A stretch of 64,000 nt of DNA from Clostridiales bacterium (GCA_029227635.1 JAQYAH010000005.1:1-64000), one strand, 5' to 3'; shown: positions 1 to 64,000, counted from the stretch's first letter. Made by a program: numbers and translations. Notes: a model not told the origin generated them from the letters alone.

Positions 1-755
1 ACATTGAGGAGATGGACATTACTAATCCGGGAGAAGTGGATAAGGTCATCTCAGAGTCTGATGTGGAAGCAGTTATTCACTGCGCAGCTTACACTGCGGT
101 GGATGCGGCAGAGGATAATGAGGAGATTGCCCGTAAGGTCAACAGAGACGGAACCGCAAATATTGCGGAAGTATGCAGAAAACTTGATCTCAAGATGATG
201 TATATCAGTACCGACTATGTTTTTGACGGAGAAGGGGACAGACCCTGGGAGCCGGATGAGGAGAGACATCCCCTGAATATGTACGGTCTCACCAAGTATG
301 AAGGTGAACTTGCCGTGGAGGAGAAACTTGATAAATTCTTCATTGTCAGAATTTCCTGGGTCTTTGGAGTAAACGGCAAGAACTTTATCAAAACTATGCT
401 TAGGCTGGGCAGAGAGCGGGATTCGCTCACTGTGGTTAACGATCAGATAGGTTCACCCACCTATACTTATGACCTTGCCCGGCTTCTTGTTGATATGATT
501 GAAACTGATAAGTATGGAAGATATCATGCAACCAACGAGGGAATCTGTTCCTGGTATGAGTTTGCCTGTGAGATCTTCAAAGTGGCAGGGATAGAGGTTT
601 CGGTGTCTCCGGTTACTTCGGATGAATATCCCACAAGAGCCAGACGCCCCAGAAACAGCCGAATGAGCAAGACTAAACTTACCGATAATGGATTTGCACT
701 TCTGCCGGCCTGGCAGGATGCACTGGCCCGGTATATCAAAGAGATAGAGGGCTAG
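1..755 (+). CDS. rfbD: dTDP-4-dehydrorhamnose reductase (5' truncated by window edge)
   Basis: ORF open to window start; SDR-type motifs YISTDYVFDGEG, YGLTKYEGE, RISWVFG, DQIGSPTYTYDLA typical of RmlD/RfbD. Confidence 0.9.
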   Translation, partial: IEEMDITNPGEVDKVISESDVEAVIHCAAYTAVDAAEDNEEIARKVNRDGTANIAEVCRKLDLKMMYISTDYVFDGEGDRPWEPDEERHPLNMYGLTKYEGELAVEEKLDKFFIVRISWVFGVNGKNFIKTMLRLGRERDSLTVVNDQIGSPTYTYDLARLLVDMIETDKYGRYHATNEGICSWYEFACEIFKVAGIEVSVSPVTSDEYPTRARRPRNSRMSKTKLTDNGFALLPAWQDALARYIKEIEG

Positions 756-770
756 CCATCAGGAGAAGGA

Positions 771-1895
771 ATGACGCGTAATATGGACAGACGGAGCACA
801 AGCGGCTCAAGGCGCCGAATGACAAGGGAAGAGGCCATGGCTATTCAGCGAAACGAGATGCGCAGGCTTCGCAAAAAAAGAAAAAGACGGAGAGTGCTTA
901 TCGGCATTGAATGCCTTGTACTCCTTATCCTGCTTGCAGGAGGATTTATTCTCTTTAAGCTGGGTAAACTGGACAGAGTGGCGCTAACCAACCTCAAAAC
1001 ATATCATGATTCAGGCCCCTACACGAACATCGCTCTGTTCGGACTTGATTCCAGAAGTCAGGAACTGAATGGTGGGGTAAACAGCGATACCATTATCATT
1101 GCCAGCATCAACAACAAGACTAAAGATGTTAAACTGGTTTCTGTGTACAGAGATACTCTTCTTGAGATGCCGGATGGGTATTATCATAAGATTAATTCCG
1201 CATATCTTGAAGGCCCGGAGAATGCTCTCAACGCTCTGAATTACAATCTTGACATGGATATCAAGAATTATGTGGCCATCAACTTTGAGGCTTTGATTCG
1301 CACCATCGATATGCTTGGGGGTATTGATGTGGAGATGACTGCCGAGGAGGCCTTCTGGTGTGACGGGTATATAGCTGAGACTGCGCTTGCGGCGGGAATG
1401 CCTATCCAGGGAGAGGAGGATCTTCTCCCCCATCAGAACGGTGGAACCTATCACTTGAATGGTATTCAGGCTACGGCTTTTTGCCGCATCAGATATACTG
1501 ACGGTTACGATTTCAGACGTACCGAGAGACAGCGGTATGTGCTCAAGCAGGTACTGGACAAGGCTAAGGATGCATCAGTCACTACTTTGAATGATATTGC
1601 GGACGAGGTGCTGCCCCTTGTTTCCACCAGTTTTAAGAACAGTGATATTATCAGCCTTGGCCTTAATGTGGCCAACTACAACCTTGTGGATACCACCGGA
1701 TTTCCTTTTGAATCCGTGTCTGACTGGACCGACAGCAGCGGATCCCAGTGTGTTGTGGCTGTAGGCTATGAAGACAACGTGAAGAAGCTGCACGAGTGGC
1801 TTTTCCCCGACCAGGAATATGAGGTCTCGGAAGAAGTTCACCTGATCAGTGAAACGATAATCTACATCACCGGAATAAGTCCGGTGAATAACTAG
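771..1895 (+). CDS. LCP (LytR-CpsA-Psr) family protein
   Basis: Basic N-terminus, one TM segment, NIALFGLDSR, SDTIIIASIN, VSVYRDT, RIRYTDGYDFRRTERQR motifs. Confidence 0.9.
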   Translation: MTRNMDRRSTSGSRRRMTREEAMAIQRNEMRRLRKKRKRRRVLIGIECLVLLILLAGGFILFKLGKLDRVALTNLKTYHDSGPYTNIALFGLDSRSQELNGGVNSDTIIIASINNKTKDVKLVSVYRDTLLEMPDGYYHKINSAYLEGPENALNALNYNLDMDIKNYVAINFEALIRTIDMLGGIDVEMTAEEAFWCDGYIAETALAAGMPIQGEEDLLPHQNGGTYHLNGIQATAFCRIRYTDGYDFRRTERQRYVLKQVLDKAKDASVTTLNDIADEVLPLVSTSFKNSDIISLGLNVANYNLVDTTGFPFESVSDWTDSSGSQCVVAVGYEDNVKKLHEWLFPDQEYEVSEEVHLISETIIYITGISPVNN

Positions 1896-1920
1896 TTTAT
1901 TCTAAGGAGAATATTGAAAG

Positions 1921-3183
1921 ATGGCGAACAACAAAAAGCCCAGATCTCGTGCGAGACGAAGATTCAGAAGTTTTCTGATCTTTATTGAAGTAGTGGCAAT
2001 GTTGCTTGTGGTAATGGGAAGCTATGTCTGGGGTAAGGTCAGCAGGATCAATACTCTGGAATTGGATAGCTCAAAGCTTTACATAAATGAGGAGGCGGCC
2101 CAGAGAAATCTTACGGGTTACATCAACGTCGCTCTTTTTGGCGTGGATTCAAGATCAGGACTCTTAAGTGACGGCACCAACAGCGACACCATGATCGTTG
2201 CCAGTATTGACAATAACAACAAGAAGGTCAATATGGTATCCCTTTACCGAGATACTTACATTGATATCTGTAATTCCTATAACAGCTACACAAAGGCTAA
2301 TGCAGCTTATGCTCAAGGAGGGCCGGAAGGAGCTCTCAGCATGCTGAACAAAAGCATGGATCTCACACTGGATAAGTATATAACAGTGGATTTCGGAGCT
2401 CTTATCAAGGTTATCGACGGCCTTGGGGGAATTGATATCGAAATGACCGCAGAAGAGGCATATTGGACCGATGGATATATTGCTGAGACTGCACTTGCTG
2501 CGGGAATGCCTATCCAGGGGCCTGAAGATCAGCTGCCTCATCAGAAGGGCGGTACTTATCACGTGAATGGTATTCAGGCAACTGCTTTCTGCCGTGTAAG
2601 ATATACCGAGGGTGATGACTTCAAAAGAACCGAACGTCAGAGATATGTTCTCAGTGTAATCTTTGAGAAAGCAAAGACTATGGATATGGCTACTTTAAGT
2701 GATATCGCAGATGAAGTTTTCCCCTATGTTCTCACAAACATGTCCCTCAAGGAGATGATATCCATAGGTTCGGCAATAATTTCTTATGACTTGGGAGACT
2801 CTATCGGTCTTCCTATCAATAAGGTGACTGGATATGTAGGAGCAAGCGGTGACTGTGTAATCCCTACAAACTGGTATGAAGATGTGAAATATATGCACGG
2901 TGTTCTTTTCGGAGATACCAGTTATAATCCTTCAAGTGTAGTTCAGGAAATGAGCAATACCATGAGCGGAACTTCCTACACAAATGAACCAACAGGTGAC
3001 TATTCCGATTCTGAGTATGATTCGGGTTATAATTCGGGATATGATCCGGGTTATGGTTCAGGTACTGATTCCGGAAGCAGTTCGGGAGGTACATCCGGCT
3101 CTGATTCCGAAAGCGGCTCTGGGGGAAGTGATGGCGGCACCGGAGATGTTACTGCTCCCGACCCCGGAACGGGAACCGAGTAG
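1921..3183 (+). CDS. LCP family protein with Ser/Gly/Asp-rich C-terminal tail
   Basis: NVALFGVDSRSG, SDTMIVASID, VSLYRDT, RVRYTEGDDFKRTERQR; low-complexity tail YDSGYNSGYDPGYGSG... Confidence 0.9.
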   Translation: MANNKKPRSRARRRFRSFLIFIEVVAMLLVVMGSYVWGKVSRINTLELDSSKLYINEEAAQRNLTGYINVALFGVDSRSGLLSDGTNSDTMIVASIDNNNKKVNMVSLYRDTYIDICNSYNSYTKANAAYAQGGPEGALSMLNKSMDLTLDKYITVDFGALIKVIDGLGGIDIEMTAEEAYWTDGYIAETALAAGMPIQGPEDQLPHQKGGTYHVNGIQATAFCRVRYTEGDDFKRTERQRYVLSVIFEKAKTMDMATLSDIADEVFPYVLTNMSLKEMISIGSAIISYDLGDSIGLPINKVTGYVGASGDCVIPTNWYEDVKYMHGVLFGDTSYNPSSVVQEMSNTMSGTSYTNEPTGDYSDSEYDSGYNSGYDPGYGSGTDSGSSSGGTSGSDSESGSGGSDGGTGDVTAPDPGTGTE

Positions 3184-3228
3184 AGGTAAGACCCGGCTGA
3201 GAATAACTCTGTCTGACAGGAGATATTT

Positions 3229-4629
3229 ATGATTCAGGATAACCAAAAGTATCTTAATAGAATATATGTTGTTTTTGATATACTGATAACCTGTTTTTCC
3301 TTCATCTTTGCCTGGTATTTGAAATTCAGAAGCGGACTGTTTTCATTTCAGATTTCCCTGAGCTACTATCAGTACATGAAGGCGTTGGTACTCATGGTAC
3401 CTTATTACATTATCCTCTATAATGCTTTCCACCTTTATGTGACAAGGAGGATACAGGGAAGAAGAGAGGAACTGGCAAATATTATAAAGGCTAATATCAT
3501 TGGTCTTCTTGGATTTATACTTGTCCTTTACCTTACAAGACAGGCAGATTTTTCCAGAATCATGCTGTTCATTTTCTTCTGCCTTAATGTAGTGCTGGAC
3601 ACCCTGGTTAGAAACCTTGTCCGGGGCGTAATCGCATCCATCAGAAAGAATGGATACAATAACAAAAATGTACTTCTCATCGGATACAGCCATTCCGCAG
3701 AGGAATACATCGACCGGGTTCTTTTGAATCCCCAGTGGGGGTACGTCATCAGAGGCATTCTGGATGACAATATGGAAAGAGGAACGGAGTATAAGGGAAT
3801 CAGAGTTCTTGGCACTGTGGATAATCTGAATTTTATCCTGCCGCAGAACAAGTTGGATGAGATCATTATCACACTTAAGCTTGATGAGTATCACAACCTT
3901 GGTAAGATCGTCAGTATGTGTGAGAAATCCGGTGTTCACACTAAGTTCATACCGGATTACAGTGACATTATCTCAACCAAGCCCTACACCGAAGATTTGG
4001 TGGGACTTCCGGTTATCAATATCCGTCATGTACCACTGAACAACACCTTTAGCTGGATCGCCAAGCGGGCAGTGGATATTTTCGGTGCACTGGTTGCGTT
4101 GATACTGTTTTCACCTATAATGCTGACCTGTGCCATTATCATAAAGGTCACATCTCCCGGACCTCTCATCTTTAAGCAGGAGAGAGTAGGACTCCATAAT
4201 AAGAACTTTTATATGTATAAGTTCCGTTCTATGGTAGTACAGGATGAAAAAGACGAGAAGAAGGGCTGGACGGTCAAGAATGACCCCAGAGTTACTCCTA
4301 TCGGTAAGTTTATCCGAAAGACCAGTATCGATGAGATGCCACAGTTTATCAATGTCCTTAAAGGCGATATGAGCCTTGTGGGACCCAGACCTGAGAGACC
4401 GCAATTTGTAGAGAAATTTAAGGAAGAGATTCCTCGTTATATGATCAAGCACCAGGTAAGACCGGGACTCACCGGTTGGGCTCAGGTGAACGGACTCAGA
4501 GGTGACACTTCAATTAAGAAGCGTATTGATTGTGACCTGTATTATATTGAGAACTGGTCCATGGGATTTGACTTCAAGATTCTTTTCCTTACATTCTTCA
4601 AGGGTTTTGTAAACAAAAACGCATACTAG
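3229..4629 (+). CDS. Undecaprenyl-phosphate glucose/galactose phosphotransferase (polyprenyl glycosylphosphotransferase)
   Basis: Multi-TM N-terminus, CoA-binding-like NVLLIGYSHSAEEYI, C-terminal bacterial sugar transferase KRAVDIFGALVAL...YKFRSM...VGPRPERPQFVEKF. Confidence 0.93.
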   Translation: MIQDNQKYLNRIYVVFDILITCFSFIFAWYLKFRSGLFSFQISLSYYQYMKALVLMVPYYIILYNAFHLYVTRRIQGRREELANIIKANIIGLLGFILVLYLTRQADFSRIMLFIFFCLNVVLDTLVRNLVRGVIASIRKNGYNNKNVLLIGYSHSAEEYIDRVLLNPQWGYVIRGILDDNMERGTEYKGIRVLGTVDNLNFILPQNKLDEIIITLKLDEYHNLGKIVSMCEKSGVHTKFIPDYSDIISTKPYTEDLVGLPVINIRHVPLNNTFSWIAKRAVDIFGALVALILFSPIMLTCAIIIKVTSPGPLIFKQERVGLHNKNFYMYKFRSMVVQDEKDEKKGWTVKNDPRVTPIGKFIRKTSIDEMPQFINVLKGDMSLVGPRPERPQFVEKFKEEIPRYMIKHQVRPGLTGWAQVNGLRGDTSIKKRIDCDLYYIENWSMGFDFKILFLTFFKGFVNKNAY

Positions 4630-4642
4630 AGAGGGTATAGTT

Positions 4643-6880
4643 ATGAAAAAGAGCGGCAAAAGGTTGATTAGTTTACTGCTAGCTTTAATGTTGACCTTAA
4701 CTCTAACAATTCAGGCTTTTGCAGAGGAGCCTCAGGGGACTCAGAATGTAGAAGATACTGAATCAGAGGTGCCTGAATCAGGCAAAGATACCGAAGAAGT
4801 TGATTCACTGGAGGGTAATACCGCCAATGATTTGGATACCGATACCAATTTGACTGGGGATAAACCCACTGATCCAGTTCAGGTGCCTGAAGATGAAGAT
4901 GCTGAAAAGGCACAGCCGTCTGTTGTCTATTCCACCCACGTACAGACCTACGGCTGGATGGACGAGGTGAAGGACGGCGAACCCTCAGGAACCTGGGGAA
5001 AATCCAAGCGTATAGAGGCAATCAGTATCCGAATGGAAGGAGATATGGACCTGCAGGTGCAGGGCAAAGCCTTTGTACAGGATTCCGGCTGGACCGGGTA
5101 TATTGGAGAGGGTTCCACAATAGGAACAGAAGGTCAGAGCAAGGCTATGTATGGTCTTGTTCTCAGACTTACCGGTGCCGATGCCGGGAATTACGACATC
5201 TGGTACAGAATGCATATCCAGACTTATGGCTGGCTTGACTGGGCAAAAACCGGAGAGAGAGCCGGAAGTACTCTTGAGCGGAGAATCGAAGCGTTGGAAG
5301 TGGTTGTGCTTCCCAAATCTGAGACTCCCGAAAGTCTCGGAGAGAGTAAGTATCCTGCATATCTCACTGCAGTAGAGAATGATACGGAGGGTGTACATAT
5401 TCAGTATCAGGCTCATGTACAGACCTATGGCTGGCAGAGTCCGGTTTCAGATGGTGCGGTAGCAGGCACAAGCGGCCAGTCTAAGAGAATCGAAGCCATT
5501 AAGGCTTATATCACCGGTATTGACAATGAAGATCTTTCCCTTATTGCTGCTGCTCATGTACAGGGTATAGGCTGGATCGATGGAATCAAAGAAGGCGAGC
5601 TTATCGGCACTGCCGGTCAATCAAAGCGCGTGGAAGGTTTCAAATTCAGCCTTACAGGTAACCGTGCGGATGAGTTTAGTATTTATTACAGAACTCATGT
5701 ACAACATTTGGGATGGCTTAACTGGGCCAGCAATGGAGAGATTTCAGGTACAACCGGATTAAGCCTCAGAGTGGAAGCGGTACAAATCCTCATCCTTCCA
5801 AAGGACCAGGAGGCGCCTTCGACAGAGGATGGGCTTCCCTACAGTTCCTATAGTTCAGATGACTGTTCCGTAAAGTATTCCGCATACCACGATGATTCCT
5901 GGAATGATGTGGTATCAGGACCCGAGACAGTAGGAAATACCGATAGTGCTACCATAATTCGGGGTCTTGAGGCTTATCTGTACGGTACTATTCCCGGCGG
6001 GGTGACCTATTCTGCACTGATCTCCAATGACGGATGGTCAGATTGGATCTCTGACGGTACACCTAATATGAACGGGGAGGAGCAGCTTGAGGCTCTGAGG
6101 ATCAAGCTCACCGGAACCGCCAAGAATCTTTACAACATTTACTACAGAGTATATACCGATGAATTCGGATGGCTCGGTTGGGCAGTAAATGGACAAAATG
6201 CCGGAACAAGACAGTTTGGATATCCTATCAGAGCCTTTCAGATTCAGATCCTTCCAAAGAACGGATCCAAGGGTAAACTTCCTACCGGAGGAGCCTACAA
6301 GGAGAAGAACTATTATTATCTGATGTCTGAGTTTACGACTACCTCCACAAATACCGCCAACGGCACTTATAACATGACAAAGGCTCTGGCTCAGTTTAAC
6401 GGCAAGACTATTCAGCCCGGACAGACCTTGTCATTTAATGCTACTACAGGCTACTGCGGAGCTGCCAATGGTTATCTCCTCGCCGGTGTTGTGGGAGGTC
6501 TTGGTTACGGCGGTGGAATCTGCCAGGCTTCAACCACCTTGTACGGAGCCTACTTAAGGGCCGGTCTTACGGTTATTGAGCGGCGCAACCACAGTGTGAG
6601 ATCCACCTATGTTCCCGCCGGCCTCGATGCCATGATCGATTATGGCTCATCTGATCTCAAGATCAGAAACGATCATCCTTTCCCGGTTAAGATCGTGACC
6701 TGGACAGAGAACAAGGTGCTTCACTGCCAGATTTGGGGAAATCCTCCTTCCTGGTATGACAAGGTAGTCATCAAATCCTGGATGACTTCTTCCACAACGG
6801 CTCAGGCTTCAAGAACATATTACCTTAACGGCAAGGTTGTAAAGACTGAAGCTCTTCCCAGCTCTCGTTACAGAAAGTAG
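4643..6880 (+). CDS. Secreted VanW-domain protein with nine ChW-type repeats
   Basis: Signal peptide; repeats of form HVQTYGW..(D/N)G...G(T)xGxSKRIEAI.I; C-terminal VanW domain (TGYCGAANGYLLAGVVGGLGYGGGICQASTTLYGA...ERRNHSVRSTYVPAGLDAMID). Confidence 0.9.
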   Translation: MKKSGKRLISLLLALMLTLTLTIQAFAEEPQGTQNVEDTESEVPESGKDTEEVDSLEGNTANDLDTDTNLTGDKPTDPVQVPEDEDAEKAQPSVVYSTHVQTYGWMDEVKDGEPSGTWGKSKRIEAISIRMEGDMDLQVQGKAFVQDSGWTGYIGEGSTIGTEGQSKAMYGLVLRLTGADAGNYDIWYRMHIQTYGWLDWAKTGERAGSTLERRIEALEVVVLPKSETPESLGESKYPAYLTAVENDTEGVHIQYQAHVQTYGWQSPVSDGAVAGTSGQSKRIEAIKAYITGIDNEDLSLIAAAHVQGIGWIDGIKEGELIGTAGQSKRVEGFKFSLTGNRADEFSIYYRTHVQHLGWLNWASNGEISGTTGLSLRVEAVQILILPKDQEAPSTEDGLPYSSYSSDDCSVKYSAYHDDSWNDVVSGPETVGNTDSATIIRGLEAYLYGTIPGGVTYSALISNDGWSDWISDGTPNMNGEEQLEALRIKLTGTAKNLYNIYYRVYTDEFGWLGWAVNGQNAGTRQFGYPIRAFQIQILPKNGSKGKLPTGGAYKEKNYYYLMSEFTTTSTNTANGTYNMTKALAQFNGKTIQPGQTLSFNATTGYCGAANGYLLAGVVGGLGYGGGICQASTTLYGAYLRAGLTVIERRNHSVRSTYVPAGLDAMIDYGSSDLKIRNDHPFPVKIVTWTENKVLHCQIWGNPPSWYDKVVIKSWMTSSTTAQASRTYYLNGKVVKTEALPSSRYRK
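4921..6267 (+). repeat. ChW repeat region: three triplets (about 4921-5325, 5395-5808, 5870-6267)
   Basis: Manual alignment of translated repeats; each triplet ends with a (V/I)(V/L)xLPK segment followed by a linker. Confidence 0.75.
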
Positions 6881-6886
6881 TATTAT

Positions 6887-7819
6887 ATGTCAGTTAATAA
6901 TTATGATATTGTCATCCCGGTATTCAGACCGAAGAGAGAAGATCTCAATTCTTTGTTGAAGAAGCTCTTTTCCCAGAGCATTCCACCGAAGAAGGTAGTA
7001 CTTATCAACACAATCAGCGAGGATACTGACCTTAGTTATATCAGGGACGACAGAGTTGAGATCGTAAATATCAACAAAAAAGACTTTGATCACGGAGGAA
7101 CTCGCCGTTTAGGCGAGTCCCTTTGTCGTGAGGAGTATGTTATCTTCATGACACAGGATGCGGTGCCAAATAATGAAAAAACGGCGGAAGAACTTCTGAA
7201 GCCTTTCTCTGATCCGGAAGTTGGCGTGTCCTACGCAAGACAGCTTCCCAAAAAAGACTGTACCCCCTCTGAAGTAATTACCCGGGGGTTCAACTATCCT
7301 CCAGGGGATAAAAAGAAAACTTTGAAGGATGTGTCGGAACTGGGAATCAAGGCTTACTTCTGTTCCGATGTGTGTGCAGCCTACAGAAGATCAACTTATG
7401 AGAAGCTGGGAGGATTTGATCATCCCCTGCTTTTTAATGAAGATATGCTGATGGCCTACAAGATGCTTCACGCCGGCTTTGCAGTCTACTATGCCTCCAA
7501 AGCTGAGGTGATTCATTCCCACAACTATACCTGTGCCCAGCAATTCCACCGGAATTTTGATCTTGGCTCTTCTCAGGCGGATCATCCTGAAGTGTTTGAG
7601 AGCGTGAGCTCAGAGTCAGAGGGAATGAAGCTTGTAAAGACAACACTTAGGCATCTGATAAAGATTGGGAAACCCTATCTGATACCGGCATTTTGCATTA
7701 ATTGTGCCGCAAGGTATGCGGGTTTTTTCCTTGGAAAAAGATATCGCAGACTCCCGGGGAAGTTTGTGCTTTGGGCTACTTCCGATTCATCTTTTTGGAT
7801 AAATATGAGGGGGTATTGA
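6887..7819 (+). CDS. GT2-family glycosyltransferase (rhamnosyltransferase-like)
   Basis: YDIVIPVFRP, FDHGGTRRLGESL, MTQDAVP, GGFDHPLLFNEDMLMAYKM. Confidence 0.85.
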   Translation: MSVNNYDIVIPVFRPKREDLNSLLKKLFSQSIPPKKVVLINTISEDTDLSYIRDDRVEIVNINKKDFDHGGTRRLGESLCREEYVIFMTQDAVPNNEKTAEELLKPFSDPEVGVSYARQLPKKDCTPSEVITRGFNYPPGDKKKTLKDVSELGIKAYFCSDVCAAYRRSTYEKLGGFDHPLLFNEDMLMAYKMLHAGFAVYYASKAEVIHSHNYTCAQQFHRNFDLGSSQADHPEVFESVSSESEGMKLVKTTLRHLIKIGKPYLIPAFCINCAARYAGFFLGKRYRRLPGKFVLWATSDSSFWINMRGY

Positions 7820-7820
7820 C

Positions 7821-8798
7821 TTGGCTTTTTCGGAACCTAATAAAAAAGTTACGGTAATTGTACCGGTGTACGGTGCAGAGCAGTATCTGGATGAATGTAT
7901 AAGATCGATATCAGATCAGACCTATAAAAATCTTGAGATAATCCTCGTGGATGATGGATCCAAAGATCGGTGTCCCGAGATTGTGGATTCCTGGGCACTT
8001 TTGGATTCAAGAATCAGAGTGGTTCATCAGGAGAATCAGGGAGTGTCAGTTGCCAGAAACAGAGCACTTGATATGGCAACAGGAGATTACCTGGCTTTTG
8101 TGGATTCTGATGATCACATTGATACTAAAATGATAGAAAGAATGGTAGCTTACCTGGAAGAATACGATGTGGATATGGTAAACTGCCAGTTTTATAGGCA
8201 ATATGATACCAGGATCGAGAAGGCTCACCCGGATTACGATGAGGAGCCCAGAGTACTTGATCCCTCCGAGGCAGTCAGCATTTTGCTTGATGAGAAGATA
8301 TTCACCAATTATTTTTTTACCAAACTGATAAAGGCAGAGGTGTTTGAGGAAATCAGATTTCCGGTGGGAAGATTCTTTGAAGACGCTGCCACTATGCACA
8401 AGGTTATTGCGGCCTGTAATAAGATCTGTCTAGTAAAAGATAACTTTTGCTACTACCGGATCCTTGACAACAGTGTAAGTCACACAAAATCTCTTAAAAA
8501 TATAGGAGACGCTTTATGGGCAGCTGAATATTGTCACGAAGGAGTGGTGGAACTGTTTCCAGAGCATAAAGTGAAGGCTGATATTCTCTACATTAAGAGA
8601 TTGTATCGGGACTATTTTGATCTGAGAGAGAAGTGTACTTCAAAGGGGACTACTGAGCACAAAGCCATGCTTAAAAAAACCCATTTGCTTTTGCAAAGAG
8701 CGGCATTGTCCTACAGAGGACCCGGAAGATTAAAATATCTTTCATATTCTTTTCCTGCTTTAAGGTATTTCTTGGGTAGGCTCGTTAGAATTATATAA
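7821..8798 (+). CDS. GT2-family glycosyltransferase (TTG start)
   Basis: VTVIVPVYGAEQYLDECIRSISDQTYKNLEIILVDDGSKD, NQGVSVARNRALDMATGDYLAFVDSDD. Confidence 0.93.
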   Translation: MAFSEPNKKVTVIVPVYGAEQYLDECIRSISDQTYKNLEIILVDDGSKDRCPEIVDSWALLDSRIRVVHQENQGVSVARNRALDMATGDYLAFVDSDDHIDTKMIERMVAYLEEYDVDMVNCQFYRQYDTRIEKAHPDYDEEPRVLDPSEAVSILLDEKIFTNYFFTKLIKAEVFEEIRFPVGRFFEDAATMHKVIAACNKICLVKDNFCYYRILDNSVSHTKSLKNIGDALWAAEYCHEGVVELFPEHKVKADILYIKRLYRDYFDLREKCTSKGTTEHKAMLKKTHLLLQRAALSYRGPGRLKYLSYSFPALRYFLGRLVRII

Positions 8799-8799
8799 G
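8772..8799 (+). promoter_or_regulatory. Possible promoter for htrA leader: TTGGGT-N16-TATAAG
   Basis: Read directly; overlaps the end of the upstream glycosyltransferase ORF. Confidence 0.3.
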
Positions 8800-8806
8800 A
8801 ATCTTA

Positions 8807-8847
8807 GAAACCCCCTTTAGAGTTTTCAAGAGGGGGTTATCTTTTTT
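8807..8847 (+). terminator. Intrinsic terminator: AACCCCCT...AGGGGGTT then T-rich tract
   Basis: Stem 8809-8816/8831-8838 followed by ATCTTTTTT. Confidence 0.8.
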
Positions 8848-8863
8848 GAAAGAAGGAATGATC

Positions 8864-10159
8864 ATGAATAACCATTATGAGAATCAGGGAATGGATAATG
8901 TACAGAACCAAAGTTATGATAATCCAAATGCCGGAAATAATTATGTGCCTCAAAAGCCGCCTAAGAAAGTCCCCTTTGCTGTATAGCTTGTAGCCTCCGC
9001 AGTGGCCTTTGGACTGATTGCCGGAGTGGTTTTTCAGGGTGTTAACAGAGTCAGCAATCTGATTTTTGGATCATCAGCTGCTTCCGATGTGGAGAGAACA
9101 ACAGAGAAAGTGGAAACCACAAAACTTAATACCGGAAGTGGTACTACATCGGAAACGGATGTAGAGGCGGTGGCGGAGGCCTGCATGCCCTCTATCGTTT
9201 CAATCACAAACATGAGTGTACAGGAAGTGAGAAACTTCTTCGGTGGTGCCTATGAGCAGGAAGTTCAGAGTGCCGGCTCAGGAATTATTATAGGACAGAA
9301 TGATAAGGAGATGCTGATAGTAACAAACAACCACGTTATATCTTCTGCTCAGCAGCTCACAGTTACTTTCTGTAATGAGACCAGTGTGGAGGCCTACATC
9401 AAAGGAGCAGATTCCACAAAAGATGTGGCGGTCATCGCAGTAAAACTCAGTGATATGGATGAGGATACTTTGGGAGCAATCAAGGTTGCTACAATAGGGG
9501 ACTCAGACAAACTTAAGGTTGGACAGAGTGCCATTGCTATCGGTAATGCACTGGGCTACGGACAGTCGGTAACAGCGGGAATTATAAGTGCTCTGGATCG
9601 CTCATTAGGCGAATCTACTCTCGAAGGCCTTATTCAGACTGATGCGGCAATCAATCCCGGAAACAGTGGAGGTGCCCTTCTAAATTCAGCAGGTGAGCTG
9701 ATAGGAATCAATGTTGCAAAAGTGTCATCCTCCGGTTATGCAACAAGTGCATCAGTGGAAGCTATGGGATATGCAATACCCATTTCTGATGTGGAAGATC
9801 TCATCTCGGATATGATGAATCGGGAAACAAAAGAGAAGGTCAACGAGGATGAGAGAGGTATATTAGGAGTGAGCGTATCAGATATTTCAGCGGAACAAAG
9901 CCAGGCTACAGGCATGCCGGAAGGGGTATATGTTCAGAAGATCATCGAAGGCAGCGGGGCCGATAAAGCCGGAATGGAAGCTGGAGACATTATTACCTCC
10001 GTGGACGGCATGGGGATATCTGGCTATGAGGATCTGAAAGAGCAGCTTTCCTACTTCAAAGCCGGAGAAAAAGTAAAAGTCACGGTTCAGCGTCTTAAGA
10101 AAAACGGAGATTATGAGAGCGTGGATCTTGAAGTGACCCTCATGAAGTCTGAGGACTAA
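8864..10159 (+). pseudogene. HtrA/DegP-like trypsin-PDZ serine protease with in-frame TAG at 8984-8986 (downstream ORF 9002-10159 intact)
   Basis: GAAGGA RBS then ATG 8864: MNNHYENQGMDNVQNQSYDNPNAGNNYVPQKPPKKVPFAV*LVASAVAFGLIAGVVFQG...; same frame continues into TNNHVISS, DVAVIAV, QTDAAINPGNSGGALLNSAG and a PDZ domain. Confidence 0.8.
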
Positions 10160-10164
10160 AAGTT

Positions 10165-10193
10165 TTGAGTTTGTGTGACTATTGTGGTATTCT
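10165..10193 (+). promoter_or_regulatory. Putative sigma-A promoter TTGAGT-N17-TATTCT upstream of murE
   Basis: Spacing 17, 21 bp upstream of the ORF-track start and 36 bp upstream of the likely ATG. Confidence 0.5.
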
Positions 10194-10228
10194 AGGTACA
10201 GTGAATTCAACATATGGGGAGGAATACC

Positions 10229-11698
10229 ATGAAACTGTCAAAACTTGCGGAACGCGTTAATTATGAGCTCGTACAGGGCAATGAGGATGTTGAGGTTTCA
10301 TTTTTTACATATGATTCCAGAGAAGTAGTTGAGGGCAGCTGTTTCCTTTGTATTACAGGAACTGTAACCGACGGTCACAGCTATGCCGGCAAGGCGATTG
10401 AGGCCGGAGCGGTTGCCCTGGTGGTGGAGCGGGAGATTGAAGTGCCCGGGAACATCACTGTTATCAAGGTGGAAGATGCCAGATATGCACTGGCAATGAT
10501 GTCCTGCGCATATTTTGGATATCCGGCGGAACAGCTCAAGGTGATCGGAATTACCGGAACCAAGGGTAAGACTACCACCACCTATATGATCAGAAACATG
10601 CTGGAGGATATTGGATACAAAGTAGGTCTTATCGGAACTATTGAGACTATCATCGGGGATAAGAGGATCCCTGCTTCCCACACGACTCCGGAGTCATATA
10701 CGATTCAGAAATATTTCCGGGAGATGGTGGATGCAGGAATTCAGATCGTGGTTATGGAAGTGTCCTCCCAGGGACTTATGCTGAAGCGAACCGACGGTAT
10801 TCCTTTTGAAATCGGCATTTACACCAATCTCTCCGAGGACCATATAGGTCCCAGAGAGCATAAAGATTTTGATGACTATATGCACTGCAAGGGACTTCTT
10901 TTCAAGCAGTGCCGGCTTGGTATCGGAAATATTGATGATCCCTGGTTTGAAGGGGTCATGGAGGGACATACCTGCGAGCTGGAGACTTTCGGCTTTTCTG
11001 AGAAAGCAGATCTCAGAGCTGACAACATGGAATTTCTTCAGAGACCGGGATACCTTGGTGTTTCCTATGAGGTTAAGGGTAAACTGAACTTCCCTGTGGA
11101 GATCGATATTCCCGGCAAGTTCAGCGTGTACAATTCCCTGACAGCCATCTCTGTTTGTCGTCACTTCAATGTGCCGGTGGAGGAGATGCAGGCTGCCCTG
11201 AAGAGAGTTAAGGTCAAGGGACGAATTGAGATGATCAAGGTTTCTGATGACTTTACCCTGATGATCGATTATGCCCACAACGCAATGGCCCTTGAGAGTC
11301 TTCTTACCACCTTGAAGGACTATAAGCCAAGGCGCCTTGTATGTCTTTTTGGCTGTGGAGGAGACCGCTCCAAAACAAGACGTTTTGAGATGGGAGAAGT
11401 CTCCGGTCGTCTGGCAGATCTAACAGTAATAACCTCCGATAATCCGAGAACAGAGGATCCTCAGGCTATTATCGATGATATCAAGGTGGGAATGAGCCGC
11501 ACTGACGGAGAATTCGTTGAGATCTGCGATCGAAGAGAAGCTATTGAGTATGTTATCCGAAACGGTCAGCCGGGAGATGTCATTATTCTGGCAGGCAAGG
11601 GACATGAGGATTACCAGGAGATCAACGGCGTTAAATATGATATGGACGAACGGGACATTATTGCGGACGTTCTTAAGAAACTTGAAGCGGAGAAATAG
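10229..11698 (+). CDS. murE: UDP-N-acetylmuramoyl-tripeptide synthetase (MurE)
   Basis: GITGTKGKTTTTYMI, SHTTPES, MEVSSQGL, MIDYAHNAMALESLL, CGGDRSKTRR, TSDNPRTEDP; RBS GGGGAGGA precedes ATG 10229 (ORF track starts at 10214). Confidence 0.93.
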   Translation: MKLSKLAERVNYELVQGNEDVEVSFFTYDSREVVEGSCFLCITGTVTDGHSYAGKAIEAGAVALVVEREIEVPGNITVIKVEDARYALAMMSCAYFGYPAEQLKVIGITGTKGKTTTTYMIRNMLEDIGYKVGLIGTIETIIGDKRIPASHTTPESYTIQKYFREMVDAGIQIVVMEVSSQGLMLKRTDGIPFEIGIYTNLSEDHIGPREHKDFDDYMHCKGLLFKQCRLGIGNIDDPWFEGVMEGHTCELETFGFSEKADLRADNMEFLQRPGYLGVSYEVKGKLNFPVEIDIPGKFSVYNSLTAISVCRHFNVPVEEMQAALKRVKVKGRIEMIKVSDDFTLMIDYAHNAMALESLLTTLKDYKPRRLVCLFGCGGDRSKTRRFEMGEVSGRLADLTVITSDNPRTEDPQAIIDDIKVGMSRTDGEFVEICDRREAIEYVIRNGQPGDVIILAGKGHEDYQEINGVKYDMDERDIIADVLKKLEAEK

Positions 11699-11709
11699 AA
11701 GGGGTCTTA

Positions 11710-13953
11710 ATGAAGTTTGCAGGTGTGATCGTTGATATCACTAACGAGAAACTGAACAGAGAATTCACTTATCTGATACCGGAGCGCTTTTCCCAAGTGC
11801 TCCGTATTGGTATGCAGGTAATTATTCCTTTTGGCAAAAGCAATCGCAGGATTACCGGCTATGTGGTGGAGATCCGGGACAGCTTTGATGGAGATGTTTC
11901 CACTCTCAAGGAGATAGCGGAGATTGAGGATCGGGGCAATGCCATCGAGGGCAGACTGATCGAGCTTGCCAGATGGATGTCTGAGCGTTACGGATCCACT
12001 CTGATTCAGGCGCTTAAGACTGTGATTCCGGCAAGAGAGAAGATAAAGGAGCTGACCAGAAGAACGGTGGAACTGTTGGTTCCCCGGGAGGAAGCTAATA
12101 AGGCTCTTTTGGCTTTTTACAGCAAGAATCAAAAGGCAAGGGCAAGGCTTATTGACGCCCTTTTGTCTGAGAATCCCCTTTCCATGGACAAGGTAAAAGG
12201 AGAACTAAACATATCTAAAAGTGTTCTGGACAAATTGTCGGAGATGGGACTTATCAGGGTTTTGGAAGAGCGTGTTTACCGAAACCCCATTGAGAACATG
12301 ATTAGAAATATCGGTGAGTCAGGGGAGCTCGAGGAGACTTCCCGGCGAATTTTGACCCCGGAGCAAGAGAGAGCACTCTCCATAATTACCGATGATATGA
12401 AGTCGGGACGAAAGGAGACATATCTTATCCACGGTGTTACCGGCAGCGGAAAGACAGAGGTCTACATTCGGGCGATCGAGGAAGTGATCAGAAATAGGGG
12501 ACAGGCCATTGTCCTTATTCCGGAGATATCCCTCACTTACCAGACGGTGATGCGTTTTTATCGCAGATTCCCGGGACGAGTTTCGGTAATGCATTCCAGA
12601 CTCTCAAAAGGAGAGCGTTACGATCAGTATATTCAGGCAAAAGAAGGCCGCATTGATGTAATGATCGGTCCCAGATCTGCTCTTTTCACACCCTTTCCCA
12701 ATCTTAAACTGATAGTGATCGATGAGGAGCACGAGTCTTCCTACAAAAGCGATACCTCTCCAAGGTATCACGCCAGGGAGACGGCAATTCATCGGGGAGA
12801 GATGGAGAATGCCTCGGTTATTCTTGGATCAGCCACACCTTCCATGGAGGCCTACAGCAGAGCTCTAAATGGAGAGTATAAGCTTATCCGATTGGAGAAT
12901 CGGGCCCTTGGTGGGCAGCTCCCCCAGGTATCCATTGTGGATATGAGACAGGAACTTAAAAAGGGCAACCGCTCCATGTTCAGTCTTTTGCTTCAGGAGA
13001 AGATCAGCGAGCGACTTATTAAACAGGAGCAGGTAATGCTGTTTTTGAATCGTCGGGGTTACTCCGGCTTCATTGCCTGCAGGGAGTGCGGTCACGTGTT
13101 TAAATGCCCTCACTGCGATGTCTCCATGTCTTCTCATGTGGGAAGAAAACTGATCTGCCACTACTGTGGGTATAAGACATCTTTGCCCGTAACCTGTCCT
13201 TTGTGCGGTTCGGAGCACATTGGGGGTTTTAAGGCGGGAACGGAGCAGATCGAGCTCCTTCTGAAAAAGTCTTTTCCCGAGGCCAAAGTGATCCGAATGG
13301 ATCTTGACACCACCCGGGATAAGGATAGTTACAATCGGATCCTTTCGGCTTTTGCGGAGCATAAAGCGGATATTCTTGTGGGAACTCAGATGATCGTAAA
13401 AGGACATGATTTTCCTAACGTCACCCTTATGGGGATCCTTTCGGCGGATATGTCTCTTTTTGGGGATGATTATCGGTGTGGCGAGAGAACTTTTCAGCTG
13501 CTGACTCAGGCAGCCGGTCGGTCGGGCCGGGGAAGTAAGGCCGGGGAAGTAGTTATCCAGACTTATCACCCGGAACACTACGCAGTAAGGCTAGCCATAG
13601 ATCAGGATTATGAGAGTTTTTACGAGGAGGAGGAGTCGGTGAGACGGCTTATGAAGTATCCTCCTTTTATTCACATGCTCTCAGTGACGGTCTCCGGAAC
13701 CTCCGAAGAGTACACGGAGATGGCGGCGGGGTACATTGCCTCTTTTACCGACAGGTACTGCAGTTCCTATCAGGTAGTTCGTCTTGGACCGGGAACTCCC
13801 GGGGTGGCAAAGGTCAAAGATCACTACTACAAAGTGCTGTATTATAAGCATACTGATTATGATATACTTATTAAGATAAAAAATCGGATACTGGCCTACG
13901 TGGAAGTTAACGAAGGCTTCAGAAATCTTAACATTCAGCTGAATTTTGAATGA
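11710..13953 (+). CDS. priA: Primosomal protein N' (PriA helicase)
   Basis: GVTGSGKTEVYIRAIEE, DEEH box, CRECGHVFKCPHCDVSMSSH zinc motifs, GTQMIVKGHDFPNVTL. Confidence 0.95.
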   Translation: MKFAGVIVDITNEKLNREFTYLIPERFSQVLRIGMQVIIPFGKSNRRITGYVVEIRDSFDGDVSTLKEIAEIEDRGNAIEGRLIELARWMSERYGSTLIQALKTVIPAREKIKELTRRTVELLVPREEANKALLAFYSKNQKARARLIDALLSENPLSMDKVKGELNISKSVLDKLSEMGLIRVLEERVYRNPIENMIRNIGESGELEETSRRILTPEQERALSIITDDMKSGRKETYLIHGVTGSGKTEVYIRAIEEVIRNRGQAIVLIPEISLTYQTVMRFYRRFPGRVSVMHSRLSKGERYDQYIQAKEGRIDVMIGPRSALFTPFPNLKLIVIDEEHESSYKSDTSPRYHARETAIHRGEMENASVILGSATPSMEAYSRALNGEYKLIRLENRALGGQLPQVSIVDMRQELKKGNRSMFSLLLQEKISERLIKQEQVMLFLNRRGYSGFIACRECGHVFKCPHCDVSMSSHVGRKLICHYCGYKTSLPVTCPLCGSEHIGGFKAGTEQIELLLKKSFPEAKVIRMDLDTTRDKDSYNRILSAFAEHKADILVGTQMIVKGHDFPNVTLMGILSADMSLFGDDYRCGERTFQLLTQAAGRSGRGSKAGEVVIQTYHPEHYAVRLAIDQDYESFYEEEESVRRLMKYPPFIHMLSVTVSGTSEEYTEMAAGYIASFTDRYCSSYQVVRLGPGTPGVAKVKDHYYKVLYYKHTDYDILIKIKNRILAYVEVNEGFRNLNIQLNFE

Positions 13954-13970
13954 TGAAGGAGAAATAGAGA

Positions 13971-14468
13971 ATGGCATTAAGAACGATCAGAGTCGAAGGA
14001 GATCCCATCCTTCGAAAAGAATGCAGACCGGTCAAGGAGATGAACGAGCGCACACATATCCTTATCAACGATATGTTTGATACCATGTATGAAGCGGACG
14101 GTGTGGGCCTTGCCGGACCTCAGGTTGGAATCTTAAAGAGACTTTGTGTTATCGACTGCGGAGATGATCCCCTGGTGCTTATCAATCCGGAGATTGTGTC
14201 CGTGGAAGGAGAGCAGATCGGTCAGGAAGGCTGTCTTAGTGTTCCCGGCAAGTACGGAATCGTAAAGCGGCCTGCTAAAGTCACAGTGAGGGCTCTTAAC
14301 GAAGATATGGAAGAGTATGAAGTAACCGGAGAAGGGCTGCTTGCCCGGGCGCTTTGCCATGAGATTGGACACCTTGACGGACAGATGTATGTGGATCTTG
14401 TTATAGGCGAGCTTCATTCCTATGATGAGGAAATGGAGTCGGAAGAAATCGAGGAGATGAGTGAGTAA
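13971..14468 (+). CDS. def: Peptide deformylase
   Basis: GVGLAGPQVG, QEGCLSVPG, CHEIGHLDG motifs. Confidence 0.96.
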   Translation: MALRTIRVEGDPILRKECRPVKEMNERTHILINDMFDTMYEADGVGLAGPQVGILKRLCVIDCGDDPLVLINPEIVSVEGEQIGQEGCLSVPGKYGIVKRPAKVTVRALNEDMEEYEVTGEGLLARALCHEIGHLDGQMYVDLVIGELHSYDEEMESEEIEEMSE

Positions 14469-15385
14469 TGAAAGTTCTTTTTATGGGAACTCCGGATTTT
14501 GCCGTGAGTACTTTAAAGGCGATAATAGAAGCAGGCCATGAAGTGATAGGGGTAGTTACCCAGCCGGATAAGCCTGTGGGAAGAGGTAAGAAGATTAGAT
14601 TTTCTCCGGTGAAGGAGGAGGCCCTTCTTCATGATATCCCGGTATTTCAGCCAAGAAAAGTCAGAGATCCGGAGGTAGTGAAAGAGCTTTCAGGCCTTGG
14701 GGCCGATGTCGGAGTGGTGGTTGCCTTCGGTCAGATACTGCCCAAGAGTCTTCTGGATGCACCCAAGTATGGCTGTCTCAATGTACATGCCTCTCTTCTT
14801 CCGGCATATAGAGGTGCGGCACCCATTCAGTGGGCTATTCTCAACGGAGATGAGGAGACCGGAGTTACTATCATGCAGATGGATGCAGGTCTTGATACCG
14901 GAGATATCCTCACTAAAGAGACGGTGAAGATCGAATCGGATGAGACCGGCGGCTCACTTCATGACAAGTTGTCAGAGGTGGGTGGAAGACTTCTGGTGAA
15001 GACCTTGGCTCTCACAGAACAAGGAAAGCTCGAACCGGTAAAGCAGGGAGAAACTACCACAGAGTATGCATCTATGCTCACCAAAGAGCTTGGACATATC
15101 GACTGGAACCGGGATGCCCTGGAGATAGACCGGAAGGTTAGAGGTCTTTCTCCCTGGCCCAGTGCATATACCAGGGTAAACGGAAAGACTTTCAAGATCT
15201 GGAGCAGTGAAGTGGTTGAAGGGGACGGATCTGCCCCCGGAACTATAATTCAGAAAGACAGAGGTAAACTCGTCATTGCCTGCGGAAGCGGAGCCCTTTC
15301 TCTAAGAGAAGTGCAGATGGAAGGGAAGAAGCGTATGGGAATTGAAGATTTCCTGAGAGGCTGCGGCGAGATTGCCCTTGAATAA
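14468..15385 (+). CDS. fmt: Methionyl-tRNA formyltransferase
   Basis: MKVLFMGTPDFAVSTL, NVHASLLPAYRGAAPIQWAI, GDEETGVTIMQMDAGLDTGDIL. Confidence 0.96.
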   Translation: MKVLFMGTPDFAVSTLKAIIEAGHEVIGVVTQPDKPVGRGKKIRFSPVKEEALLHDIPVFQPRKVRDPEVVKELSGLGADVGVVVAFGQILPKSLLDAPKYGCLNVHASLLPAYRGAAPIQWAILNGDEETGVTIMQMDAGLDTGDILTKETVKIESDETGGSLHDKLSEVGGRLLVKTLALTEQGKLEPVKQGETTTEYASMLTKELGHIDWNRDALEIDRKVRGLSPWPSAYTRVNGKTFKIWSSEVVEGDGSAPGTIIQKDRGKLVIACGSGALSLREVQMEGKKRMGIEDFLRGCGEIALE

Positions 15386-15397
15386 GGAGTGGTATTA

Positions 15398-16090
15398 ATG
15401 TTTTTCTATGATTGGACTTATATTCTTGTAATTATTGGAGCTTTGCTCAGCATGCTGGCTCAGGCCAAAGTCAATTCGACTTTTAACCGATATTCAAGAA
15501 TCGGGTCAAGAAGCGGTATGACCGGAGCAGAGGCGGCAGGAAAGCTTCTTAACAGTGCCGGAATCGGGGGGATCGCTATCCGTAGAGTCCCTGGTCATCT
15601 CACTGACAACTACAACCCCGGAACTTCAGTGCTCAATCTCTCTGACAGCACAATAGGGTCCACATCTATTGCGGCCATTGGCGTTGCGGCTCACGAGTGC
15701 GGACATGCAATGCAGCACGCCGAACAATACGGACCTCTGGTACTTCGGTCGGTTCTGGTGCCCGCAACAAGCTTCGGACAGAAAATTGCCTGGCCCTTGA
15801 TCATCGCGGGACTTTTAATTCGTGGAGATTTTGCAAGAATCCTGCTTTTTGCCGGAATTATTGCTTTTTCCCTTGCGGTTCTTTTTTCACTTATCACCCT
15901 TCCGGTAGAATTCAATGCCTCCAATCGGGCAGTTAAAGCCTTGAGGGCAACCGGAATGATGAATGAGGAGGAACTTGTTGGGGTAAAGAAAGTCCTCACA
16001 GCGGCAGCACTCACCTATGTTGCCGGATTTGCAGCGGCGGTACTCAGCCTGCTGAGAATATTATTACTTGCTAACAGGAGAAACAATTAA
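15398..16090 (+). CDS. Membrane zinc metallopeptidase (YugP-like)
   Basis: GVAAHECGHAMQHAE (HExxH variant HECGH), several TM segments; ORF track starts at 15389. Confidence 0.85.
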   Translation: MFFYDWTYILVIIGALLSMLAQAKVNSTFNRYSRIGSRSGMTGAEAAGKLLNSAGIGGIAIRRVPGHLTDNYNPGTSVLNLSDSTIGSTSIAAIGVAAHECGHAMQHAEQYGPLVLRSVLVPATSFGQKIAWPLIIAGLLIRGDFARILLFAGIIAFSLAVLFSLITLPVEFNASNRAVKALRATGMMNEEELVGVKKVLTAAALTYVAGFAAAVLSLLRILLLANRRNN

Positions 16091-17466
16091 TGAATAATGC
16101 TTCCCACGACGTTCGCAATGAAGCAGTAAATGTACTCATGCTAGTTCTTGAGAAAAAAGGACGGGATTCCAGAAACTTGAGCGAGGCAATGCCGCCAAGG
16201 AATCAGCTGGAACCGGCGGAGTATGCTTTTCTCATGCAGATCACTAACGGTACTCTGGAGCACCTTCTCACCATCGACGAGATAATCAACAAGGTGTCCA
16301 GCGTCAAGGTGGTTCACTTAAAACCGGTGATCCGGTGTATTCTAAGAACAGCAGTCTATCAGATCTATTATCTGAACAATGTAAAACATCAGGTGGCAGT
16401 AAACGAGGCAGTGAGACTCACGGAGAAACACAAGCTTAACGGCCTTAAGGGTTTTGTTAACGGAGTCCTCAGAGGGGTAGTCAGGGTCAAAGGCCAGATT
16501 CAGTATCCGGACAAAAGGCGGGTTCCCGACAAGTATCTCTCAGTAAAATACTCCATGCCGGTATGGATCGTACAGAAATGGACTGCCGCATACGGGGTGG
16601 AGGCAACAGAGAAGATCCTCTCCGGCAAAAGCGACGAATCCATGATCTCTCTTCGGGTAAACAAATCCAAGGGTGACACAGAACAGGTGATAGAAGAGCT
16701 CACAAACGAGGGCATCAAAGTCGTCAGAAATCCCTATCTGGATTACTCTGTCAGAGTCTCCGGTTTCAGTTCGGTCTCAGAGATGGGGCCTTTTGCAAAA
16801 GGAACTGTTACTGCTCAGGATCTCAGTTCCACGATTGTGGGAGAAATTGCCGATGTAGGTCCCGGAACAAAATGTCTGGATGTCTGTGCCGCTCCTGGAG
16901 GCAAAACCATGCACCTTGCGGACAAGGGTGCTTCCATAATTGCCTGTGACAGATCTGAGGGCAAGATCAAAAAGATCTACCAGAATATGGAGCGGTGCGG
17001 TTTTCAGGATATTAAGGCAATTGTTAGAGATGCCAGAGATTTTGAACCCTCCTGGGAGGAAGCTTTTGACTTCGTCCTGGCAGATCTCCCCTGCTCCGGG
17101 CTTGGAGTAGTGGGCCGGAAATATGACATTCGATACAGGATCAGTGTGACTCAGATCAACGAACTCTCCCTTTTGCAAAAAGAAATTCTGAACAATACGG
17201 TCAAATATGTGAAAAAGGGAGGATACCTGCTTTACAGCACATGTACTATCAGCAGATCCGAGAATGAAGAGAATGTTAGATGGATTCTCAACACGGGCCT
17301 TTTTGAGCCGGTGGATCTCTCGGAGAGGCTTCCGAAGGCAATGGTGGAAGATGCGAGAAAAGCTCCGGGTGGTGTATCCACCATGAGACAGGGCTATCTT
17401 CAGATCTTCCCGGGATTCTATCCCTGCGATGGATTTTTTATTTCACTTTTCAGGAGAAAAGCCTAA
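16090..17466 (+). CDS. rsmB: 16S rRNA (cytosine(967)-C(5))-methyltransferase
   Basis: NusB-like N-terminus, CLDVCAAPGGKTMHLA, ADLPCSGLGVVGRK, YSTCTISRSENEE. Confidence 0.94.
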   Translation: MNNASHDVRNEAVNVLMLVLEKKGRDSRNLSEAMPPRNQLEPAEYAFLMQITNGTLEHLLTIDEIINKVSSVKVVHLKPVIRCILRTAVYQIYYLNNVKHQVAVNEAVRLTEKHKLNGLKGFVNGVLRGVVRVKGQIQYPDKRRVPDKYLSVKYSMPVWIVQKWTAAYGVEATEKILSGKSDESMISLRVNKSKGDTEQVIEELTNEGIKVVRNPYLDYSVRVSGFSSVSEMGPFAKGTVTAQDLSSTIVGEIADVGPGTKCLDVCAAPGGKTMHLADKGASIIACDRSEGKIKKIYQNMERCGFQDIKAIVRDARDFEPSWEEAFDFVLADLPCSGLGVVGRKYDIRYRISVTQINELSLLQKEILNNTVKYVKKGGYLLYSTCTISRSENEENVRWILNTGLFEPVDLSERLPKAMVEDARKAPGGVSTMRQGYLQIFPGFYPCDGFFISLFRRKA

Positions 17467-18509
17467 TGAAGAAAGACCTCAGGTCACTGACTTTTGAAGA
17501 ACTTCAGAAAGTAATAGAGGAGATTGGCGAGAAAAAATACCGGGGGGAGCAGATATATTCCTGGATCCACAAGAAGTACGCATCCTCCCTGGAAGACATG
17601 ACAAACATCTCCCTTAAGACGAGACAAAAGCTCTCTGAAGATTATGAACTGGAAGAGATGACTGTTGAGCAGCTTCAGGTGTCTCAGATAGACGGTACCA
17701 GAAAATACCTCTTCAAGCTTCCGGACGGCAACTTAATTGAGAGTGTCCTCATGCATTACAATCACGGGGACAGTATATGCATCTCCTCTCAGGCAGGCTG
17801 TAATATGGGCTGCCGTTTTTGTGCATCTACTATTGGAGGCAAAGTGCGGGATCTCACCACTGGGGAGATGCTGAATCAGATCTACAGAATAATGTCCGAT
17901 ACAGGGCGAAGGATATCCAATCTCGTGGTTATGGGTACCGGAGAGCCCCTGGACAATTATGATAACCTTGTCAGGTTTATCCGCATGCTCTCGGACGAGA
18001 GGGGGGTGGGTCTCAGTCAGCGCAACATAACAGTCTCCACTTGCGGAATCATCCCAAATATGAGAAAATTATCAGATGAAAAGTTCCAGATCACACTGGC
18101 ACTTTCACTTCATGCATCCTGTCAGGAGGAGAGAGAACAGCTCCTTCCGGTTTCCCGGAAATATAAGATGGACGAGGTAATTCAGGCCTGTGACGAGTAT
18201 TTTCTGAAGACCGGAAGACGTATCACCTATGAGTATGCCATGGTGGACGGAGTTAACTGTTCTCCGGAAGATGCAGACAGACTGGCGAAGCTTTTTGCAC
18301 ATAGGAATTGTCACATCAACCTTATCCCTTTAAACCCCATTAGTGAGAGCAGTTTTAAGGGACCAAGGCGCAGGGATGCATTAGATTTTTGCAGACGATT
18401 AAACGACAGAGGAATCAACGCCACTATAAGGAGAAGCATGGGGCAGGACATTGACGGTGCCTGTGGTCAGCTGAGACGAAGGTGGAAAGAAGGTGATGGG
18501 AGTTGCTGA
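17466..18509 (+). CDS. rlmN: Dual-specificity RNA methyltransferase RlmN (radical SAM)
   Basis: CISSQAGCNMGCRFCASTIGG, GTGEPLDNYDNL, CGQLRRR. Confidence 0.96.
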   Translation: MKKDLRSLTFEELQKVIEEIGEKKYRGEQIYSWIHKKYASSLEDMTNISLKTRQKLSEDYELEEMTVEQLQVSQIDGTRKYLFKLPDGNLIESVLMHYNHGDSICISSQAGCNMGCRFCASTIGGKVRDLTTGEMLNQIYRIMSDTGRRISNLVVMGTGEPLDNYDNLVRFIRMLSDERGVGLSQRNITVSTCGIIPNMRKLSDEKFQITLALSLHASCQEEREQLLPVSRKYKMDEVIQACDEYFLKTGRRITYEYAMVDGVNCSPEDADRLAKLFAHRNCHINLIPLNPISESSFKGPRRRDALDFCRRLNDRGINATIRRSMGQDIDGACGQLRRRWKEGDGSC

Positions 18510-19252
18510 TTGCTTTTTCAAAAACAGACGTGGGTAAGAAACGCAAGACCAATCAGGATTTTGTGTATACTCATGAACAGCCGGTGGGAAATCTTCCTAA
18601 TCTCTTTGTCGTTGCCGACGGTATGGGAGGCCACAGAGCCGGTGATTATGCATCCCGTCATACCGTGGAGAATCTTGTGGAGGCAATTGAGGAGAGCACC
18701 GAAACGGATCCTATCAAGATCCTGGGCAATGCCATTACTATCGCCAATGAGAAACTGCTTCAGGCGGCAAGGGATCATAAGGAACTGACCGGAATGGGAA
18801 CCACCCTGGTTGCCTGTACGATCAAGGGCAATTATCTCTACGCTGCCAATATAGGTGATTCAAGGCTGTACCTCATTAACCGTCGTATCAGACAGATCTC
18901 AAGAGATCACTCCCTGGTGGCTGAGATGGTCAGGGTGGGTGAGATAAGACCGGATGAGGCTAAACGCCACCCGGACAGAAATGTGATCACAAGAGCTATT
19001 GGAATCACCAAGGAAGTCAATCCTGACTTCTTTGAACTGAAGATACAGGACGAGGATCTTTTTCTTCTCACCTCCGACGGACTGACCAACATGGTGGAGG
19101 ATGAGATGATCTTCCGGATAGTTCAATCTTCAAGGGATATTGTGGAAATGGTTGAGAGTCTTGTCAAACAAGCCAATCTGAATGGCGGACAGGACAATAT
19201 AGGGGTTGTTATGATTCAGAATAAGAAGGGAGAGTCAGAAGGCATATGTTAA
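18503..19252 (+). CDS. prpC: PP2C-family Ser/Thr phosphatase (TTG start)
   Basis: KTDVGKKRKTNQDF, VADGMGGHRAGD, GMGTTLVA, NIGDSRLY, LTSDGLTN, GGQDNIGVV. Confidence 0.93.
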   Translation: MLIAFSKTDVGKKRKTNQDFVYTHEQPVGNLPNLFVVADGMGGHRAGDYASRHTVENLVEAIEESTETDPIKILGNAITIANEKLLQAARDHKELTGMGTTLVACTIKGNYLYAANIGDSRLYLINRRIRQISRDHSLVAEMVRVGEIRPDEAKRHPDRNVITRAIGITKEVNPDFFELKIQDEDLFLLTSDGLTNMVEDEMIFRIVQSSRDIVEMVESLVKQANLNGGQDNIGVVMIQNKKGESEGIC

Positions 19253-21279
19253 GAAGCGGAACCTTACTGGGCAACCGATATGAGATAGAGAAGCGAATCG
19301 GCTGCGGCGGAATGGCAGACGTCTATAAAGCCGCTGACCATAAGTTAAACAGAAATGTTGCAGTCAAGGTGCTTAAGCCGGAGCTTGGGGGAGACAGCAA
19401 GTTTGTCAGCAAGTTCAGAATCGAGGCACAGTCTGCAGCAGGACTTATGCACCCAAACATTGTAAATGTATACGACGTTGGAGATGACCAGGGTGTTTCA
19501 TATATGGTAATGGAGCTTGTAGAAGGAATCACCCTTAAGGATTACATCGAGAAGAGAGGTCACCTGTCTGCCAAGGAAGTTATTTCCATCTCCATTCAGG
19601 TCTCCAACGGTATTGAGGCGGCACACAGGAACAATATTGTTCACCGGGATATTAAGCCTCAGAATATTATGATCTCAAGAGAAGGTAAGGTTAAGGTTAC
19701 GGACTTCGGTATCGCAAGGGCCGCAACCAGCAATACCATCTCCAGTAACGCTATGGGATCAGTACACTATACTTCGCCGGAGCAGGCAAGAGGCGGCTAT
19801 TCGGATTCCAAGAGCGATATCTATTCTCTTGGTATCACAATGTACGAGATGCTTACAGGGGACGTACCTTTTGACGGGGATTCTACTGTTACTATTGCCC
19901 TGAAACACCTTCAGGAAGAGATGATTCCCCCTTCAGAGATCGTGCCGGATATTCCCTACAGCCTTGAACAGATCGTGCTCAAGTGCTGTCAGAAGAGTCC
20001 CGACAGACGTTATCAGAATATGGAGGAGCTCATCGCAGATCTTAAGATGTCTCTCATAAATCCTGATGGAAGATTTGTCAAGAATACCCAGAGTGCCGGA
20101 GATGAGACGGTCTTCTTCAACCAGAATGATGTGGATGAGATCAGAAAATACGAGCGTCGCAAGCCTGAACCTCAGTATGATGATTATGAGTACGAGGATC
20201 CGGAGGATGACGATGATGAGATAGACGACTATCGAGGTTACAGAGACGAGTACAGAAGATCTGAGAAGAACGGAATGAACAAGGTTGTCAAGGTTCTTCT
20301 CATTGTTGCAATACTTTTGATCGTGGGACTTGGTCTTTTCTTCGTGGGAAGAGCCATCGGTATTTTTAAATCCGGATTCGGCTTTGGAATCACTGCCGAT
20401 GAGGACACGGTTAAGGTTCCCAATTTCCTCGGAATGAGTTTTGAAGAGGCTCAGGATGAGGCCAACAAGGTGGGACTTGGCGTCGAGAAAGCCGGCGAAG
20501 AAGAGTCCGACATGTATGACACCAACCAGGTATGTAAGCAGAGTGTAGATCCCGGAGAGAAGGTAGAGAAGAATTCCACTATTGAGCTCACAATAAGCAG
20601 TGGTCTTAAGGGTGAGAAGTTCGATGTGCCGGATGTGAAGGGAAGGAAGCAGGAGGAAGCTGAGCAAATGCTTACCGATGCCGGCTTCAAGGTCAACTCT
20701 GAATTCGAAGAGAGTGAGACAGTGGAAGAGGGATATGTAATATCCCAGAATCCTGTCGGAGGCTCCACTGCCGGCAAGAATGCTACCATTACTATCAAGG
20801 TCAGCACCGGATCTTCTACTGCTTCGGTTCCTGATCTTAAGGGAATGACAGAGTCGCAGGCAAGAAAAGCCCTAAACGAGAAAGGCCTCAGCCTTGGCAA
20901 GATCACTGAGGAGAACAGTGCTACCATCGAGGAGGGTCAGATCATTGAACAGGGAACTGCTCCCGGTACGAAGGTGGACAAGGGAACTAAGATCACTGTT
21001 GTAATCAGTAAGGGTGATATTCCCCTTTCGGAACAGACCTGGAAGTGTAATGCCAATGTTAATATGAACAATTACGACGGTACTTATCCGGTAACTATCG
21101 TCCTTGAGCAGGCCGGACAGGAAACTACCATCGTGGAAAACGAGAAAGTTTCGAATCCCTATAACCTTTCAGTTAAGGGAATTCCCGGAGAATCGGAAGG
21201 TGTTGTCACAGTATACGATGCCTCCACCGGAAGTGTTATCGGATCCGCAACCGTAAAATTCAGCAGAGTGGACGATTAA
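19246..21279 (+). CDS. prkC: Ser/Thr protein kinase with three PASTA domains
   Basis: Kinase motifs HRDIKPQNIM, DFGIARA; TM; VPNFLGMSFEEAQ, VPDVKGRKQEEAE, VPDLKGMTESQAR. Confidence 0.95.
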   Translation: MLRSGTLLGNRYEIEKRIGCGGMADVYKAADHKLNRNVAVKVLKPELGGDSKFVSKFRIEAQSAAGLMHPNIVNVYDVGDDQGVSYMVMELVEGITLKDYIEKRGHLSAKEVISISIQVSNGIEAAHRNNIVHRDIKPQNIMISREGKVKVTDFGIARAATSNTISSNAMGSVHYTSPEQARGGYSDSKSDIYSLGITMYEMLTGDVPFDGDSTVTIALKHLQEEMIPPSEIVPDIPYSLEQIVLKCCQKSPDRRYQNMEELIADLKMSLINPDGRFVKNTQSAGDETVFFNQNDVDEIRKYERRKPEPQYDDYEYEDPEDDDDEIDDYRGYRDEYRRSEKNGMNKVVKVLLIVAILLIVGLGLFFVGRAIGIFKSGFGFGITADEDTVKVPNFLGMSFEEAQDEANKVGLGVEKAGEEESDMYDTNQVCKQSVDPGEKVEKNSTIELTISSGLKGEKFDVPDVKGRKQEEAEQMLTDAGFKVNSEFEESETVEEGYVISQNPVGGSTAGKNATITIKVSTGSSTASVPDLKGMTESQARKALNEKGLSLGKITEENSATIEEGQIIEQGTAPGTKVDKGTKITVVISKGDIPLSEQTWKCNANVNMNNYDGTYPVTIVLEQAGQETTIVENEKVSNPYNLSVKGIPGESEGVVTVYDASTGSVIGSATVKFSRVDD

Positions 21280-22157
21280 TGCAGGGAAAGATAATTAAAG
21301 GAATTGCCGGATTCTACTACGTGGATGTGGTAGAATCCGGAATTTTTGAGTGTAAAGCCAAAGGTGTATTCAGAAAACAGGGGCGAAAGCCTTTAGTGGG
21401 CGATCTTGTAGATATTGAAGTCCTGGATGAGAGCAAAAAGACCGGAAACATTGCAGAGATCGCACCTCGGAAGAATGAACTGATAAGACCTCCGGTGGCG
21501 AATATCGATGTGGGAATGGCAGTGATGGCTTTTTCCTCCCCGGCCCCCAATCTGAACACTTTGGACATGTTTCTGCTCATGGCAGAGAGAAGAAATATCA
21601 ACGCCGCCATCTGTTTTAACAAGTGTGATTTGGCAACAGATGAGGAGATAAGGAGTATCAAAGAGAGATACGAAGCCAGCGGCTACCCGGTTTTTTTCAT
21701 AAGTGTCAGAGAGAAACGGGGGATACAGGAACTGAAAGAGTTTCTGAGAAATAAGATTACGGCCTTTTCCGGACCTTCCGGGGTTGGAAAGTCCTCCCTT
21801 TCCAATGAACTATTGCAGCGAAGCAAGATGGAGACGGGTAATCTAAGCGATAAGCTGAAACGAGGTAAGAATACAACCCGACACGTGGAACTTTTGGCTA
21901 TGCCCGGCGGAGGATATATCATGGATACCCCGGGGTTCACCTCCCTGGAACCGGAGGAGTTTGAGGCAGAGACCCTTAGATATTACTATCCGGAGATTTA
22001 TGAATACGAGGGGATGTGCCGTTTCACCGGATGTATGCATGACAAAGAGCCGGATTGTGAGGTACATAGAGCTGTTAATGAGGGGAAAATACCGAAGGGG
22101 CGGTATGAAAGTTACATTAATCTTTACCACACATTAAAGGAGAAAAAACGAAGATGA
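21279..22157 (+). CDS. rsgA: Ribosome small subunit-dependent GTPase A
   Basis: FSGPSGVGKSSLSNEL, NTTRHVEL, DTPGF, C-terminal zinc motif CRFTGCMHDKEPDC. Confidence 0.95.
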   Translation: MQGKIIKGIAGFYYVDVVESGIFECKAKGVFRKQGRKPLVGDLVDIEVLDESKKTGNIAEIAPRKNELIRPPVANIDVGMAVMAFSSPAPNLNTLDMFLLMAERRNINAAICFNKCDLATDEEIRSIKERYEASGYPVFFISVREKRGIQELKEFLRNKITAFSGPSGVGKSSLSNELLQRSKMETGNLSDKLKRGKNTTRHVELLAMPGGGYIMDTPGFTSLEPEEFEAETLRYYYPEIYEYEGMCRFTGCMHDKEPDCEVHRAVNEGKIPKGRYESYINLYHTLKEKKRR

Positions 22158-22816
22158 GCAAGTTGATCCTGGCACCTTCTGTATTGTCGGCTGACTTCAT
22201 GAATCTCAAAGCACAGGTAGATGAAATTATTGAAGGCGGAGCCGAGTATATTCATTTTGATGTTATGGACGGACACTTTGTCCCCAACATTTCCTTTGGA
22301 CTTCCGGTCCTTGCTTCTATGAGCAAGTCTGTAGATAAGGTTTTTGATGTTCACCTCATGATTTCCGATCCGGATAAGTATATCCCGGAGTTTGCAAAAA
22401 AAGGTGCCGATATCATTACTTTTCATGTTGAGGCGGTAAATGACCTTGGGGGAACTATCCGTTTGATCCATGAGTGTGGAGCAAAAGCCGGAGTTTCTGT
22501 CAAGCCGGCTACTCCTGTAGAGGTTCTCTATCCTTATCTGAATGAAATCGATATGGTTCTCATCATGAGTGTGGAACCCGGTTTTGGAGGACAGTCCTTC
22601 ATTCCCGGCTCTCTGGATAAGATTTCTGCTCTCAGAGAGGAATGCAGTCGCAGAGGTCTGGACATGGATATTGAGGTGGATGGAGGTATCGGAGCTTCAA
22701 ATGCTCAGGAAGTTGTTAAAGCCGGTGCTAACATACTGGTAGCCGGAAGTGCAGTGTTTAAGGGAGACGTGAAGGGCAACACTGAGTCTATCCTTGCTGC
22801 AATGAGAAACGTGTGA
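22154..22816 (+). CDS. rpe: Ribulose-phosphate 3-epimerase
   Basis: APSVLSADF, HFDVMDGHFVPNISFG, MSVEPGFGGQSF, DIEVDGGI. Confidence 0.97.
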   Translation: MSKLILAPSVLSADFMNLKAQVDEIIEGGAEYIHFDVMDGHFVPNISFGLPVLASMSKSVDKVFDVHLMISDPDKYIPEFAKKGADIITFHVEAVNDLGGTIRLIHECGAKAGVSVKPATPVEVLYPYLNEIDMVLIMSVEPGFGGQSFIPGSLDKISALREECSRRGLDMDIEVDGGIGASNAQEVVKAGANILVAGSAVFKGDVKGNTESILAAMRNV

Positions 22817-22825
22817 TCTTAGATT

Positions 22826-23542
22826 ATGGAAGATACAAAAGAATTATTAACTGAGAATAATACAGAGACGAACTCCGGCAGCCGGGCAATAATAATAAGC
22901 GGCGGAACCATTGATCGGGAACAGGCGCTAGCACTGTTCAAAGAGAATAATTACAGGTATATCGTCGGAGCTGACGCCGGGCTGAGATTTTTGTACAGTG
23001 AGAACATTGTCCCCACCCACATCGTGGGGGATTTCGACTCTCTGGGATCCGGTTCCGAGATCCTGGACAGCTATATGGGAAATCCCAATATTGTAATCCG
23101 GATATTTAATCCGGTAAAAGACAAGACAGACACGGAGATCGCCATAAGACTTTGTCTGGAACTGGGAGCGGAGGATATCACTATCCTTGGCTGGAACGGA
23201 GCCCGGGTGGATCACACCATAGGCAATCTCCAGTCTCTTATGGCACCCTTAAAGGCCGGTATCCCCTGTGTCCTTAAGGATGTGTGCAACGAGGTTCGTC
23301 TTGTGGATGGAGAGACAAAGATAAGAAAAAGCGAAGCTTTCGGCAAATATCTTTCACTGTTCCCTTTTGCCGGAAGTGTCGGCAATCTCACCGTGGAGGG
23401 GGTAAAGTACCCTCTTAAAGGCCACACACTTTTGCCCAATGACAGTCTGGGTGTGAGCAATGAGATAACCGATGAGGTGTGCCGGATCTCTTTTGACAGG
23501 GGCATACTCCTTGTGATCATGTCCAAAGACAGGGATCATTAG
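22826..23542 (+). CDS. thiN: Thiamine diphosphokinase
   Basis: GADAGLRFLY, GDFDSLGS, DKTDTEIAIRLCLELGAEDITILG, RVDHTIGNL. Confidence 0.9.
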   Translation: MEDTKELLTENNTETNSGSRAIIISGGTIDREQALALFKENNYRYIVGADAGLRFLYSENIVPTHIVGDFDSLGSGSEILDSYMGNPNIVIRIFNPVKDKTDTEIAIRLCLELGAEDITILGWNGARVDHTIGNLQSLMAPLKAGIPCVLKDVCNEVRLVDGETKIRKSEAFGKYLSLFPFAGSVGNLTVEGVKYPLKGHTLLPNDSLGVSNEITDEVCRISFDRGILLVIMSKDRDH

Positions 23543-23554
23543 AGAAAGACTGAG

Positions 23555-23923
23555 GTGGATATGAAGCTTAAGAACGTGCTCATTGTTACAAAAGACATAG
23601 AGAGAGCAAGAGAGTATTATAAGAACCTTTTTGGTCTGGAGATGATTCTGGATAACGACGGCAACATGATCCTCACCGAGGGGTTGGTGCTTCAGGACGA
23701 GAAGATCTGGAAAAGTTTCATCCATAGGGAGGTTGCTTTTGAGAACAACTCCTGCGAGCTCTATTTTGAGGAGAGGGATATCGAGGCCTTTATTGAAAAG
23801 CTGGAACGTCTTTACCCGGAAACTCGCTATGTCAATAGATTAATGACCCACAGCTGGGGACAGAAGGTGGTACGTTTCTATGACCTTGACGGCAATCTGA
23901 TCGAGGTGGGCACACCGGCCTGA
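23555..23923 (+). CDS. VOC (glyoxalase-like) family protein
   Basis: Short alpha/beta ORF: TKDIERAREYYKNLFGLEM ... WGQKVVRFYDLDGNLIEVG. Confidence 0.85.
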   Translation: MDMKLKNVLIVTKDIERAREYYKNLFGLEMILDNDGNMILTEGLVLQDEKIWKSFIHREVAFENNSCELYFEERDIEAFIEKLERLYPETRYVNRLMTHSWGQKVVRFYDLDGNLIEVGTPA

Positions 23924-23960
23924 ATTCGGTGAAATGCTTCCCGACTTAAGGGAAAAGTAA

Positions 23961-23983
23961 TGCTGCAAAGGCAGCGTCTTTTT
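23961..23983 (+). terminator. Short intrinsic terminator candidate GCTGC-AAAG-GCAGC-GTCTTTTT
   Basis: 5 bp stem followed by T tract in the VOC-ychF gap. Confidence 0.5.
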
Positions 23984-24022
23984 ATGATTCGCAGAAAACC
24001 TTAATTGAAAGAAGGAGAAAAC

Positions 24023-25120
24023 ATGAAACTAGGTATCGTAGGCCTTCCTAACGTTGGCAAAAGCACACTTTTCAATTCTCTCACAAAAGCCGGTGCAGAA
24101 TCCGCGAACTATCCTTTTTGTACAATTGAACCCAATGTGGGAATAGTTCCGGTACCCGACGAGCGGATAGTAAAACTTGGAGAGCTTCATCACTCAAAGA
24201 AAGTTACCCCTGCGGTAATAGAATTTGTAGATATTGCCGGACTTGTCAGAGGTGCATCAAAGGGCGAAGGTCTTGGCAACCAGTTCCTGGCCAATATTCG
24301 TGAGTGCGATGCAATCGTTCACGTTGTGAGATGTTTTGATGATGACAACGTTATCCATGTAGACGGTTGTGTCGATCCTGCCAGAGATATTGACACTATT
24401 AATCTTGAACTTATTTTTGCCGATCTGGAGACTGTTGAGAAGCGTCTTGCCAAGGCTTCAAAAGGCTACCGCAATGACAAGGCTCTCGCAGTGGAACACA
24501 CTATGCTCCAGAGACTTAAAGCTCATTTGGAAGAGGGCAAGATGGCCAGCACATTCGAGACGGAATCTGATGAGGAGTCAGTGGCCTTCAGAGGATATAA
24601 CCTGCTTACTGCAAAGCCGGTAATTTTCGCGGCAAATCTCTCAGAGGATGAGATAGCTGATGACGGAGCAGACAACCCTCATATTCGCAAGGTGAGAGAG
24701 ATTGCCGAGGAGATGCACGCAGAGGTTTTTGCAATCTGTGCACAGATCGAGGCAGAGATCTCAGAACTTGATGATGAAGAGAGAAAAATGTTCCTCCAGG
24801 AACTTGGACTTGAGGAAAGTGGTCTGGACAAGCTTATCAAGGCGAGCTACAGACTTCTTGGTCTTATGAGCTTCCTCACCACCGGTGAAGATGAAACAAG
24901 AGCCTGGACGATCAAGATTGGAACCAAGGCGCCTCAGGCGGCAGGAAAGATCCACACAGATTTCGAGCGCGGATTCATTAAAGCTGAGGTTGTCAGTTAT
25001 GACACTTTGATGGAACTTGGATCCATGACAGCGGCTAAGGAAAAAGGTCTTGTGCGTCTTGAAGGAAAAGAATATGTAATGCAGGACGGAGACGTGGTCC
25101 TTTTCAGATTCAATGTGTAG
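24023..25120 (+). CDS. ychF: Redox-regulated ATPase YchF
   Basis: [48 protein letters not shown] track starts at 24005, RBS GAAAGAAGGAGAA before 24023. Confidence 0.96.
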
Positions 25121-25142
25121 TCGGAACCGAGGTTGATAGTTA

Positions 25143-26012
25143 ATGCATACAAATATAGGTTTTCCCAACATAGGGATCGAACTTTCAAACGTTGGTACCG
25201 GAGTGACGATATTTGGTTATCGTATCGCTTTTTACGGACTGGTTATCGGTTTTGGAATCCTTCTTGGAATTCTGCTTGCTGTGTGGTCCGCAAAGAAATC
25301 CGATCAGAATCCTGAGATATATCTGGATATTGCACTATACGGAGTTATCTTCGGTATCGTAGGTGCCAGAATCTATTATGTAGTCTTCAGCTGGGATGAT
25401 TACAAAAATAACCTTTTGGAGATATTTAACATAAGAGGTGGAGGGCTCGCCATATATGGGGGAGTCATTGCGGCAATACTCACGGTATTTGTTTACTCCC
25501 GGATCAAAAAGCTCAGTTTTCCCCTTCTGTGTGACACAGCAATAACCAGCCTTCTTTTGGGTCAGGTGGCCGGAAGATGGGGTAACTTTTTTAACAGGGA
25601 GGCATTTGGAGATTACACGAACAATCTTTTTGCCATGAGGCTTCCCTTGGATGCGGTTAACAAGTCGAATGTAACCGGAAAAATGCTGGAACACATTCAG
25701 GTGATAGATGGAGTGGAGTACATTCAGGTGCATCCCACTTTCCTCTATGAATCGGTGTGGAACCTGATTTTGCTGGGATTTCTGATCTGGTACAGACCCA
25801 AAAAGAAATTCGATGGGGAGATAATCCTCATGTATCTTTCCGGCTACGGCTTTGGAAGGATGCTCATTGAGGGACTCAGAACCGATCAGCTTATTCTTTT
25901 CGGTACCGGCCTTCCGGTTTCCCAGGTGTTGGCCGGCGCCCTGTTTGTGGGGGCAACAATTCTAATATTAGTCTTTAGAAAGAAATCTTCTATAAAGGCG
26001 CGTGAAAACTAG
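25143..26012 (+). CDS. lgt: Prolipoprotein diacylglyceryl transferase
   Basis: Multi-TM; RGGGLAIYGGVIAA, GRWGNFFNREAFG, HPTFLYES. Confidence 0.95.
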   Translation: MHTNIGFPNIGIELSNVGTGVTIFGYRIAFYGLVIGFGILLGILLAVWSAKKSDQNPEIYLDIALYGVIFGIVGARIYYVVFSWDDYKNNLLEIFNIRGGGLAIYGGVIAAILTVFVYSRIKKLSFPLLCDTAITSLLLGQVAGRWGNFFNREAFGDYTNNLFAMRLPLDAVNKSNVTGKMLEHIQVIDGVEYIQVHPTFLYESVWNLILLGFLIWYRPKKKFDGEIILMYLSGYGFGRMLIEGLRTDQLILFGTGLPVSQVLAGALFVGATILILVFRKKSSIKAREN

Positions 26013-26037
26013 AAATGTTTTCACGCGTTTCTTTTTT
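25999..26037 (+). terminator. Intrinsic terminator overlapping the lgt stop codon
   Basis: CGCGTGAAAAC-TAGAAAT-GTTTTCACGCG then TTTCTTTTTT. Confidence 0.9.
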
Positions 26038-26100
26038 GCTCATTATTTGTGCATTTCTGTTGGATTCAAAGCATGATAAAGCTACTCTTCATGATTTTAC

Positions 26101-26129
26101 TTGATTTTTAGGAAAAGGGACTATAAAAT
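26101..26129 (+). promoter_or_regulatory. Possible dcw promoter TTGATT-N17-TAAAAT
   Basis: TTGATT 26101-26106, TAAAAT 26124-26129. Confidence 0.45.
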
Positions 26130-26135
26130 GAACTT

Positions 26136-26184
26136 AAGTGTCAAATAGTGTCAGTTTATTGCATATAAGTGTCATTTAGTGGCA
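26136..26184 (+). promoter_or_regulatory. Four AGTGTC/AGTGGC direct repeats, candidate MraZ operator
   Basis: Boxes at 26137, 26147, 26168, 26178 (spacing 10/21/10) upstream of mraZ. Confidence 0.65.
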
Positions 26185-26219
26185 AATTTCTGTAAGGCTT
26201 TAAGGAAAGGAGGAAGACG

Positions 26220-26654
26220 ATGTTATCCGGCGAGTATCTCCACAGCATCGATGCCAAGGGCAGACTTACAATACCTGCGAAGTTCAGAGACGTCCTCGGG
26301 GAAGAGTTTGTGGTGACTAAGAGTGTGGATCGTTGTCTTTTGATTTTTCCTGAGAGTGACTGGGCAGATTTTGAGCAGGAACTGAAGAAGCTTCCCAGAT
26401 CTAAGAATGCCAGAGACTATATTCGTCATATGGTGGGAAGTGCCGAGAAGGTAGGCCCCGATAAGATGGGTAGAGCTCTTATTCCTCAGGCACTAAGAAG
26501 CTATGCAGGTCTTGAGAAAGATGTAGTGCTGACCGGAGTATTGGATCGAATCGAGATTTGGGATAAGTCAGTCTGGGATGAGAATAATTCCAAGACATCG
26601 GATAACATTGATTCCATCACCGAGGAACTTGCAGCTTTGGGCTTTAACATTTAG
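26220..26654 (+). CDS. mraZ: Transcriptional regulator MraZ
   Basis: MLSGEYLHSIDAKGRLTIPAKFRDVLGEEFV; duplicated SpoVT/AbrB-like motif DKMGRALIPQALR. Confidence 0.97.
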   Translation: MLSGEYLHSIDAKGRLTIPAKFRDVLGEEFVVTKSVDRCLLIFPESDWADFEQELKKLPRSKNARDYIRHMVGSAEKVGPDKMGRALIPQALRSYAGLEKDVVLTGVLDRIEIWDKSVWDENNSKTSDNIDSITEELAALGFNI

Positions 26655-26666
26655 GAGATCATCTTA

Positions 26667-27602
26667 ATGGATTTTGAACATATTCCTGTACTCTATAAGG
26701 AGACAATTGAAGGACTGAATATTAAGCCCACCGGAATCTATGTTGACGGTACTTTAGGCGGAGGCGGACACACTTCCGGAATCCTTGAGAGATTATCTGA
26801 AGGGGGAAGAGTCATCGGCATCGATCAGGATATAGATGCCATCACTCACACCGGAAGTAAGTTGAGCGGCTTCAAGGATAAGCTCACTATTGTACACAGT
26901 AACTACCGATATTTTGACCGGATTCTTGATGAACTGGGAATTGATAAAGTGGATGGGGTTCTTTTGGATCTGGGAGTCTCATCCTATCAGTTGGATAATG
27001 CTGAGCGGGGATTTTCCTACAGATACGATGCGCCCCTGGACATGAGAATGGATCAGAGCCGGGATCTCACCGCAGCAGATATCGTCAATGGTTATTCCGA
27101 GCATGATCTGACAAGAATACTAAGAGAGTATGGAGAGGAGAAGTGTGCCTCCTCCATTGCCAGAAATATTGTTAAAGCCAGATCCGTAAAGCCTGTGGAG
27201 ACTACCCTGAAATTATCAGAGATAATCAGTAACTCAATTCCTGCGAAGTTGAGAAGGACCGGTGGTCATCCTGCAAAGAGGACCTTTCAGGCGATTCGGA
27301 TCGAATTAAATGAAGAACTTACTGTATTAAGGGAATCTCTGGATAGTATGATAGATCGTCTTAATCCGGGTGGAAGGCTATGTGTTATTACATTCCATTC
27401 TCTAGAAGATAGAATCGTAAAGCAGATCTTTAAGACCAATGAGAATCCCTGTACCTGCCCTCCCAATTTCCCGGTATGTGTCTGCGGCAAGAAGCCCAAA
27501 GGCCATATCGTAGGGCGTAAGCCTGTTGTGGCAGGAGAAGAAGAACTGGCGGTCAACTCGAGATCCCAGAGCGCTAAGCTCAGGGTTTTCGAACGAGTAT
27601 AA
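26667..27602 (+). CDS. rsmH: 16S rRNA (cytosine(1402)-N(4))-methyltransferase
   Basis: [68 protein letters not shown]. Confidence 0.97.
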
Positions 27603-27614
27603 GGGGATGATAAT

Positions 27615-28082
27615 ATGTCATCATACATTGATCTGAAAAGCACAAATTTCAACTCTTCCGGTTACGTAGTGGGTAATGTAGTCAGAGCCCCCGAGTACTA
27701 TGAGGAGGAAGTCAGAACACAAAGACGTAAACCCGCAAGATCCCGGCGTCCGGCAGTTAATCGGCGCAGGATGATGATGCTTGCGGTCATTTCTGTCATG
27801 ATGGTGGCGGCATGTATCTTTTACTTAAAGATAAAGTCAGACATCAGCATTCAGGCGGAGAAGATTAACAGTCTGGAAAGTCAGATTTCCGCTCTTAGAG
27901 AAGAGAACAATGACAGATACAACCGGATAAATGAGTCGATCAATCTGAATGAAGTCAGAAATCGGGCGGTGAACGAGTTGGGTATGACTTATGTCAAGGA
28001 TTCGCAGGTCATTACCTACAAGTCTCCCCAGGAAGATTATGTTAACCAGAGGGAAGCAATTCCCGGTGTTTCAGCAAGGTAG
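27615..28082 (+). CDS. ftsL: FtsL-like cell division protein
   Basis: Position between rsmH and pbp; basic N-terminus, single TM, coiled coil, EVRNRAVNELGMTYVKDSQVITYKSP. Confidence 0.75.
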   Translation: MSSYIDLKSTNFNSSGYVVGNVVRAPEYYEEEVRTQRRKPARSRRPAVNRRRMMMLAVISVMMVAACIFYLKIKSDISIQAEKINSLESQISALREENNDRYNRINESINLNEVRNRAVNELGMTYVKDSQVITYKSPQEDYVNQREAIPGVSAR

Positions 28083-28094
28083 CCGGAAAGAGAT

Positions 28095-29954
28095 ATGTCC
28101 AGACGTAAAGAACAGTCTTTGTCCGCAAGAATAAGAAATATCAAATTCTCCCCCAAAATGAAGAATAAGCTGTCATTTATCTTTTTGGTAGTGGTGCTTG
28201 TGTTCGTCATATTGGTTGGGAGAATTACTGTTATCAATACCCGAAGCGGTGATAAGTATGAAAGGAAGATCCTGGAACAGCAGGATTACTCCAGCCGTAC
28301 TATTCCTTTTCGGAGAGGAGATATCCTTGATAGAAACGGTACGGTTCTTGCGACAAGTGAGCGAGTTTACAATATAATACTTGATGCAAAAGTACTCCTT
28401 GCCAATGAGAAGAAGGTGGATCCCACAGTGACCCTTTTGACTGAGGTGTTTGGTTTTGCGGGCACTGATATCAGAAAGAAGCTCGAAGATTATCCGGAAA
28501 GTCGGTACATCGTTCTACGAAAAAGCATTAGCTATGATGAGGCCCAGGCCTGGAATTCCGCAGTGGAAGACAGGGAGGATATATCTGGTGTCTGGCTAGA
28601 GGAAGACTATAAGAGAACTTACCCCTACAATGCACTTGCCTGTGATGCCATAGGTTTTACATCTAACGGAAATGTGGGAAGCTGGGGAATAGAGAAGTCC
28701 TACAATGACATTCTGAACGGTGAGAACGGAAGAGAGTACGGATATCTAACCGGTGATTACGGACTGGAGAGAACGGTTTATCCGGCCACTCCGGGTAACA
28801 CAGTGGTAACAACTCTGGATACAAATTTGCAGAGTATTATAGAAAAGCATATAATAGCTTTTAATGAGTCACATAAGAATGAGGCGAGAGAGGGCCTGGG
28901 AAGCATGAACACAGGTGTTATTGTTTTGAATGCCAACACCGCGGAGATTCTTGCAATGGCATCCTATCCAAACTACGATCTCAACAATCCGCGGGACCTC
29001 TCTTCTTATTATACTGAAGCTGAGCTGGAAGCCATGTCGGACAGCGAACAGGTGGAAGCTCTCCAGAAACTTTGGAGAAACTTCTGTGTCAGCGACACCT
29101 ATGAGCCAGGTTCCACCATCAAGCCTTTTACCGTGGCAGGGGCCCTGGAAGATGGAAGTATCACCGGGGATGAGTCCTATTACTGTTCCGGTGTCAAGTA
29201 CGTGGGCGGAGAGGATATCAAATGTCATAATACCTCCGGACACGGGACCCTTTCTGTTTCCGGTGCTATTGCCCAGTCCTGCAATGTCGCGCTTATGGAT
29301 ATTGCGGAAGAGATGGGAAACGAGGAGTTTGTAAAGTATCAGAGGATATTTGGCTTTGGTGAATATACCGGGGTTGATCTTCCAGGTGAGGCAAACACTG
29401 CTTCCCTTGTTATGGAGGCAGAAGATATGTACGAAGCGGACCTGGCAGCTAATTCTTTTGGTCAGGGCTTTAATACCACAATGATCCAGATAGCTTCCGC
29501 CTATTGTTCCCTGGTGAATGGGGGCAGCTACTATCAGCCTCACATTGTCAAAGAGATACGGAACAGCAGCGGAGATGTCATCACTACTTTTGAGCCGACT
29601 CTCCTCAAAAAGACAGTTTCCCGGGAAACTTCGGATATGCTGAAAGAATACATGCAGCAGACCGTGGAGAGTGGTACTGCCTCCACTGCACAGATAGCCG
29701 GATACACATACGGAGCCAAGACCGGAACCGCGGAGTGTCTGCCCAGAGGCAACAATGAGTATGTAATCTCTTTTGCAGGCTTTGCTCCGGTTGACAATCC
29801 GCAGTTTGTGATTTACGTTGTTATAGACAGACCGAATGTGGCATATCAGGATGACAGTACTTATGTGACACTTCTTTCCAGGCAGATACTTGAAGAGATT
29901 CTGCCTTATCTTGGTGTTGAGAAGGATGCTTCGACAGAGACACCGGGAGAATAG
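28095..29954 (+). CDS. Class B penicillin-binding protein (FtsI/SpoVD-like)
   Basis: Transpeptidase motifs PGSTIKPF (SxxK), SCN, KTGTAE; N-terminal TM and RGDILDRNG. Confidence 0.93.
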   Translation: MSRRKEQSLSARIRNIKFSPKMKNKLSFIFLVVVLVFVILVGRITVINTRSGDKYERKILEQQDYSSRTIPFRRGDILDRNGTVLATSERVYNIILDAKVLLANEKKVDPTVTLLTEVFGFAGTDIRKKLEDYPESRYIVLRKSISYDEAQAWNSAVEDREDISGVWLEEDYKRTYPYNALACDAIGFTSNGNVGSWGIEKSYNDILNGENGREYGYLTGDYGLERTVYPATPGNTVVTTLDTNLQSIIEKHIIAFNESHKNEAREGLGSMNTGVIVLNANTAEILAMASYPNYDLNNPRDLSSYYTEAELEAMSDSEQVEALQKLWRNFCVSDTYEPGSTIKPFTVAGALEDGSITGDESYYCSGVKYVGGEDIKCHNTSGHGTLSVSGAIAQSCNVALMDIAEEMGNEEFVKYQRIFGFGEYTGVDLPGEANTASLVMEAEDMYEADLAANSFGQGFNTTMIQIASAYCSLVNGGSYYQPHIVKEIRNSSGDVITTFEPTLLKKTVSRETSDMLKEYMQQTVESGTASTAQIAGYTYGAKTGTAECLPRGNNEYVISFAGFAPVDNPQFVIYVVIDRPNVAYQDDSTYVTLLSRQILEEILPYLGVEKDASTETPGE

Positions 29955-29993
29955 GCCCAAAGGGGCAAATCTAAGATCAAGGGGATAATTAAA

Positions 29994-30947
29994 ATGATTC
30001 AGATAATTTTGCCAATAATTCTCGCTTTTGCTATCAGCTGTGCAATCGGACCTTTCCTGATCCCTTATTTGAGAAAACTCAAGTTTGGTCAGACTGAGAG
30101 AGAAGAGGGAGTGCAGTCTCACTTAAAGAAAGCGGGTACTCCCACAATGGGTGGAGTAATATTTCTGGTTTCAATTATCATAACCTCTGTTTTTTTCATT
30201 CCTTCATATCACAAAATCGTTCCGGTGCTTCTACTCACTGTCGGATTCGGACTGATAGGTTTTGTGGACGATTACCTCAAAGTAGTTAAGAAGAACAGCG
30301 ACGGACTTCTTCCCTTACAGAAGCTGATTGCTCAGGCTGTGATCACAGCAGTTTTTGCACTGTACATGGTCAAAGTTTCCGGTATCTCTTTGGAGATACG
30401 CATTCCGTTTTTTGGAGAGAACACATATAACATCGGATTTTTGGCCATCATCCTTTTGTTTATTGCGGTCATTGGCACAGTAAACGGAACAAACTTTACC
30501 GACGGTCTGGATGGGCTTTGTTCCAGCGTCACTGTGGTCGTTGCCGGCTTTTTCACTCTGGTATCAGCGGTGGAGAAGGGGGGCGTTGAGCCTATCTGTG
30601 CCGCAGTGATTGGAGCTTTGATGGGATTCCTGGTGTTTAACGCTTATCCCGCAAAGATCTTTATGGGCGATACAGGATCCCTTGCCCTTGGAGGTTTTGT
30701 TGCCGGGGTTGCCTACGTGCTTCAGATGCCGATATTTATTCTCATAGTGGGACTTGTTTACCTGGTGGAGGTGCTCTCGGTTATGATCCAGGTCACCTAT
30801 TTTAAGAAAACCGGCGGCAAAAGAATTTTCAAAATGGCTCCGATTCACCACCATTTTGAACTGTGCGGCTGGTCTGAGACCAGGGTTGTGACAGTGTTCA
30901 CCATCGTTACTGTGTTGTTGTGCTGTGTGGCATGGATTGCATTATAG
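29994..30947 (+). CDS. mraY: Phospho-N-acetylmuramoyl-pentapeptide-transferase
   Basis: KKAGTPTMGGVIFL, FVDDYLKV, NFTDGLDGL, FMGDTGSLALGG, APIHHHFEL. Confidence 0.97.
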   Translation: MIQIILPIILAFAISCAIGPFLIPYLRKLKFGQTEREEGVQSHLKKAGTPTMGGVIFLVSIIITSVFFIPSYHKIVPVLLLTVGFGLIGFVDDYLKVVKKNSDGLLPLQKLIAQAVITAVFALYMVKVSGISLEIRIPFFGENTYNIGFLAIILLFIAVIGTVNGTNFTDGLDGLCSSVTVVVAGFFTLVSAVEKGGVEPICAAVIGALMGFLVFNAYPAKIFMGDTGSLALGGFVAGVAYVLQMPIFILIVGLVYLVEVLSVMIQVTYFKKTGGKRIFKMAPIHHHFELCGWSETRVVTVFTIVTVLLCCVAWIAL

Positions 30948-30965
30948 AAGACTGGAGATGTCAAA

Positions 30966-32339
30966 ATGAGTTTTGAAAGTAAGAAGGTACTTGTAATAGG
31001 AGCGGGTAAAAGCGGTATCGGCGCCTGCGACCTTTTAGCAAAAGCAAAGGCAAACATCATCCTCTATGACAGCAACGAGGACCTTAACATTGAAGATGTT
31101 AAATCAAAGCTGGATCCCGGAGTGGAAGTGCTTTTGGTAAAAGGACCTTTTCCGGAAGATCTTATCAAGATGATTGATTTTGCAGTGATAAGTCCCGGTG
31201 TTCCCACTGATCTGGATTATGTAAGGAAGATAGAGAAGGCAGGAATTCCCATTATGGGAGAGATGGAACTTGCTTTTCATTTTGAAAAAGGAGAGCTTCT
31301 TGCAATCACCGGAACCAATGGCAAAACCACAACTACTTCCCTTTTAGGGCACATTATGAAGAACTGGAAGGATAAGGTTTTTGTGGTAGGTAATATTGGT
31401 ATACCCTACACAAAGACAGCAATGGAGACCGAGTATGACAGTGTCACTGTGGCAGAAGTGTCAAGCTTCCAGCTGGAGAAGATCACTTCTTTCCATCCTT
31501 CTGTATCGGCAATATTAAACATAACCCCTGACCATTTGAACCGTCACCATACAATGGAGAATTACATCGATGCCAAAGAGGGTATCACCAGATACCAGAC
31601 TGAGTTCGACGTGTGTGTTCTCAATTATGACGACGAGGTGCTCAGAGAATTCGGTAAGGATCTCTCTCTTATTGACGGGCCTTCCGTAGTCTTTTTCAGC
31701 AGTAAGGAGAAGCTGGAGCATGGCTTCTTTCTTGATGGAGAGGAGATCGTTTATGATGACGGAATTGTGAAAGAAGTCCTCATAAACACTAATGATCTCA
31801 ATCTTATAGGCCGTCATAATTTCGAAAATGTCATGGCAGCTTCGGCGATGGCAATGAGTGCCGGAGTGCCTTTTGAAGTGATAAGAGAGGCATTAAAAAC
31901 CTTCCATGCAGTGGCTCACCGGATCGAGTTTGCCGGAGAGGTGAACGGGGTGCGTTACTACAATGATTCCAAGGGAACAAATCCAGATGCAGCCATCAAG
32001 GCGGTGGAGGCAATGAAGTGGCCTACCTATCTTATTGCAGGCGGCTACGACAAGGATGCGGACTACAGAGACTGGATCCGATCCTTCAACGGAAAAGTCA
32101 AAAAAATGGCTCTTGTGGGCGCAACCCGGGAGAATATCCTTGCGGCGGCAAAAGAATGTGGATTCGACAGTTGCGTTCTCTGTGACACTTTTGAGGAAGC
32201 TTTCAATGAGTGTGCCGGAACAGCGAAGCCCGGAGAGGCAGTGCTTCTTTCCCCTGCCTGTGCAAGCTGGGGAATGTTCGATAATTATGAGCAGCGGGGA
32301 GACGTGTTCAAGGAACTGGTAAATAAAATGCGAGGATAG
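30966..32339 (+). CDS. murD: UDP-N-acetylmuramoylalanine--D-glutamate ligase
   Basis: VIGAGKSGIGA, ITGTNGKTTTTSLL, NITPDHLNRH, NDSKGTNPDAAIKA, SPACASWGMFDNYEQRGDVF. Confidence 0.97.
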   Translation: MSFESKKVLVIGAGKSGIGACDLLAKAKANIILYDSNEDLNIEDVKSKLDPGVEVLLVKGPFPEDLIKMIDFAVISPGVPTDLDYVRKIEKAGIPIMGEMELAFHFEKGELLAITGTNGKTTTTSLLGHIMKNWKDKVFVVGNIGIPYTKTAMETEYDSVTVAEVSSFQLEKITSFHPSVSAILNITPDHLNRHHTMENYIDAKEGITRYQTEFDVCVLNYDDEVLREFGKDLSLIDGPSVVFFSSKEKLEHGFFLDGEEIVYDDGIVKEVLINTNDLNLIGRHNFENVMAASAMAMSAGVPFEVIREALKTFHAVAHRIEFAGEVNGVRYYNDSKGTNPDAAIKAVEAMKWPTYLIAGGYDKDADYRDWIRSFNGKVKKMALVGATRENILAAAKECGFDSCVLCDTFEEAFNECAGTAKPGEAVLLSPACASWGMFDNYEQRGDVFKELVNKMRG

Positions 32340-32342
32340 CAT

Positions 32343-33194
32343 ATGGCTCTTGAACCCATCGGATACGGAGACAACCCTAAAACTGAAGATAACTTAACCG
32401 GAAGGCGGCCTGAACCCACCCCGGATGAGTGGGAGAGGATCAAAAGACACAGAGCTAAAAGAGCCCGGGAGCTCAAAAAAGCCAGACGCAGTCGAAATAT
32501 AATGATCTTCCTTGGTTTGCTTATTGTCATCGCCCTTGTATCAATGGTGGTGGTTTTTGTCTGCCGCATCGATACTGTTGAGTTTGAGGGCAACAACATC
32601 TATTCCGATGAGGAACTGGAAGAGACCCTGACAGCCGGCAAATACTGTAGTAATTCGGTGTACTTTTTCCTGTATTACAATTACTTTGGCAAAAGTAATA
32701 CCCCTTTCATATCTGATATCAGGGTTAAACTTGAAGGGCTGTCAAAAGTTAAGGTGACTGTAGAAGAGTTGGAGCCTGTGGGCAGGGTTAAGGCCAAAGA
32801 TGATTATGTCTATTTCGACCGCCGGGGAACAGTGATCGCTGTTTCAGACAGGGAACTTTCAGAGGTGCCTCTGGTGGAGGGATTCTCACTTTCGGACTAC
32901 AAGAAGGGAGAGGTGCTTCCCGTGGAGGACAAAAACCTTCTGGAGGGAATCATCACCATCCTGGTTCAGAGCGATAATCTGGATATTCCTGTATCGGGTG
33001 TCAAGGTGAGCGATAACGGAAATATCTCTCTTTTTTCCGGAAATATTGAGGTGAAGCTGGGGGCCAATAAGAAGATCACAGAGAAGATGTCACTTACAAA
33101 AGTGCTCCTCAACGAGATCAAAGGCAAAAGCGGTATCCTGCACATGGAGGATTATGACGGCTCAAACGGAACCCGCAATTTTGAAGAAAGGTAA
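32343..33194 (+). CDS. ftsQ: FtsQ/DivIB-type cell division protein
   Basis: Single TM, POTRA-like region VEFEGNNIYSDEELEETL, VKVTVEELEPVGRVK; between murD and ftsZ. Confidence 0.85.
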   Translation: MALEPIGYGDNPKTEDNLTGRRPEPTPDEWERIKRHRAKRARELKKARRSRNIMIFLGLLIVIALVSMVVVFVCRIDTVEFEGNNIYSDEELEETLTAGKYCSNSVYFFLYYNYFGKSNTPFISDIRVKLEGLSKVKVTVEELEPVGRVKAKDDYVYFDRRGTVIAVSDRELSEVPLVEGFSLSDYKKGEVLPVEDKNLLEGIITILVQSDNLDIPVSGVKVSDNGNISLFSGNIEVKLGANKKITEKMSLTKVLLNEIKGKSGILHMEDYDGSNGTRNFEER

Positions 33195-33211
33195 TAAATA
33201 TTTTATTGCTT

Positions 33212-33239
33212 TTTACCGTAAATATCGATAATATATAAT
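33212..33239 (+). promoter_or_regulatory. Putative ftsZ promoter TTTACC-N16-TATAAT
   Basis: AT-rich intergenic region, spacing 16. Confidence 0.5.
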
Positions 33240-33303
33240 AGTATAGAAATTTTTTGTAACATAGATATATAGGGTGTTGCAGTGTATAAAGGAGGAACTT
33301 CAC

Positions 33304-34473
33304 TTGTTAGAGATTAAGACAGACGGCGCTGAATACGCTGCGAAGATTCTTGTAATTGGTGTAGGTGGCGGTGGCAACAACGCAGTTAACCGAATGATAG
33401 ATGAACAGATTAGTGGTGTTGAGTTTATCGGAATCAACACAGATAAACAGGCACTTAAGCTTTGCAAGGCTCCCACGATCATTCAGATCGGTGAGAAGAT
33501 CACAAAGGGTCTCGGAGCAGGTGCTAAACCCGAAGTTGGCGAGAAGGCTGCTGAGGAGAGTGCTGAGGACATTGCGGCTGCAGTTAAGGATGCAGACATG
33601 GTATTTGTCACCTGTGGTATGGGCGGCGGTACCGGTACCGGTGCAGCTCCCGTAGTCGGACGTATTGCCAAGGAAGCTGGCGCACTTACTATCGGTGTAG
33701 TGACAAAGCCTTTCCGTTTTGAATCCAGAACAAGAATGAACAATGCTCTTCAGGGTATTGAGAACCTGAAGAACAGTGTTGATACACTCATCGTTATCCC
33801 TAATGATAAGCTTCTTGAACTTGTTGACCGCAGAACAACAATGCCCGAGGCCTTAAAGAAGGCAGATGAGGTCCTTCAGCAGGCAGTTCAGGGAATCACA
33901 GACCTTATCACAATGCCTGCACTTATCAGCCTTGACTTTGCTGATGTACAGACAGTAATGAAGGATAAGGGAATTGCTCATATCGGTATCGGCTATGGCA
34001 AGGGCGATGACAAAGCTCTCGAGGCAGTTAAACAGGCTATTGACAGCCCGCTGCTTGAGACAACCATTGCAGGAGCTTCCAACGTCATTGTTAACGTATC
34101 CGGTGACATTACTCTCATGGATGCTAATGATGCAGCAAGCTACGTTCAGGAACTTGCCGGTGAGAGTGCAAGCATTATCTTCGGTGCAATGTTCGATGAG
34201 GAATGCAGCGATGAGGCTATGATCACGGTTATCGCTACCGGAATTCATACTTCAACGAACTCTACAATGAAGGCGACAAGACTTACTCAGGCAAGAGCAG
34301 CGATCACTCCTGACAGCGCAGCAAGATCAACTGCTGCAGCTTCATCAGTCTCTGCTCCTTCCAAGTCAACAGCAAGTGAGTCGGCTGAAACAGCTGCTCC
34401 CAGACCTGTTGTTACTGAGCATAGAGTACCTGAACAGAAATCACTTAAGATTCCTGATTTCTTCAAGAAATAG
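33304..34473 (+). CDS. ftsZ: Cell division protein FtsZ (TTG start)
   Basis: [26 protein letters not shown] tubulin signature, C-terminal [17 protein letters not shown] at 33291, TTG 33304; ORF track starts at 33274. Confidence 0.97.
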
Positions 34474-34484
34474 TTAAATATTTG

Positions 34485-34515
34485 CGGGGCTGTGGTATCA
34501 GCCCCGTTTTCTTTT
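34485..34515 (+). terminator. Intrinsic terminator after ftsZ
   Basis: CGGGGCTG...CAGCCCCG then TTTTCTTTT. Confidence 0.9.
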
Positions 34516-34574
34516 GCGGTGATGAACCTAAATGAGGCGACGACCCAAAAACAGAGATTTGTGAGAGGAAAAAC

Positions 34575-35243
34575 ATGAAGAAGCTGCTTATTTTTGATTT
34601 AGACGGAACCATCCTTAACACTGTGGATTCCCTGGTTGTTACTATTTGCCGGACTCTGGAGATTCTGGGACTTCCTGCGATCACTGAGGAGGAGACCAGA
34701 AGATTTGTGGGAAACGGAGCTTTTCTGCTCGTCAAAAGAGCGCTTAAAGCCGCAGGCGACGAAGAATTGACCCGGTTAGACGAAGGCATGAAAGTGTTTA
34801 TGGAGCTTTTTGAGGACCTTTGCACCTACAATGTCACTCCCTACGAGAACATGGAGGAGATCCTTCACGAATTAAAGAACTCCGGTTACACTCTTGCGGT
34901 TCTTTCCAACAAGCCGGATAAGATGGCTGTTAAGGTGGTGGAGACAGCCTTTGGACAGAATCTTTTCTCAGTGATAGCCGGGCAAAAAGAAGGTGTTCCT
35001 AAGAAACCTGACCCCGCTGGGGTGGTCAGAATAGCTGGAGATCTGGGCATTGAGCTTTCTTCGGTAATCTACATAGGAGATTCAGAAACGGACATAGAAA
35101 CCGCAAGAAATTCCGGAGTCCCCGCTTTGATCGGAAGCTGGGGGTACAGATCCAGAGAAGATCTCATAGATCTCTCTCCGGATATTCTCATTGATGATAC
35201 TAAAGATTTGATTAACAGTGTATACACTCTTTCTGAGAGATAA
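34575..35243 (+). CDS. HAD-family hydrolase (phosphoglycolate phosphatase-like)
   Basis: LIFDLDGTILNTVDSL, VLSNKPDKM, KKPDPAGV, YIGDSETDIETARNSG. Confidence 0.93.
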   Translation: MKKLLIFDLDGTILNTVDSLVVTICRTLEILGLPAITEEETRRFVGNGAFLLVKRALKAAGDEELTRLDEGMKVFMELFEDLCTYNVTPYENMEEILHELKNSGYTLAVLSNKPDKMAVKVVETAFGQNLFSVIAGQKEGVPKKPDPAGVVRIAGDLGIELSSVIYIGDSETDIETARNSGVPALIGSWGYRSREDLIDLSPDILIDDTKDLINSVYTLSER

Positions 35244-35275
35244 TTTTGAGCCGGCACAAAATGCCGGCTCAAATA
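35244..35275. terminator. Hairpin between convergent HAD gene and htpG
   Basis: GAGCCGGCA-CAAAA-TGCCGGCTC, A/T-rich flanks on both sides. Confidence 0.7.
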
Positions 35276-35299
35276 ATATGTGTTTGCAACAAAATTCTT

Positions 35300-37252
35300 T
35301 TATTTTGTGAGAAGCATCATAATCTCATTGCTGCGGCTGATGAAACCAGCCATCTCGTCAGGTGTCAGCTGTCTGTGGCTGATAAGTGCGAGATCATAAA
35401 GATGACGACAGATAAGAGGAACATTCTTAGAACGGCTGTGTTCCAGGATGTATTTCACCAATGGATGGTTTGCATTCAAAGTGAGCACTCCGGGCTCCTT
35501 CGGCATAGAAGATGTGTCCATTCCGTAAAGCTTCATCATATCTTCCATGCGGCGCTGATCTTCAGAATAGGTAATCATGGAAGAGGTGGTGTCATTCTTA
35601 AAACGTTCTACCTTAACCTCAAGATTCTCCATGGAAAGGGCATCCTTAACGATACCGGCAACCTTATCACTCTGCTGCTTAAAGGATTCTTTATCTTCCT
35701 CAGAAACCTCTTCCTTAAGAGTATCGGTGATTTCCGAATCAATTCTTATGAAGCGTATATCCGGATTTCTCATCTCCAGATGAGAGATGAAAGAGGTATC
35801 TATGGCGGTGTTAAGGATGACAGCGTTCAAGCCATTATCCCGGAACATACTTATGTACTGACTCTGCTGGTTTTCATCACTGATATAGTAAATAACATTG
35901 GAAGGTTCGGTGTACTCCTCGCCTTCATTATTTTCTGAAGAATTCTCCTCCGCTTCGGAAACCGTATCCGTGTTCTCCTTCTTTGAAGGCTCATCGTTAA
36001 AGCCCTGGGCATCCTTGTACTCGCTGAGAGTGAGGTAGTTATGATCCATATCCTTGAAAAGCAGGTAATCGCTCATCTTGTCACAGAACTTGGCATCCTT
36101 CATGCAGCCGTATTTGATAAATACGCTGATGTCATCCCAGTATTTCTCGTAGTTCTCCCTGTCAGTTTTGCAAAGACCGGAAAGCTTATCGGCCACTTTC
36201 TTAGTGATGTAATCGGCAATCTTTTTTACGAAACCATCGTTTTGAAGAGCACTTCGGGAAACGTTAAGCGGGAGGTCAGGACAGTCGATGACACCCTTAA
36301 GCAGCAAAAGGAAATCAGGGATAACCTCTTTGATATTGTCAGCTATAAACACCTGATTGTTGTAGAGTTTTATCACACCCTCTGCGGACTCATACTCAAG
36401 ATTGATTCTGGGGAAGTAAAGAATACCTTTTAAATTGAAGGGGTAGTCCATGTTTAAGTGGATCCAGAAAAGAGGTTCTCTGTAGTCATGGAATACTTTC
36501 TTATAGAATTCTTTATATTCCTCTTCAGTACATTCGGAAGGCTGCTTGCTCCAAAGCGGGTTGGGATCACTGACTGAACTGGGCTCCTCGGGTGCTTCTC
36601 CTTCTTTGACTTCCTTGTCCTCATTGATAAGGAAGATTTCTACCGGCATGAAAGAACAATACTTCTCAAGCACTTCTCTCACCCTGAATTCATTACAGAA
36701 TTCATAGGATTCACTGTTGAGGTAGAGGGTAATCTCGGTTCCCACTTCGGTTCGGGTGCCTTCGCTCATTTCGAACTCTGAACCTCCGTCACAACTCCAA
36801 AATACCGGAGCTGCACCTTCTGTGCAGGAGAGAGTATTGATGGTTACCTCATCGGCAACCATAAAAGCCGAATAAAAACCAAGTCCGAAATGTCCGATAA
36901 TCTGGTCGCCGCCTGCCTTATCCTGGTATTTCTTAAGGAATTCCTCTGCCCCGGAAAAAGCGATCTGGTTGATGTAGGTATCCACTTCCTCCCCGGTCAT
37001 ACCAATACCATTATCAGAAAAGGTAATAGTCTTATCCTTGGAATTTACTGTAACCTCGACTTTGCCCTTGTAATTCTCAGGAAGTTCCGAAACTCCGGCA
37101 AGGTTAAGTTTCTTACGTTTGGTAATTGCATCGCAGCCATTGCTCACAAGCTCTCTGAGAAAAATATCGTGGTCAGAGTATAGCCATTTCTTAATTATGG
37201 GAAAAATATTCTCACTGTTGATGGACAGGCTGCCGTGTCTGGTTTCTGACAT
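35300..37252 (-). CDS. htpG: Molecular chaperone HtpG (Hsp90)
   Basis: FLRELVSNGCDAITKRK, FSDNGIGMTGEEVDTYINQIAFSGAEEF, GHFGLGFYSAFMVAD; RBS AGGAG before ATG 37252; ORF track starts at 37261. Confidence 0.96.
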   Translation of the reverse strand: MSETRHGSLSINSENIFPIIKKWLYSDHDIFLRELVSNGCDAITKRKKLNLAGVSELPENYKGKVEVTVNSKDKTITFSDNGIGMTGEEVDTYINQIAFSGAEEFLKKYQDKAGGDQIIGHFGLGFYSAFMVADEVTINTLSCTEGAAPVFWSCDGGSEFEMSEGTRTEVGTEITLYLNSESYEFCNEFRVREVLEKYCSFMPVEIFLINEDKEVKEGEAPEEPSSVSDPNPLWSKQPSECTEEEYKEFYKKVFHDYREPLFWIHLNMDYPFNLKGILYFPRINLEYESAEGVIKLYNNQVFIADNIKEVIPDFLLLLKGVIDCPDLPLNVSRSALQNDGFVKKIADYITKKVADKLSGLCKTDRENYEKYWDDISVFIKYGCMKDAKFCDKMSDYLLFKDMDHNYLTLSEYKDAQGFNDEPSKKENTDTVSEAEENSSENNEGEEYTEPSNVIYYISDENQQSQYISMFRDNGLNAVILNTAIDTSFISHLEMRNPDIRFIRIDSEITDTLKEEVSEEDKESFKQQSDKVAGIVKDALSMENLEVKVERFKNDTTSSMITYSEDQRRMEDMMKLYGMDTSSMPKEPGVLTLNANHPLVKYILEHSRSKNVPLICRHLYDLALISHRQLTPDEMAGFISRSNEIMMLLTK

Positions 37253-37295
37253 AAATATCACTCCTTAGTATGATAAATTTGTACCGTTGATAGGA

Positions 37296-37324
37296 ATAAT
37301 AATCCCGTGGAAAACAAAAGTCAA
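37296..37324 (-). promoter_or_regulatory. Putative htpG promoter TTGACT-N17-TATTAT (minus strand)
   Basis: -35 at 37324-37319, -10 at 37301-37296. Confidence 0.65.
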
Positions 37325-37331
37325 TAGATAA

Positions 37332-37358
37332 TTAGCACTCATTTGACAAGAGTGCTAA
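37332..37358. promoter_or_regulatory. CIRCE element (HrcA operator)
   Basis: TTAGCACTC-N9-GAGTGCTAA, exact consensus. Confidence 0.95.
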
Positions 37359-37395
37359 TAATTTTGTAAAATAAATAAAAAGAAAATAAAGTTGG

Positions 37396-37423
37396 TTGTT
37401 ATTATGGTTTAATACTTTATAAT
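37396..37423 (+). promoter_or_regulatory. Putative promoter TTGTTA-N16-TATAAT for the pseudouridine synthase-ligA operon
   Basis: Consensus -10 33 bp upstream of ATG 37456. Confidence 0.55.
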
Positions 37424-37455
37424 TAGTTCTATTACAACCGATAAAGGATATACAG

Positions 37456-38217
37456 ATGACAGAGAAGGAAGCTATTCGTTTAAATAAATACCTGAGTGAC
37501 AGCGGGGTCTGTTCAAGAAGAGAGGCAGATCGGCTTATTGAATCCGGAAGTGTTAAGGTAGACGGAGTAAGAGCTGTCATGGGGATGAAGATATTTCCGA
37601 ATCAGACCGTTATTGTTAAAGGAAAGAAGATCGTACCAAGAGCGGTGAAGGTATTGTTGGCCTACAATAAACCCAGGGGAGTGGTTTGTACCAGCGAGAA
37701 ACGAAAGGGAGTAAGAAATATTGAACAGGCGGTCAACTATAAGGACCGGGTATACCCCATAGGGAGGCTGGATAAGGAGTCAGAGGGACTTATTCTTCTC
37801 ACCAACAACGGTGATATTGTGAATCGTATATTGAGAGGAAGCAATAACCATGACAAGGAGTACATTGTAAAGGTTGACAGGGAGATTACCGAAGACTTCC
37901 TGAAGAGGATGTCAGAGGGTGTTCATATACTTGACACAGTAACCAAGCCCTGTAAGGTCAGCCGGATAGGCAAGTACACATTCCGGATTATTCTCACTCA
38001 GGGACTTAATCGACAGATTCGTCGTATGTGTGAGGTTTTTTCCTACAAGGTTGTTGAACTCAGAAGAGTGAGAATTATGAATATTGAACTTGGAGGACTT
38101 AAAGTCGGGGAGTACAGGGTATTAACCGATCAGGAAATGCAGGAATTGGATCGACTGCTTATTGGTTCCACCAATCTTCCGGCATTTCTAAAAAAGGAAC
38201 AGATTAATGAAGAATAA
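37456..38217 (+). CDS. 23S rRNA pseudouridine synthase (RluB/RluF type)
   Basis: S4 domain SGVCSRREADRLIESGSVKVDG, GRLDKESEGLILLTNNG, LTQGLNRQIRRMC. Confidence 0.92.
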   Translation: MTEKEAIRLNKYLSDSGVCSRREADRLIESGSVKVDGVRAVMGMKIFPNQTVIVKGKKIVPRAVKVLLAYNKPRGVVCTSEKRKGVRNIEQAVNYKDRVYPIGRLDKESEGLILLTNNGDIVNRILRGSNNHDKEYIVKVDREITEDFLKRMSEGVHILDTVTKPCKVSRIGKYTFRIILTQGLNRQIRRMCEVFSYKVVELRRVRIMNIELGGLKVGEYRVLTDQEMQELDRLLIGSTNLPAFLKKEQINEE

Positions 38218-40177
38218 TTCAGAAACCCAAATTGCAAGAATGAAAGAGCTGAACAGTGTTCTCAATGAGGCATCCAGGGCATACTATCAGGGTGCTGAGG
38301 AGATAATGTCTAACTACGAGTACGACAGACTGTATGACGAGCTCAAAGAACTTGAGATTCAGACGGGAATCGTGCTTGCCTCAAGTCCTACTGTAAAGGT
38401 CGGCTATGAGGTCATAAGTGAACTACCCAAGGAGTCTCATGATAGACCAATGCTTTCACTGGATAAGACTAAGAGTATCGATGAGCTGGAAGGATTTCTG
38501 GGAGAGAACACCGGAATAATATCCTGGAAGCTTGATGGTCTGACTATTGTCCTTACCTATGAACACAACGAACTGGTGAAAGCAGTGACAAGAGGTAATG
38601 GCATTGTTGGTGAGGTTATAACCCCTAATGCCAGGGCTTTTATTAATCTGCCTGGCAGGATACCCTTTGACGGGAAGCTTGTTCTCAGAGGTGAGGCGGT
38701 AATCAGCTATTCGGATTTCAATAGAATAAATGAGAGCATGCCGGAAGCGGAGGCAAAGTATAAGAATCCCAGAAACCTTTGCAGCGGTTCCGTAAGGCAG
38801 AAGAACAGTGCGGTGACAGCTGAACGAAGTGTTCAGTTTCATGCTTTTTCATTGGTAGAAGCAGAGGGAGTTGATTTCGAAAATTCAAGGAACCGACAGT
38901 TTAAGTTTCTGAGAGAACAGGGATTTTCCGTAGTGGAGCATTACTTAGTGAACCGAGACAACTTGAGGGAGAAGGTTGAATTCTTCTCTCATAAGATAGA
39001 GTCCTACGATATACCTTCAGATGGATTGGTGCTCACCTATGAGGATCTTGAGTACAGTGCTTCCCTTGGCACTACAGCAAAGTATCCGAGAGATTCTTTT
39101 GCCTTTAAGTGGCAGGATGAGACAGCAAGAACCTTTATAAAGGAGATAGAGTGGAGTGCTTCCAGAACCGGACTTATTAATCCGGTGGCAATCTTTGATC
39201 CGGTGGAACTCGAAGGGACGACTGTTTCCAGGGCGAGTCTTCACAATCTGAGCATTCTTGAAAGTCTGCAGATAGGTATCGGGGATGAAGTCTCGGTATA
39301 CAAGGCGAATATGATAATTCCTCAGATCGAGGAGAATTATACGAGAAGCAGCAATCTGGAGATTCCGGACAAATGCCCTGTGTGTGGAGGAACCACGAGA
39401 ATCTCCCGGGTGGGGGAAGCCAAGGCACTGTATTGTACCAATGAGGAGTGCCCGGCTAAGAAGATCAAGAGATTCGCTCTCTTTGTCTCAAGGGATGCTA
39501 TGAACATTGCCGGGCTTTCGGAGGCTACTTTGGAGAAGTTTATCTCCGAAGGTTTTATCAGAGAATTCAAGGATCTTTATCATCTGGATCGATATCGTGA
39601 TGAGATCTGCGCTATGGAAGGGTTTGGAGAGAAATCCTATAATAATCTGATAGATGCGATAGAAAAATCCAGGGCGACAACACCTGCCAAAGTGCTCTTT
39701 TCCCTTGGAATTCCCAATGTAGGTCTGGCTACGGCTAAGACGATCCTGAAGGGATTTGGGGGAGACCTTATGCAAGTTCGAAATGCCGGCGTGGAGGAGC
39801 TCTCTCAAATAGAATCCGTTGGCAGTGTTATCGCGGAGGGAATGGTAGATTATTTTTCAAAGGGATACAACAACGAAGTTCTGGATGGGCTCCTCAAAGA
39901 GCTGAACCTTGAGAAAGAGACAGTGTCTGAAGAGTCCCCCATCAAGGATAAGACTTTTGTTATAACGGGAAGTGTGGTACATTTTAAGAATCGGAACGAG
40001 TTGAAATCCCGGATAGAGAGTCTTGCCGGCAAGGTTGCTTCTTCCGTAAGCAAGAACACGGATTTTCTTATCAACAATGACAGCACTTCCGGTTCTTCAA
40101 AGAACAAGAAGGCAGCTGAACTTGGAATCCCCGTAATAACAGAGGAAGAGTTCCTTTCAATGATAAATGAACATTAG
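38207..40177 (+). CDS. ligA: NAD-dependent DNA ligase
   Basis: EYDRLYDELKELE, SWKLDGLTIVLTYE (KxDG), zinc finger CPVCGG...CTNEECPAK, HhH region, BRCT domain. Confidence 0.94.
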   Translation: MKNNSETQIARMKELNSVLNEASRAYYQGAEEIMSNYEYDRLYDELKELEIQTGIVLASSPTVKVGYEVISELPKESHDRPMLSLDKTKSIDELEGFLGENTGIISWKLDGLTIVLTYEHNELVKAVTRGNGIVGEVITPNARAFINLPGRIPFDGKLVLRGEAVISYSDFNRINESMPEAEAKYKNPRNLCSGSVRQKNSAVTAERSVQFHAFSLVEAEGVDFENSRNRQFKFLREQGFSVVEHYLVNRDNLREKVEFFSHKIESYDIPSDGLVLTYEDLEYSASLGTTAKYPRDSFAFKWQDETARTFIKEIEWSASRTGLINPVAIFDPVELEGTTVSRASLHNLSILESLQIGIGDEVSVYKANMIIPQIEENYTRSSNLEIPDKCPVCGGTTRISRVGEAKALYCTNEECPAKKIKRFALFVSRDAMNIAGLSEATLEKFISEGFIREFKDLYHLDRYRDEICAMEGFGEKSYNNLIDAIEKSRATTPAKVLFSLGIPNVGLATAKTILKGFGGDLMQVRNAGVEELSQIESVGSVIAEGMVDYFSKGYNNEVLDGLLKELNLEKETVSEESPIKDKTFVITGSVVHFKNRNELKSRIESLAGKVASSVSKNTDFLINNDSTSGSSKNKKAAELGIPVITEEEFLSMINEH

Positions 40178-40185
40178 GAGACAGT

Positions 40186-41586
40186 ATGGAAGATAATAAC
40201 AACAGAGAAGAACTTGAAGAAGTGATTAACGACGAACAGTCTGAAGAATACGAGAAGGTGTGTCTTATATGTCACAGACCTGAGAGCAAGGTTGACAGGA
40301 TGATAACGATTCCAAATGGCTTTTGTGTGTGTACGGACTGCCTCCAGAGGAGTTTTGACAGCTTTGATCAGGGAAACATAGACTATTCACAGTTAATGGG
40401 ATATCCGGGATTCAACATGATGGATTTCGGGAATCAGGTTCCCCCGATTCCTCAGAAACAAAGGATCAAGAAGCATGACAAGAAGAAGGAAGAAGAATTT
40501 CAGCTTTCGATGAAGGATATCCCTGCGCCTCACAAACTCAAAGCGAGTCTGGACGAGTATATTGTCGGACAGGACTATGCCAAGAAAGCTATCTCAGTAG
40601 CGGTCTACAATCACTATAAGCGGATTACCTCCGATAAGGGGGATGATATTGAGATCGAGAAGTCTAACATGCTCATGGTCGGTCCCTCGGGAAGCGGTAA
40701 GACCTACATAGTCAAGACATTGGCAAGAATCCTGGATGTGCCTCTGGCTATAACCGACGCCACCTCCTTGACGGAGGCGGGCTATATCGGCGATGACATT
40801 GAAAGTGTAGTCAGTAAGCTGCTTGCTGAGGCGGACAATGATGTGGAGAAAGCTGAGAGAGGTATTATCTTTATTGATGAGATCGATAAGATTGCCAAGA
40901 AGATCAACACCAGCCAGAGAGATGTGAGCGGAGAGTCGGTTCAGCAGGGCATGCTCAAGCTCCTTGAGGGAGCGGAGGTAGAAGTCCCTGTAGGTGCCAG
41001 TTCCAAAAATGCAATGGTGCCCATGGTGACGGTAAATACTAAGAATATTCTTTTCATCTGCGCCGGTGCTTTCCCGGATTTGAATAACATTATTAAAGAG
41101 AGACTCCTGAAGAATTCCTCCATGGGATTCAATTCAGAACTCAAGAACCGGTACGATAATGACAAGAATCTCCAGAAGAAAGTTAAAGTAGAGGACCTGC
41201 GGAAGTTTGGAATGATTCCGGAGTTTCTTGGACGTCTTCCGGTTATTGTGCCTTTGGAATCTCTCACAGAGGAGATGCTTATTAAGATACTCAAAGAGCC
41301 TCGAAATGCGATTCTGAAACAGTATCAGAAGCTTTTGGAACTGGATGAGGTACAGCTTCTTTTTGATGAGAGTGCCTATAGAGCGATTGCACAAAAAGCC
41401 ATGGAGCAGGATACCGGAGCGAGAGCTCTTCGGGCGGTGATAGAAGAGTTCATGCTGGATATCATGTATGAGATTCCTAAGGATGATAATATAGGCAAAG
41501 TCACCATTACCGGAAACTATATAAACGGCACCGGTGGTCCCCAGATTGAGATGAGAGGCTGTCCGGCGCTTGAATGTAAGCAGTGA
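40186..41586 (+). CDS. clpX: ClpX-type AAA+ ATPase (divergent)
   Basis: N-terminal Cys4 domain CLICHRPE...CVCTDCLQ; LDEYIVGQDYAKKAISVAVYNHYKR; GPSGSGKTYIVKTLA; GYIGDDIESVV; FIDEIDKIAKK; IPEFLGRLPVIVPL. Confidence 0.85.
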   Translation: MEDNNNREELEEVINDEQSEEYEKVCLICHRPESKVDRMITIPNGFCVCTDCLQRSFDSFDQGNIDYSQLMGYPGFNMMDFGNQVPPIPQKQRIKKHDKKKEEEFQLSMKDIPAPHKLKASLDEYIVGQDYAKKAISVAVYNHYKRITSDKGDDIEIEKSNMLMVGPSGSGKTYIVKTLARILDVPLAITDATSLTEAGYIGDDIESVVSKLLAEADNDVEKAERGIIFIDEIDKIAKKINTSQRDVSGESVQQGMLKLLEGAEVEVPVGASSKNAMVPMVTVNTKNILFICAGAFPDLNNIIKERLLKNSSMGFNSELKNRYDNDKNLQKKVKVEDLRKFGMIPEFLGRLPVIVPLESLTEEMLIKILKEPRNAILKQYQKLLELDEVQLLFDESAYRAIAQKAMEQDTGARALRAVIEEFMLDIMYEIPKDDNIGKVTITGNYINGTGGPQIEMRGCPALECKQ

Positions 41587-41594
41587 TAAACCGG

Positions 41595-41623
41595 TTTACA
41601 CTCCCTTGTACCCGGAGTATACT
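41595..41623 (+). promoter_or_regulatory. Putative promoter TTTACA-N17-TATACT
   Basis: 23 bp upstream of ATG 41646. Confidence 0.5.
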
Positions 41624-41645
41624 TTATTAAAACGGAGGTGTAGTT

Positions 41646-42089
41646 ATGAGTGAATTTATTGATGAGCTTACCCAGAGAGTTAAAGAAACTATTGACGTTG
41701 TGAGTAAGAAGGCGGACGAGGTAATTACAATTCAGGGGCTTAAGAGTCAGAAGAGAAATGCAAAGCGTGCGATCAAGAATGAGTATGTTGAGCTTGGTAA
41801 ATTAGTTTTTGCCAGATATCAGAAGGGGGAAGCCCTGGATGAGGAGGCAATGGCTCACTGCGAGCAGATCAACGACCAGATGAACTTTATTGAGCAGATT
41901 GATGAAGATATTATCAACATTCAGCTCAAGGATGATATCGATCTTGACGAAGATTTTGATGATGAGGACGATGTAGATGAATCTGACCCTGAGTCTGAGG
42001 AATGTGCTGATGGCTGTGAGGATGAGGAGTCCGAAGCCGAAGAGGTAGAATCATCAGAGGAAACTGATAAGGAATCAGAAAATGCTTAG
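41646..42089 (+). CDS. Hypothetical protein, helical N-terminus with highly acidic C-terminus
   Basis: Own promoter and RBS; DELTQRVKETIDVVSKKADEVITIQGLKSQKRNAKRAIKNEYVELGKLVFARYQ then D/E-rich tail. Confidence 0.75.
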   Translation: MSEFIDELTQRVKETIDVVSKKADEVITIQGLKSQKRNAKRAIKNEYVELGKLVFARYQKGEALDEEAMAHCEQINDQMNFIEQIDEDIINIQLKDDIDLDEDFDDEDDVDESDPESEECADGCEDEESEAEEVESSEETDKESENA

Positions 42090-42540
42090 CACAGGTTTGT
42101 CCGCTGCCTTTTTGACAGCGGACATTTTTGCAAAAAAATATGTCGAAGATAATTGCTCATTTTCAGAGAGACGGCCGGTTTTGGGAGGCAGAGTAGTCAT
42201 AAGAAAAATGCATAACAAGGGGTTTGCTCTCAACAGAATGGATGACCGGCCGGACACAGTAAGAAATATCAGCTTGATGTTGACAGTTGTGATCGTGATT
42301 TGCTGGTTGTTTGAAATGATCAGAGGAACTTCAGGTTTGCAGCGTATAGGGGTTGCTTTGGCAGCTTTTGGAGCGGTAGGCAACACTATTGATAGAGTGC
42401 GAAGAGGCTATGTGGTAGATTATCTTCAGCTGGCAAAGGGCCCTTCCCGTTTGAGAAATATTGTTTTTAATCTGGCGGACATTATGATCGCTGCAGGGTG
42501 TTTGGCTACTGTGGCGGGAGAAATCTTTTTTGGTAAATAG
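42082..42540 (+). CDS. Signal peptidase II-like protein
   Basis: FLTADIFAKKYVEDN, KMHNKGFALN, GAVGNTIDRVRRGYVVDYL, FNLADIMIAAG match LspA motif order incl. two candidate catalytic Asp. Confidence 0.8.
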   Translation: MLSTGLSAAFLTADIFAKKYVEDNCSFSERRPVLGGRVVIRKMHNKGFALNRMDDRPDTVRNISLMLTVVIVICWLFEMIRGTSGLQRIGVALAAFGAVGNTIDRVRRGYVVDYLQLAKGPSRLRNIVFNLADIMIAAGCLATVAGEIFFGK

Positions 42541-42564
42541 AACAGAAGTGATTCTTTTAATAAT

Positions 42565-42589
42565 CAGAAGTGCCCGATGGGCACTTCTG
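42565..42589. repeat. Perfect inverted repeat CAGAAGTGCCC-GAT-GGGCACTTCTG
   Basis: 11 bp stem, 3 nt loop. Confidence 0.8.
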
Positions 42590-42605
42590 AGATTGTATGC
42601 AGTCG

Positions 42606-42633
42606 CAAAGGTCCGGGCAAACCCGGACTTTTG
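42606..42633. repeat. Inverted repeat CAAAGGTCCGGG-CAAA-CCCGGACTTTTG
   Basis: 12 bp stem with one G-T pair. Confidence 0.75.
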
Positions 42634-42644
42634 CTCGTTGCTCT

Positions 42645-42690
42645 TACAAAAAATGGCACCGATCGTATGATCGGTGCCATACAAGTTTTA
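42645..42690. terminator. Bidirectional terminator ATGGCACCGATC-GTAT-GATCGGTGCCAT
   Basis: 12 bp perfect stem with A-rich left and T-containing right flank between convergent genes. Confidence 0.75.
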
Positions 42691-42697
42691 AAGAATA

Positions 42698-44005
42698 TTA
42701 GCCAATGTAACGGCTCTCGATGTAGTAACGCTTCTCGTTAGCTTCACCCATGGAGAATGTCTTACGAGGAAGAGCACCATCGCCTGCAACTGCAGGGAAG
42801 AGGTCAGCCTTATCCATTGCAGGAAGCATGAATCCGGCATTGCCTTCTACTGCGGAAAGCTTCTCGATTGCAGCTGTTCCGTGAATGTAGTCGATGTCTG
42901 TGTCCTTGCGTTCCTTAACCATTACGTCAAGTGCGTTCTGGAGAGCACCAACTGCAAGCTTGCTCTTAGGGCCTTCAACGATTACATAACCCTTCTTGTC
43001 GCCTGCAAGGTAAGGAATTACGAAGGAACCTTCGGGAGCACAGCATGAGCAATCTGAGAGGTAAGCCTTCTCATTCTGCTCGTTGAGGAGTTCAACTGTC
43101 TCATTTACAAGATCCATACCACTCTGGCCATTCTTAGCTGTGATCACACGGTGGATAGGTTCGAATACGATACCGTCATCATGTACGTTCTCGATCTCAC
43201 AAAGAGCATAACGTGCAGGATGTGTAGCTTGTTCTTCAGGAGAAAGAGTCTTCTTGAGGTTCTCCCAGTTAGCCTTAGCTGTAGCAAGAGAGTGGTTTCC
43301 GTCACCCATAGCCTGGAAGATTACATGACCTTCACCATATTTCTCAACAGCCTTGTCATAAAGTGCTGAAAGAGCATCCTTCATTCCTTCAAGATCCTTC
43401 TCAGCAATAAATGAACCGGATACATGACCGCCGTCAAGCATAAGGTCTGTGTCATAGATGAGCTCTGAAGGTGCATTTACAAGGGGTTCGATAACACTCT
43501 TGTCAGGATCGTCAATAAGGATAAGGATGTGAGGCATCTCAATGGGAGCGCCTTCGCGGATTCTGAGACGAGGCGGAATACGCTCAACAACTGTTCCCTC
43601 AGTAGCACGGGTAAGTGACTGAGATCCTTTGTTGTAATCATAGCTCTCAAGGTCTGTAGCGATAACAAGACCAAGACGGCTTCTTCCTTCAGCTGTTCTC
43701 TTAACAAGCATGCAGCCGGCAGGGAGCTTTCTCAGGATACCGTTGTCGAGGTAATCTGTCATAGCTTTGCGGATAGCAACGATCTTCTCAGCTTCGCCGG
43801 GCTTGTCCAAATAGAGCTCAGGAAGCATAAGACGAAGTGTAGAGGGAGCATCACCTACGATGGACTCTACTTCATCCCAGTACTCGGGCTCTGAAGTAAA
43901 CTGGTCACAAGCAACTACAGCCCACTTGCTGTAATCTGTTCCCTCAGCAGGAACCATGATTTCGGGAATGTGGAATCCAAATGTTCCCCAATCATATTTA
44001 GACAT
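42698..44005 (-). CDS. DUF1015-family protein
   Basis: WAVVACDQFTSEPEYWDEV, FQAMGDGNHSLATAKANWE, ARYALCEIENVHDDGIVFEPIHRVI. Confidence 0.85.
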   Translation of the reverse strand: MSKYDWGTFGFHIPEIMVPAEGTDYSKWAVVACDQFTSEPEYWDEVESIVGDAPSTLRLMLPELYLDKPGEAEKIVAIRKAMTDYLDNGILRKLPAGCMLVKRTAEGRSRLGLVIATDLESYDYNKGSQSLTRATEGTVVERIPPRLRIREGAPIEMPHILILIDDPDKSVIEPLVNAPSELIYDTDLMLDGGHVSGSFIAEKDLEGMKDALSALYDKAVEKYGEGHVIFQAMGDGNHSLATAKANWENLKKTLSPEEQATHPARYALCEIENVHDDGIVFEPIHRVITAKNGQSGMDLVNETVELLNEQNEKAYLSDCSCCAPEGSFVIPYLAGDKKGYVIVEGPKSKLAVGALQNALDVMVKERKDTDIDYIHGTAAIEKLSAVEGNAGFMLPAMDKADLFPAVAGDGALPRKTFSMGEANEKRYYIESRYIG

Positions 44006-44167
44006 ATTGTCTCCTCCTTGATGTTCTTAATAAATTCTCCTAAATGCGTGATACGCATTCCATATCAAACCAAGATAAATTATAAAAGATAGTGGTTCAA
44101 AAAGCAATCTTTTGTGTTATAATTTAGTGGAATTCAAATTTCAATTCTTTGTAGTAAAGGAGGCACT

Positions 44168-44410
44168 ATGAGATATTTAAAAGACAGCGAAGATATCGAA
44201 TTATTCTGGAACGCCGTTGATTCATGCGAAGGTGATGTTTATCTTTGCTCAGCAGACGGAACAGAAGAGTTTAACCTCAAGTCCGTTCTTTCAAGATACA
44301 TGGCAATCGGCGAGCTTTCTAAGGAACATGGTGATGAGTATGAGATCTTCTGCTCAAACAAAGCAGATGAGATCAAGATGATCAACTTTGTTCGTGAACT
44401 TAAAGAGTAA
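44168..44410 (+). CDS. Small hypothetical protein (80 aa)
   Basis: RBS AAAGGAGG, ATG 44168; divergent from DUF1015 gene. Confidence 0.7.
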   Translation: MRYLKDSEDIELFWNAVDSCEGDVYLCSADGTEEFNLKSVLSRYMAIGELSKEHGDEYEIFCSNKADEIKMINFVRELKE

Positions 44411-44473
44411 TCCTAATCGAGTATTATTTCATCATCAATTGTTAGAAACTATTTTTAATCTCAGGAGGTAGTT

Positions 44474-45412
44474 ATGGCTTTAGTCACAACAACAGAAATG
44501 TTCCGCAAGGCATATGAAGAAGGATATGCTATCGGTGCATTTAATGTTAACAACATGGAAATTGTACAGGGAATCGTAGAAGCTGCCAACGAGCTTAAGT
44601 CACCGGTTATCCTTCAGGTTTCTGCAGGTGCAAGAAAGTACGCTAATCACACTTATCTTACTAAACTTGTTGAAGCTGCAATTGCGGAGTCCGATATTCC
44701 TATCGCTCTCCACCTCGATCACGGTGACAGCTTTGAACTCTGCAAGGATTGCATCGACGGCGGATTCACATCAGTAATGATCGACGGCTCCAAATACGGA
44801 TTCGAAGAGAATATTGAACTTACAAAGAAGGTTGTTGAATATGCTCACGCTCACGGCGTGGTTGTTGAAGCTGAGCTTGGCAAACTGGCAGGTATTGAGG
44901 ATGATGTAAACGTATCTGATGCAGATGCTCAGTTTACAAATCCTAACGAAGTAGAAGAATTTGTAACCAGAACCGGTGTGGATTCTCTAGCGATCGCAAT
45001 CGGAACCAGCCATGGCGCATACAAGTTTAAGCCCGGCCAGAAACCCCAGTTAAGATTTGATATTCTTGATGAAGTTGCAAGAAGACTTCCCGGATTCCCT
45101 ATCGTACTTCACGGTGCTTCTTCAGTTTCTCAGGAATACGTTAAGATCATTCAGGAGAACGGTGGTAACCTTGCGGATGCTATCGGTATTCCAGAAGATA
45201 TGCTCAGACAGGCAGCCAAGTCTGCAGTTTGTAAGATCAACATCGATTCAGACTTAAGACTTGCAATGACAGCAGGTATCAGAAAGGTTCTCTTCGAGAA
45301 GCCCGAGGCATTCGATCCCAGAGAGTATCTCAAGGTTGGACGTGCGAATGTTAAAGATGTAGTTGCTCATAAGATCAAGACAGTTCTTGGCAGCGAAGGC
45401 AAAGCATTATAA
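44474..45412 (+). CDS. fba: Class II fructose-bisphosphate aldolase
   Basis: YAIGAFNVNNMEIVQGIVEAA, LHLDHGDSFELCKDCIDGGFTSVMIDGS, AIGTSHGAYK, VLHGASSV. Confidence 0.95.
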   Translation: MALVTTTEMFRKAYEEGYAIGAFNVNNMEIVQGIVEAANELKSPVILQVSAGARKYANHTYLTKLVEAAIAESDIPIALHLDHGDSFELCKDCIDGGFTSVMIDGSKYGFEENIELTKKVVEYAHAHGVVVEAELGKLAGIEDDVNVSDADAQFTNPNEVEEFVTRTGVDSLAIAIGTSHGAYKFKPGQKPQLRFDILDEVARRLPGFPIVLHGASSVSQEYVKIIQENGGNLADAIGIPEDMLRQAAKSAVCKINIDSDLRLAMTAGIRKVLFEKPEAFDPREYLKVGRANVKDVVAHKIKTVLGSEGKAL

Positions 45413-45426
45413 TCTGTTTTTTCTGC

Positions 45427-45462
45427 GGCAGTGTCGGCGTTAAGCCGCACTGCCATTTTTTA
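45427..45462 (+). terminator. Intrinsic terminator after fba
   Basis: GGCAGTG(T)CGGC-GTTAA-GCCGCACTGCC then ATTTTTTAA. Confidence 0.9.
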
Positions 45463-45466
45463 AGGT

Positions 45467-46111
45467 GTGATTTTGGTAAACTATTTTAGAAATACGATCA
45501 ATCATTTTAAGACTATTACCAGACATAAACTGCTGGTTATGGAAGGGTGCTTTAAGGTTGGGCTTTATCGTCAGGGTATCCTTCACGATCTTTCGAAATA
45601 TACCCCCTCTGAGTTTTTTGTGGGATGCAAATACTATCAGGGAGACAGAAGCCCTAACAATGCAGAGAGAGAGACTAAAGGCGTGTCCACCGCCTGGCTT
45701 CACCACAAGGGTCGAAATAAACACCATTATGAGTACTGGATTGATTACAATATTGAAGCGGGGATGGGGCTGAAAGGAATGTACATGCCGGTAAGGTATG
45801 TGGTGGAAATGTTTATGGATCGTATTGCCGCATCTAAGAATTATCAGGGTTCTTTGTATAAAGACAGCAGCCCTTTGGAATATTACAGAAGAGGTCCTGC
45901 GGATGAGCTGATTCATCCTGACAGCAGAAGGCTTTTGGAGAAGCTTCTCCTGATGCTGGCTAATCAGGGAGAAGAGGTGACGTTTGCATATATAAGACAA
46001 AAACTTCTTCCAAATGCCTCAAGGTATGATCGTAACAGTCGATTGAGATATCAGCTTTCAAGAAAAAAGAAAATCGCAGCCAATAAAGGCTGCGTTGTCA
46101 GAACATATTAA
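45467..46111 (+). CDS. DUF5662-like protein
   Basis: His-rich motifs TRHKLLVMEGC, GILHDLSKYTPSEF, WLHHKGRNKHHYEYWIDY. Confidence 0.7.
   Translation: MILVNYFRNTINHFKTITRHKLLVMEGCFKVGLYRQGILHDLSKYTPSEFFVGCKYYQGDRSPNNAERETKGVSTAWLHHKGRNKHHYEYWIDYNIEAGMGLKGMYMPVRYVVEMFMDRIAASKNYQGSLYKDSSPLEYYRRGPADELIHPDSRRLLEKLLLMLANQGEEVTFAYIRQKLLPNASRYDRNSRLRYQLSRKKKIAANKGCVVRTY
46060..46094 (-). terminator. Minus-strand intrinsic terminator embedded in the 3' end of the + strand ORF 45467-46111
   Basis: Minus strand reads CGCAGCC-TTTATT-GGCTGCG-ATTTTCTTTTTTCTTG. Confidence 0.75.
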
Positions 46112-46172
46112 ACTTCCTTGTTTGACAAGGTATTATTCTGCTGATAAACTAAAATATCAGGGCAATTGCCGG

Positions 46173-46415
46173 CTATTTCTCATCTGAGGAGTCTGAACCA
46201 TCCATTGAATTTGCGGATACATCATCTTTCATTCTTCTGTAGATTAGCATATAAATGTACATGAATACAGGGATGATAACAGTTGCAACCACAGATAGTG
46301 AGAACATTCTCATAGTAGCTGTATTGTCGGTAATTGCAAAGAATAATGTTGCCCCATAGAGCCCTGCAAGAATAACAACGGCGATCATGGCGACGATTCG
46401 TTTGATTTTATCCAT
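46173..46415 (-). CDS. Small two-TM membrane protein
   Basis: Two hydrophobic helices: IVAMIAVVILAGLYGATLFFAI, SLSVVATVIIPVFMYIYMLIY; RBS AAAGGA. Confidence 0.7.
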   Translation of the reverse strand: MDKIKRIVAMIAVVILAGLYGATLFFAITDNTATMRMFSLSVVATVIIPVFMYIYMLIYRRMKDDVSANSMDGSDSSDEK

Positions 46416-46506
46416 AGTAAGATCCTTTCCGAATTTCTTTAGTAATTATAGTATAAATAAGGGAATAAGGAAAGAATATATAATAAAAGAGAGGAGACGC
46501 AAGTAA

Positions 46507-48468
46507 ATGAAAATCACATTGAAAGACGGAAGTGTCAGAGAGTATGCTGCACCTATGACGGTTTATGAAATTGCAGCAGATATCAGCGAAGGACTGGCAC
46601 GCAATGCCACTACAGGTAAGATAGATGGGAAAGTGGTGGATCTGCGAACTACCGTTGATAGTGACTGCTGTCTCGAAATCCTGACTGTTAAAGATCCTGA
46701 GGGTCTTGCTACCCTGCGTCATACAACATCCCATGTAATGGCTGAGGCAGTCCTCAACCTTTTCCCTGATGCCAAAGTAGCTATCGGACCTTCTATCGAT
46801 ACCGGTTTCTATTACGACTTCGAACACGCACCTTTTACAAGAGAGGATCTCGATAAGATTGAGGCTGAGATGAAGCGTATCATCAAGAAGGGCTGTAAGC
46901 TGGAGAAGTTTATTCTTCCCAGAAATGAAGCAATTGACAGAATGACGTCAGAGGAAGAACCCTATAAGGTTGAACTCATCCAGGATCTTCCCGAGGATGC
47001 GATCATTTCCTTCTATTCACAGGGCGGATTCACTGACCTTTGTGCAGGTCCTCACCTTATGAATACAAAGCAGATCAAAGCTTTCAAGCTTCTTTCATCT
47101 TCAGGTGCATACTGGAGAGGTGATGAGCACCGCCAGATGCTTACCCGTATCTACGGCACAGCTTTTCCCACTAAGGAAGAACTGGAAGAGCATCTTAAAG
47201 CGCTTGAAGAAGCCAAGAAGAGAGATCACAACAAGCTTGGCAGAGAGATGGGGCTTTTCACAACGGTTGATGTTATCGGACAGGGACTTCCTCTTTTTAC
47301 ACCCAAGGGAACCAAGATGATTCAGAAGCTTCAGCGTTGGATAGAGGATCTTGAGGATAATGAATGGGGTTATGTTCGTACCAGAACTCCCCTTATGGCA
47401 AAGTCAGATCTCTACAAGATCTCCGGACACTGGGATCATTACATGGATGGAATGTTCATTCTCAACCAGGAGTCTGAAGGCAAGGAAGTAATGGCTCTGC
47501 GTCCTATGACCTGTCCTTTCCAGTACTATGTATACATGAACGATCAGCATTCATACAGGGATCTGCCCTACAGAATGAGTGAGACTTCAACACTTTTCCG
47601 AAATGAGGATTCCGGCGAGATGCACGGACTTACAAGAGTGCGTCAGTTCACTATCACTGAGGCTCATATAATAATGAGACCTGATCAGGCAGAACAGGAA
47701 CTCACAGCTTGTGTTGAACTTGCAAACTATGTAATGAAAACCCTTGGACTTGACGGAGATGTTAAATACCGCCTTTCCAAGTGGGATCCCAACAATAAAG
47801 AGAAGTACCTTGGAGACGAAGAGTATTGGAACAGTACTCAGGATTACCTCAGAAATGTCATGATCAAGAATGGCATTAAATTTGATGAAGCTGACGATGA
47901 GGCAGCTTTCTACGGGCCTAAGATCGATATTCAGGCCAAGAATGTTTACGGCAAGGAAGATACAATGGTAACTATTCAGCTTGACTGCGCTTCCGCAGAA
48001 AAGTTCGGAATGTACTATATCGATGAAACCGGAGCTAAGACACGTCCCTGGATCATTCACCGTACATCTATGGGTTGTTATGAGCGCACCCTTGCATGGC
48101 TTATCGAACACTATGCCGGAAAATTCCCTACATGGTTATGTCCTGAGCAGGTTAGAGTTCTTCCTATTTCTGAGAAATACTCCGACTATGCCAACCAGGT
48201 TCTTGCCCGCTTAAGAAAAGCCGGAATCGATGCAACTGTGGATAACAGAAGTGAGAAGATCGGATACAAGATCCGCGAAGCCAGAAAGGCAAGACTTCCT
48301 TACATGTTGGTTGTCGGGGCTAAGGAAGAAGAGGAGAAGGTTGTTTCAGTAAGAAGCAGATTCCTTGGAGACGAGGGACAGAAAGATCTTGATGTATTCA
48401 TAAGCGATATCCTTGAGGAAATCCGTACTAAAGCTATCAGAGAAGAGTATAAAGAAGAGTCCAAATAA
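46507..48468 (+). CDS. thrS: Threonyl-tRNA synthetase
   Basis: TGS domain, HTTSHVMAEAV, MRPMTCPFQ-like motif, MGCYERTLAWLIEHYAG, class II motifs. Confidence 0.97.
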   Translation: MKITLKDGSVREYAAPMTVYEIAADISEGLARNATTGKIDGKVVDLRTTVDSDCCLEILTVKDPEGLATLRHTTSHVMAEAVLNLFPDAKVAIGPSIDTGFYYDFEHAPFTREDLDKIEAEMKRIIKKGCKLEKFILPRNEAIDRMTSEEEPYKVELIQDLPEDAIISFYSQGGFTDLCAGPHLMNTKQIKAFKLLSSSGAYWRGDEHRQMLTRIYGTAFPTKEELEEHLKALEEAKKRDHNKLGREMGLFTTVDVIGQGLPLFTPKGTKMIQKLQRWIEDLEDNEWGYVRTRTPLMAKSDLYKISGHWDHYMDGMFILNQESEGKEVMALRPMTCPFQYYVYMNDQHSYRDLPYRMSETSTLFRNEDSGEMHGLTRVRQFTITEAHIIMRPDQAEQELTACVELANYVMKTLGLDGDVKYRLSKWDPNNKEKYLGDEEYWNSTQDYLRNVMIKNGIKFDEADDEAAFYGPKIDIQAKNVYGKEDTMVTIQLDCASAEKFGMYYIDETGAKTRPWIIHRTSMGCYERTLAWLIEHYAGKFPTWLCPEQVRVLPISEKYSDYANQVLARLRKAGIDATVDNRSEKIGYKIREARKARLPYMLVVGAKEEEEKVVSVRSRFLGDEGQKDLDVFISDILEEIRTKAIREEYKEESK

Positions 48469-48470
48469 GC

Positions 48471-49775
48471 ATGGAAGAATTCGATTACAGCAAGATTGGA
48501 AATCAAAAATCAAAGATTAGAGCCAGCTTTACCAGGGGGTTGACAAACTTCCTGGTAGTGGCTGCTTGTATTGCACTGTATTTTGTTCTGGCGAACATAT
48601 CCCACATCTATGCAGGACTAAGTCTTGTGGTGAGCACCCTTGCACCTGTATGGTACGGCTGTGTGTTTGCTTACCTGCTTATGCCCATAGTGAGGAAAGT
48701 AGAGAAGTTTCTGACGGCGAAGTTCGAGAAGAAAGCGGCGGATAAGAAGAAATTTCAAAGACGGATCCGAATGGCAGGAATACTTGTAGCGATAATGGTC
48801 CTTATCTTTATCATTGTGCTCCTTTTCAACATGATCATTCCTGAACTGGTGAGGACAATAAGACGTCTTATCTTCATCCTGCCCAGAGAGCTGAATGCAC
48901 TGGTAGAAAAAGTTCAGGAGATCGATACCAAGAGCCAGCTGGGTATTATTGCCAAGACCCTTGTGGAGAAAGCTAATGAGTTTTTGCAGCAGTGGTTGAA
49001 AACCGATCTTTGGACAAAACTGAATACCATTATGGAATCTCTGGCTGAGGGTCTGTTCAGTGTTGTTGGAACAATTTTTGATATGATAATCGGTGTGATC
49101 ATTGCAGCTTATATTCTTGGATCAAAGGAACGATTTACGGCAGGGGCAAAGAAGCTTCTTTTTGCCATCGTTCCAAATGAGAAGGCTAACTTTATTCTTC
49201 ATCTCACAAGAAAAAGCAACCAGATCTTTGGGGGATTCATCAGCGGAAAAATCATAGACTCTCTTATCATTGGAGTTCTGTGTTTTCTTGGAATGTCGAT
49301 TTTTGGGTTCTCTGAGTCCAACACCCTTCTGGTTTCCGTGATCATAGGTGTGACCAACGTCATACCGTTTTTTGGTCCATACATCGGTGCAGTGCCTTCT
49401 GTTTTGCTGATTGCACTGGAAGACCCGATTCAGGGTCTGTACTTTGCAATTTTCGTATTGCTTTTGCAGCAGCTGGACGGTAACTATATTGGACCGAAGA
49501 TCCTTGGGGATTCCACAGGATTATCACCTTTTTGGGTGGTGGTTTCAATTCTGCTGTTCGGGGGACTCTTTGGTTTTATCGGAATGCTTTTCGGTGTTCC
49601 GGTTTTTGCAGTGATTTCCTATACCGTAAATCTGATTGTCGATGATCGGTTGAAACGCAAAAAGATATCCACAGATCCTGAGAAATATGTGGATCTTATT
49701 AGTATTGACGATCAGGGCAAAATGAATCAACGAATAAAAGGGGGCACAGACGATGCCAATAAGAGTGCAGAGTGA
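48471..49775 (+). CDS. AI-2E family transporter
   Basis: Multi-TM; GVTNVIPFFGPYIGAVPSVL, QQLDGNYIGPKILGDSTGLSPFWV. Confidence 0.93.
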   Translation: MEEFDYSKIGNQKSKIRASFTRGLTNFLVVAACIALYFVLANISHIYAGLSLVVSTLAPVWYGCVFAYLLMPIVRKVEKFLTAKFEKKAADKKKFQRRIRMAGILVAIMVLIFIIVLLFNMIIPELVRTIRRLIFILPRELNALVEKVQEIDTKSQLGIIAKTLVEKANEFLQQWLKTDLWTKLNTIMESLAEGLFSVVGTIFDMIIGVIIAAYILGSKERFTAGAKKLLFAIVPNEKANFILHLTRKSNQIFGGFISGKIIDSLIIGVLCFLGMSIFGFSESNTLLVSVIIGVTNVIPFFGPYIGAVPSVLLIALEDPIQGLYFAIFVLLLQQLDGNYIGPKILGDSTGLSPFWVVVSILLFGGLFGFIGMLFGVPVFAVISYTVNLIVDDRLKRKKISTDPEKYVDLISIDDQGKMNQRIKGGTDDANKSAE

Positions 49776-50658
49776 TCTACCTGCTCTTGAGATACTTGAA
49801 AGAGAAAATGTTTTTGTAATGGATGAGACCCGGGCGCTTCACCAGGATATTCGTCCTCTTAAGATAATTCTTTTAAACCTTATGCCTCTCAAGGAGGACA
49901 CAGAGCTGCAGCTTATCAGATCTCTCTCAAACACACCACTGCAGGTGGATCTGAGTTTTTTAACCACTGCAACCCATGAGGCCAGCCACACATCGGCAAG
50001 CCATATCAACAAATTCTATGAGCGCTATGAAAATATCAAACACAACAAATATGATGGAATGATCATCACCGGAGCGCCGATAGAACTTTTGGAGTTTGAG
50101 GAAGTGGATTACTGGCCTGAACTGACAGAGATATTTGAGTGGACCAAAACCCATGTCACCTCAACTCTTTTCCTTTGCTGGGGTGCTCAGGCGGGGCTTT
50201 ACTATTTCTATGGAATCCAGAAAGTCCTTATGGATAAAAAGCTTTTCGGAATCTTTGAGAATAGAGTAATGAACCGTAAGACGCCTCTTGTAAGAGGTTA
50301 CGATGATGTGTTCATGGCTCCTCATTCCAGATATACAACTATAAGAAAAGAAGATATCGAGGCGGATGATCGCCTGACAATCCTTGCGGAATCTGAGGAG
50401 GCGGGAGTATCTTTAGTCATTGCGGAGGACGGGAAAAGAATTTTCAGCATGGGACATCCGGAATATGACAGAATCACTCTGGATAAAGAATACAAGCGGG
50501 ATCTGGCCAAAGGCCTGGACATAGATATGCCCAAGAACTATTATCCCGGAGATGATCCCAATAACAGGCCGGTTCTTTCCTGGAGGGCACATGCCAATAC
50601 CCTTTATTCAAACTGGCTGAATTACTATGTATATCAGGTTACTCCTTACGAGTTATAG
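49753..50658 (+). CDS. metA: Homoserine O-acyltransferase (MetA family)
   Basis: MPIRVQSDLPALEILERENVFVM, LNLMPLKEDTELQLIRSL, FLCWGAQAGLYYFYGI, HPEYDRITLDKEY. Confidence 0.95.
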   Translation: MPIRVQSDLPALEILERENVFVMDETRALHQDIRPLKIILLNLMPLKEDTELQLIRSLSNTPLQVDLSFLTTATHEASHTSASHINKFYERYENIKHNKYDGMIITGAPIELLEFEEVDYWPELTEIFEWTKTHVTSTLFLCWGAQAGLYYFYGIQKVLMDKKLFGIFENRVMNRKTPLVRGYDDVFMAPHSRYTTIRKEDIEADDRLTILAESEEAGVSLVIAEDGKRIFSMGHPEYDRITLDKEYKRDLAKGLDIDMPKNYYPGDDPNNRPVLSWRAHANTLYSNWLNYYVYQVTPYEL

Positions 50659-50676
50659 ATCTTTTTGAGGTGATCA

Positions 50677-51225
50677 ATGGAAGTTAATAAAAGCAACAGA
50701 ATCTGGATAGCCCTCCTTGTAGTTGTAGCTATAATAGGGGCAGGTCTTATGACAGTTTCTGCATTTAATAAGCAGAAAGCAGATCAGGCGGATGCCGACA
50801 CCACAAAAAGTTCCCGTTCAATCAGGCTATACGATAAGGATGGGGCACCTATTGAGCTTGTGGAGGGTGACGGACGGCCGATGATAATTTACGTCTTCAC
50901 TATCAGCAAAAACAGCGCCCACTACAAGGAAGATCTTCTTGCACTGGAAGAGGCCTACAATGAATATGGAGATGAGATTGATATCATAGCTATAAACTCC
51001 ATCAGATATGAGGTGGCTGCAGTTGAGGCCGTTCAGGATAATATTGACGAATTGAATCTGTCCTTCAAAGTGCTCTACGATACAGATAAGCTAACGAAAG
51101 ACAGATATGGTCTGAAACAGAGACCGTCCACTGTTCTTTTTAATAGAGATGGAGAACAGGTGGATATCTATACCGAAGCATTGGATCACACGAAGCTTCT
51201 TGAACTCATGATGGAGATAAAATAA
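50677..51225 (+). CDS. Membrane-anchored thioredoxin-fold (TlpA-like) protein lacking cysteines
   Basis: N-terminal TM; IYVFTISKNSAHYKEDLLAL in active-site position; YGLKQRPSTVLFNRDGEQV cis-Pro region. Confidence 0.7.
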   Translation: MEVNKSNRIWIALLVVVAIIGAGLMTVSAFNKQKADQADADTTKSSRSIRLYDKDGAPIELVEGDGRPMIIYVFTISKNSAHYKEDLLALEEAYNEYGDEIDIIAINSIRYEVAAVEAVQDNIDELNLSFKVLYDTDKLTKDRYGLKQRPSTVLFNRDGEQVDIYTEALDHTKLLELMMEIK

Positions 51226-51236
51226 CACGCACTTTA

Positions 51237-51266
51237 TTCCCCGAACTACTGGTTCGGGGAATTTTT
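51237..51266 (+). terminator. Intrinsic terminator
   Basis: TTCCCCGAAC-TACTG-GTTCGGGGAA-TTTTT. Confidence 0.92.
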
Positions 51267-51302
51267 ATGGTTGAAAAAGCAACCTGAAGATAATCTTAAG
51301 AT

Positions 51303-51330
51303 ACATCCGGGGGCACTTGACATCCGGGGG
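51303..51330 (+). repeat. Direct repeat ACATCCGGGGG x2 (17 bp period) overlapping a TTGACA hexamer
   Basis: 51303-51313 and 51320-51330 identical; TTGACA 51317-51322. Confidence 0.7.
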
Positions 51331-51415
51331 GAAATGCTTAAAAATAAGCGCAACGGCAGAAAAATTTTAATAATAACTTGTTTTTTAGATAGAATCAAAG
51401 ACAGAGGGAAGAATA

Positions 51416-51925
51416 ATGAAGGATATAATTAGGTTTGAGAAGGTTTCGGAATCAAATTTCGTCAAGGAGCTTATTTCAGCTTTTGGTGTGGATGAGACAG
51501 CTGCAAAGGAGATTTTCAGAGAACTACCTTTGCCGAGAAGAGCGACTGTGGGCTCTGCCGGCTACGACTTCTTTTCTCCGGTAGACCTGAATGTTGCTCC
51601 GGGGGAGACCATAACCATTCCAACCGGAATCAGAGCTAAGATGAGAGATGACTGTGTTCTCATGCTTTTTCCCAGAAGCGGACTTGGTTTTAAATACAGA
51701 ATGCAGCTGAATAACACCGTTGGAATTATCGACAGTGATTACTATTATTCGGATAATGAAGGGCATATCTTTGTGAGAATCACTAATGACACTAATCAAA
51801 ATAAGGAATTGCAGGTGAGTCAATTCAGTGGATTTGTTCAGGGGATATTTATCCCTTACCTGCTGACAGAAGATGATTCTGCTACTATGAAACGTAATGG
51901 TGGCTTTGGAAGCACAACTCGATAA
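51416..51925 (+). CDS. dUTPase-family protein
   Basis: VGSAGYDFF, PRSGLGFKY, NTVGIIDSDYY, RNGGFGSTTR. Confidence 0.9.
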   Translation: MKDIIRFEKVSESNFVKELISAFGVDETAAKEIFRELPLPRRATVGSAGYDFFSPVDLNVAPGETITIPTGIRAKMRDDCVLMLFPRSGLGFKYRMQLNNTVGIIDSDYYYSDNEGHIFVRITNDTNQNKELQVSQFSGFVQGIFIPYLLTEDDSATMKRNGGFGSTTR

Positions 51926-51951
51926 TTGAGAGTGAAAATGGAGAGTTTGAG

Positions 51952-54915
51952 ATGAAGAGAAAAATCAAATCTATAATTGCATTATTGCTCGCGGCAGCGA
52001 TGGTCATTCCTTCATATTCGGCTTTTGCTGAGGAACCGGAGGAAACAGAAGGTGTATCCCAGCCGTTGGAGATCACAGAGACGTTGGAACAGGAGGAGGA
52101 AACCGGTGAGTCAACAGAGACTATGCCGGTGGAAAGTGAACCGGAAGACTTTTCAGCAGTACCGGATGAGAACCCTCATCAGGTGATGAATGACAGTGAC
52201 AATGTGGACCTGATCTATATGCAGCAGGAAGGTGTAGAGGAGATTACCACCTACGCAAGGACTTTTGCTTTGGGTTCGCCGGTGGTTGACTTTACCCATG
52301 ATGCTTCCGGTGCAGCGGTCAGTTCCAGTACTACCATTAGTTACACTGAGGCGGAGACTGGTAGAAGCGGTTATTTGAACGGAGCCTATGCCGGAGAAGG
52401 TGCTTATCTGGGAACTGAGTCCGGAAAAGTTAAGTTTATGATCTCCGGTGTAACAGGTCTTGTAGATGAGTCCAAAGTAAATGTGACTACATTGGATGCT
52501 CTTTCCGGGTACAGCTATTATTATTCTGAAAGCGGACTTTTAAAGCATCACATATATACTGCTGTTGGCAGTGTAAATCTGAATAACGGAACCTGTCCTT
52601 CATATATCAGCTCCGGGACTAAGTACTACAGCTATGACGGTCATTACTTTTATTCGGATTATGACACAATGCTCTCAGATTATACTAAAGGTGTGAGAAC
52701 ATCATCAGTTAACTCAGGCTCGCCTTTTTATAATTATTACCAGTTCCTTCCTTTTAGAAGTACTGCTGTTTATTCGGCATCTCAGTTTAACACAGCTATC
52801 AACAATATCGTATCCTCATCCTCCAAGATGAGGGATATCGGAAGTGATCTGGTAAATTGTCAGAATAAGTATGGAACCAATGCCCTTTTGATGGCAGGTA
52901 TAGCGGCTAATGAATCTGCCTGGGGAGCCAGCAATATTTCCCAGACCAAGAACAACCTTTTTGGTATTAATGCAGTGGACACTAACCCGGCAGGTTCGGC
53001 AAACTCCTTTGCCACTGTAAGTGAGTGTATTACGGAGTATTCCAGCCGTTACCTCTCAAAACAGTACTTAAGACCCGGATATACCTATTATAAGGGAGCA
53101 TGTCTTGGCAACAAATCTGTGGGAATGAACTGGCATTATGCCAGCGATCCCTACTGGGGAGAGAAAAACGCAGCTACAGCCTATCGTTTGGATACAGCTA
53201 TGGGCGGGACCGATAAAGGTCGTTATACAATTGGAATCAAGGATATGCTGAATTCCTTTACGGATCTTAATATCAGAGCGGAGGCCAGCACCTCATCATC
53301 AAAGATCTACACCACCGGAGTTAGTCACACATATCCGGTTATCATTCTTGGTGAATCCGGTACTTTCTATAAAATCCAGAGTGACGGTGTGCTCAACAGC
53401 AGCAGGACTGGAGTGGATTCCTCCACTGGTGTATATGATTTTTCAAAGAACTACGGTTATGCAAGCAAAAGCTACATCACCAAGGTGATCTCCGGAAGCG
53501 GCGGAACCATAACGGAACCGGAAAATCCGGTTACTCCCGGCAAAAACAGCATAGTATACAGCTCCTATGTTCAGGGCCAAGGCTGGCAGGAGGAAGTGTG
53601 TGATAAGGCTACTTCAGGTACCACTGGTGCTTCAAAGCAAATCGGTGCGGTGAAGATAAAGCTTAATAATCCATCCTATTCCGGTTCAGTAGAATACAGT
53701 GTTTACCTAAATGGATCAGGCTGGCAGGATTATAAGGCTGACGGAGCAGTTGCGGGAAATGCCTCGGATACTTCCTCTATCGGAGCGATAAAGGTGAGAC
53801 TCACCGGAAGTATGGAGTTTAATTACGACGTATACTACAGAGCTCACTGTCAGCAGCTTGGATGGCTTGGTTGGACCAAAAACGGAAGCCCCGCAGGCAA
53901 CTCTGACTTCGGTTACAGAATGGAAGCCTTTGAGATCGTGCTGGTTCCAAAAGGAGGAGCTGCGCCCGGTTCCACTGAGGAGCCTTACAAGCGCTACAAT
54001 TATCTGAGTTATTCTGTACATGCCCAGACTTACGGAGATCTTGACTGGGTTGCTGACGGAGAGAGTGCTGGAACCACCGGGGAATCCAAGCGGCTTGAAT
54101 CAATCATGATAAAGTTAGATGAGGACTGTCCCTACACCGGAGGAATTGAGTATAAGGTCCACTGTCAGACTTACGGTTGGAAAGATTGGGCAAAAGACGG
54201 AGCCCGGGCCGGAACCACCGGAGAGTCAAAGCGGGTGGAGGCCATTATGATAAGACTAACCGGAGATATTTCCAACAAATTCGATGTCTACTACAGAGTA
54301 CATGCTCAGCGATACGGCTGGCTTGACTGGGCTAAGAACGGTGAGATCGCCGGAACTACCGGTGTCAGCTACAGGCTGGAAGCCATCCAGATAGTTCTTG
54401 TTGACAAAGATTGTCCGGCTCCCGGTCTCACGGATCAGCCTTTCAAACAGCCCATGATCAGGTATCAGGCTGACATTGGAGGCTACACCGGCTTCCATTG
54501 GTCTTCCGTAATTGACGGAGGCGGTGTCTGCGGTACCTACGGACAGGCAAGGGGGTTGGAGAATATAAAGATTCAGCTCACAAGCCTTAAGCCTTACTCC
54601 GGCGGAATTAGCTACAGTGTCTATGACAATGCCAAATCAAAGTGGTTCCCTGCGGTGTCCAACAATCAGATTGCGGGATATGAGGAAGATGGTCACATAA
54701 TAGGTGCCATTAAGATCAATCTTACCGGAACCATGGCTCAGAAATACGATGTCTACTACAGAGTCCACTGTCAGACATACGGCTGGCTGGATTGGGCTAA
54801 GAACGGACAGGCGGCAGGAACCGGACAGGGTAAGAGAGTTGAGGCAATTCAGATCATGCTGGTCCTCAAAAATGACTACATGCCCGGAACTACCACAAAG
54901 CCCTTCATAAATTAG
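51952..54915 (+). CDS. Secreted glucosaminidase-domain protein with nine ChW-type repeats
   Basis: Signal peptide; glucosaminidase-like NALLMAGIAANESAWGASNISQTKNNLFGINAVD; C-terminal ChW repeats (HCQTYGWKDWAKDGARAGTTGESKRVEAIMIRL). Confidence 0.9.
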   Translation: MKRKIKSIIALLLAAAMVIPSYSAFAEEPEETEGVSQPLEITETLEQEEETGESTETMPVESEPEDFSAVPDENPHQVMNDSDNVDLIYMQQEGVEEITTYARTFALGSPVVDFTHDASGAAVSSSTTISYTEAETGRSGYLNGAYAGEGAYLGTESGKVKFMISGVTGLVDESKVNVTTLDALSGYSYYYSESGLLKHHIYTAVGSVNLNNGTCPSYISSGTKYYSYDGHYFYSDYDTMLSDYTKGVRTSSVNSGSPFYNYYQFLPFRSTAVYSASQFNTAINNIVSSSSKMRDIGSDLVNCQNKYGTNALLMAGIAANESAWGASNISQTKNNLFGINAVDTNPAGSANSFATVSECITEYSSRYLSKQYLRPGYTYYKGACLGNKSVGMNWHYASDPYWGEKNAATAYRLDTAMGGTDKGRYTIGIKDMLNSFTDLNIRAEASTSSSKIYTTGVSHTYPVIILGESGTFYKIQSDGVLNSSRTGVDSSTGVYDFSKNYGYASKSYITKVISGSGGTITEPENPVTPGKNSIVYSSYVQGQGWQEEVCDKATSGTTGASKQIGAVKIKLNNPSYSGSVEYSVYLNGSGWQDYKADGAVAGNASDTSSIGAIKVRLTGSMEFNYDVYYRAHCQQLGWLGWTKNGSPAGNSDFGYRMEAFEIVLVPKGGAAPGSTEEPYKRYNYLSYSVHAQTYGDLDWVADGESAGTTGESKRLESIMIKLDEDCPYTGGIEYKVHCQTYGWKDWAKDGARAGTTGESKRVEAIMIRLTGDISNKFDVYYRVHAQRYGWLDWAKNGEIAGTTGVSYRLEAIQIVLVDKDCPAPGLTDQPFKQPMIRYQADIGGYTGFHWSSVIDGGGVCGTYGQARGLENIKIQLTSLKPYSGGISYSVYDNAKSKWFPAVSNNQIAGYEEDGHIIGAIKINLTGTMAQKYDVYYRVHCQTYGWLDWAKNGQAAGTGQGKRVEAIQIMLVLKNDYMPGTTTKPFIN
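53550..54875 (+). repeat. ChW repeat region: three triplets (about 53550-53955, 54000-54410, 54460-54875)
   Basis: Manual alignment of translated units. Confidence 0.75.
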
Positions 54916-54929
54916 CAGGGGCAAAATTG

Positions 54930-54958
54930 TTGCGGATAATTTTTGATACGGTTATAAT
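54930..54958 (+). promoter_or_regulatory. Putative pyrH promoter TTGCGG-N17-TATAAT
   Basis: Spacing 17, consensus -10. Confidence 0.5.
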
Positions 54959-55007
54959 TGTTTTATTCAAAAACGAAAGGAGAGCAGAGTAATCTGCGGC
55001 TTTTAAG

Positions 55008-55706
55008 ATGAAACGAATTTTGCTTAAGCTGAGCGGGGAAGCTCTGGCGGGAGATAAGAAGACCGGTTTTGACGAAGGCACTGTCACAGAAGTTGCAAAG
55101 CAGGTCAAACAGCTTTGTGATTCAGGAATCCAGGTGGCAATCGTCACCGGAGGCGGCAACTTCTGGAGAGGAAGATCCAGCAACAATATTGACAGAACCA
55201 AGGCGGATCAGATCGGAATGCTGGCAACAGTTATGAATTGTATTTATGTTTCAGAGATCTTCAGATCCGTGGGTATGGATACCTTAGTGTATACACCTTT
55301 TACATGCGGTGCTTTTACAGAGCTTTTCTCTAAAGATAAAGCGGTTAAGGCTCTGGGAGAGGGTAAGGTGATCTTTTTTGCGGGAGGTACCGGTCACCCT
55401 TATTTTTCCACCGACACCGGTGCGATCTTAAGAGCAATTGAGATCGATGCAGATGCACTGCTCCTTGCCAAAAACATTGACGGCATTTACGACAGTGATC
55501 CTGCAAAGAATCCTGAGGCAGTCAAATATGATGTGATCACTATACAGGAGATCATCGATAAGAAGCTTGCAGCTATCGATCTTACCGCGTCTATTCTTGC
55601 CATGGAGAATAAACTTCCACTCCTGGTTTTCGGACTCAAGGAGGAGAACAGTATTGTGAACACTGTGATCGGAGATTTTTCCGGAACAAAAGTAACAGTA
55701 GAATAG
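55008..55706 (+). CDS. pyrH: UMP kinase
   Basis: ILLKLSGEALAG, VTGGGNFWRG, FAGGTGHPYFSTDTGAILRAIEIDADALLLAKNIDGIYDSDP. Confidence 0.96.
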   Translation: MKRILLKLSGEALAGDKKTGFDEGTVTEVAKQVKQLCDSGIQVAIVTGGGNFWRGRSSNNIDRTKADQIGMLATVMNCIYVSEIFRSVGMDTLVYTPFTCGAFTELFSKDKAVKALGEGKVIFFAGGTGHPYFSTDTGAILRAIEIDADALLLAKNIDGIYDSDPAKNPEAVKYDVITIQEIIDKKLAAIDLTASILAMENKLPLLVFGLKEENSIVNTVIGDFSGTKVTVE

Positions 55707-55766
55707 TTAATTATCAGATGATATACTGTTGTAAAAGAAAACACCTTATAACCGGAGGCTTGTATC

Positions 55767-56318
55767 ATGAACGAGAAAATTAAAATCTACGACGAGAAGA
55801 TGGAGAAGTCCATTAAAGCTCTTATCAACGAATACAATGGAATTCGCGCGGGACGTGCAAACCCCCACATCCTTGACAGGATCACAGTAGACTACTATGG
55901 AGTACCCACTCCTCTCCAGCAGGTAGCAAATATCAGCGTTCCTGAGGCGAGAGTCATCAATATCGCCCCCTGGGAGAAGAAGATGATTGGGCCTATTTCC
56001 AAGGCTATTCAGATGGCTGATATCGGAATCAATCCCACTACCGACGGTTCATCCGTGAGACTTATTTTCCCGGAACTCACTGAAGAGAGACGTAAGGATC
56101 TCGTTAAAGATGTTAAGAAGAAAGGTGAGGGAGCCAAGGTTGCAATCCGTAACATCAGACGAGACGGAATGGACAAGTTTAAGAAGCTCAAGGGTACAGA
56201 GATCTCAGAGGATGGAATCAAGGATCTTGAAGACGAGCTTCAGAAGATCACTGACAAGTACATCGCATCAGTAGATAAGGAAATTGAGGCTAAATCCAAG
56301 GAAATCATGACTGTATAA
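55767..56318 (+). CDS. frr: Ribosome recycling factor
   Basis: EKMEKSIKALINEYNGIRAGRANPHILDRITVDYYG, RLIFPELTEERRKDLVK. Confidence 0.97.
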   Translation: MNEKIKIYDEKMEKSIKALINEYNGIRAGRANPHILDRITVDYYGVPTPLQQVANISVPEARVINIAPWEKKMIGPISKAIQMADIGINPTTDGSSVRLIFPELTEERRKDLVKDVKKKGEGAKVAIRNIRRDGMDKFKKLKGTEISEDGIKDLEDELQKITDKYIASVDKEIEAKSKEIMTV

Positions 56319-56338
56319 TCAGTTGTAAAACAGAAACT

Positions 56339-56369
56339 AAAAGGCTTCTTGAAAAGGGAAGCCTTTTTT
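56339..56369 (+). terminator. Intrinsic terminator between frr and uppS
   Basis: AAAGGCTTC...GAAGCCTTTTTT. Confidence 0.88.
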
Positions 56370-56404
56370 GACGTTAATAAGAAAACAGTATTGGAGACAG
56401 ATTT

Positions 56405-57106
56405 ATGAATGTACCGGAGCATGTGGCCATCATTCTTGACGGGAATGGCCGCTGGGCTAAGAGTAAAGGTATGCCCAGAACCTATGGGCACACAGTAGGA
56501 AGCAAGAATGTAGAGACTATCGTGAGAGCGGCCTATGATATTGGAATTAAGTATCTGACGGTGTATGCTTTTTCAACTGAGAACTGGGCCAGACCTAAAG
56601 ACGAAGTATCCACCCTTATGAAGCTTCTCAGGGATTATCTAAAAAGCTGCATGAAAACCTGTAAAACCAACAATATGAGGGTTCGGGTGATTGGCGACAA
56701 GAAGGGGCTGGATCCGGATATTCAGGAAAGAATCTGTGAACTTGAGGAGTATTCCGCCCAGTTTGATGGAATAACTTTTACAATAGCCATAAACTACGGT
56801 GGAAGAGATGAGTTGGTAAGAGCGATCCGTCGAGTTGCCGTGGAGGTTAAATCCGGTGAACTTACACCGGAGGATATAACAGCGGAGCTTTTTACAGAAC
56901 GACTGGATACAGCCGGTCTTCCTGATCCGGACCTGCTCATCAGGCCCGGCGGAGAGAAGAGAATCTCAAATTATCTTCTCTGGCAGCTTGCCTATGCAGA
57001 ATTCTACTTTACTGATGTCATGTGGCCGGAATTCAGCAAGGAAGATCTCCTTAAGGCCTGTGAGGAATACAGTAACCGTCAGAGAAGATTCGGAAAGGTG
57101 AAGTAA
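56405..57106 (+). CDS. uppS: Undecaprenyl diphosphate synthase (cis-prenyltransferase)
   Basis: HVAIILDGNGRWAK, YAFSTENWARP, INYGGRDELVRA, PDLLIRPGGEKRISNYLLWQLAYAEFYF. Confidence 0.97.
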   Translation: MNVPEHVAIILDGNGRWAKSKGMPRTYGHTVGSKNVETIVRAAYDIGIKYLTVYAFSTENWARPKDEVSTLMKLLRDYLKSCMKTCKTNNMRVRVIGDKKGLDPDIQERICELEEYSAQFDGITFTIAINYGGRDELVRAIRRVAVEVKSGELTPEDITAELFTERLDTAGLPDPDLLIRPGGEKRISNYLLWQLAYAEFYFTDVMWPEFSKEDLLKACEEYSNRQRRFGKVK

Positions 57107-57107
57107 A

Positions 57108-57911
57108 ATGTTTATTACAAGACTAATCAGCGGAATCATACTGGTAGCCCTGGCTCTTTTGGTCAATATCACAGGAGGATATCTCCTTTTTGGAACAATG
57201 CTTGTGATAAGCCTTATAGGTGTTTTTGAATTCAACAGAGCCATAGGGATAGAAAAAGAGCTTCCCGGATTCATTTCCTACGGGGGAGTTGTGTTTTATT
57301 ATGTAATGCTGCTTTTTAACAAGGCAGATCTTATTATGCTTTCGTTAATCGTACTCTTGGTGGTACTTTTGGGGGCTTATGTTGTTACATTCCCTAAGTA
57401 CAAATCCAAAGACTTTATTTCCGCCTTTTTCGGAGTGATATATGTGGCCGTAATGATGTCCTGCATCTACCGGGTTAGGATACTTCCGGACGGACAGTTC
57501 CTTGTATGGCTCATTATATTATCTTCCTGGGGTTGTGACACAATGGCCTACTGTGCAGGAAGACTTTTTGGGAAAAGAAAGCTTGCTCCCATCCTCAGCC
57601 CAAAGAAATCAGTGGAGGGGGGAATCGGAGGTGTTATCGGAGCGGCGCTTTTGGGGCTTATCTATGCCCTTGCAATCAACGCTTTTGCCGACCCGGTCAT
57701 TTCAAGAATCTGGCAGTACCCTATCATCTGTGCTGCAGGTGCGGTGATTTCTCAGTTCGGAGATCTTGCCGCTTCAGGCATCAAAAGAGAGCATGAGATC
57801 AAAGATTACGGAAGGCTTATTCCGGGTCACGGCGGAATCCTGGACAGGTTTGACAGTGTGATCTTTACCTCTCCCATCATTTTTTATCTCTCACTTTGGT
57901 TTCTTAAGTAG
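57108..57911 (+). CDS. cdsA: Phosphatidate cytidylyltransferase
   Basis: Multi-TM; CDTMAYCAGRLFGKRKLAPILSPKKSVEGGIGG, GDLAASGIKREHEIKDYGRLIPGHGGILDRFDS. Confidence 0.97.
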   Translation: MFITRLISGIILVALALLVNITGGYLLFGTMLVISLIGVFEFNRAIGIEKELPGFISYGGVVFYYVMLLFNKADLIMLSLIVLLVVLLGAYVVTFPKYKSKDFISAFFGVIYVAVMMSCIYRVRILPDGQFLVWLIILSSWGCDTMAYCAGRLFGKRKLAPILSPKKSVEGGIGGVIGAALLGLIYALAINAFADPVISRIWQYPIICAAGAVISQFGDLAASGIKREHEIKDYGRLIPGHGGILDRFDSVIFTSPIIFYLSLWFLK

Positions 57912-57922
57912 GAGCAGTTGAC

Positions 57923-59095
57923 ATGAAAAATATTTCGCTTTTAGGCTCCACCGGTTCCATTGGTACCCAGACCCTCGAGGTGGTCAGGGCCTATCCTGAG
58001 GAGCTGTGTGTAAAAGCCCTGACCTGTGGAAGCCGCATAGGTCTTTTGAAAGAGCAGATAAAAGAGTTTAAGCCGGAGCTGGTTGTGGTTTTTGATCAGG
58101 ATAAGGCTCTGGAACTTGAGAAAGAAATTAAAAGTCCCGAGTTTTCCTCCTATGAGGAAAAGATCCCTGAGGTAATGTCTGGGATGGAGGGGCTTATTGC
58201 CGCAGCTACACTTTCCTCTGCAGACATTGTTTTGACTGCAGTGGTGGGAATGATTGGTATCAGGCCTACCATTGCGGCAATTGAGGCCGGTAAGGACATT
58301 GCCCTGGCAAACAAGGAAACCTTGGTTACGGCAGGACATATCATTATGCCGCTGGCAAAAGCCCACGGAGTGAAAATTCTTCCGGTGGACAGTGAACACT
58401 CGGCAATCTTTCAGTCTTTAAATGGTGAGGATCGGAAAGCACTGGATAAAATTCTTCTCACCGCATCCGGTGGTCCCTTCAGAGGCCGAAGAAGAGAAGA
58501 GCTTTCAAACATCACGCCTGAAGATGCCCTGAAGCATCCTAATTGGTCCATGGGAGCCAAAATTACCATAGATTCCTCCACGTTGGTCAATAAAGGACTT
58601 GAGGTGATGGAGGCACAGTGGCTTTTTGGTGTCCCTGCGGAGCAGATCCAAGTGGTGGTCCAGCCCCAGAGTATCATTCACTCAATGGTGCAGTTTGATG
58701 ACGGAGGTATTATCGCTCAGCTTGGCACTCCGGATATGAAGCTTCCAATAATGTATGCGCTTTTTTATCCCGAGAGAAAATTTCTTGAGGGGGAGCGACT
58801 GGATTTCTGGAAGCTGTCGGAGATCACATTTGAAAAGCCCGACACAGATAATTTCCCGGGACTTAGGCTTGCCTATGAAGCTGCAGGAGAAGGGGGCAGT
58901 ATGCCTACTGTGTACAATGCAGTGAATGAGGAGGCGGTGAGTCTTTTCCTTAGAAGAAAGATTGGATACCTGGATATCGCTGACACTATTGCTTGTTGTA
59001 TGAGTAGTCATAAAACCGTTAATAATCCGGATCTGGATCAGATCCTCATGATAGAAAATGAACTAAGAGGCGAAGTCGCCCGGAGGTTTGAATAA
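57923..59095 (+). CDS. dxr: 1-deoxy-D-xylulose-5-phosphate reductoisomerase
   Basis: LLGSTGSIGTQTLEVV, ALANKETLV, PVDSEHSAIFQ, TASGGPFRG, HPNWSMGAKITIDSSTLVNKGLEVMEA. Confidence 0.97.
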   Translation: MKNISLLGSTGSIGTQTLEVVRAYPEELCVKALTCGSRIGLLKEQIKEFKPELVVVFDQDKALELEKEIKSPEFSSYEEKIPEVMSGMEGLIAAATLSSADIVLTAVVGMIGIRPTIAAIEAGKDIALANKETLVTAGHIIMPLAKAHGVKILPVDSEHSAIFQSLNGEDRKALDKILLTASGGPFRGRRREELSNITPEDALKHPNWSMGAKITIDSSTLVNKGLEVMEAQWLFGVPAEQIQVVVQPQSIIHSMVQFDDGGIIAQLGTPDMKLPIMYALFYPERKFLEGERLDFWKLSEITFEKPDTDNFPGLRLAYEAAGEGGSMPTVYNAVNEEAVSLFLRRKIGYLDIADTIACCMSSHKTVNNPDLDQILMIENELRGEVARRFE

Positions 59096-59103
59096 GCAGT
59101 TTA

Positions 59104-60132
59104 ATGAGTATTTTTATTGCAATCATAATTTTCAGTTTCATAATCATTTTTCACGAGTTGGGACATTTCCTTTTGGCAAAAGCAAACGGAATAACAGTCA
59201 ACGAGTTTTGTCTGGGGCTTGGACCGAAACTCATAGGCAAAAAAATCGGTGATACTGTTTACAGTATCCGAGCACTTCCTTTTGGCGGAGCCTGCATGAT
59301 GCAGGGTGAAGATGAGGAGAATGAAGAAGAGGGATCGTTTGGAAGCAAATCAGTGCTGGCCAGAATCTCTGTTGTGGCTGCAGGGCCTGTATTCAATTTT
59401 TTTCTGGCTTTTCTTTTGTCCCTGATAATTGTGGGAGCCTATGGCTATGATCCTGCACAGATTTCCGGCACTATTGAGGGCTATGAGGCAGAAAAAGCCG
59501 GTCTTTTGGCAGGCGATGAGATTGTAAGCCTCAATAACAAGAACATTCATCTTTTCCGGGAGATCGGTATTTACCTTTCATTCCACGGAGATGAGCCGGT
59601 GACGGTGACCTATAGACGTGACGGTGAGCTTAATAGCTGTGTGATCGAGCCTTTAACCGGAGAAGAGGGTTATCCTATGCTTGGAGTCACATCTGTAGGT
59701 TATGTTAAGGGTAATTTTCTTCAGACGGTGAAGTACTCGGCATTGGAGGTCAAATACTGGATAGACACTACTTTCCAGAGCCTTAAAGCATTGATAACCG
59801 GGCAAGTTGGGCTTTCCGGAATCTCCGGTCCTGTGGGAATAGTATCATACATCGGCGATACATATGAGACGACATCAAAGATCAGCAGAAACGCAGTTAT
59901 CTCCAGTTTGCTTAACATATCCATTCTTTTGACTGCCAATTTGGGAGTTATGAATCTTCTTCCAATCCCGGCATTGGACGGATCCAGATTGGTCTTTCTT
60001 ATTGTGGAAGGAATCAGAAGAAAAAGAGTGGATCCAAAGAGGGAGGCAACTATCCATCTTATAGGAATGGCTTTTCTTATGGCTTTGATGGTGATAGTAC
60101 TTTTCAACGACGTGTGGAAGCTATTTGTCTAA
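59104..60132 (+). CDS. rseP: Site-2 protease family protein RseP (PDZ-containing)
   Basis: FHELGHFLLAK (HExxH), PDZ-like region, NLLPIPALDGSRLVFL. Confidence 0.95.
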   Translation: MSIFIAIIIFSFIIIFHELGHFLLAKANGITVNEFCLGLGPKLIGKKIGDTVYSIRALPFGGACMMQGEDEENEEEGSFGSKSVLARISVVAAGPVFNFFLAFLLSLIIVGAYGYDPAQISGTIEGYEAEKAGLLAGDEIVSLNNKNIHLFREIGIYLSFHGDEPVTVTYRRDGELNSCVIEPLTGEEGYPMLGVTSVGYVKGNFLQTVKYSALEVKYWIDTTFQSLKALITGQVGLSGISGPVGIVSYIGDTYETTSKISRNAVISSLLNISILLTANLGVMNLLPIPALDGSRLVFLIVEGIRRKRVDPKREATIHLIGMAFLMALMVIVLFNDVWKLFV

Positions 60133-60152
60133 GGGGATTATCAGGTTACAAA

Positions 60153-60181
60153 TTGCCATATGATTTATGAGATGGTATACT
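60153..60181 (+). promoter_or_regulatory. Putative promoter TTGCCA-N17-TATACT upstream of the DUF5717-like gene
   Basis: Spacing 17, about 50 bp upstream of the start region. Confidence 0.55.
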
Positions 60182-60203
60182 ATTCTAGTTAGATTGCGTT
60201 TTT

Positions 60204-63200
60204 TTGCATAGAATTGCGGAGCAGGTGGTTCCAGTGAAAGAGAAGATCAATCAGTTTTATAATGATGTTTTTGATGACAAAAGAAAAACACTGATCCTTC
60301 CTTCTACCCGTATCTTTTTCCATGTTAGGAAAGACGGGCAGTATAGCGGAAGCTTCGTCATAAAGAGCGGAGACTCAAGAAATGTGAGGGGTATGATCTA
60401 TACCTCTGACTACCGCATGCGCCTCAGAGAGACCGGATTTGACAGCCGTCAGACCAAGATCTCTTTTACCTATGATGCCTCAGGACTTACCCCCGGGGAG
60501 ATGCAGAAAGGCAAGTTTATTATAGTAAGTGAGGCGGGGGAATATGAGATCATCTTTACTGCTATGATCGAGATCCCTTACATCGAGACTTCCATGGGTA
60601 AGATCACCAATCTGGAAGAATTCACAAAGCTTGCTAACTACAATTACAACGAGGCGGCCAGTCTTTTTGCCTCCATAAAGTTCAGAGAAGTTATTGAGAA
60701 CGAGAAGGAGGAGGTTCAGAGCTACTATGAGGCGCTGAGAAAGATCCAGCTTAATCGAAACTCTCTGGAGGAATTCCTTATCGGAACCGGAATGAAGGAG
60801 AAGATCAGGATCAAGGTTGCAGACAAGGAACGCCTTTATGAGAACGTGGGAAGGACCCATACAGACTATATTGAAATCTCAAAGAACACCTGGGGATTCA
60901 TTCCTATCAGAGTGGAGACGGAGGGAGATTTTATCTCTGTGGATCTTGATGAGTTTACTTCCATGGAGTTTAAGAGCAATCGCTATGAGCTGGAATACAA
61001 GATTCTGATCAGTAAACTCCACAGAGGAAGGAATTTCGGATGTATCCGAATTATCAATCCCTACGGTACGGATGTGGTCAGGGTTGAGGCTTTTTCTGAG
61101 ATAACTGACGAGGATACCCTCAAAGCCTCAAAGGAGATTCAGAAGAAGAAGCTTGATCTTATCAGATACTACATTGATTACAAGTTCAAGAACCTGGGAC
61201 TTAATGTCTGGGCTTCAAAGAGCAAGGATATATTAAGTATTCTGGACGGAGGAGATGAGGAGGATACAGATTCAATTTATCCCCTTATCAGAGCCTATAT
61301 TCTTCTTGAGGAGAAAAAGACAGACGAGGCCAGAGTTGTTCTTGAGCCTTATGATAAGAAACGTTGGAGCAGAAATACCAACGTGGAGAACAAGGCGTTC
61401 TATCTCTTTTTGTCCTCCAAAGTCAAGAGGGAGCTTTCCTACTCGCTCAGAGTGGTAGACGAGCTTCAGAGACTTTATGACAGGAATGAGGACAACTGGG
61501 GAGTACTCTGGTCGCTTTTACAGGTGAAGGAGAACCTCATCCAGAACGGAGACCGACGTCTTCAGGTGCTGTCCAATCAGTGGGATTCAAGAAAGTTCCA
61601 CAGTATTCTCTATGTTGAGTCCTATCTGGCACTTATCGATCAGCCCGGACTCATTGATCTTGGAGATGCCTTCATTGTGCGCGTGCTTCTTTTTGCCATG
61701 AAGAGGGACATTTTAACCAGGGAGATAGCTTCCAGTATTGCCCTTGCAGTTACAAGACAGCACAGCTTTAATAAGTTTATTTTCAGCATCCTTAAGCGGT
61801 GCTATGAGCTTTTCCCTTCTAAGGAGATCCTCTCGGCAGTTTGCCGATACCTTATTTTGGGAGAGAAGACGGACAGAGAATACTTTATCTGGTACGAGAG
61901 AGGTATCAATGAGGGTATACACCTGGCCAAGCTCTATGAGTTTTTCCTGTACTCTGCGGGGGACGACAGGCTCACGGTTCTACCGGAAGCAATCTTTTTG
62001 TACTTCAGCCATCAGACGGAGCTGAGTGCCGAGAAGAAAATATTCCTCTACTCAAATCTGGTGAGACATCAGGCGGAGTACCCGGAGATCTATGATAACA
62101 ACTATGAACGTATGAAGGAGTTCACAAGGCAGCAGCTGATCGCCGGAAAGATCTCAGACAACCTCAGAGTGCTTTACAGGCATTTTCTGCCGGTATTTGA
62201 GCATACGCCGGAAATCTCGGATTCGGTTGCCAAGATAGTGTATACATATGAACTAAGAGTAGACAGACCGGATATCAGATACGCGGTGGTTATCCACAAC
62301 GGGCTTTCAAAAGCTGTCACAGTTCCGGTCATCGGAGGAACTGCCATGGTTCAGGTATACACCGGAGATGACCGAATACTGCTTAGAGACAACAGAGGGT
62401 ATACCTATTCCAACACAATAAACTTCGAGCTTAACCGACTGTTCCCTGAGGACAAGTATATCAGGGACCTGCGAAGAGAAGGTTGCGATAATATTGGAAT
62501 CCTTCTTTCAACCTGTGAATCAAGAATCATCGACCGGGACAACGAGAAGTATTATGAGATGCTTGTGACCAATGAGCAGGTGAGAGAGAAACTAAAAAGA
62601 GACACCAAGTGCAGTCTGTTGTTCTATCACTTTGAACAGGACAACACTTCCAAGGTCAAGCAGTACCTCTCTGAGGTCGATGAACTTTGGCTTGATGCGC
62701 AGGAGAGAAGCAAACTCATCGGTATATATCTGAGACAGAATCAGATCAAGAAGGCCTATGATGTCATCCGCAATTTCGGTTTCGAGGAAGTGGAACTCAA
62801 ATATCTAACGGAGCTCTGCAGCCGCTTTATCAAGGAAGAGTACTATCACGAGAACCGGCTTTTGCTGGCAGCCTGCTATTCCTGTTTTTGCAGGAACTGC
62901 TGCGAGGATTCCATGCTCTCTTTCCTGGTGGATTTCTTTATCGGCAAGACCTCGGACATGATGAATGTCTGGGAAGTAGCCAATGAACGGGGATTCAAGG
63001 TGGCAAGGCTTGAGGAGAGAATTCTCACCCAGATGCTTTTCTCCGAGGAACTGGTAAATGAGGAAGAGCTTTTCTATCACTACTATGTGAACGGAAGCAA
63101 TGAGAGAATCAGAAAGGCCTATCTGGCATACAGATGCTACGGGTATTTTGTTAAGAATCAGATCCTGCCGGAAAATTTCTTCGAGTATATTGAGACGGAA

Positions 63201-63761
63201 TTTGCTCATTCAGAGAGAATAAATACTATTTGCAAGCTGGCGGCGCTGAGGTACTACTCTGTGGAGGAAGCTAACGATCAGCTCATCAGGAGAATGCTCA
63301 ACGAGTTTCTGGATGACAGTATTTCCCAAGGATTTATGTTCTCCTACTTTACAAAGACAGGAGCAGAAGTTCTCAAGAAGTATCTCATGAACAATCGGGT
63401 GATGGTTCAGTATCAGAGTACAAGACGAGGCAAAGTTACGATCTACTACATGATCTGCAATGAGAATACTCACACAGAGAATTACAAAAGTGAGATCATG
63501 AGGGAGATATATAAGACATACTTCCTCAAAGAGTTTGTTCTCTTTTCCGGTGAAGTGCTCAAATACTTCATTATTGAAGAGACAGACAAGGGAAGCAGCG
63601 TGGTGGAGATCGGCGTCATCGATGAGAAAGACATCCGACACGATGACCACGGAAGATTATCAGAGATCAATAATATGCTTGAGGATGAGAGACCCGAGCA
63701 TTTACTGGAGGACTATGAGCGGAGGAATTATCTCACCGGTCAGCTTTTCCAGATACTTTAA
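60204..63761 (+). CDS. Large uncharacterised protein (DUF5717-like); true start probably GTG 60225 or 60234
   Basis: 1185-codon open frame; beta-rich N-terminal part followed by long helical-repeat-like region; no signal peptide or TM seen. Confidence 0.8.
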   Translation: MHRIAEQVVPVKEKINQFYNDVFDDKRKTLILPSTRIFFHVRKDGQYSGSFVIKSGDSRNVRGMIYTSDYRMRLRETGFDSRQTKISFTYDASGLTPGEMQKGKFIIVSEAGEYEIIFTAMIEIPYIETSMGKITNLEEFTKLANYNYNEAASLFASIKFREVIENEKEEVQSYYEALRKIQLNRNSLEEFLIGTGMKEKIRIKVADKERLYENVGRTHTDYIEISKNTWGFIPIRVETEGDFISVDLDEFTSMEFKSNRYELEYKILISKLHRGRNFGCIRIINPYGTDVVRVEAFSEITDEDTLKASKEIQKKKLDLIRYYIDYKFKNLGLNVWASKSKDILSILDGGDEEDTDSIYPLIRAYILLEEKKTDEARVVLEPYDKKRWSRNTNVENKAFYLFLSSKVKRELSYSLRVVDELQRLYDRNEDNWGVLWSLLQVKENLIQNGDRRLQVLSNQWDSRKFHSILYVESYLALIDQPGLIDLGDAFIVRVLLFAMKRDILTREIASSIALAVTRQHSFNKFIFSILKRCYELFPSKEILSAVCRYLILGEKTDREYFIWYERGINEGIHLAKLYEFFLYSAGDDRLTVLPEAIFLYFSHQTELSAEKKIFLYSNLVRHQAEYPEIYDNNYERMKEFTRQQLIAGKISDNLRVLYRHFLPVFEHTPEISDSVAKIVYTYELRVDRPDIRYAVVIHNGLSKAVTVPVIGGTAMVQVYTGDDRILLRDNRGYTYSNTINFELNRLFPEDKYIRDLRREGCDNIGILLSTCESRIIDRDNEKYYEMLVTNEQVREKLKRDTKCSLLFYHFEQDNTSKVKQYLSEVDELWLDAQERSKLIGIYLRQNQIKKAYDVIRNFGFEEVELKYLTELCSRFIKEEYYHENRLLLAACYSCFCRNCCEDSMLSFLVDFFIGKTSDMMNVWEVANERGFKVARLEERILTQMLFSEELVNEEELFYHYYVNGSNERIRKAYLAYRCYGYFVKNQILPENFFEYIETEFAHSERINTICKLAALRYYSVEEANDQLIRRMLNEFLDDSISQGFMFSYFTKTGAEVLKKYLMNNRVMVQYQSTRRGKVTIYYMICNENTHTENYKSEIMREIYKTYFLKEFVLFSGEVLKYFIIEETDKGSSVVEIGVIDEKDIRHDDHGRLSEINNMLEDERPEHLLEDYERRNYLTGQLFQIL

Positions 63762-63781
63762 GAAGAAGGGGGTGACTTTTT

Positions 63782-64000
63782 TTGAACAGAAAAGTAAGAG
63801 TAATCGGTTATGATCTTAACTACGACTATTGTCAGATCTCCTATAGCGGAGCGATTGAGGAGGAACCGGAGACTCTGTACCTCATGGATGAAAAAGAAGG
63901 CACCGAACTTCCTCTTATCATTGCCCGGCGCAACGACAGCACCGAGTGGATCACCGGAATGGAAGCCAGGAGGATCGATACACTTTCCGATGGGTTGGTA
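63782..64000 (+). CDS. Start of an actin/Hsp70-like (DUF5716-like) protein, truncated by window edge
   Basis: TTG start after GAAGAAGGGGG; MNRKVRVIGYDLNYDYCQISYSGAIEEEPETLYLMDEKEGTELPLIIARRNDSTEWITGMEARRIDTLSDGLV, phosphate-1-like motif VIGYDLN. Confidence 0.6.
   Translation, partial: MNRKVRVIGYDLNYDYCQISYSGAIEEEPETLYLMDEKEGTELPLIIARRNDSTEWITGMEARRIDTLSDGLV

Follow-up and report, generated by a model that had tools for sequence, protein, structure and literature searches.

Close to the 3' end of the 64,000-nucleotide stretch of Clostridiales DNA analyzed here (the window, G000:C5:1-64000), a long gene is followed almost immediately by a second one that runs off the end, and the pair raises the question of what a predicted helical-repeat scaffold and a predicted actin- or Hsp70-like protein might do together. 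Both belong to protein families, DUF5717 and DUF5716, that lack any established function in Pfam or in the open literature that we searched, as the original prediction for this locus had supposed. Full-text searches returned no paper describing either family, and the lone literature mention of DUF5716 was a stray motif match in a human protein.

Genes and predicted architecture of the unit

Extension along contig C5 (167,532 bp) completed the second gene and revealed a third, TPR-like gene downstream that had not been anticipated. The features of the locus are as follows:

60153..60181, + strand: promoter-like TTGCCA-N17-TATACT with TG ahead of the -10 element (10/12 matches)
60223..60228, + strand: likely ribosome-binding site AGGTGG of gene 1 (sequence)
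60234..63761, + strand: gene 1, putative DUF5717 scaffold protein, 1175 aa, GTG start (ORF call, Pfam, AF2)
60291..61097, + strand: predicted N-terminal double beta-sandwich region of gene 1, residues about 20-288 (sandwiches 26-124 and 193-288; AF2 model)
61110..62240, + strand: predicted helical-repeat solenoid 1, residues 293-669 (AF2; Foldseek matches to TPR scaffolds)
62244..62438, + strand: predicted small beta domain, residues 671-735 (AF2 model)
62574..63380, + strand: predicted helical-repeat solenoid 2, residues 781-1049 (AF2 model)
63396..63623, + strand: predicted C-terminal beta-sandwich, residues 1055-1130 (AF2 model)
63782..64000 and on to 65041 of contig C5, + strand: gene 2, DUF5716, putative degenerate lidless Hsp70, 419 aa, TTG start (Pfam, AF2, Foldseek, motif alignment)
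65055-65846 of contig C5, beyond the window and 13 bp past gene 2, + strand (co-directional): gene 3, TPR-like, 263 aa (contig extension)

The open reading frame of gene 1 spans 60204-63761 on the + strand and would encode the 1185 aa originally proposed if read from a TTG codon. The GTG at 60234 is the more likely start, because AGGTGG lies 5 nt upstream of it and position 1 of the DUF5717_N profile aligns to residue 1 of the resulting protein. The promoter-like element predicted ahead of the gene is present, but such matches occur in this region at chance level (12 found vs 13.3 expected from shuffles). Gene 2 starts where it had been predicted, 20 bp 3' of gene 1, and its TTG codon at 63782 is preceded by GAAGGGGGTG.

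The family labels originally proposed proved correct. Over its full length gene 1 consists of DUF5717_N plus DUF5717 (PF18984, E 3e-228, 760 bits; PF18983, E 6e-77, 259 bits; curated cut-off 25), and gene 2 matches DUF5716_C (PF18980, E 1e-81, 275 bits; curated cut-off 34.7). Gene 3 scores at best 22.3 bits for TPR motifs at a cut-off of 27, while its orthologue in a locus from another family (L041) reaches 43.5 bits. Neither NCBIfam nor PADLOC gave a match for any of the three genes, searches of PDB sequences returned no usable relatives, and TM segments were predicted in none of them, as had been expected for gene 1.

In the AF2 model of gene 1 (pLDDT 81; pTM 0.48, so that the packing of domains is unsure), the anticipated pair of N-terminal sandwiches followed by helical repeats is joined by a beta insert and a C-terminal beta-sandwich that had not been foreseen. 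Foldseek matches of this model are local and weak (query TM-scores of at most 0.18) and include chains of the cilium central pair, TPR scaffolds such as Ctr9, Ski3, and Naa15, and the SPD-2 domain of CEP192; those to the central pair probably run via Ig-like beta domains. The model thus supports a putative scaffold function of DUF5717, and the matches back nothing more specific.

Elsewhere in the window, positions 51952-54915 encode a secreted protein of 987 aa with a glucosaminidase-like region and repeats, which we take to resemble clostridial hydrophobic-W repeats.

Distribution, gene order, and the link to motility

Of 196 genomes sampled from the order, 93 carry DUF5717 and 89 carry DUF5716, and the predicted association of the two is borne out: 88 genomes encode both, 6 only one (5 DUF5717, 1 DUF5716), and 102 neither (p 2e-48). 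All 22 genomes sampled from the window's own family, the Lachnospiraceae, have both as single copies. No copy above the cut-off was found outside the order in samples of the class (196 genomes) and the phylum (399 genomes), nor did we find copies of the unit on plasmids. No association was seen between DUF5717 and the sporulation regulator gene Spo0A (p 0.62). DUF5717 relatives are also encoded in four "Bacteriophage sp." entries that lack annotation and derive from faecal samples (MT835486, MT835988, MT837190, and MT835719; H1-H4); these entries are probably bacterial DNA.

Wherever contig ends and the simple gene caller permit a reading, the 80 named Lachnospiraceae loci show genes 1, 2, and 3 in a near-constant order, typically with a gap of about 15 bp followed by a small overlap. 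Contigs were scanned for DUF5716 with a narrower alignment, a wider one being too diverse. Downstream of gene 3, contig C5 encodes an amino-acid ABC transporter and then purB, and these are also the more usual neighbors in relatives with full flanks (purB in 49/56, an amino-acid ABC transporter permease in 45/56).

A chaperone system serving motility or surface-appendage proteins would fit part of this distribution. DUF5717 is enriched in flagellin-bearing genomes (82 with and 11 without flagellin among carriers vs 52 and 51 among the others, p 8e-9; family-stratified p about 0.001), and 3' of the triad in motile Lachnospiraceae there is a gene for a coiled-coil protein with two TM segments that tracks flagellin across the order (both in 116 genomes, the protein alone in 5, flagellin alone in 18, neither in 57; p 2e-27). 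However, the signal within families comes largely from a single one of them, and the two-TM gene is also found beside valS without DUF5717, so that its adjacency to the triad may be incidental. Moreover, the triad is kept in non-flagellated Lachnospiraceae including the window genome and three others (G102, G110, and G173). Given these non-flagellated carriers, we consider a dedicated motility role unlikely, though it ranks first among the alternatives.

The two-TM protein itself is uncharacterised, 370-500 aa long, and has a membrane hairpin between coiled-coil-like stretches (e.g., L052:11348-12556 and L041:3694-4851); its gene is often near valS. As a candidate membrane anchor of the system it was dropped in view of these copies next to valS without DUF5717.

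DUF5716 and the Hsp70 fold

With most of gene 2 lying beyond the window, the fold of DUF5716 was modelled on the orthologue of [Ruminococcus] torques ATCC 27756 (locus L067; ca. 36% identity with the gene 2 protein of the window) using 38 further orthologues (pLDDT 82, pTM 0.81). The best Foldseek match of this model in the PDB is DnaK (E 4e-16), and almost all of the best 50 matches are members of the Hsp70 family (DnaK, Hsc70, BiP, Ssz1, and Sse1). The prediction of an actin/Hsp70-type fold thereby held up: on this model, DUF5716 is placed in the Hsp70 fold with an actin-type nucleotide-binding domain (NBD) followed by the beta part of the substrate-binding domain (SBD-beta). It would share this architecture with DnaK and HscA but, at 419 aa, differs from them in the absence of the alpha-helical lid (SBD-alpha; the model ends after SBD-beta), of a conserved hydrophobic interdomain linker in the alignment, and of the phosphate-loop motifs.

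Compared with the reference motifs GIDLGTTNS (phosphate-1), D-GGGT-D (phosphate-2), and EPTAA (catalytic Glu), all three sites are degraded in 26/26 DUF5716 orthologues aligned, including that of the window, which reads GYDLNYDYC and GFENNTM at phosphate-1 and phosphate-2. The parts affected in every sequence are the TTN of phosphate-1, the GGGT of phosphate-2, and the catalytic Glu itself. Housekeeping DnaK and three Hsp70s of a related gene cluster described below (Hsp70-A, Hsp70-B, and Hsp70-VWA) retain the same motifs apart from small substitutions. Since the degradation extends to all 26 orthologues compared, DUF5716 is probably a pseudo-ATPase. Binding of ATP may nonetheless persist and is still compatible with the sequence, because the Asp of phosphate-1 is kept in most members; some gut members have Glu instead.

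These data bear directly on the active actin/Hsp70-like ATPase, served by DUF5717 as a co-chaperone scaffold, that the original prediction implied. The modelled fold, the phosphate-1 Asp of most members, and the paralogues in the related cluster that keep every motif all speak in its favor, but the uniform loss of TTN, GGGT, and catalytic Glu and the further exchange of Asp for Glu in some gut members place it below the motility role, as decidedly improbable. DnaK was not found in the window genome (87% complete), and another Lachnospiraceae genome encodes, besides DnaK, a 1095-aa ORF with an Hsp70 domain (G118:C19:113509-115155).

The extended cluster and the proposed working of the triad

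In families other than the Lachnospiraceae, all of them in the same order, a longer operon starts with DUF5717 and goes beyond what had been predicted from the window. Alongside DUF5716 it includes up to three motif-intact Hsp70s (one of them fused to a VWA domain), a GrpE-fusion, a separate beta-sandwich protein, and a TPR protein, and an orthologue of gene 3 is recognisable in these clusters. At locus L041 the cluster consists of DUF5717 (1006 aa), Hsp70-A (558 aa), the GrpE-domain fusion (564 aa), a DUF5716 orthologue (472 aa), Hsp70-B (545 aa), Hsp70-VWA (725 aa), the TPR protein (382 aa), and the two-TM protein (386 aa). We found no J-domain (DnaJ) match among these eight proteins or those of the triad, and, in the literature searched, no published account of a cluster that combines several Hsp70s with a nucleotide-exchange factor of its own. 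The VWA fusion (L041:6048-8222, - strand, and orthologues) has a DTTGS metal-site-like motif. In the GrpE-fusion, the GrpE domain sits at the C-terminus of a helical protein of 280-645 aa (L041:11232-12923, - strand, and orthologues), and this protein is apparently the dedicated exchange factor of the extended cluster.

How do triad and extended cluster relate? Most other families encode the counterpart of gene 1's N-terminal beta region as a gene of its own (hmmsearch E 1e-48 to 3e-17), so that gene 1 of the Lachnospiraceae has the look of a fusion. Hsp70-B, scored as matches of at least 600 bits with counts read from the table, is present in 64/71 DUF5717-positive genomes of other families, in 0/22 Lachnospiraceae, and in 1/103 DUF5717-negative genomes. 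A maximum-likelihood tree, which has several long branches and is drawn with a mere midpoint root, splits DUF5716 from DnaK, Hsp70-A, and Hsp70-B on a 100/100 branch and places the DUF5716 of one extended cluster (L037) as sister (100/99) to the Lachnospiraceae clade (100/100). When the Hsp70s are taken as outgroup, the extended cluster comes to lie on either side of the triad, and the simplest history is therefore that the triad is a reduction in which the Lachnospiraceae lost the active Hsp70s. We give about even odds to the broader proposal that the order carries an undescribed multi-Hsp70 machine, made up of three motif-intact Hsp70s (one with VWA), a pseudo-Hsp70, the GrpE-fusion, a TPR adaptor, and a beta-sandwich/solenoid scaffold, of which the Lachnospiraceae would retain a reduced form of pseudo-Hsp70, scaffold, and TPR protein as a chaperone-type complex centered on a catalytically inactive Hsp70.

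The composition of the extended cluster also recalls biological-conflict (defense-type) systems of the GTPase/Hsp70/GrpE kind. GAP1-N2 clusters contain an HSP70, GrpE, a second HSP70, TPR-fused beta-sandwich proteins, and vWA domains (Kaur et al. 2020; PMC7159879), so that several Hsp70s, GrpE, vWA, TPR, and beta-sandwich proteins are shared, and two Hsp70s of the extended cluster have a weak PADLOC match to the candidate system PDC-M61B. However, the GAP1-N2 domain (PF20013) is absent from 11/12 carriers tested and the DUF5717/DUF5716 system is without a GTPase/GAP1 component, while no variable effector was seen. Furthermore, its single-copy, chromosomal presence in every Lachnospiraceae genome sampled, its confinement to one order, and the lack of plasmid copies or of PADLOC matches to the triad resemble the distribution of a core gene, and we rate a role in conflict lower than an active ATPase. 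A link to envelope biogenesis, suggested earlier from the adjacent uppS-cdsA-dxr-rseP genes of the window, we reject as very improbable, since this adjacency is not conserved (among 56 relatives with full flanks, rseP and dxr lie near the unit in 2, and cdsA and uppS in 1) and genes 1-3 are without predicted TM segments.

We favor, at a probability of roughly 0.55, a three-gene cytosolic chaperone-type complex in which DUF5716 would act in an Ssz1-like, hydrolysis-independent manner on a DUF5717 scaffold. This explanation builds on the fold prediction, the motif loss, the composition of the cluster, the co-occurrence of its genes, and the nesting of the triad; a physical complex, peptide binding, and the passing on of clients are inferred. 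Gene 1 would form a long scaffold from beta-sandwiches and TPR-like solenoids and gene 3 a small TPR adaptor, while gene 2 would be an Hsp70 descendant that has kept the NBD fold and the peptide-binding beta domain and lost the lid and the residues for ATP hydrolysis. DnaK without its lid takes up and releases peptides rapidly and has low affinity for them, and Ssz1 is a lidless Hsp70 that binds ATP without hydrolysing it as a fixed partner within the RAC complex (PMC7083937). By analogy, DUF5716 may be a constitutive, fast-exchange subunit that is held by DUF5717 and binds clients or partners independently of ATP hydrolysis, perhaps passing clients to housekeeping DnaK; with no J-domain protein in the cluster scanned, such a hand-over would be without a known partner.

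The likeness to Ssz1 of the eukaryotic ribosome-associated complex is one of analogy, not orthology. Both would have a lidless Hsp70 fold and an ATPase cycle that is not completed (PMC7083937), and the role of Ssz1 as constitutive partner of another protein is the one that we propose for DUF5716. However, Ssz1 has a J-domain protein as its partner and does bind ATP, whereas the phosphate loops of DUF5716 are degraded and its presumed partner is a beta-sandwich/TPR solenoid.

Compared with the Pfam descriptions returned, the Hsp70 relationship, the motif loss, and the extended cluster are new. Two domains of unknown function that are present in 22/22 sampled genomes of a family with many gut-dwelling members thus gain a predicted fold, a likely identity as degenerate Hsp70 for one of them, and an ancestral gene set, and they may provide a bacterial counterpart, open to testing, of eukaryotic pseudo-Hsp70s like Ssz1.
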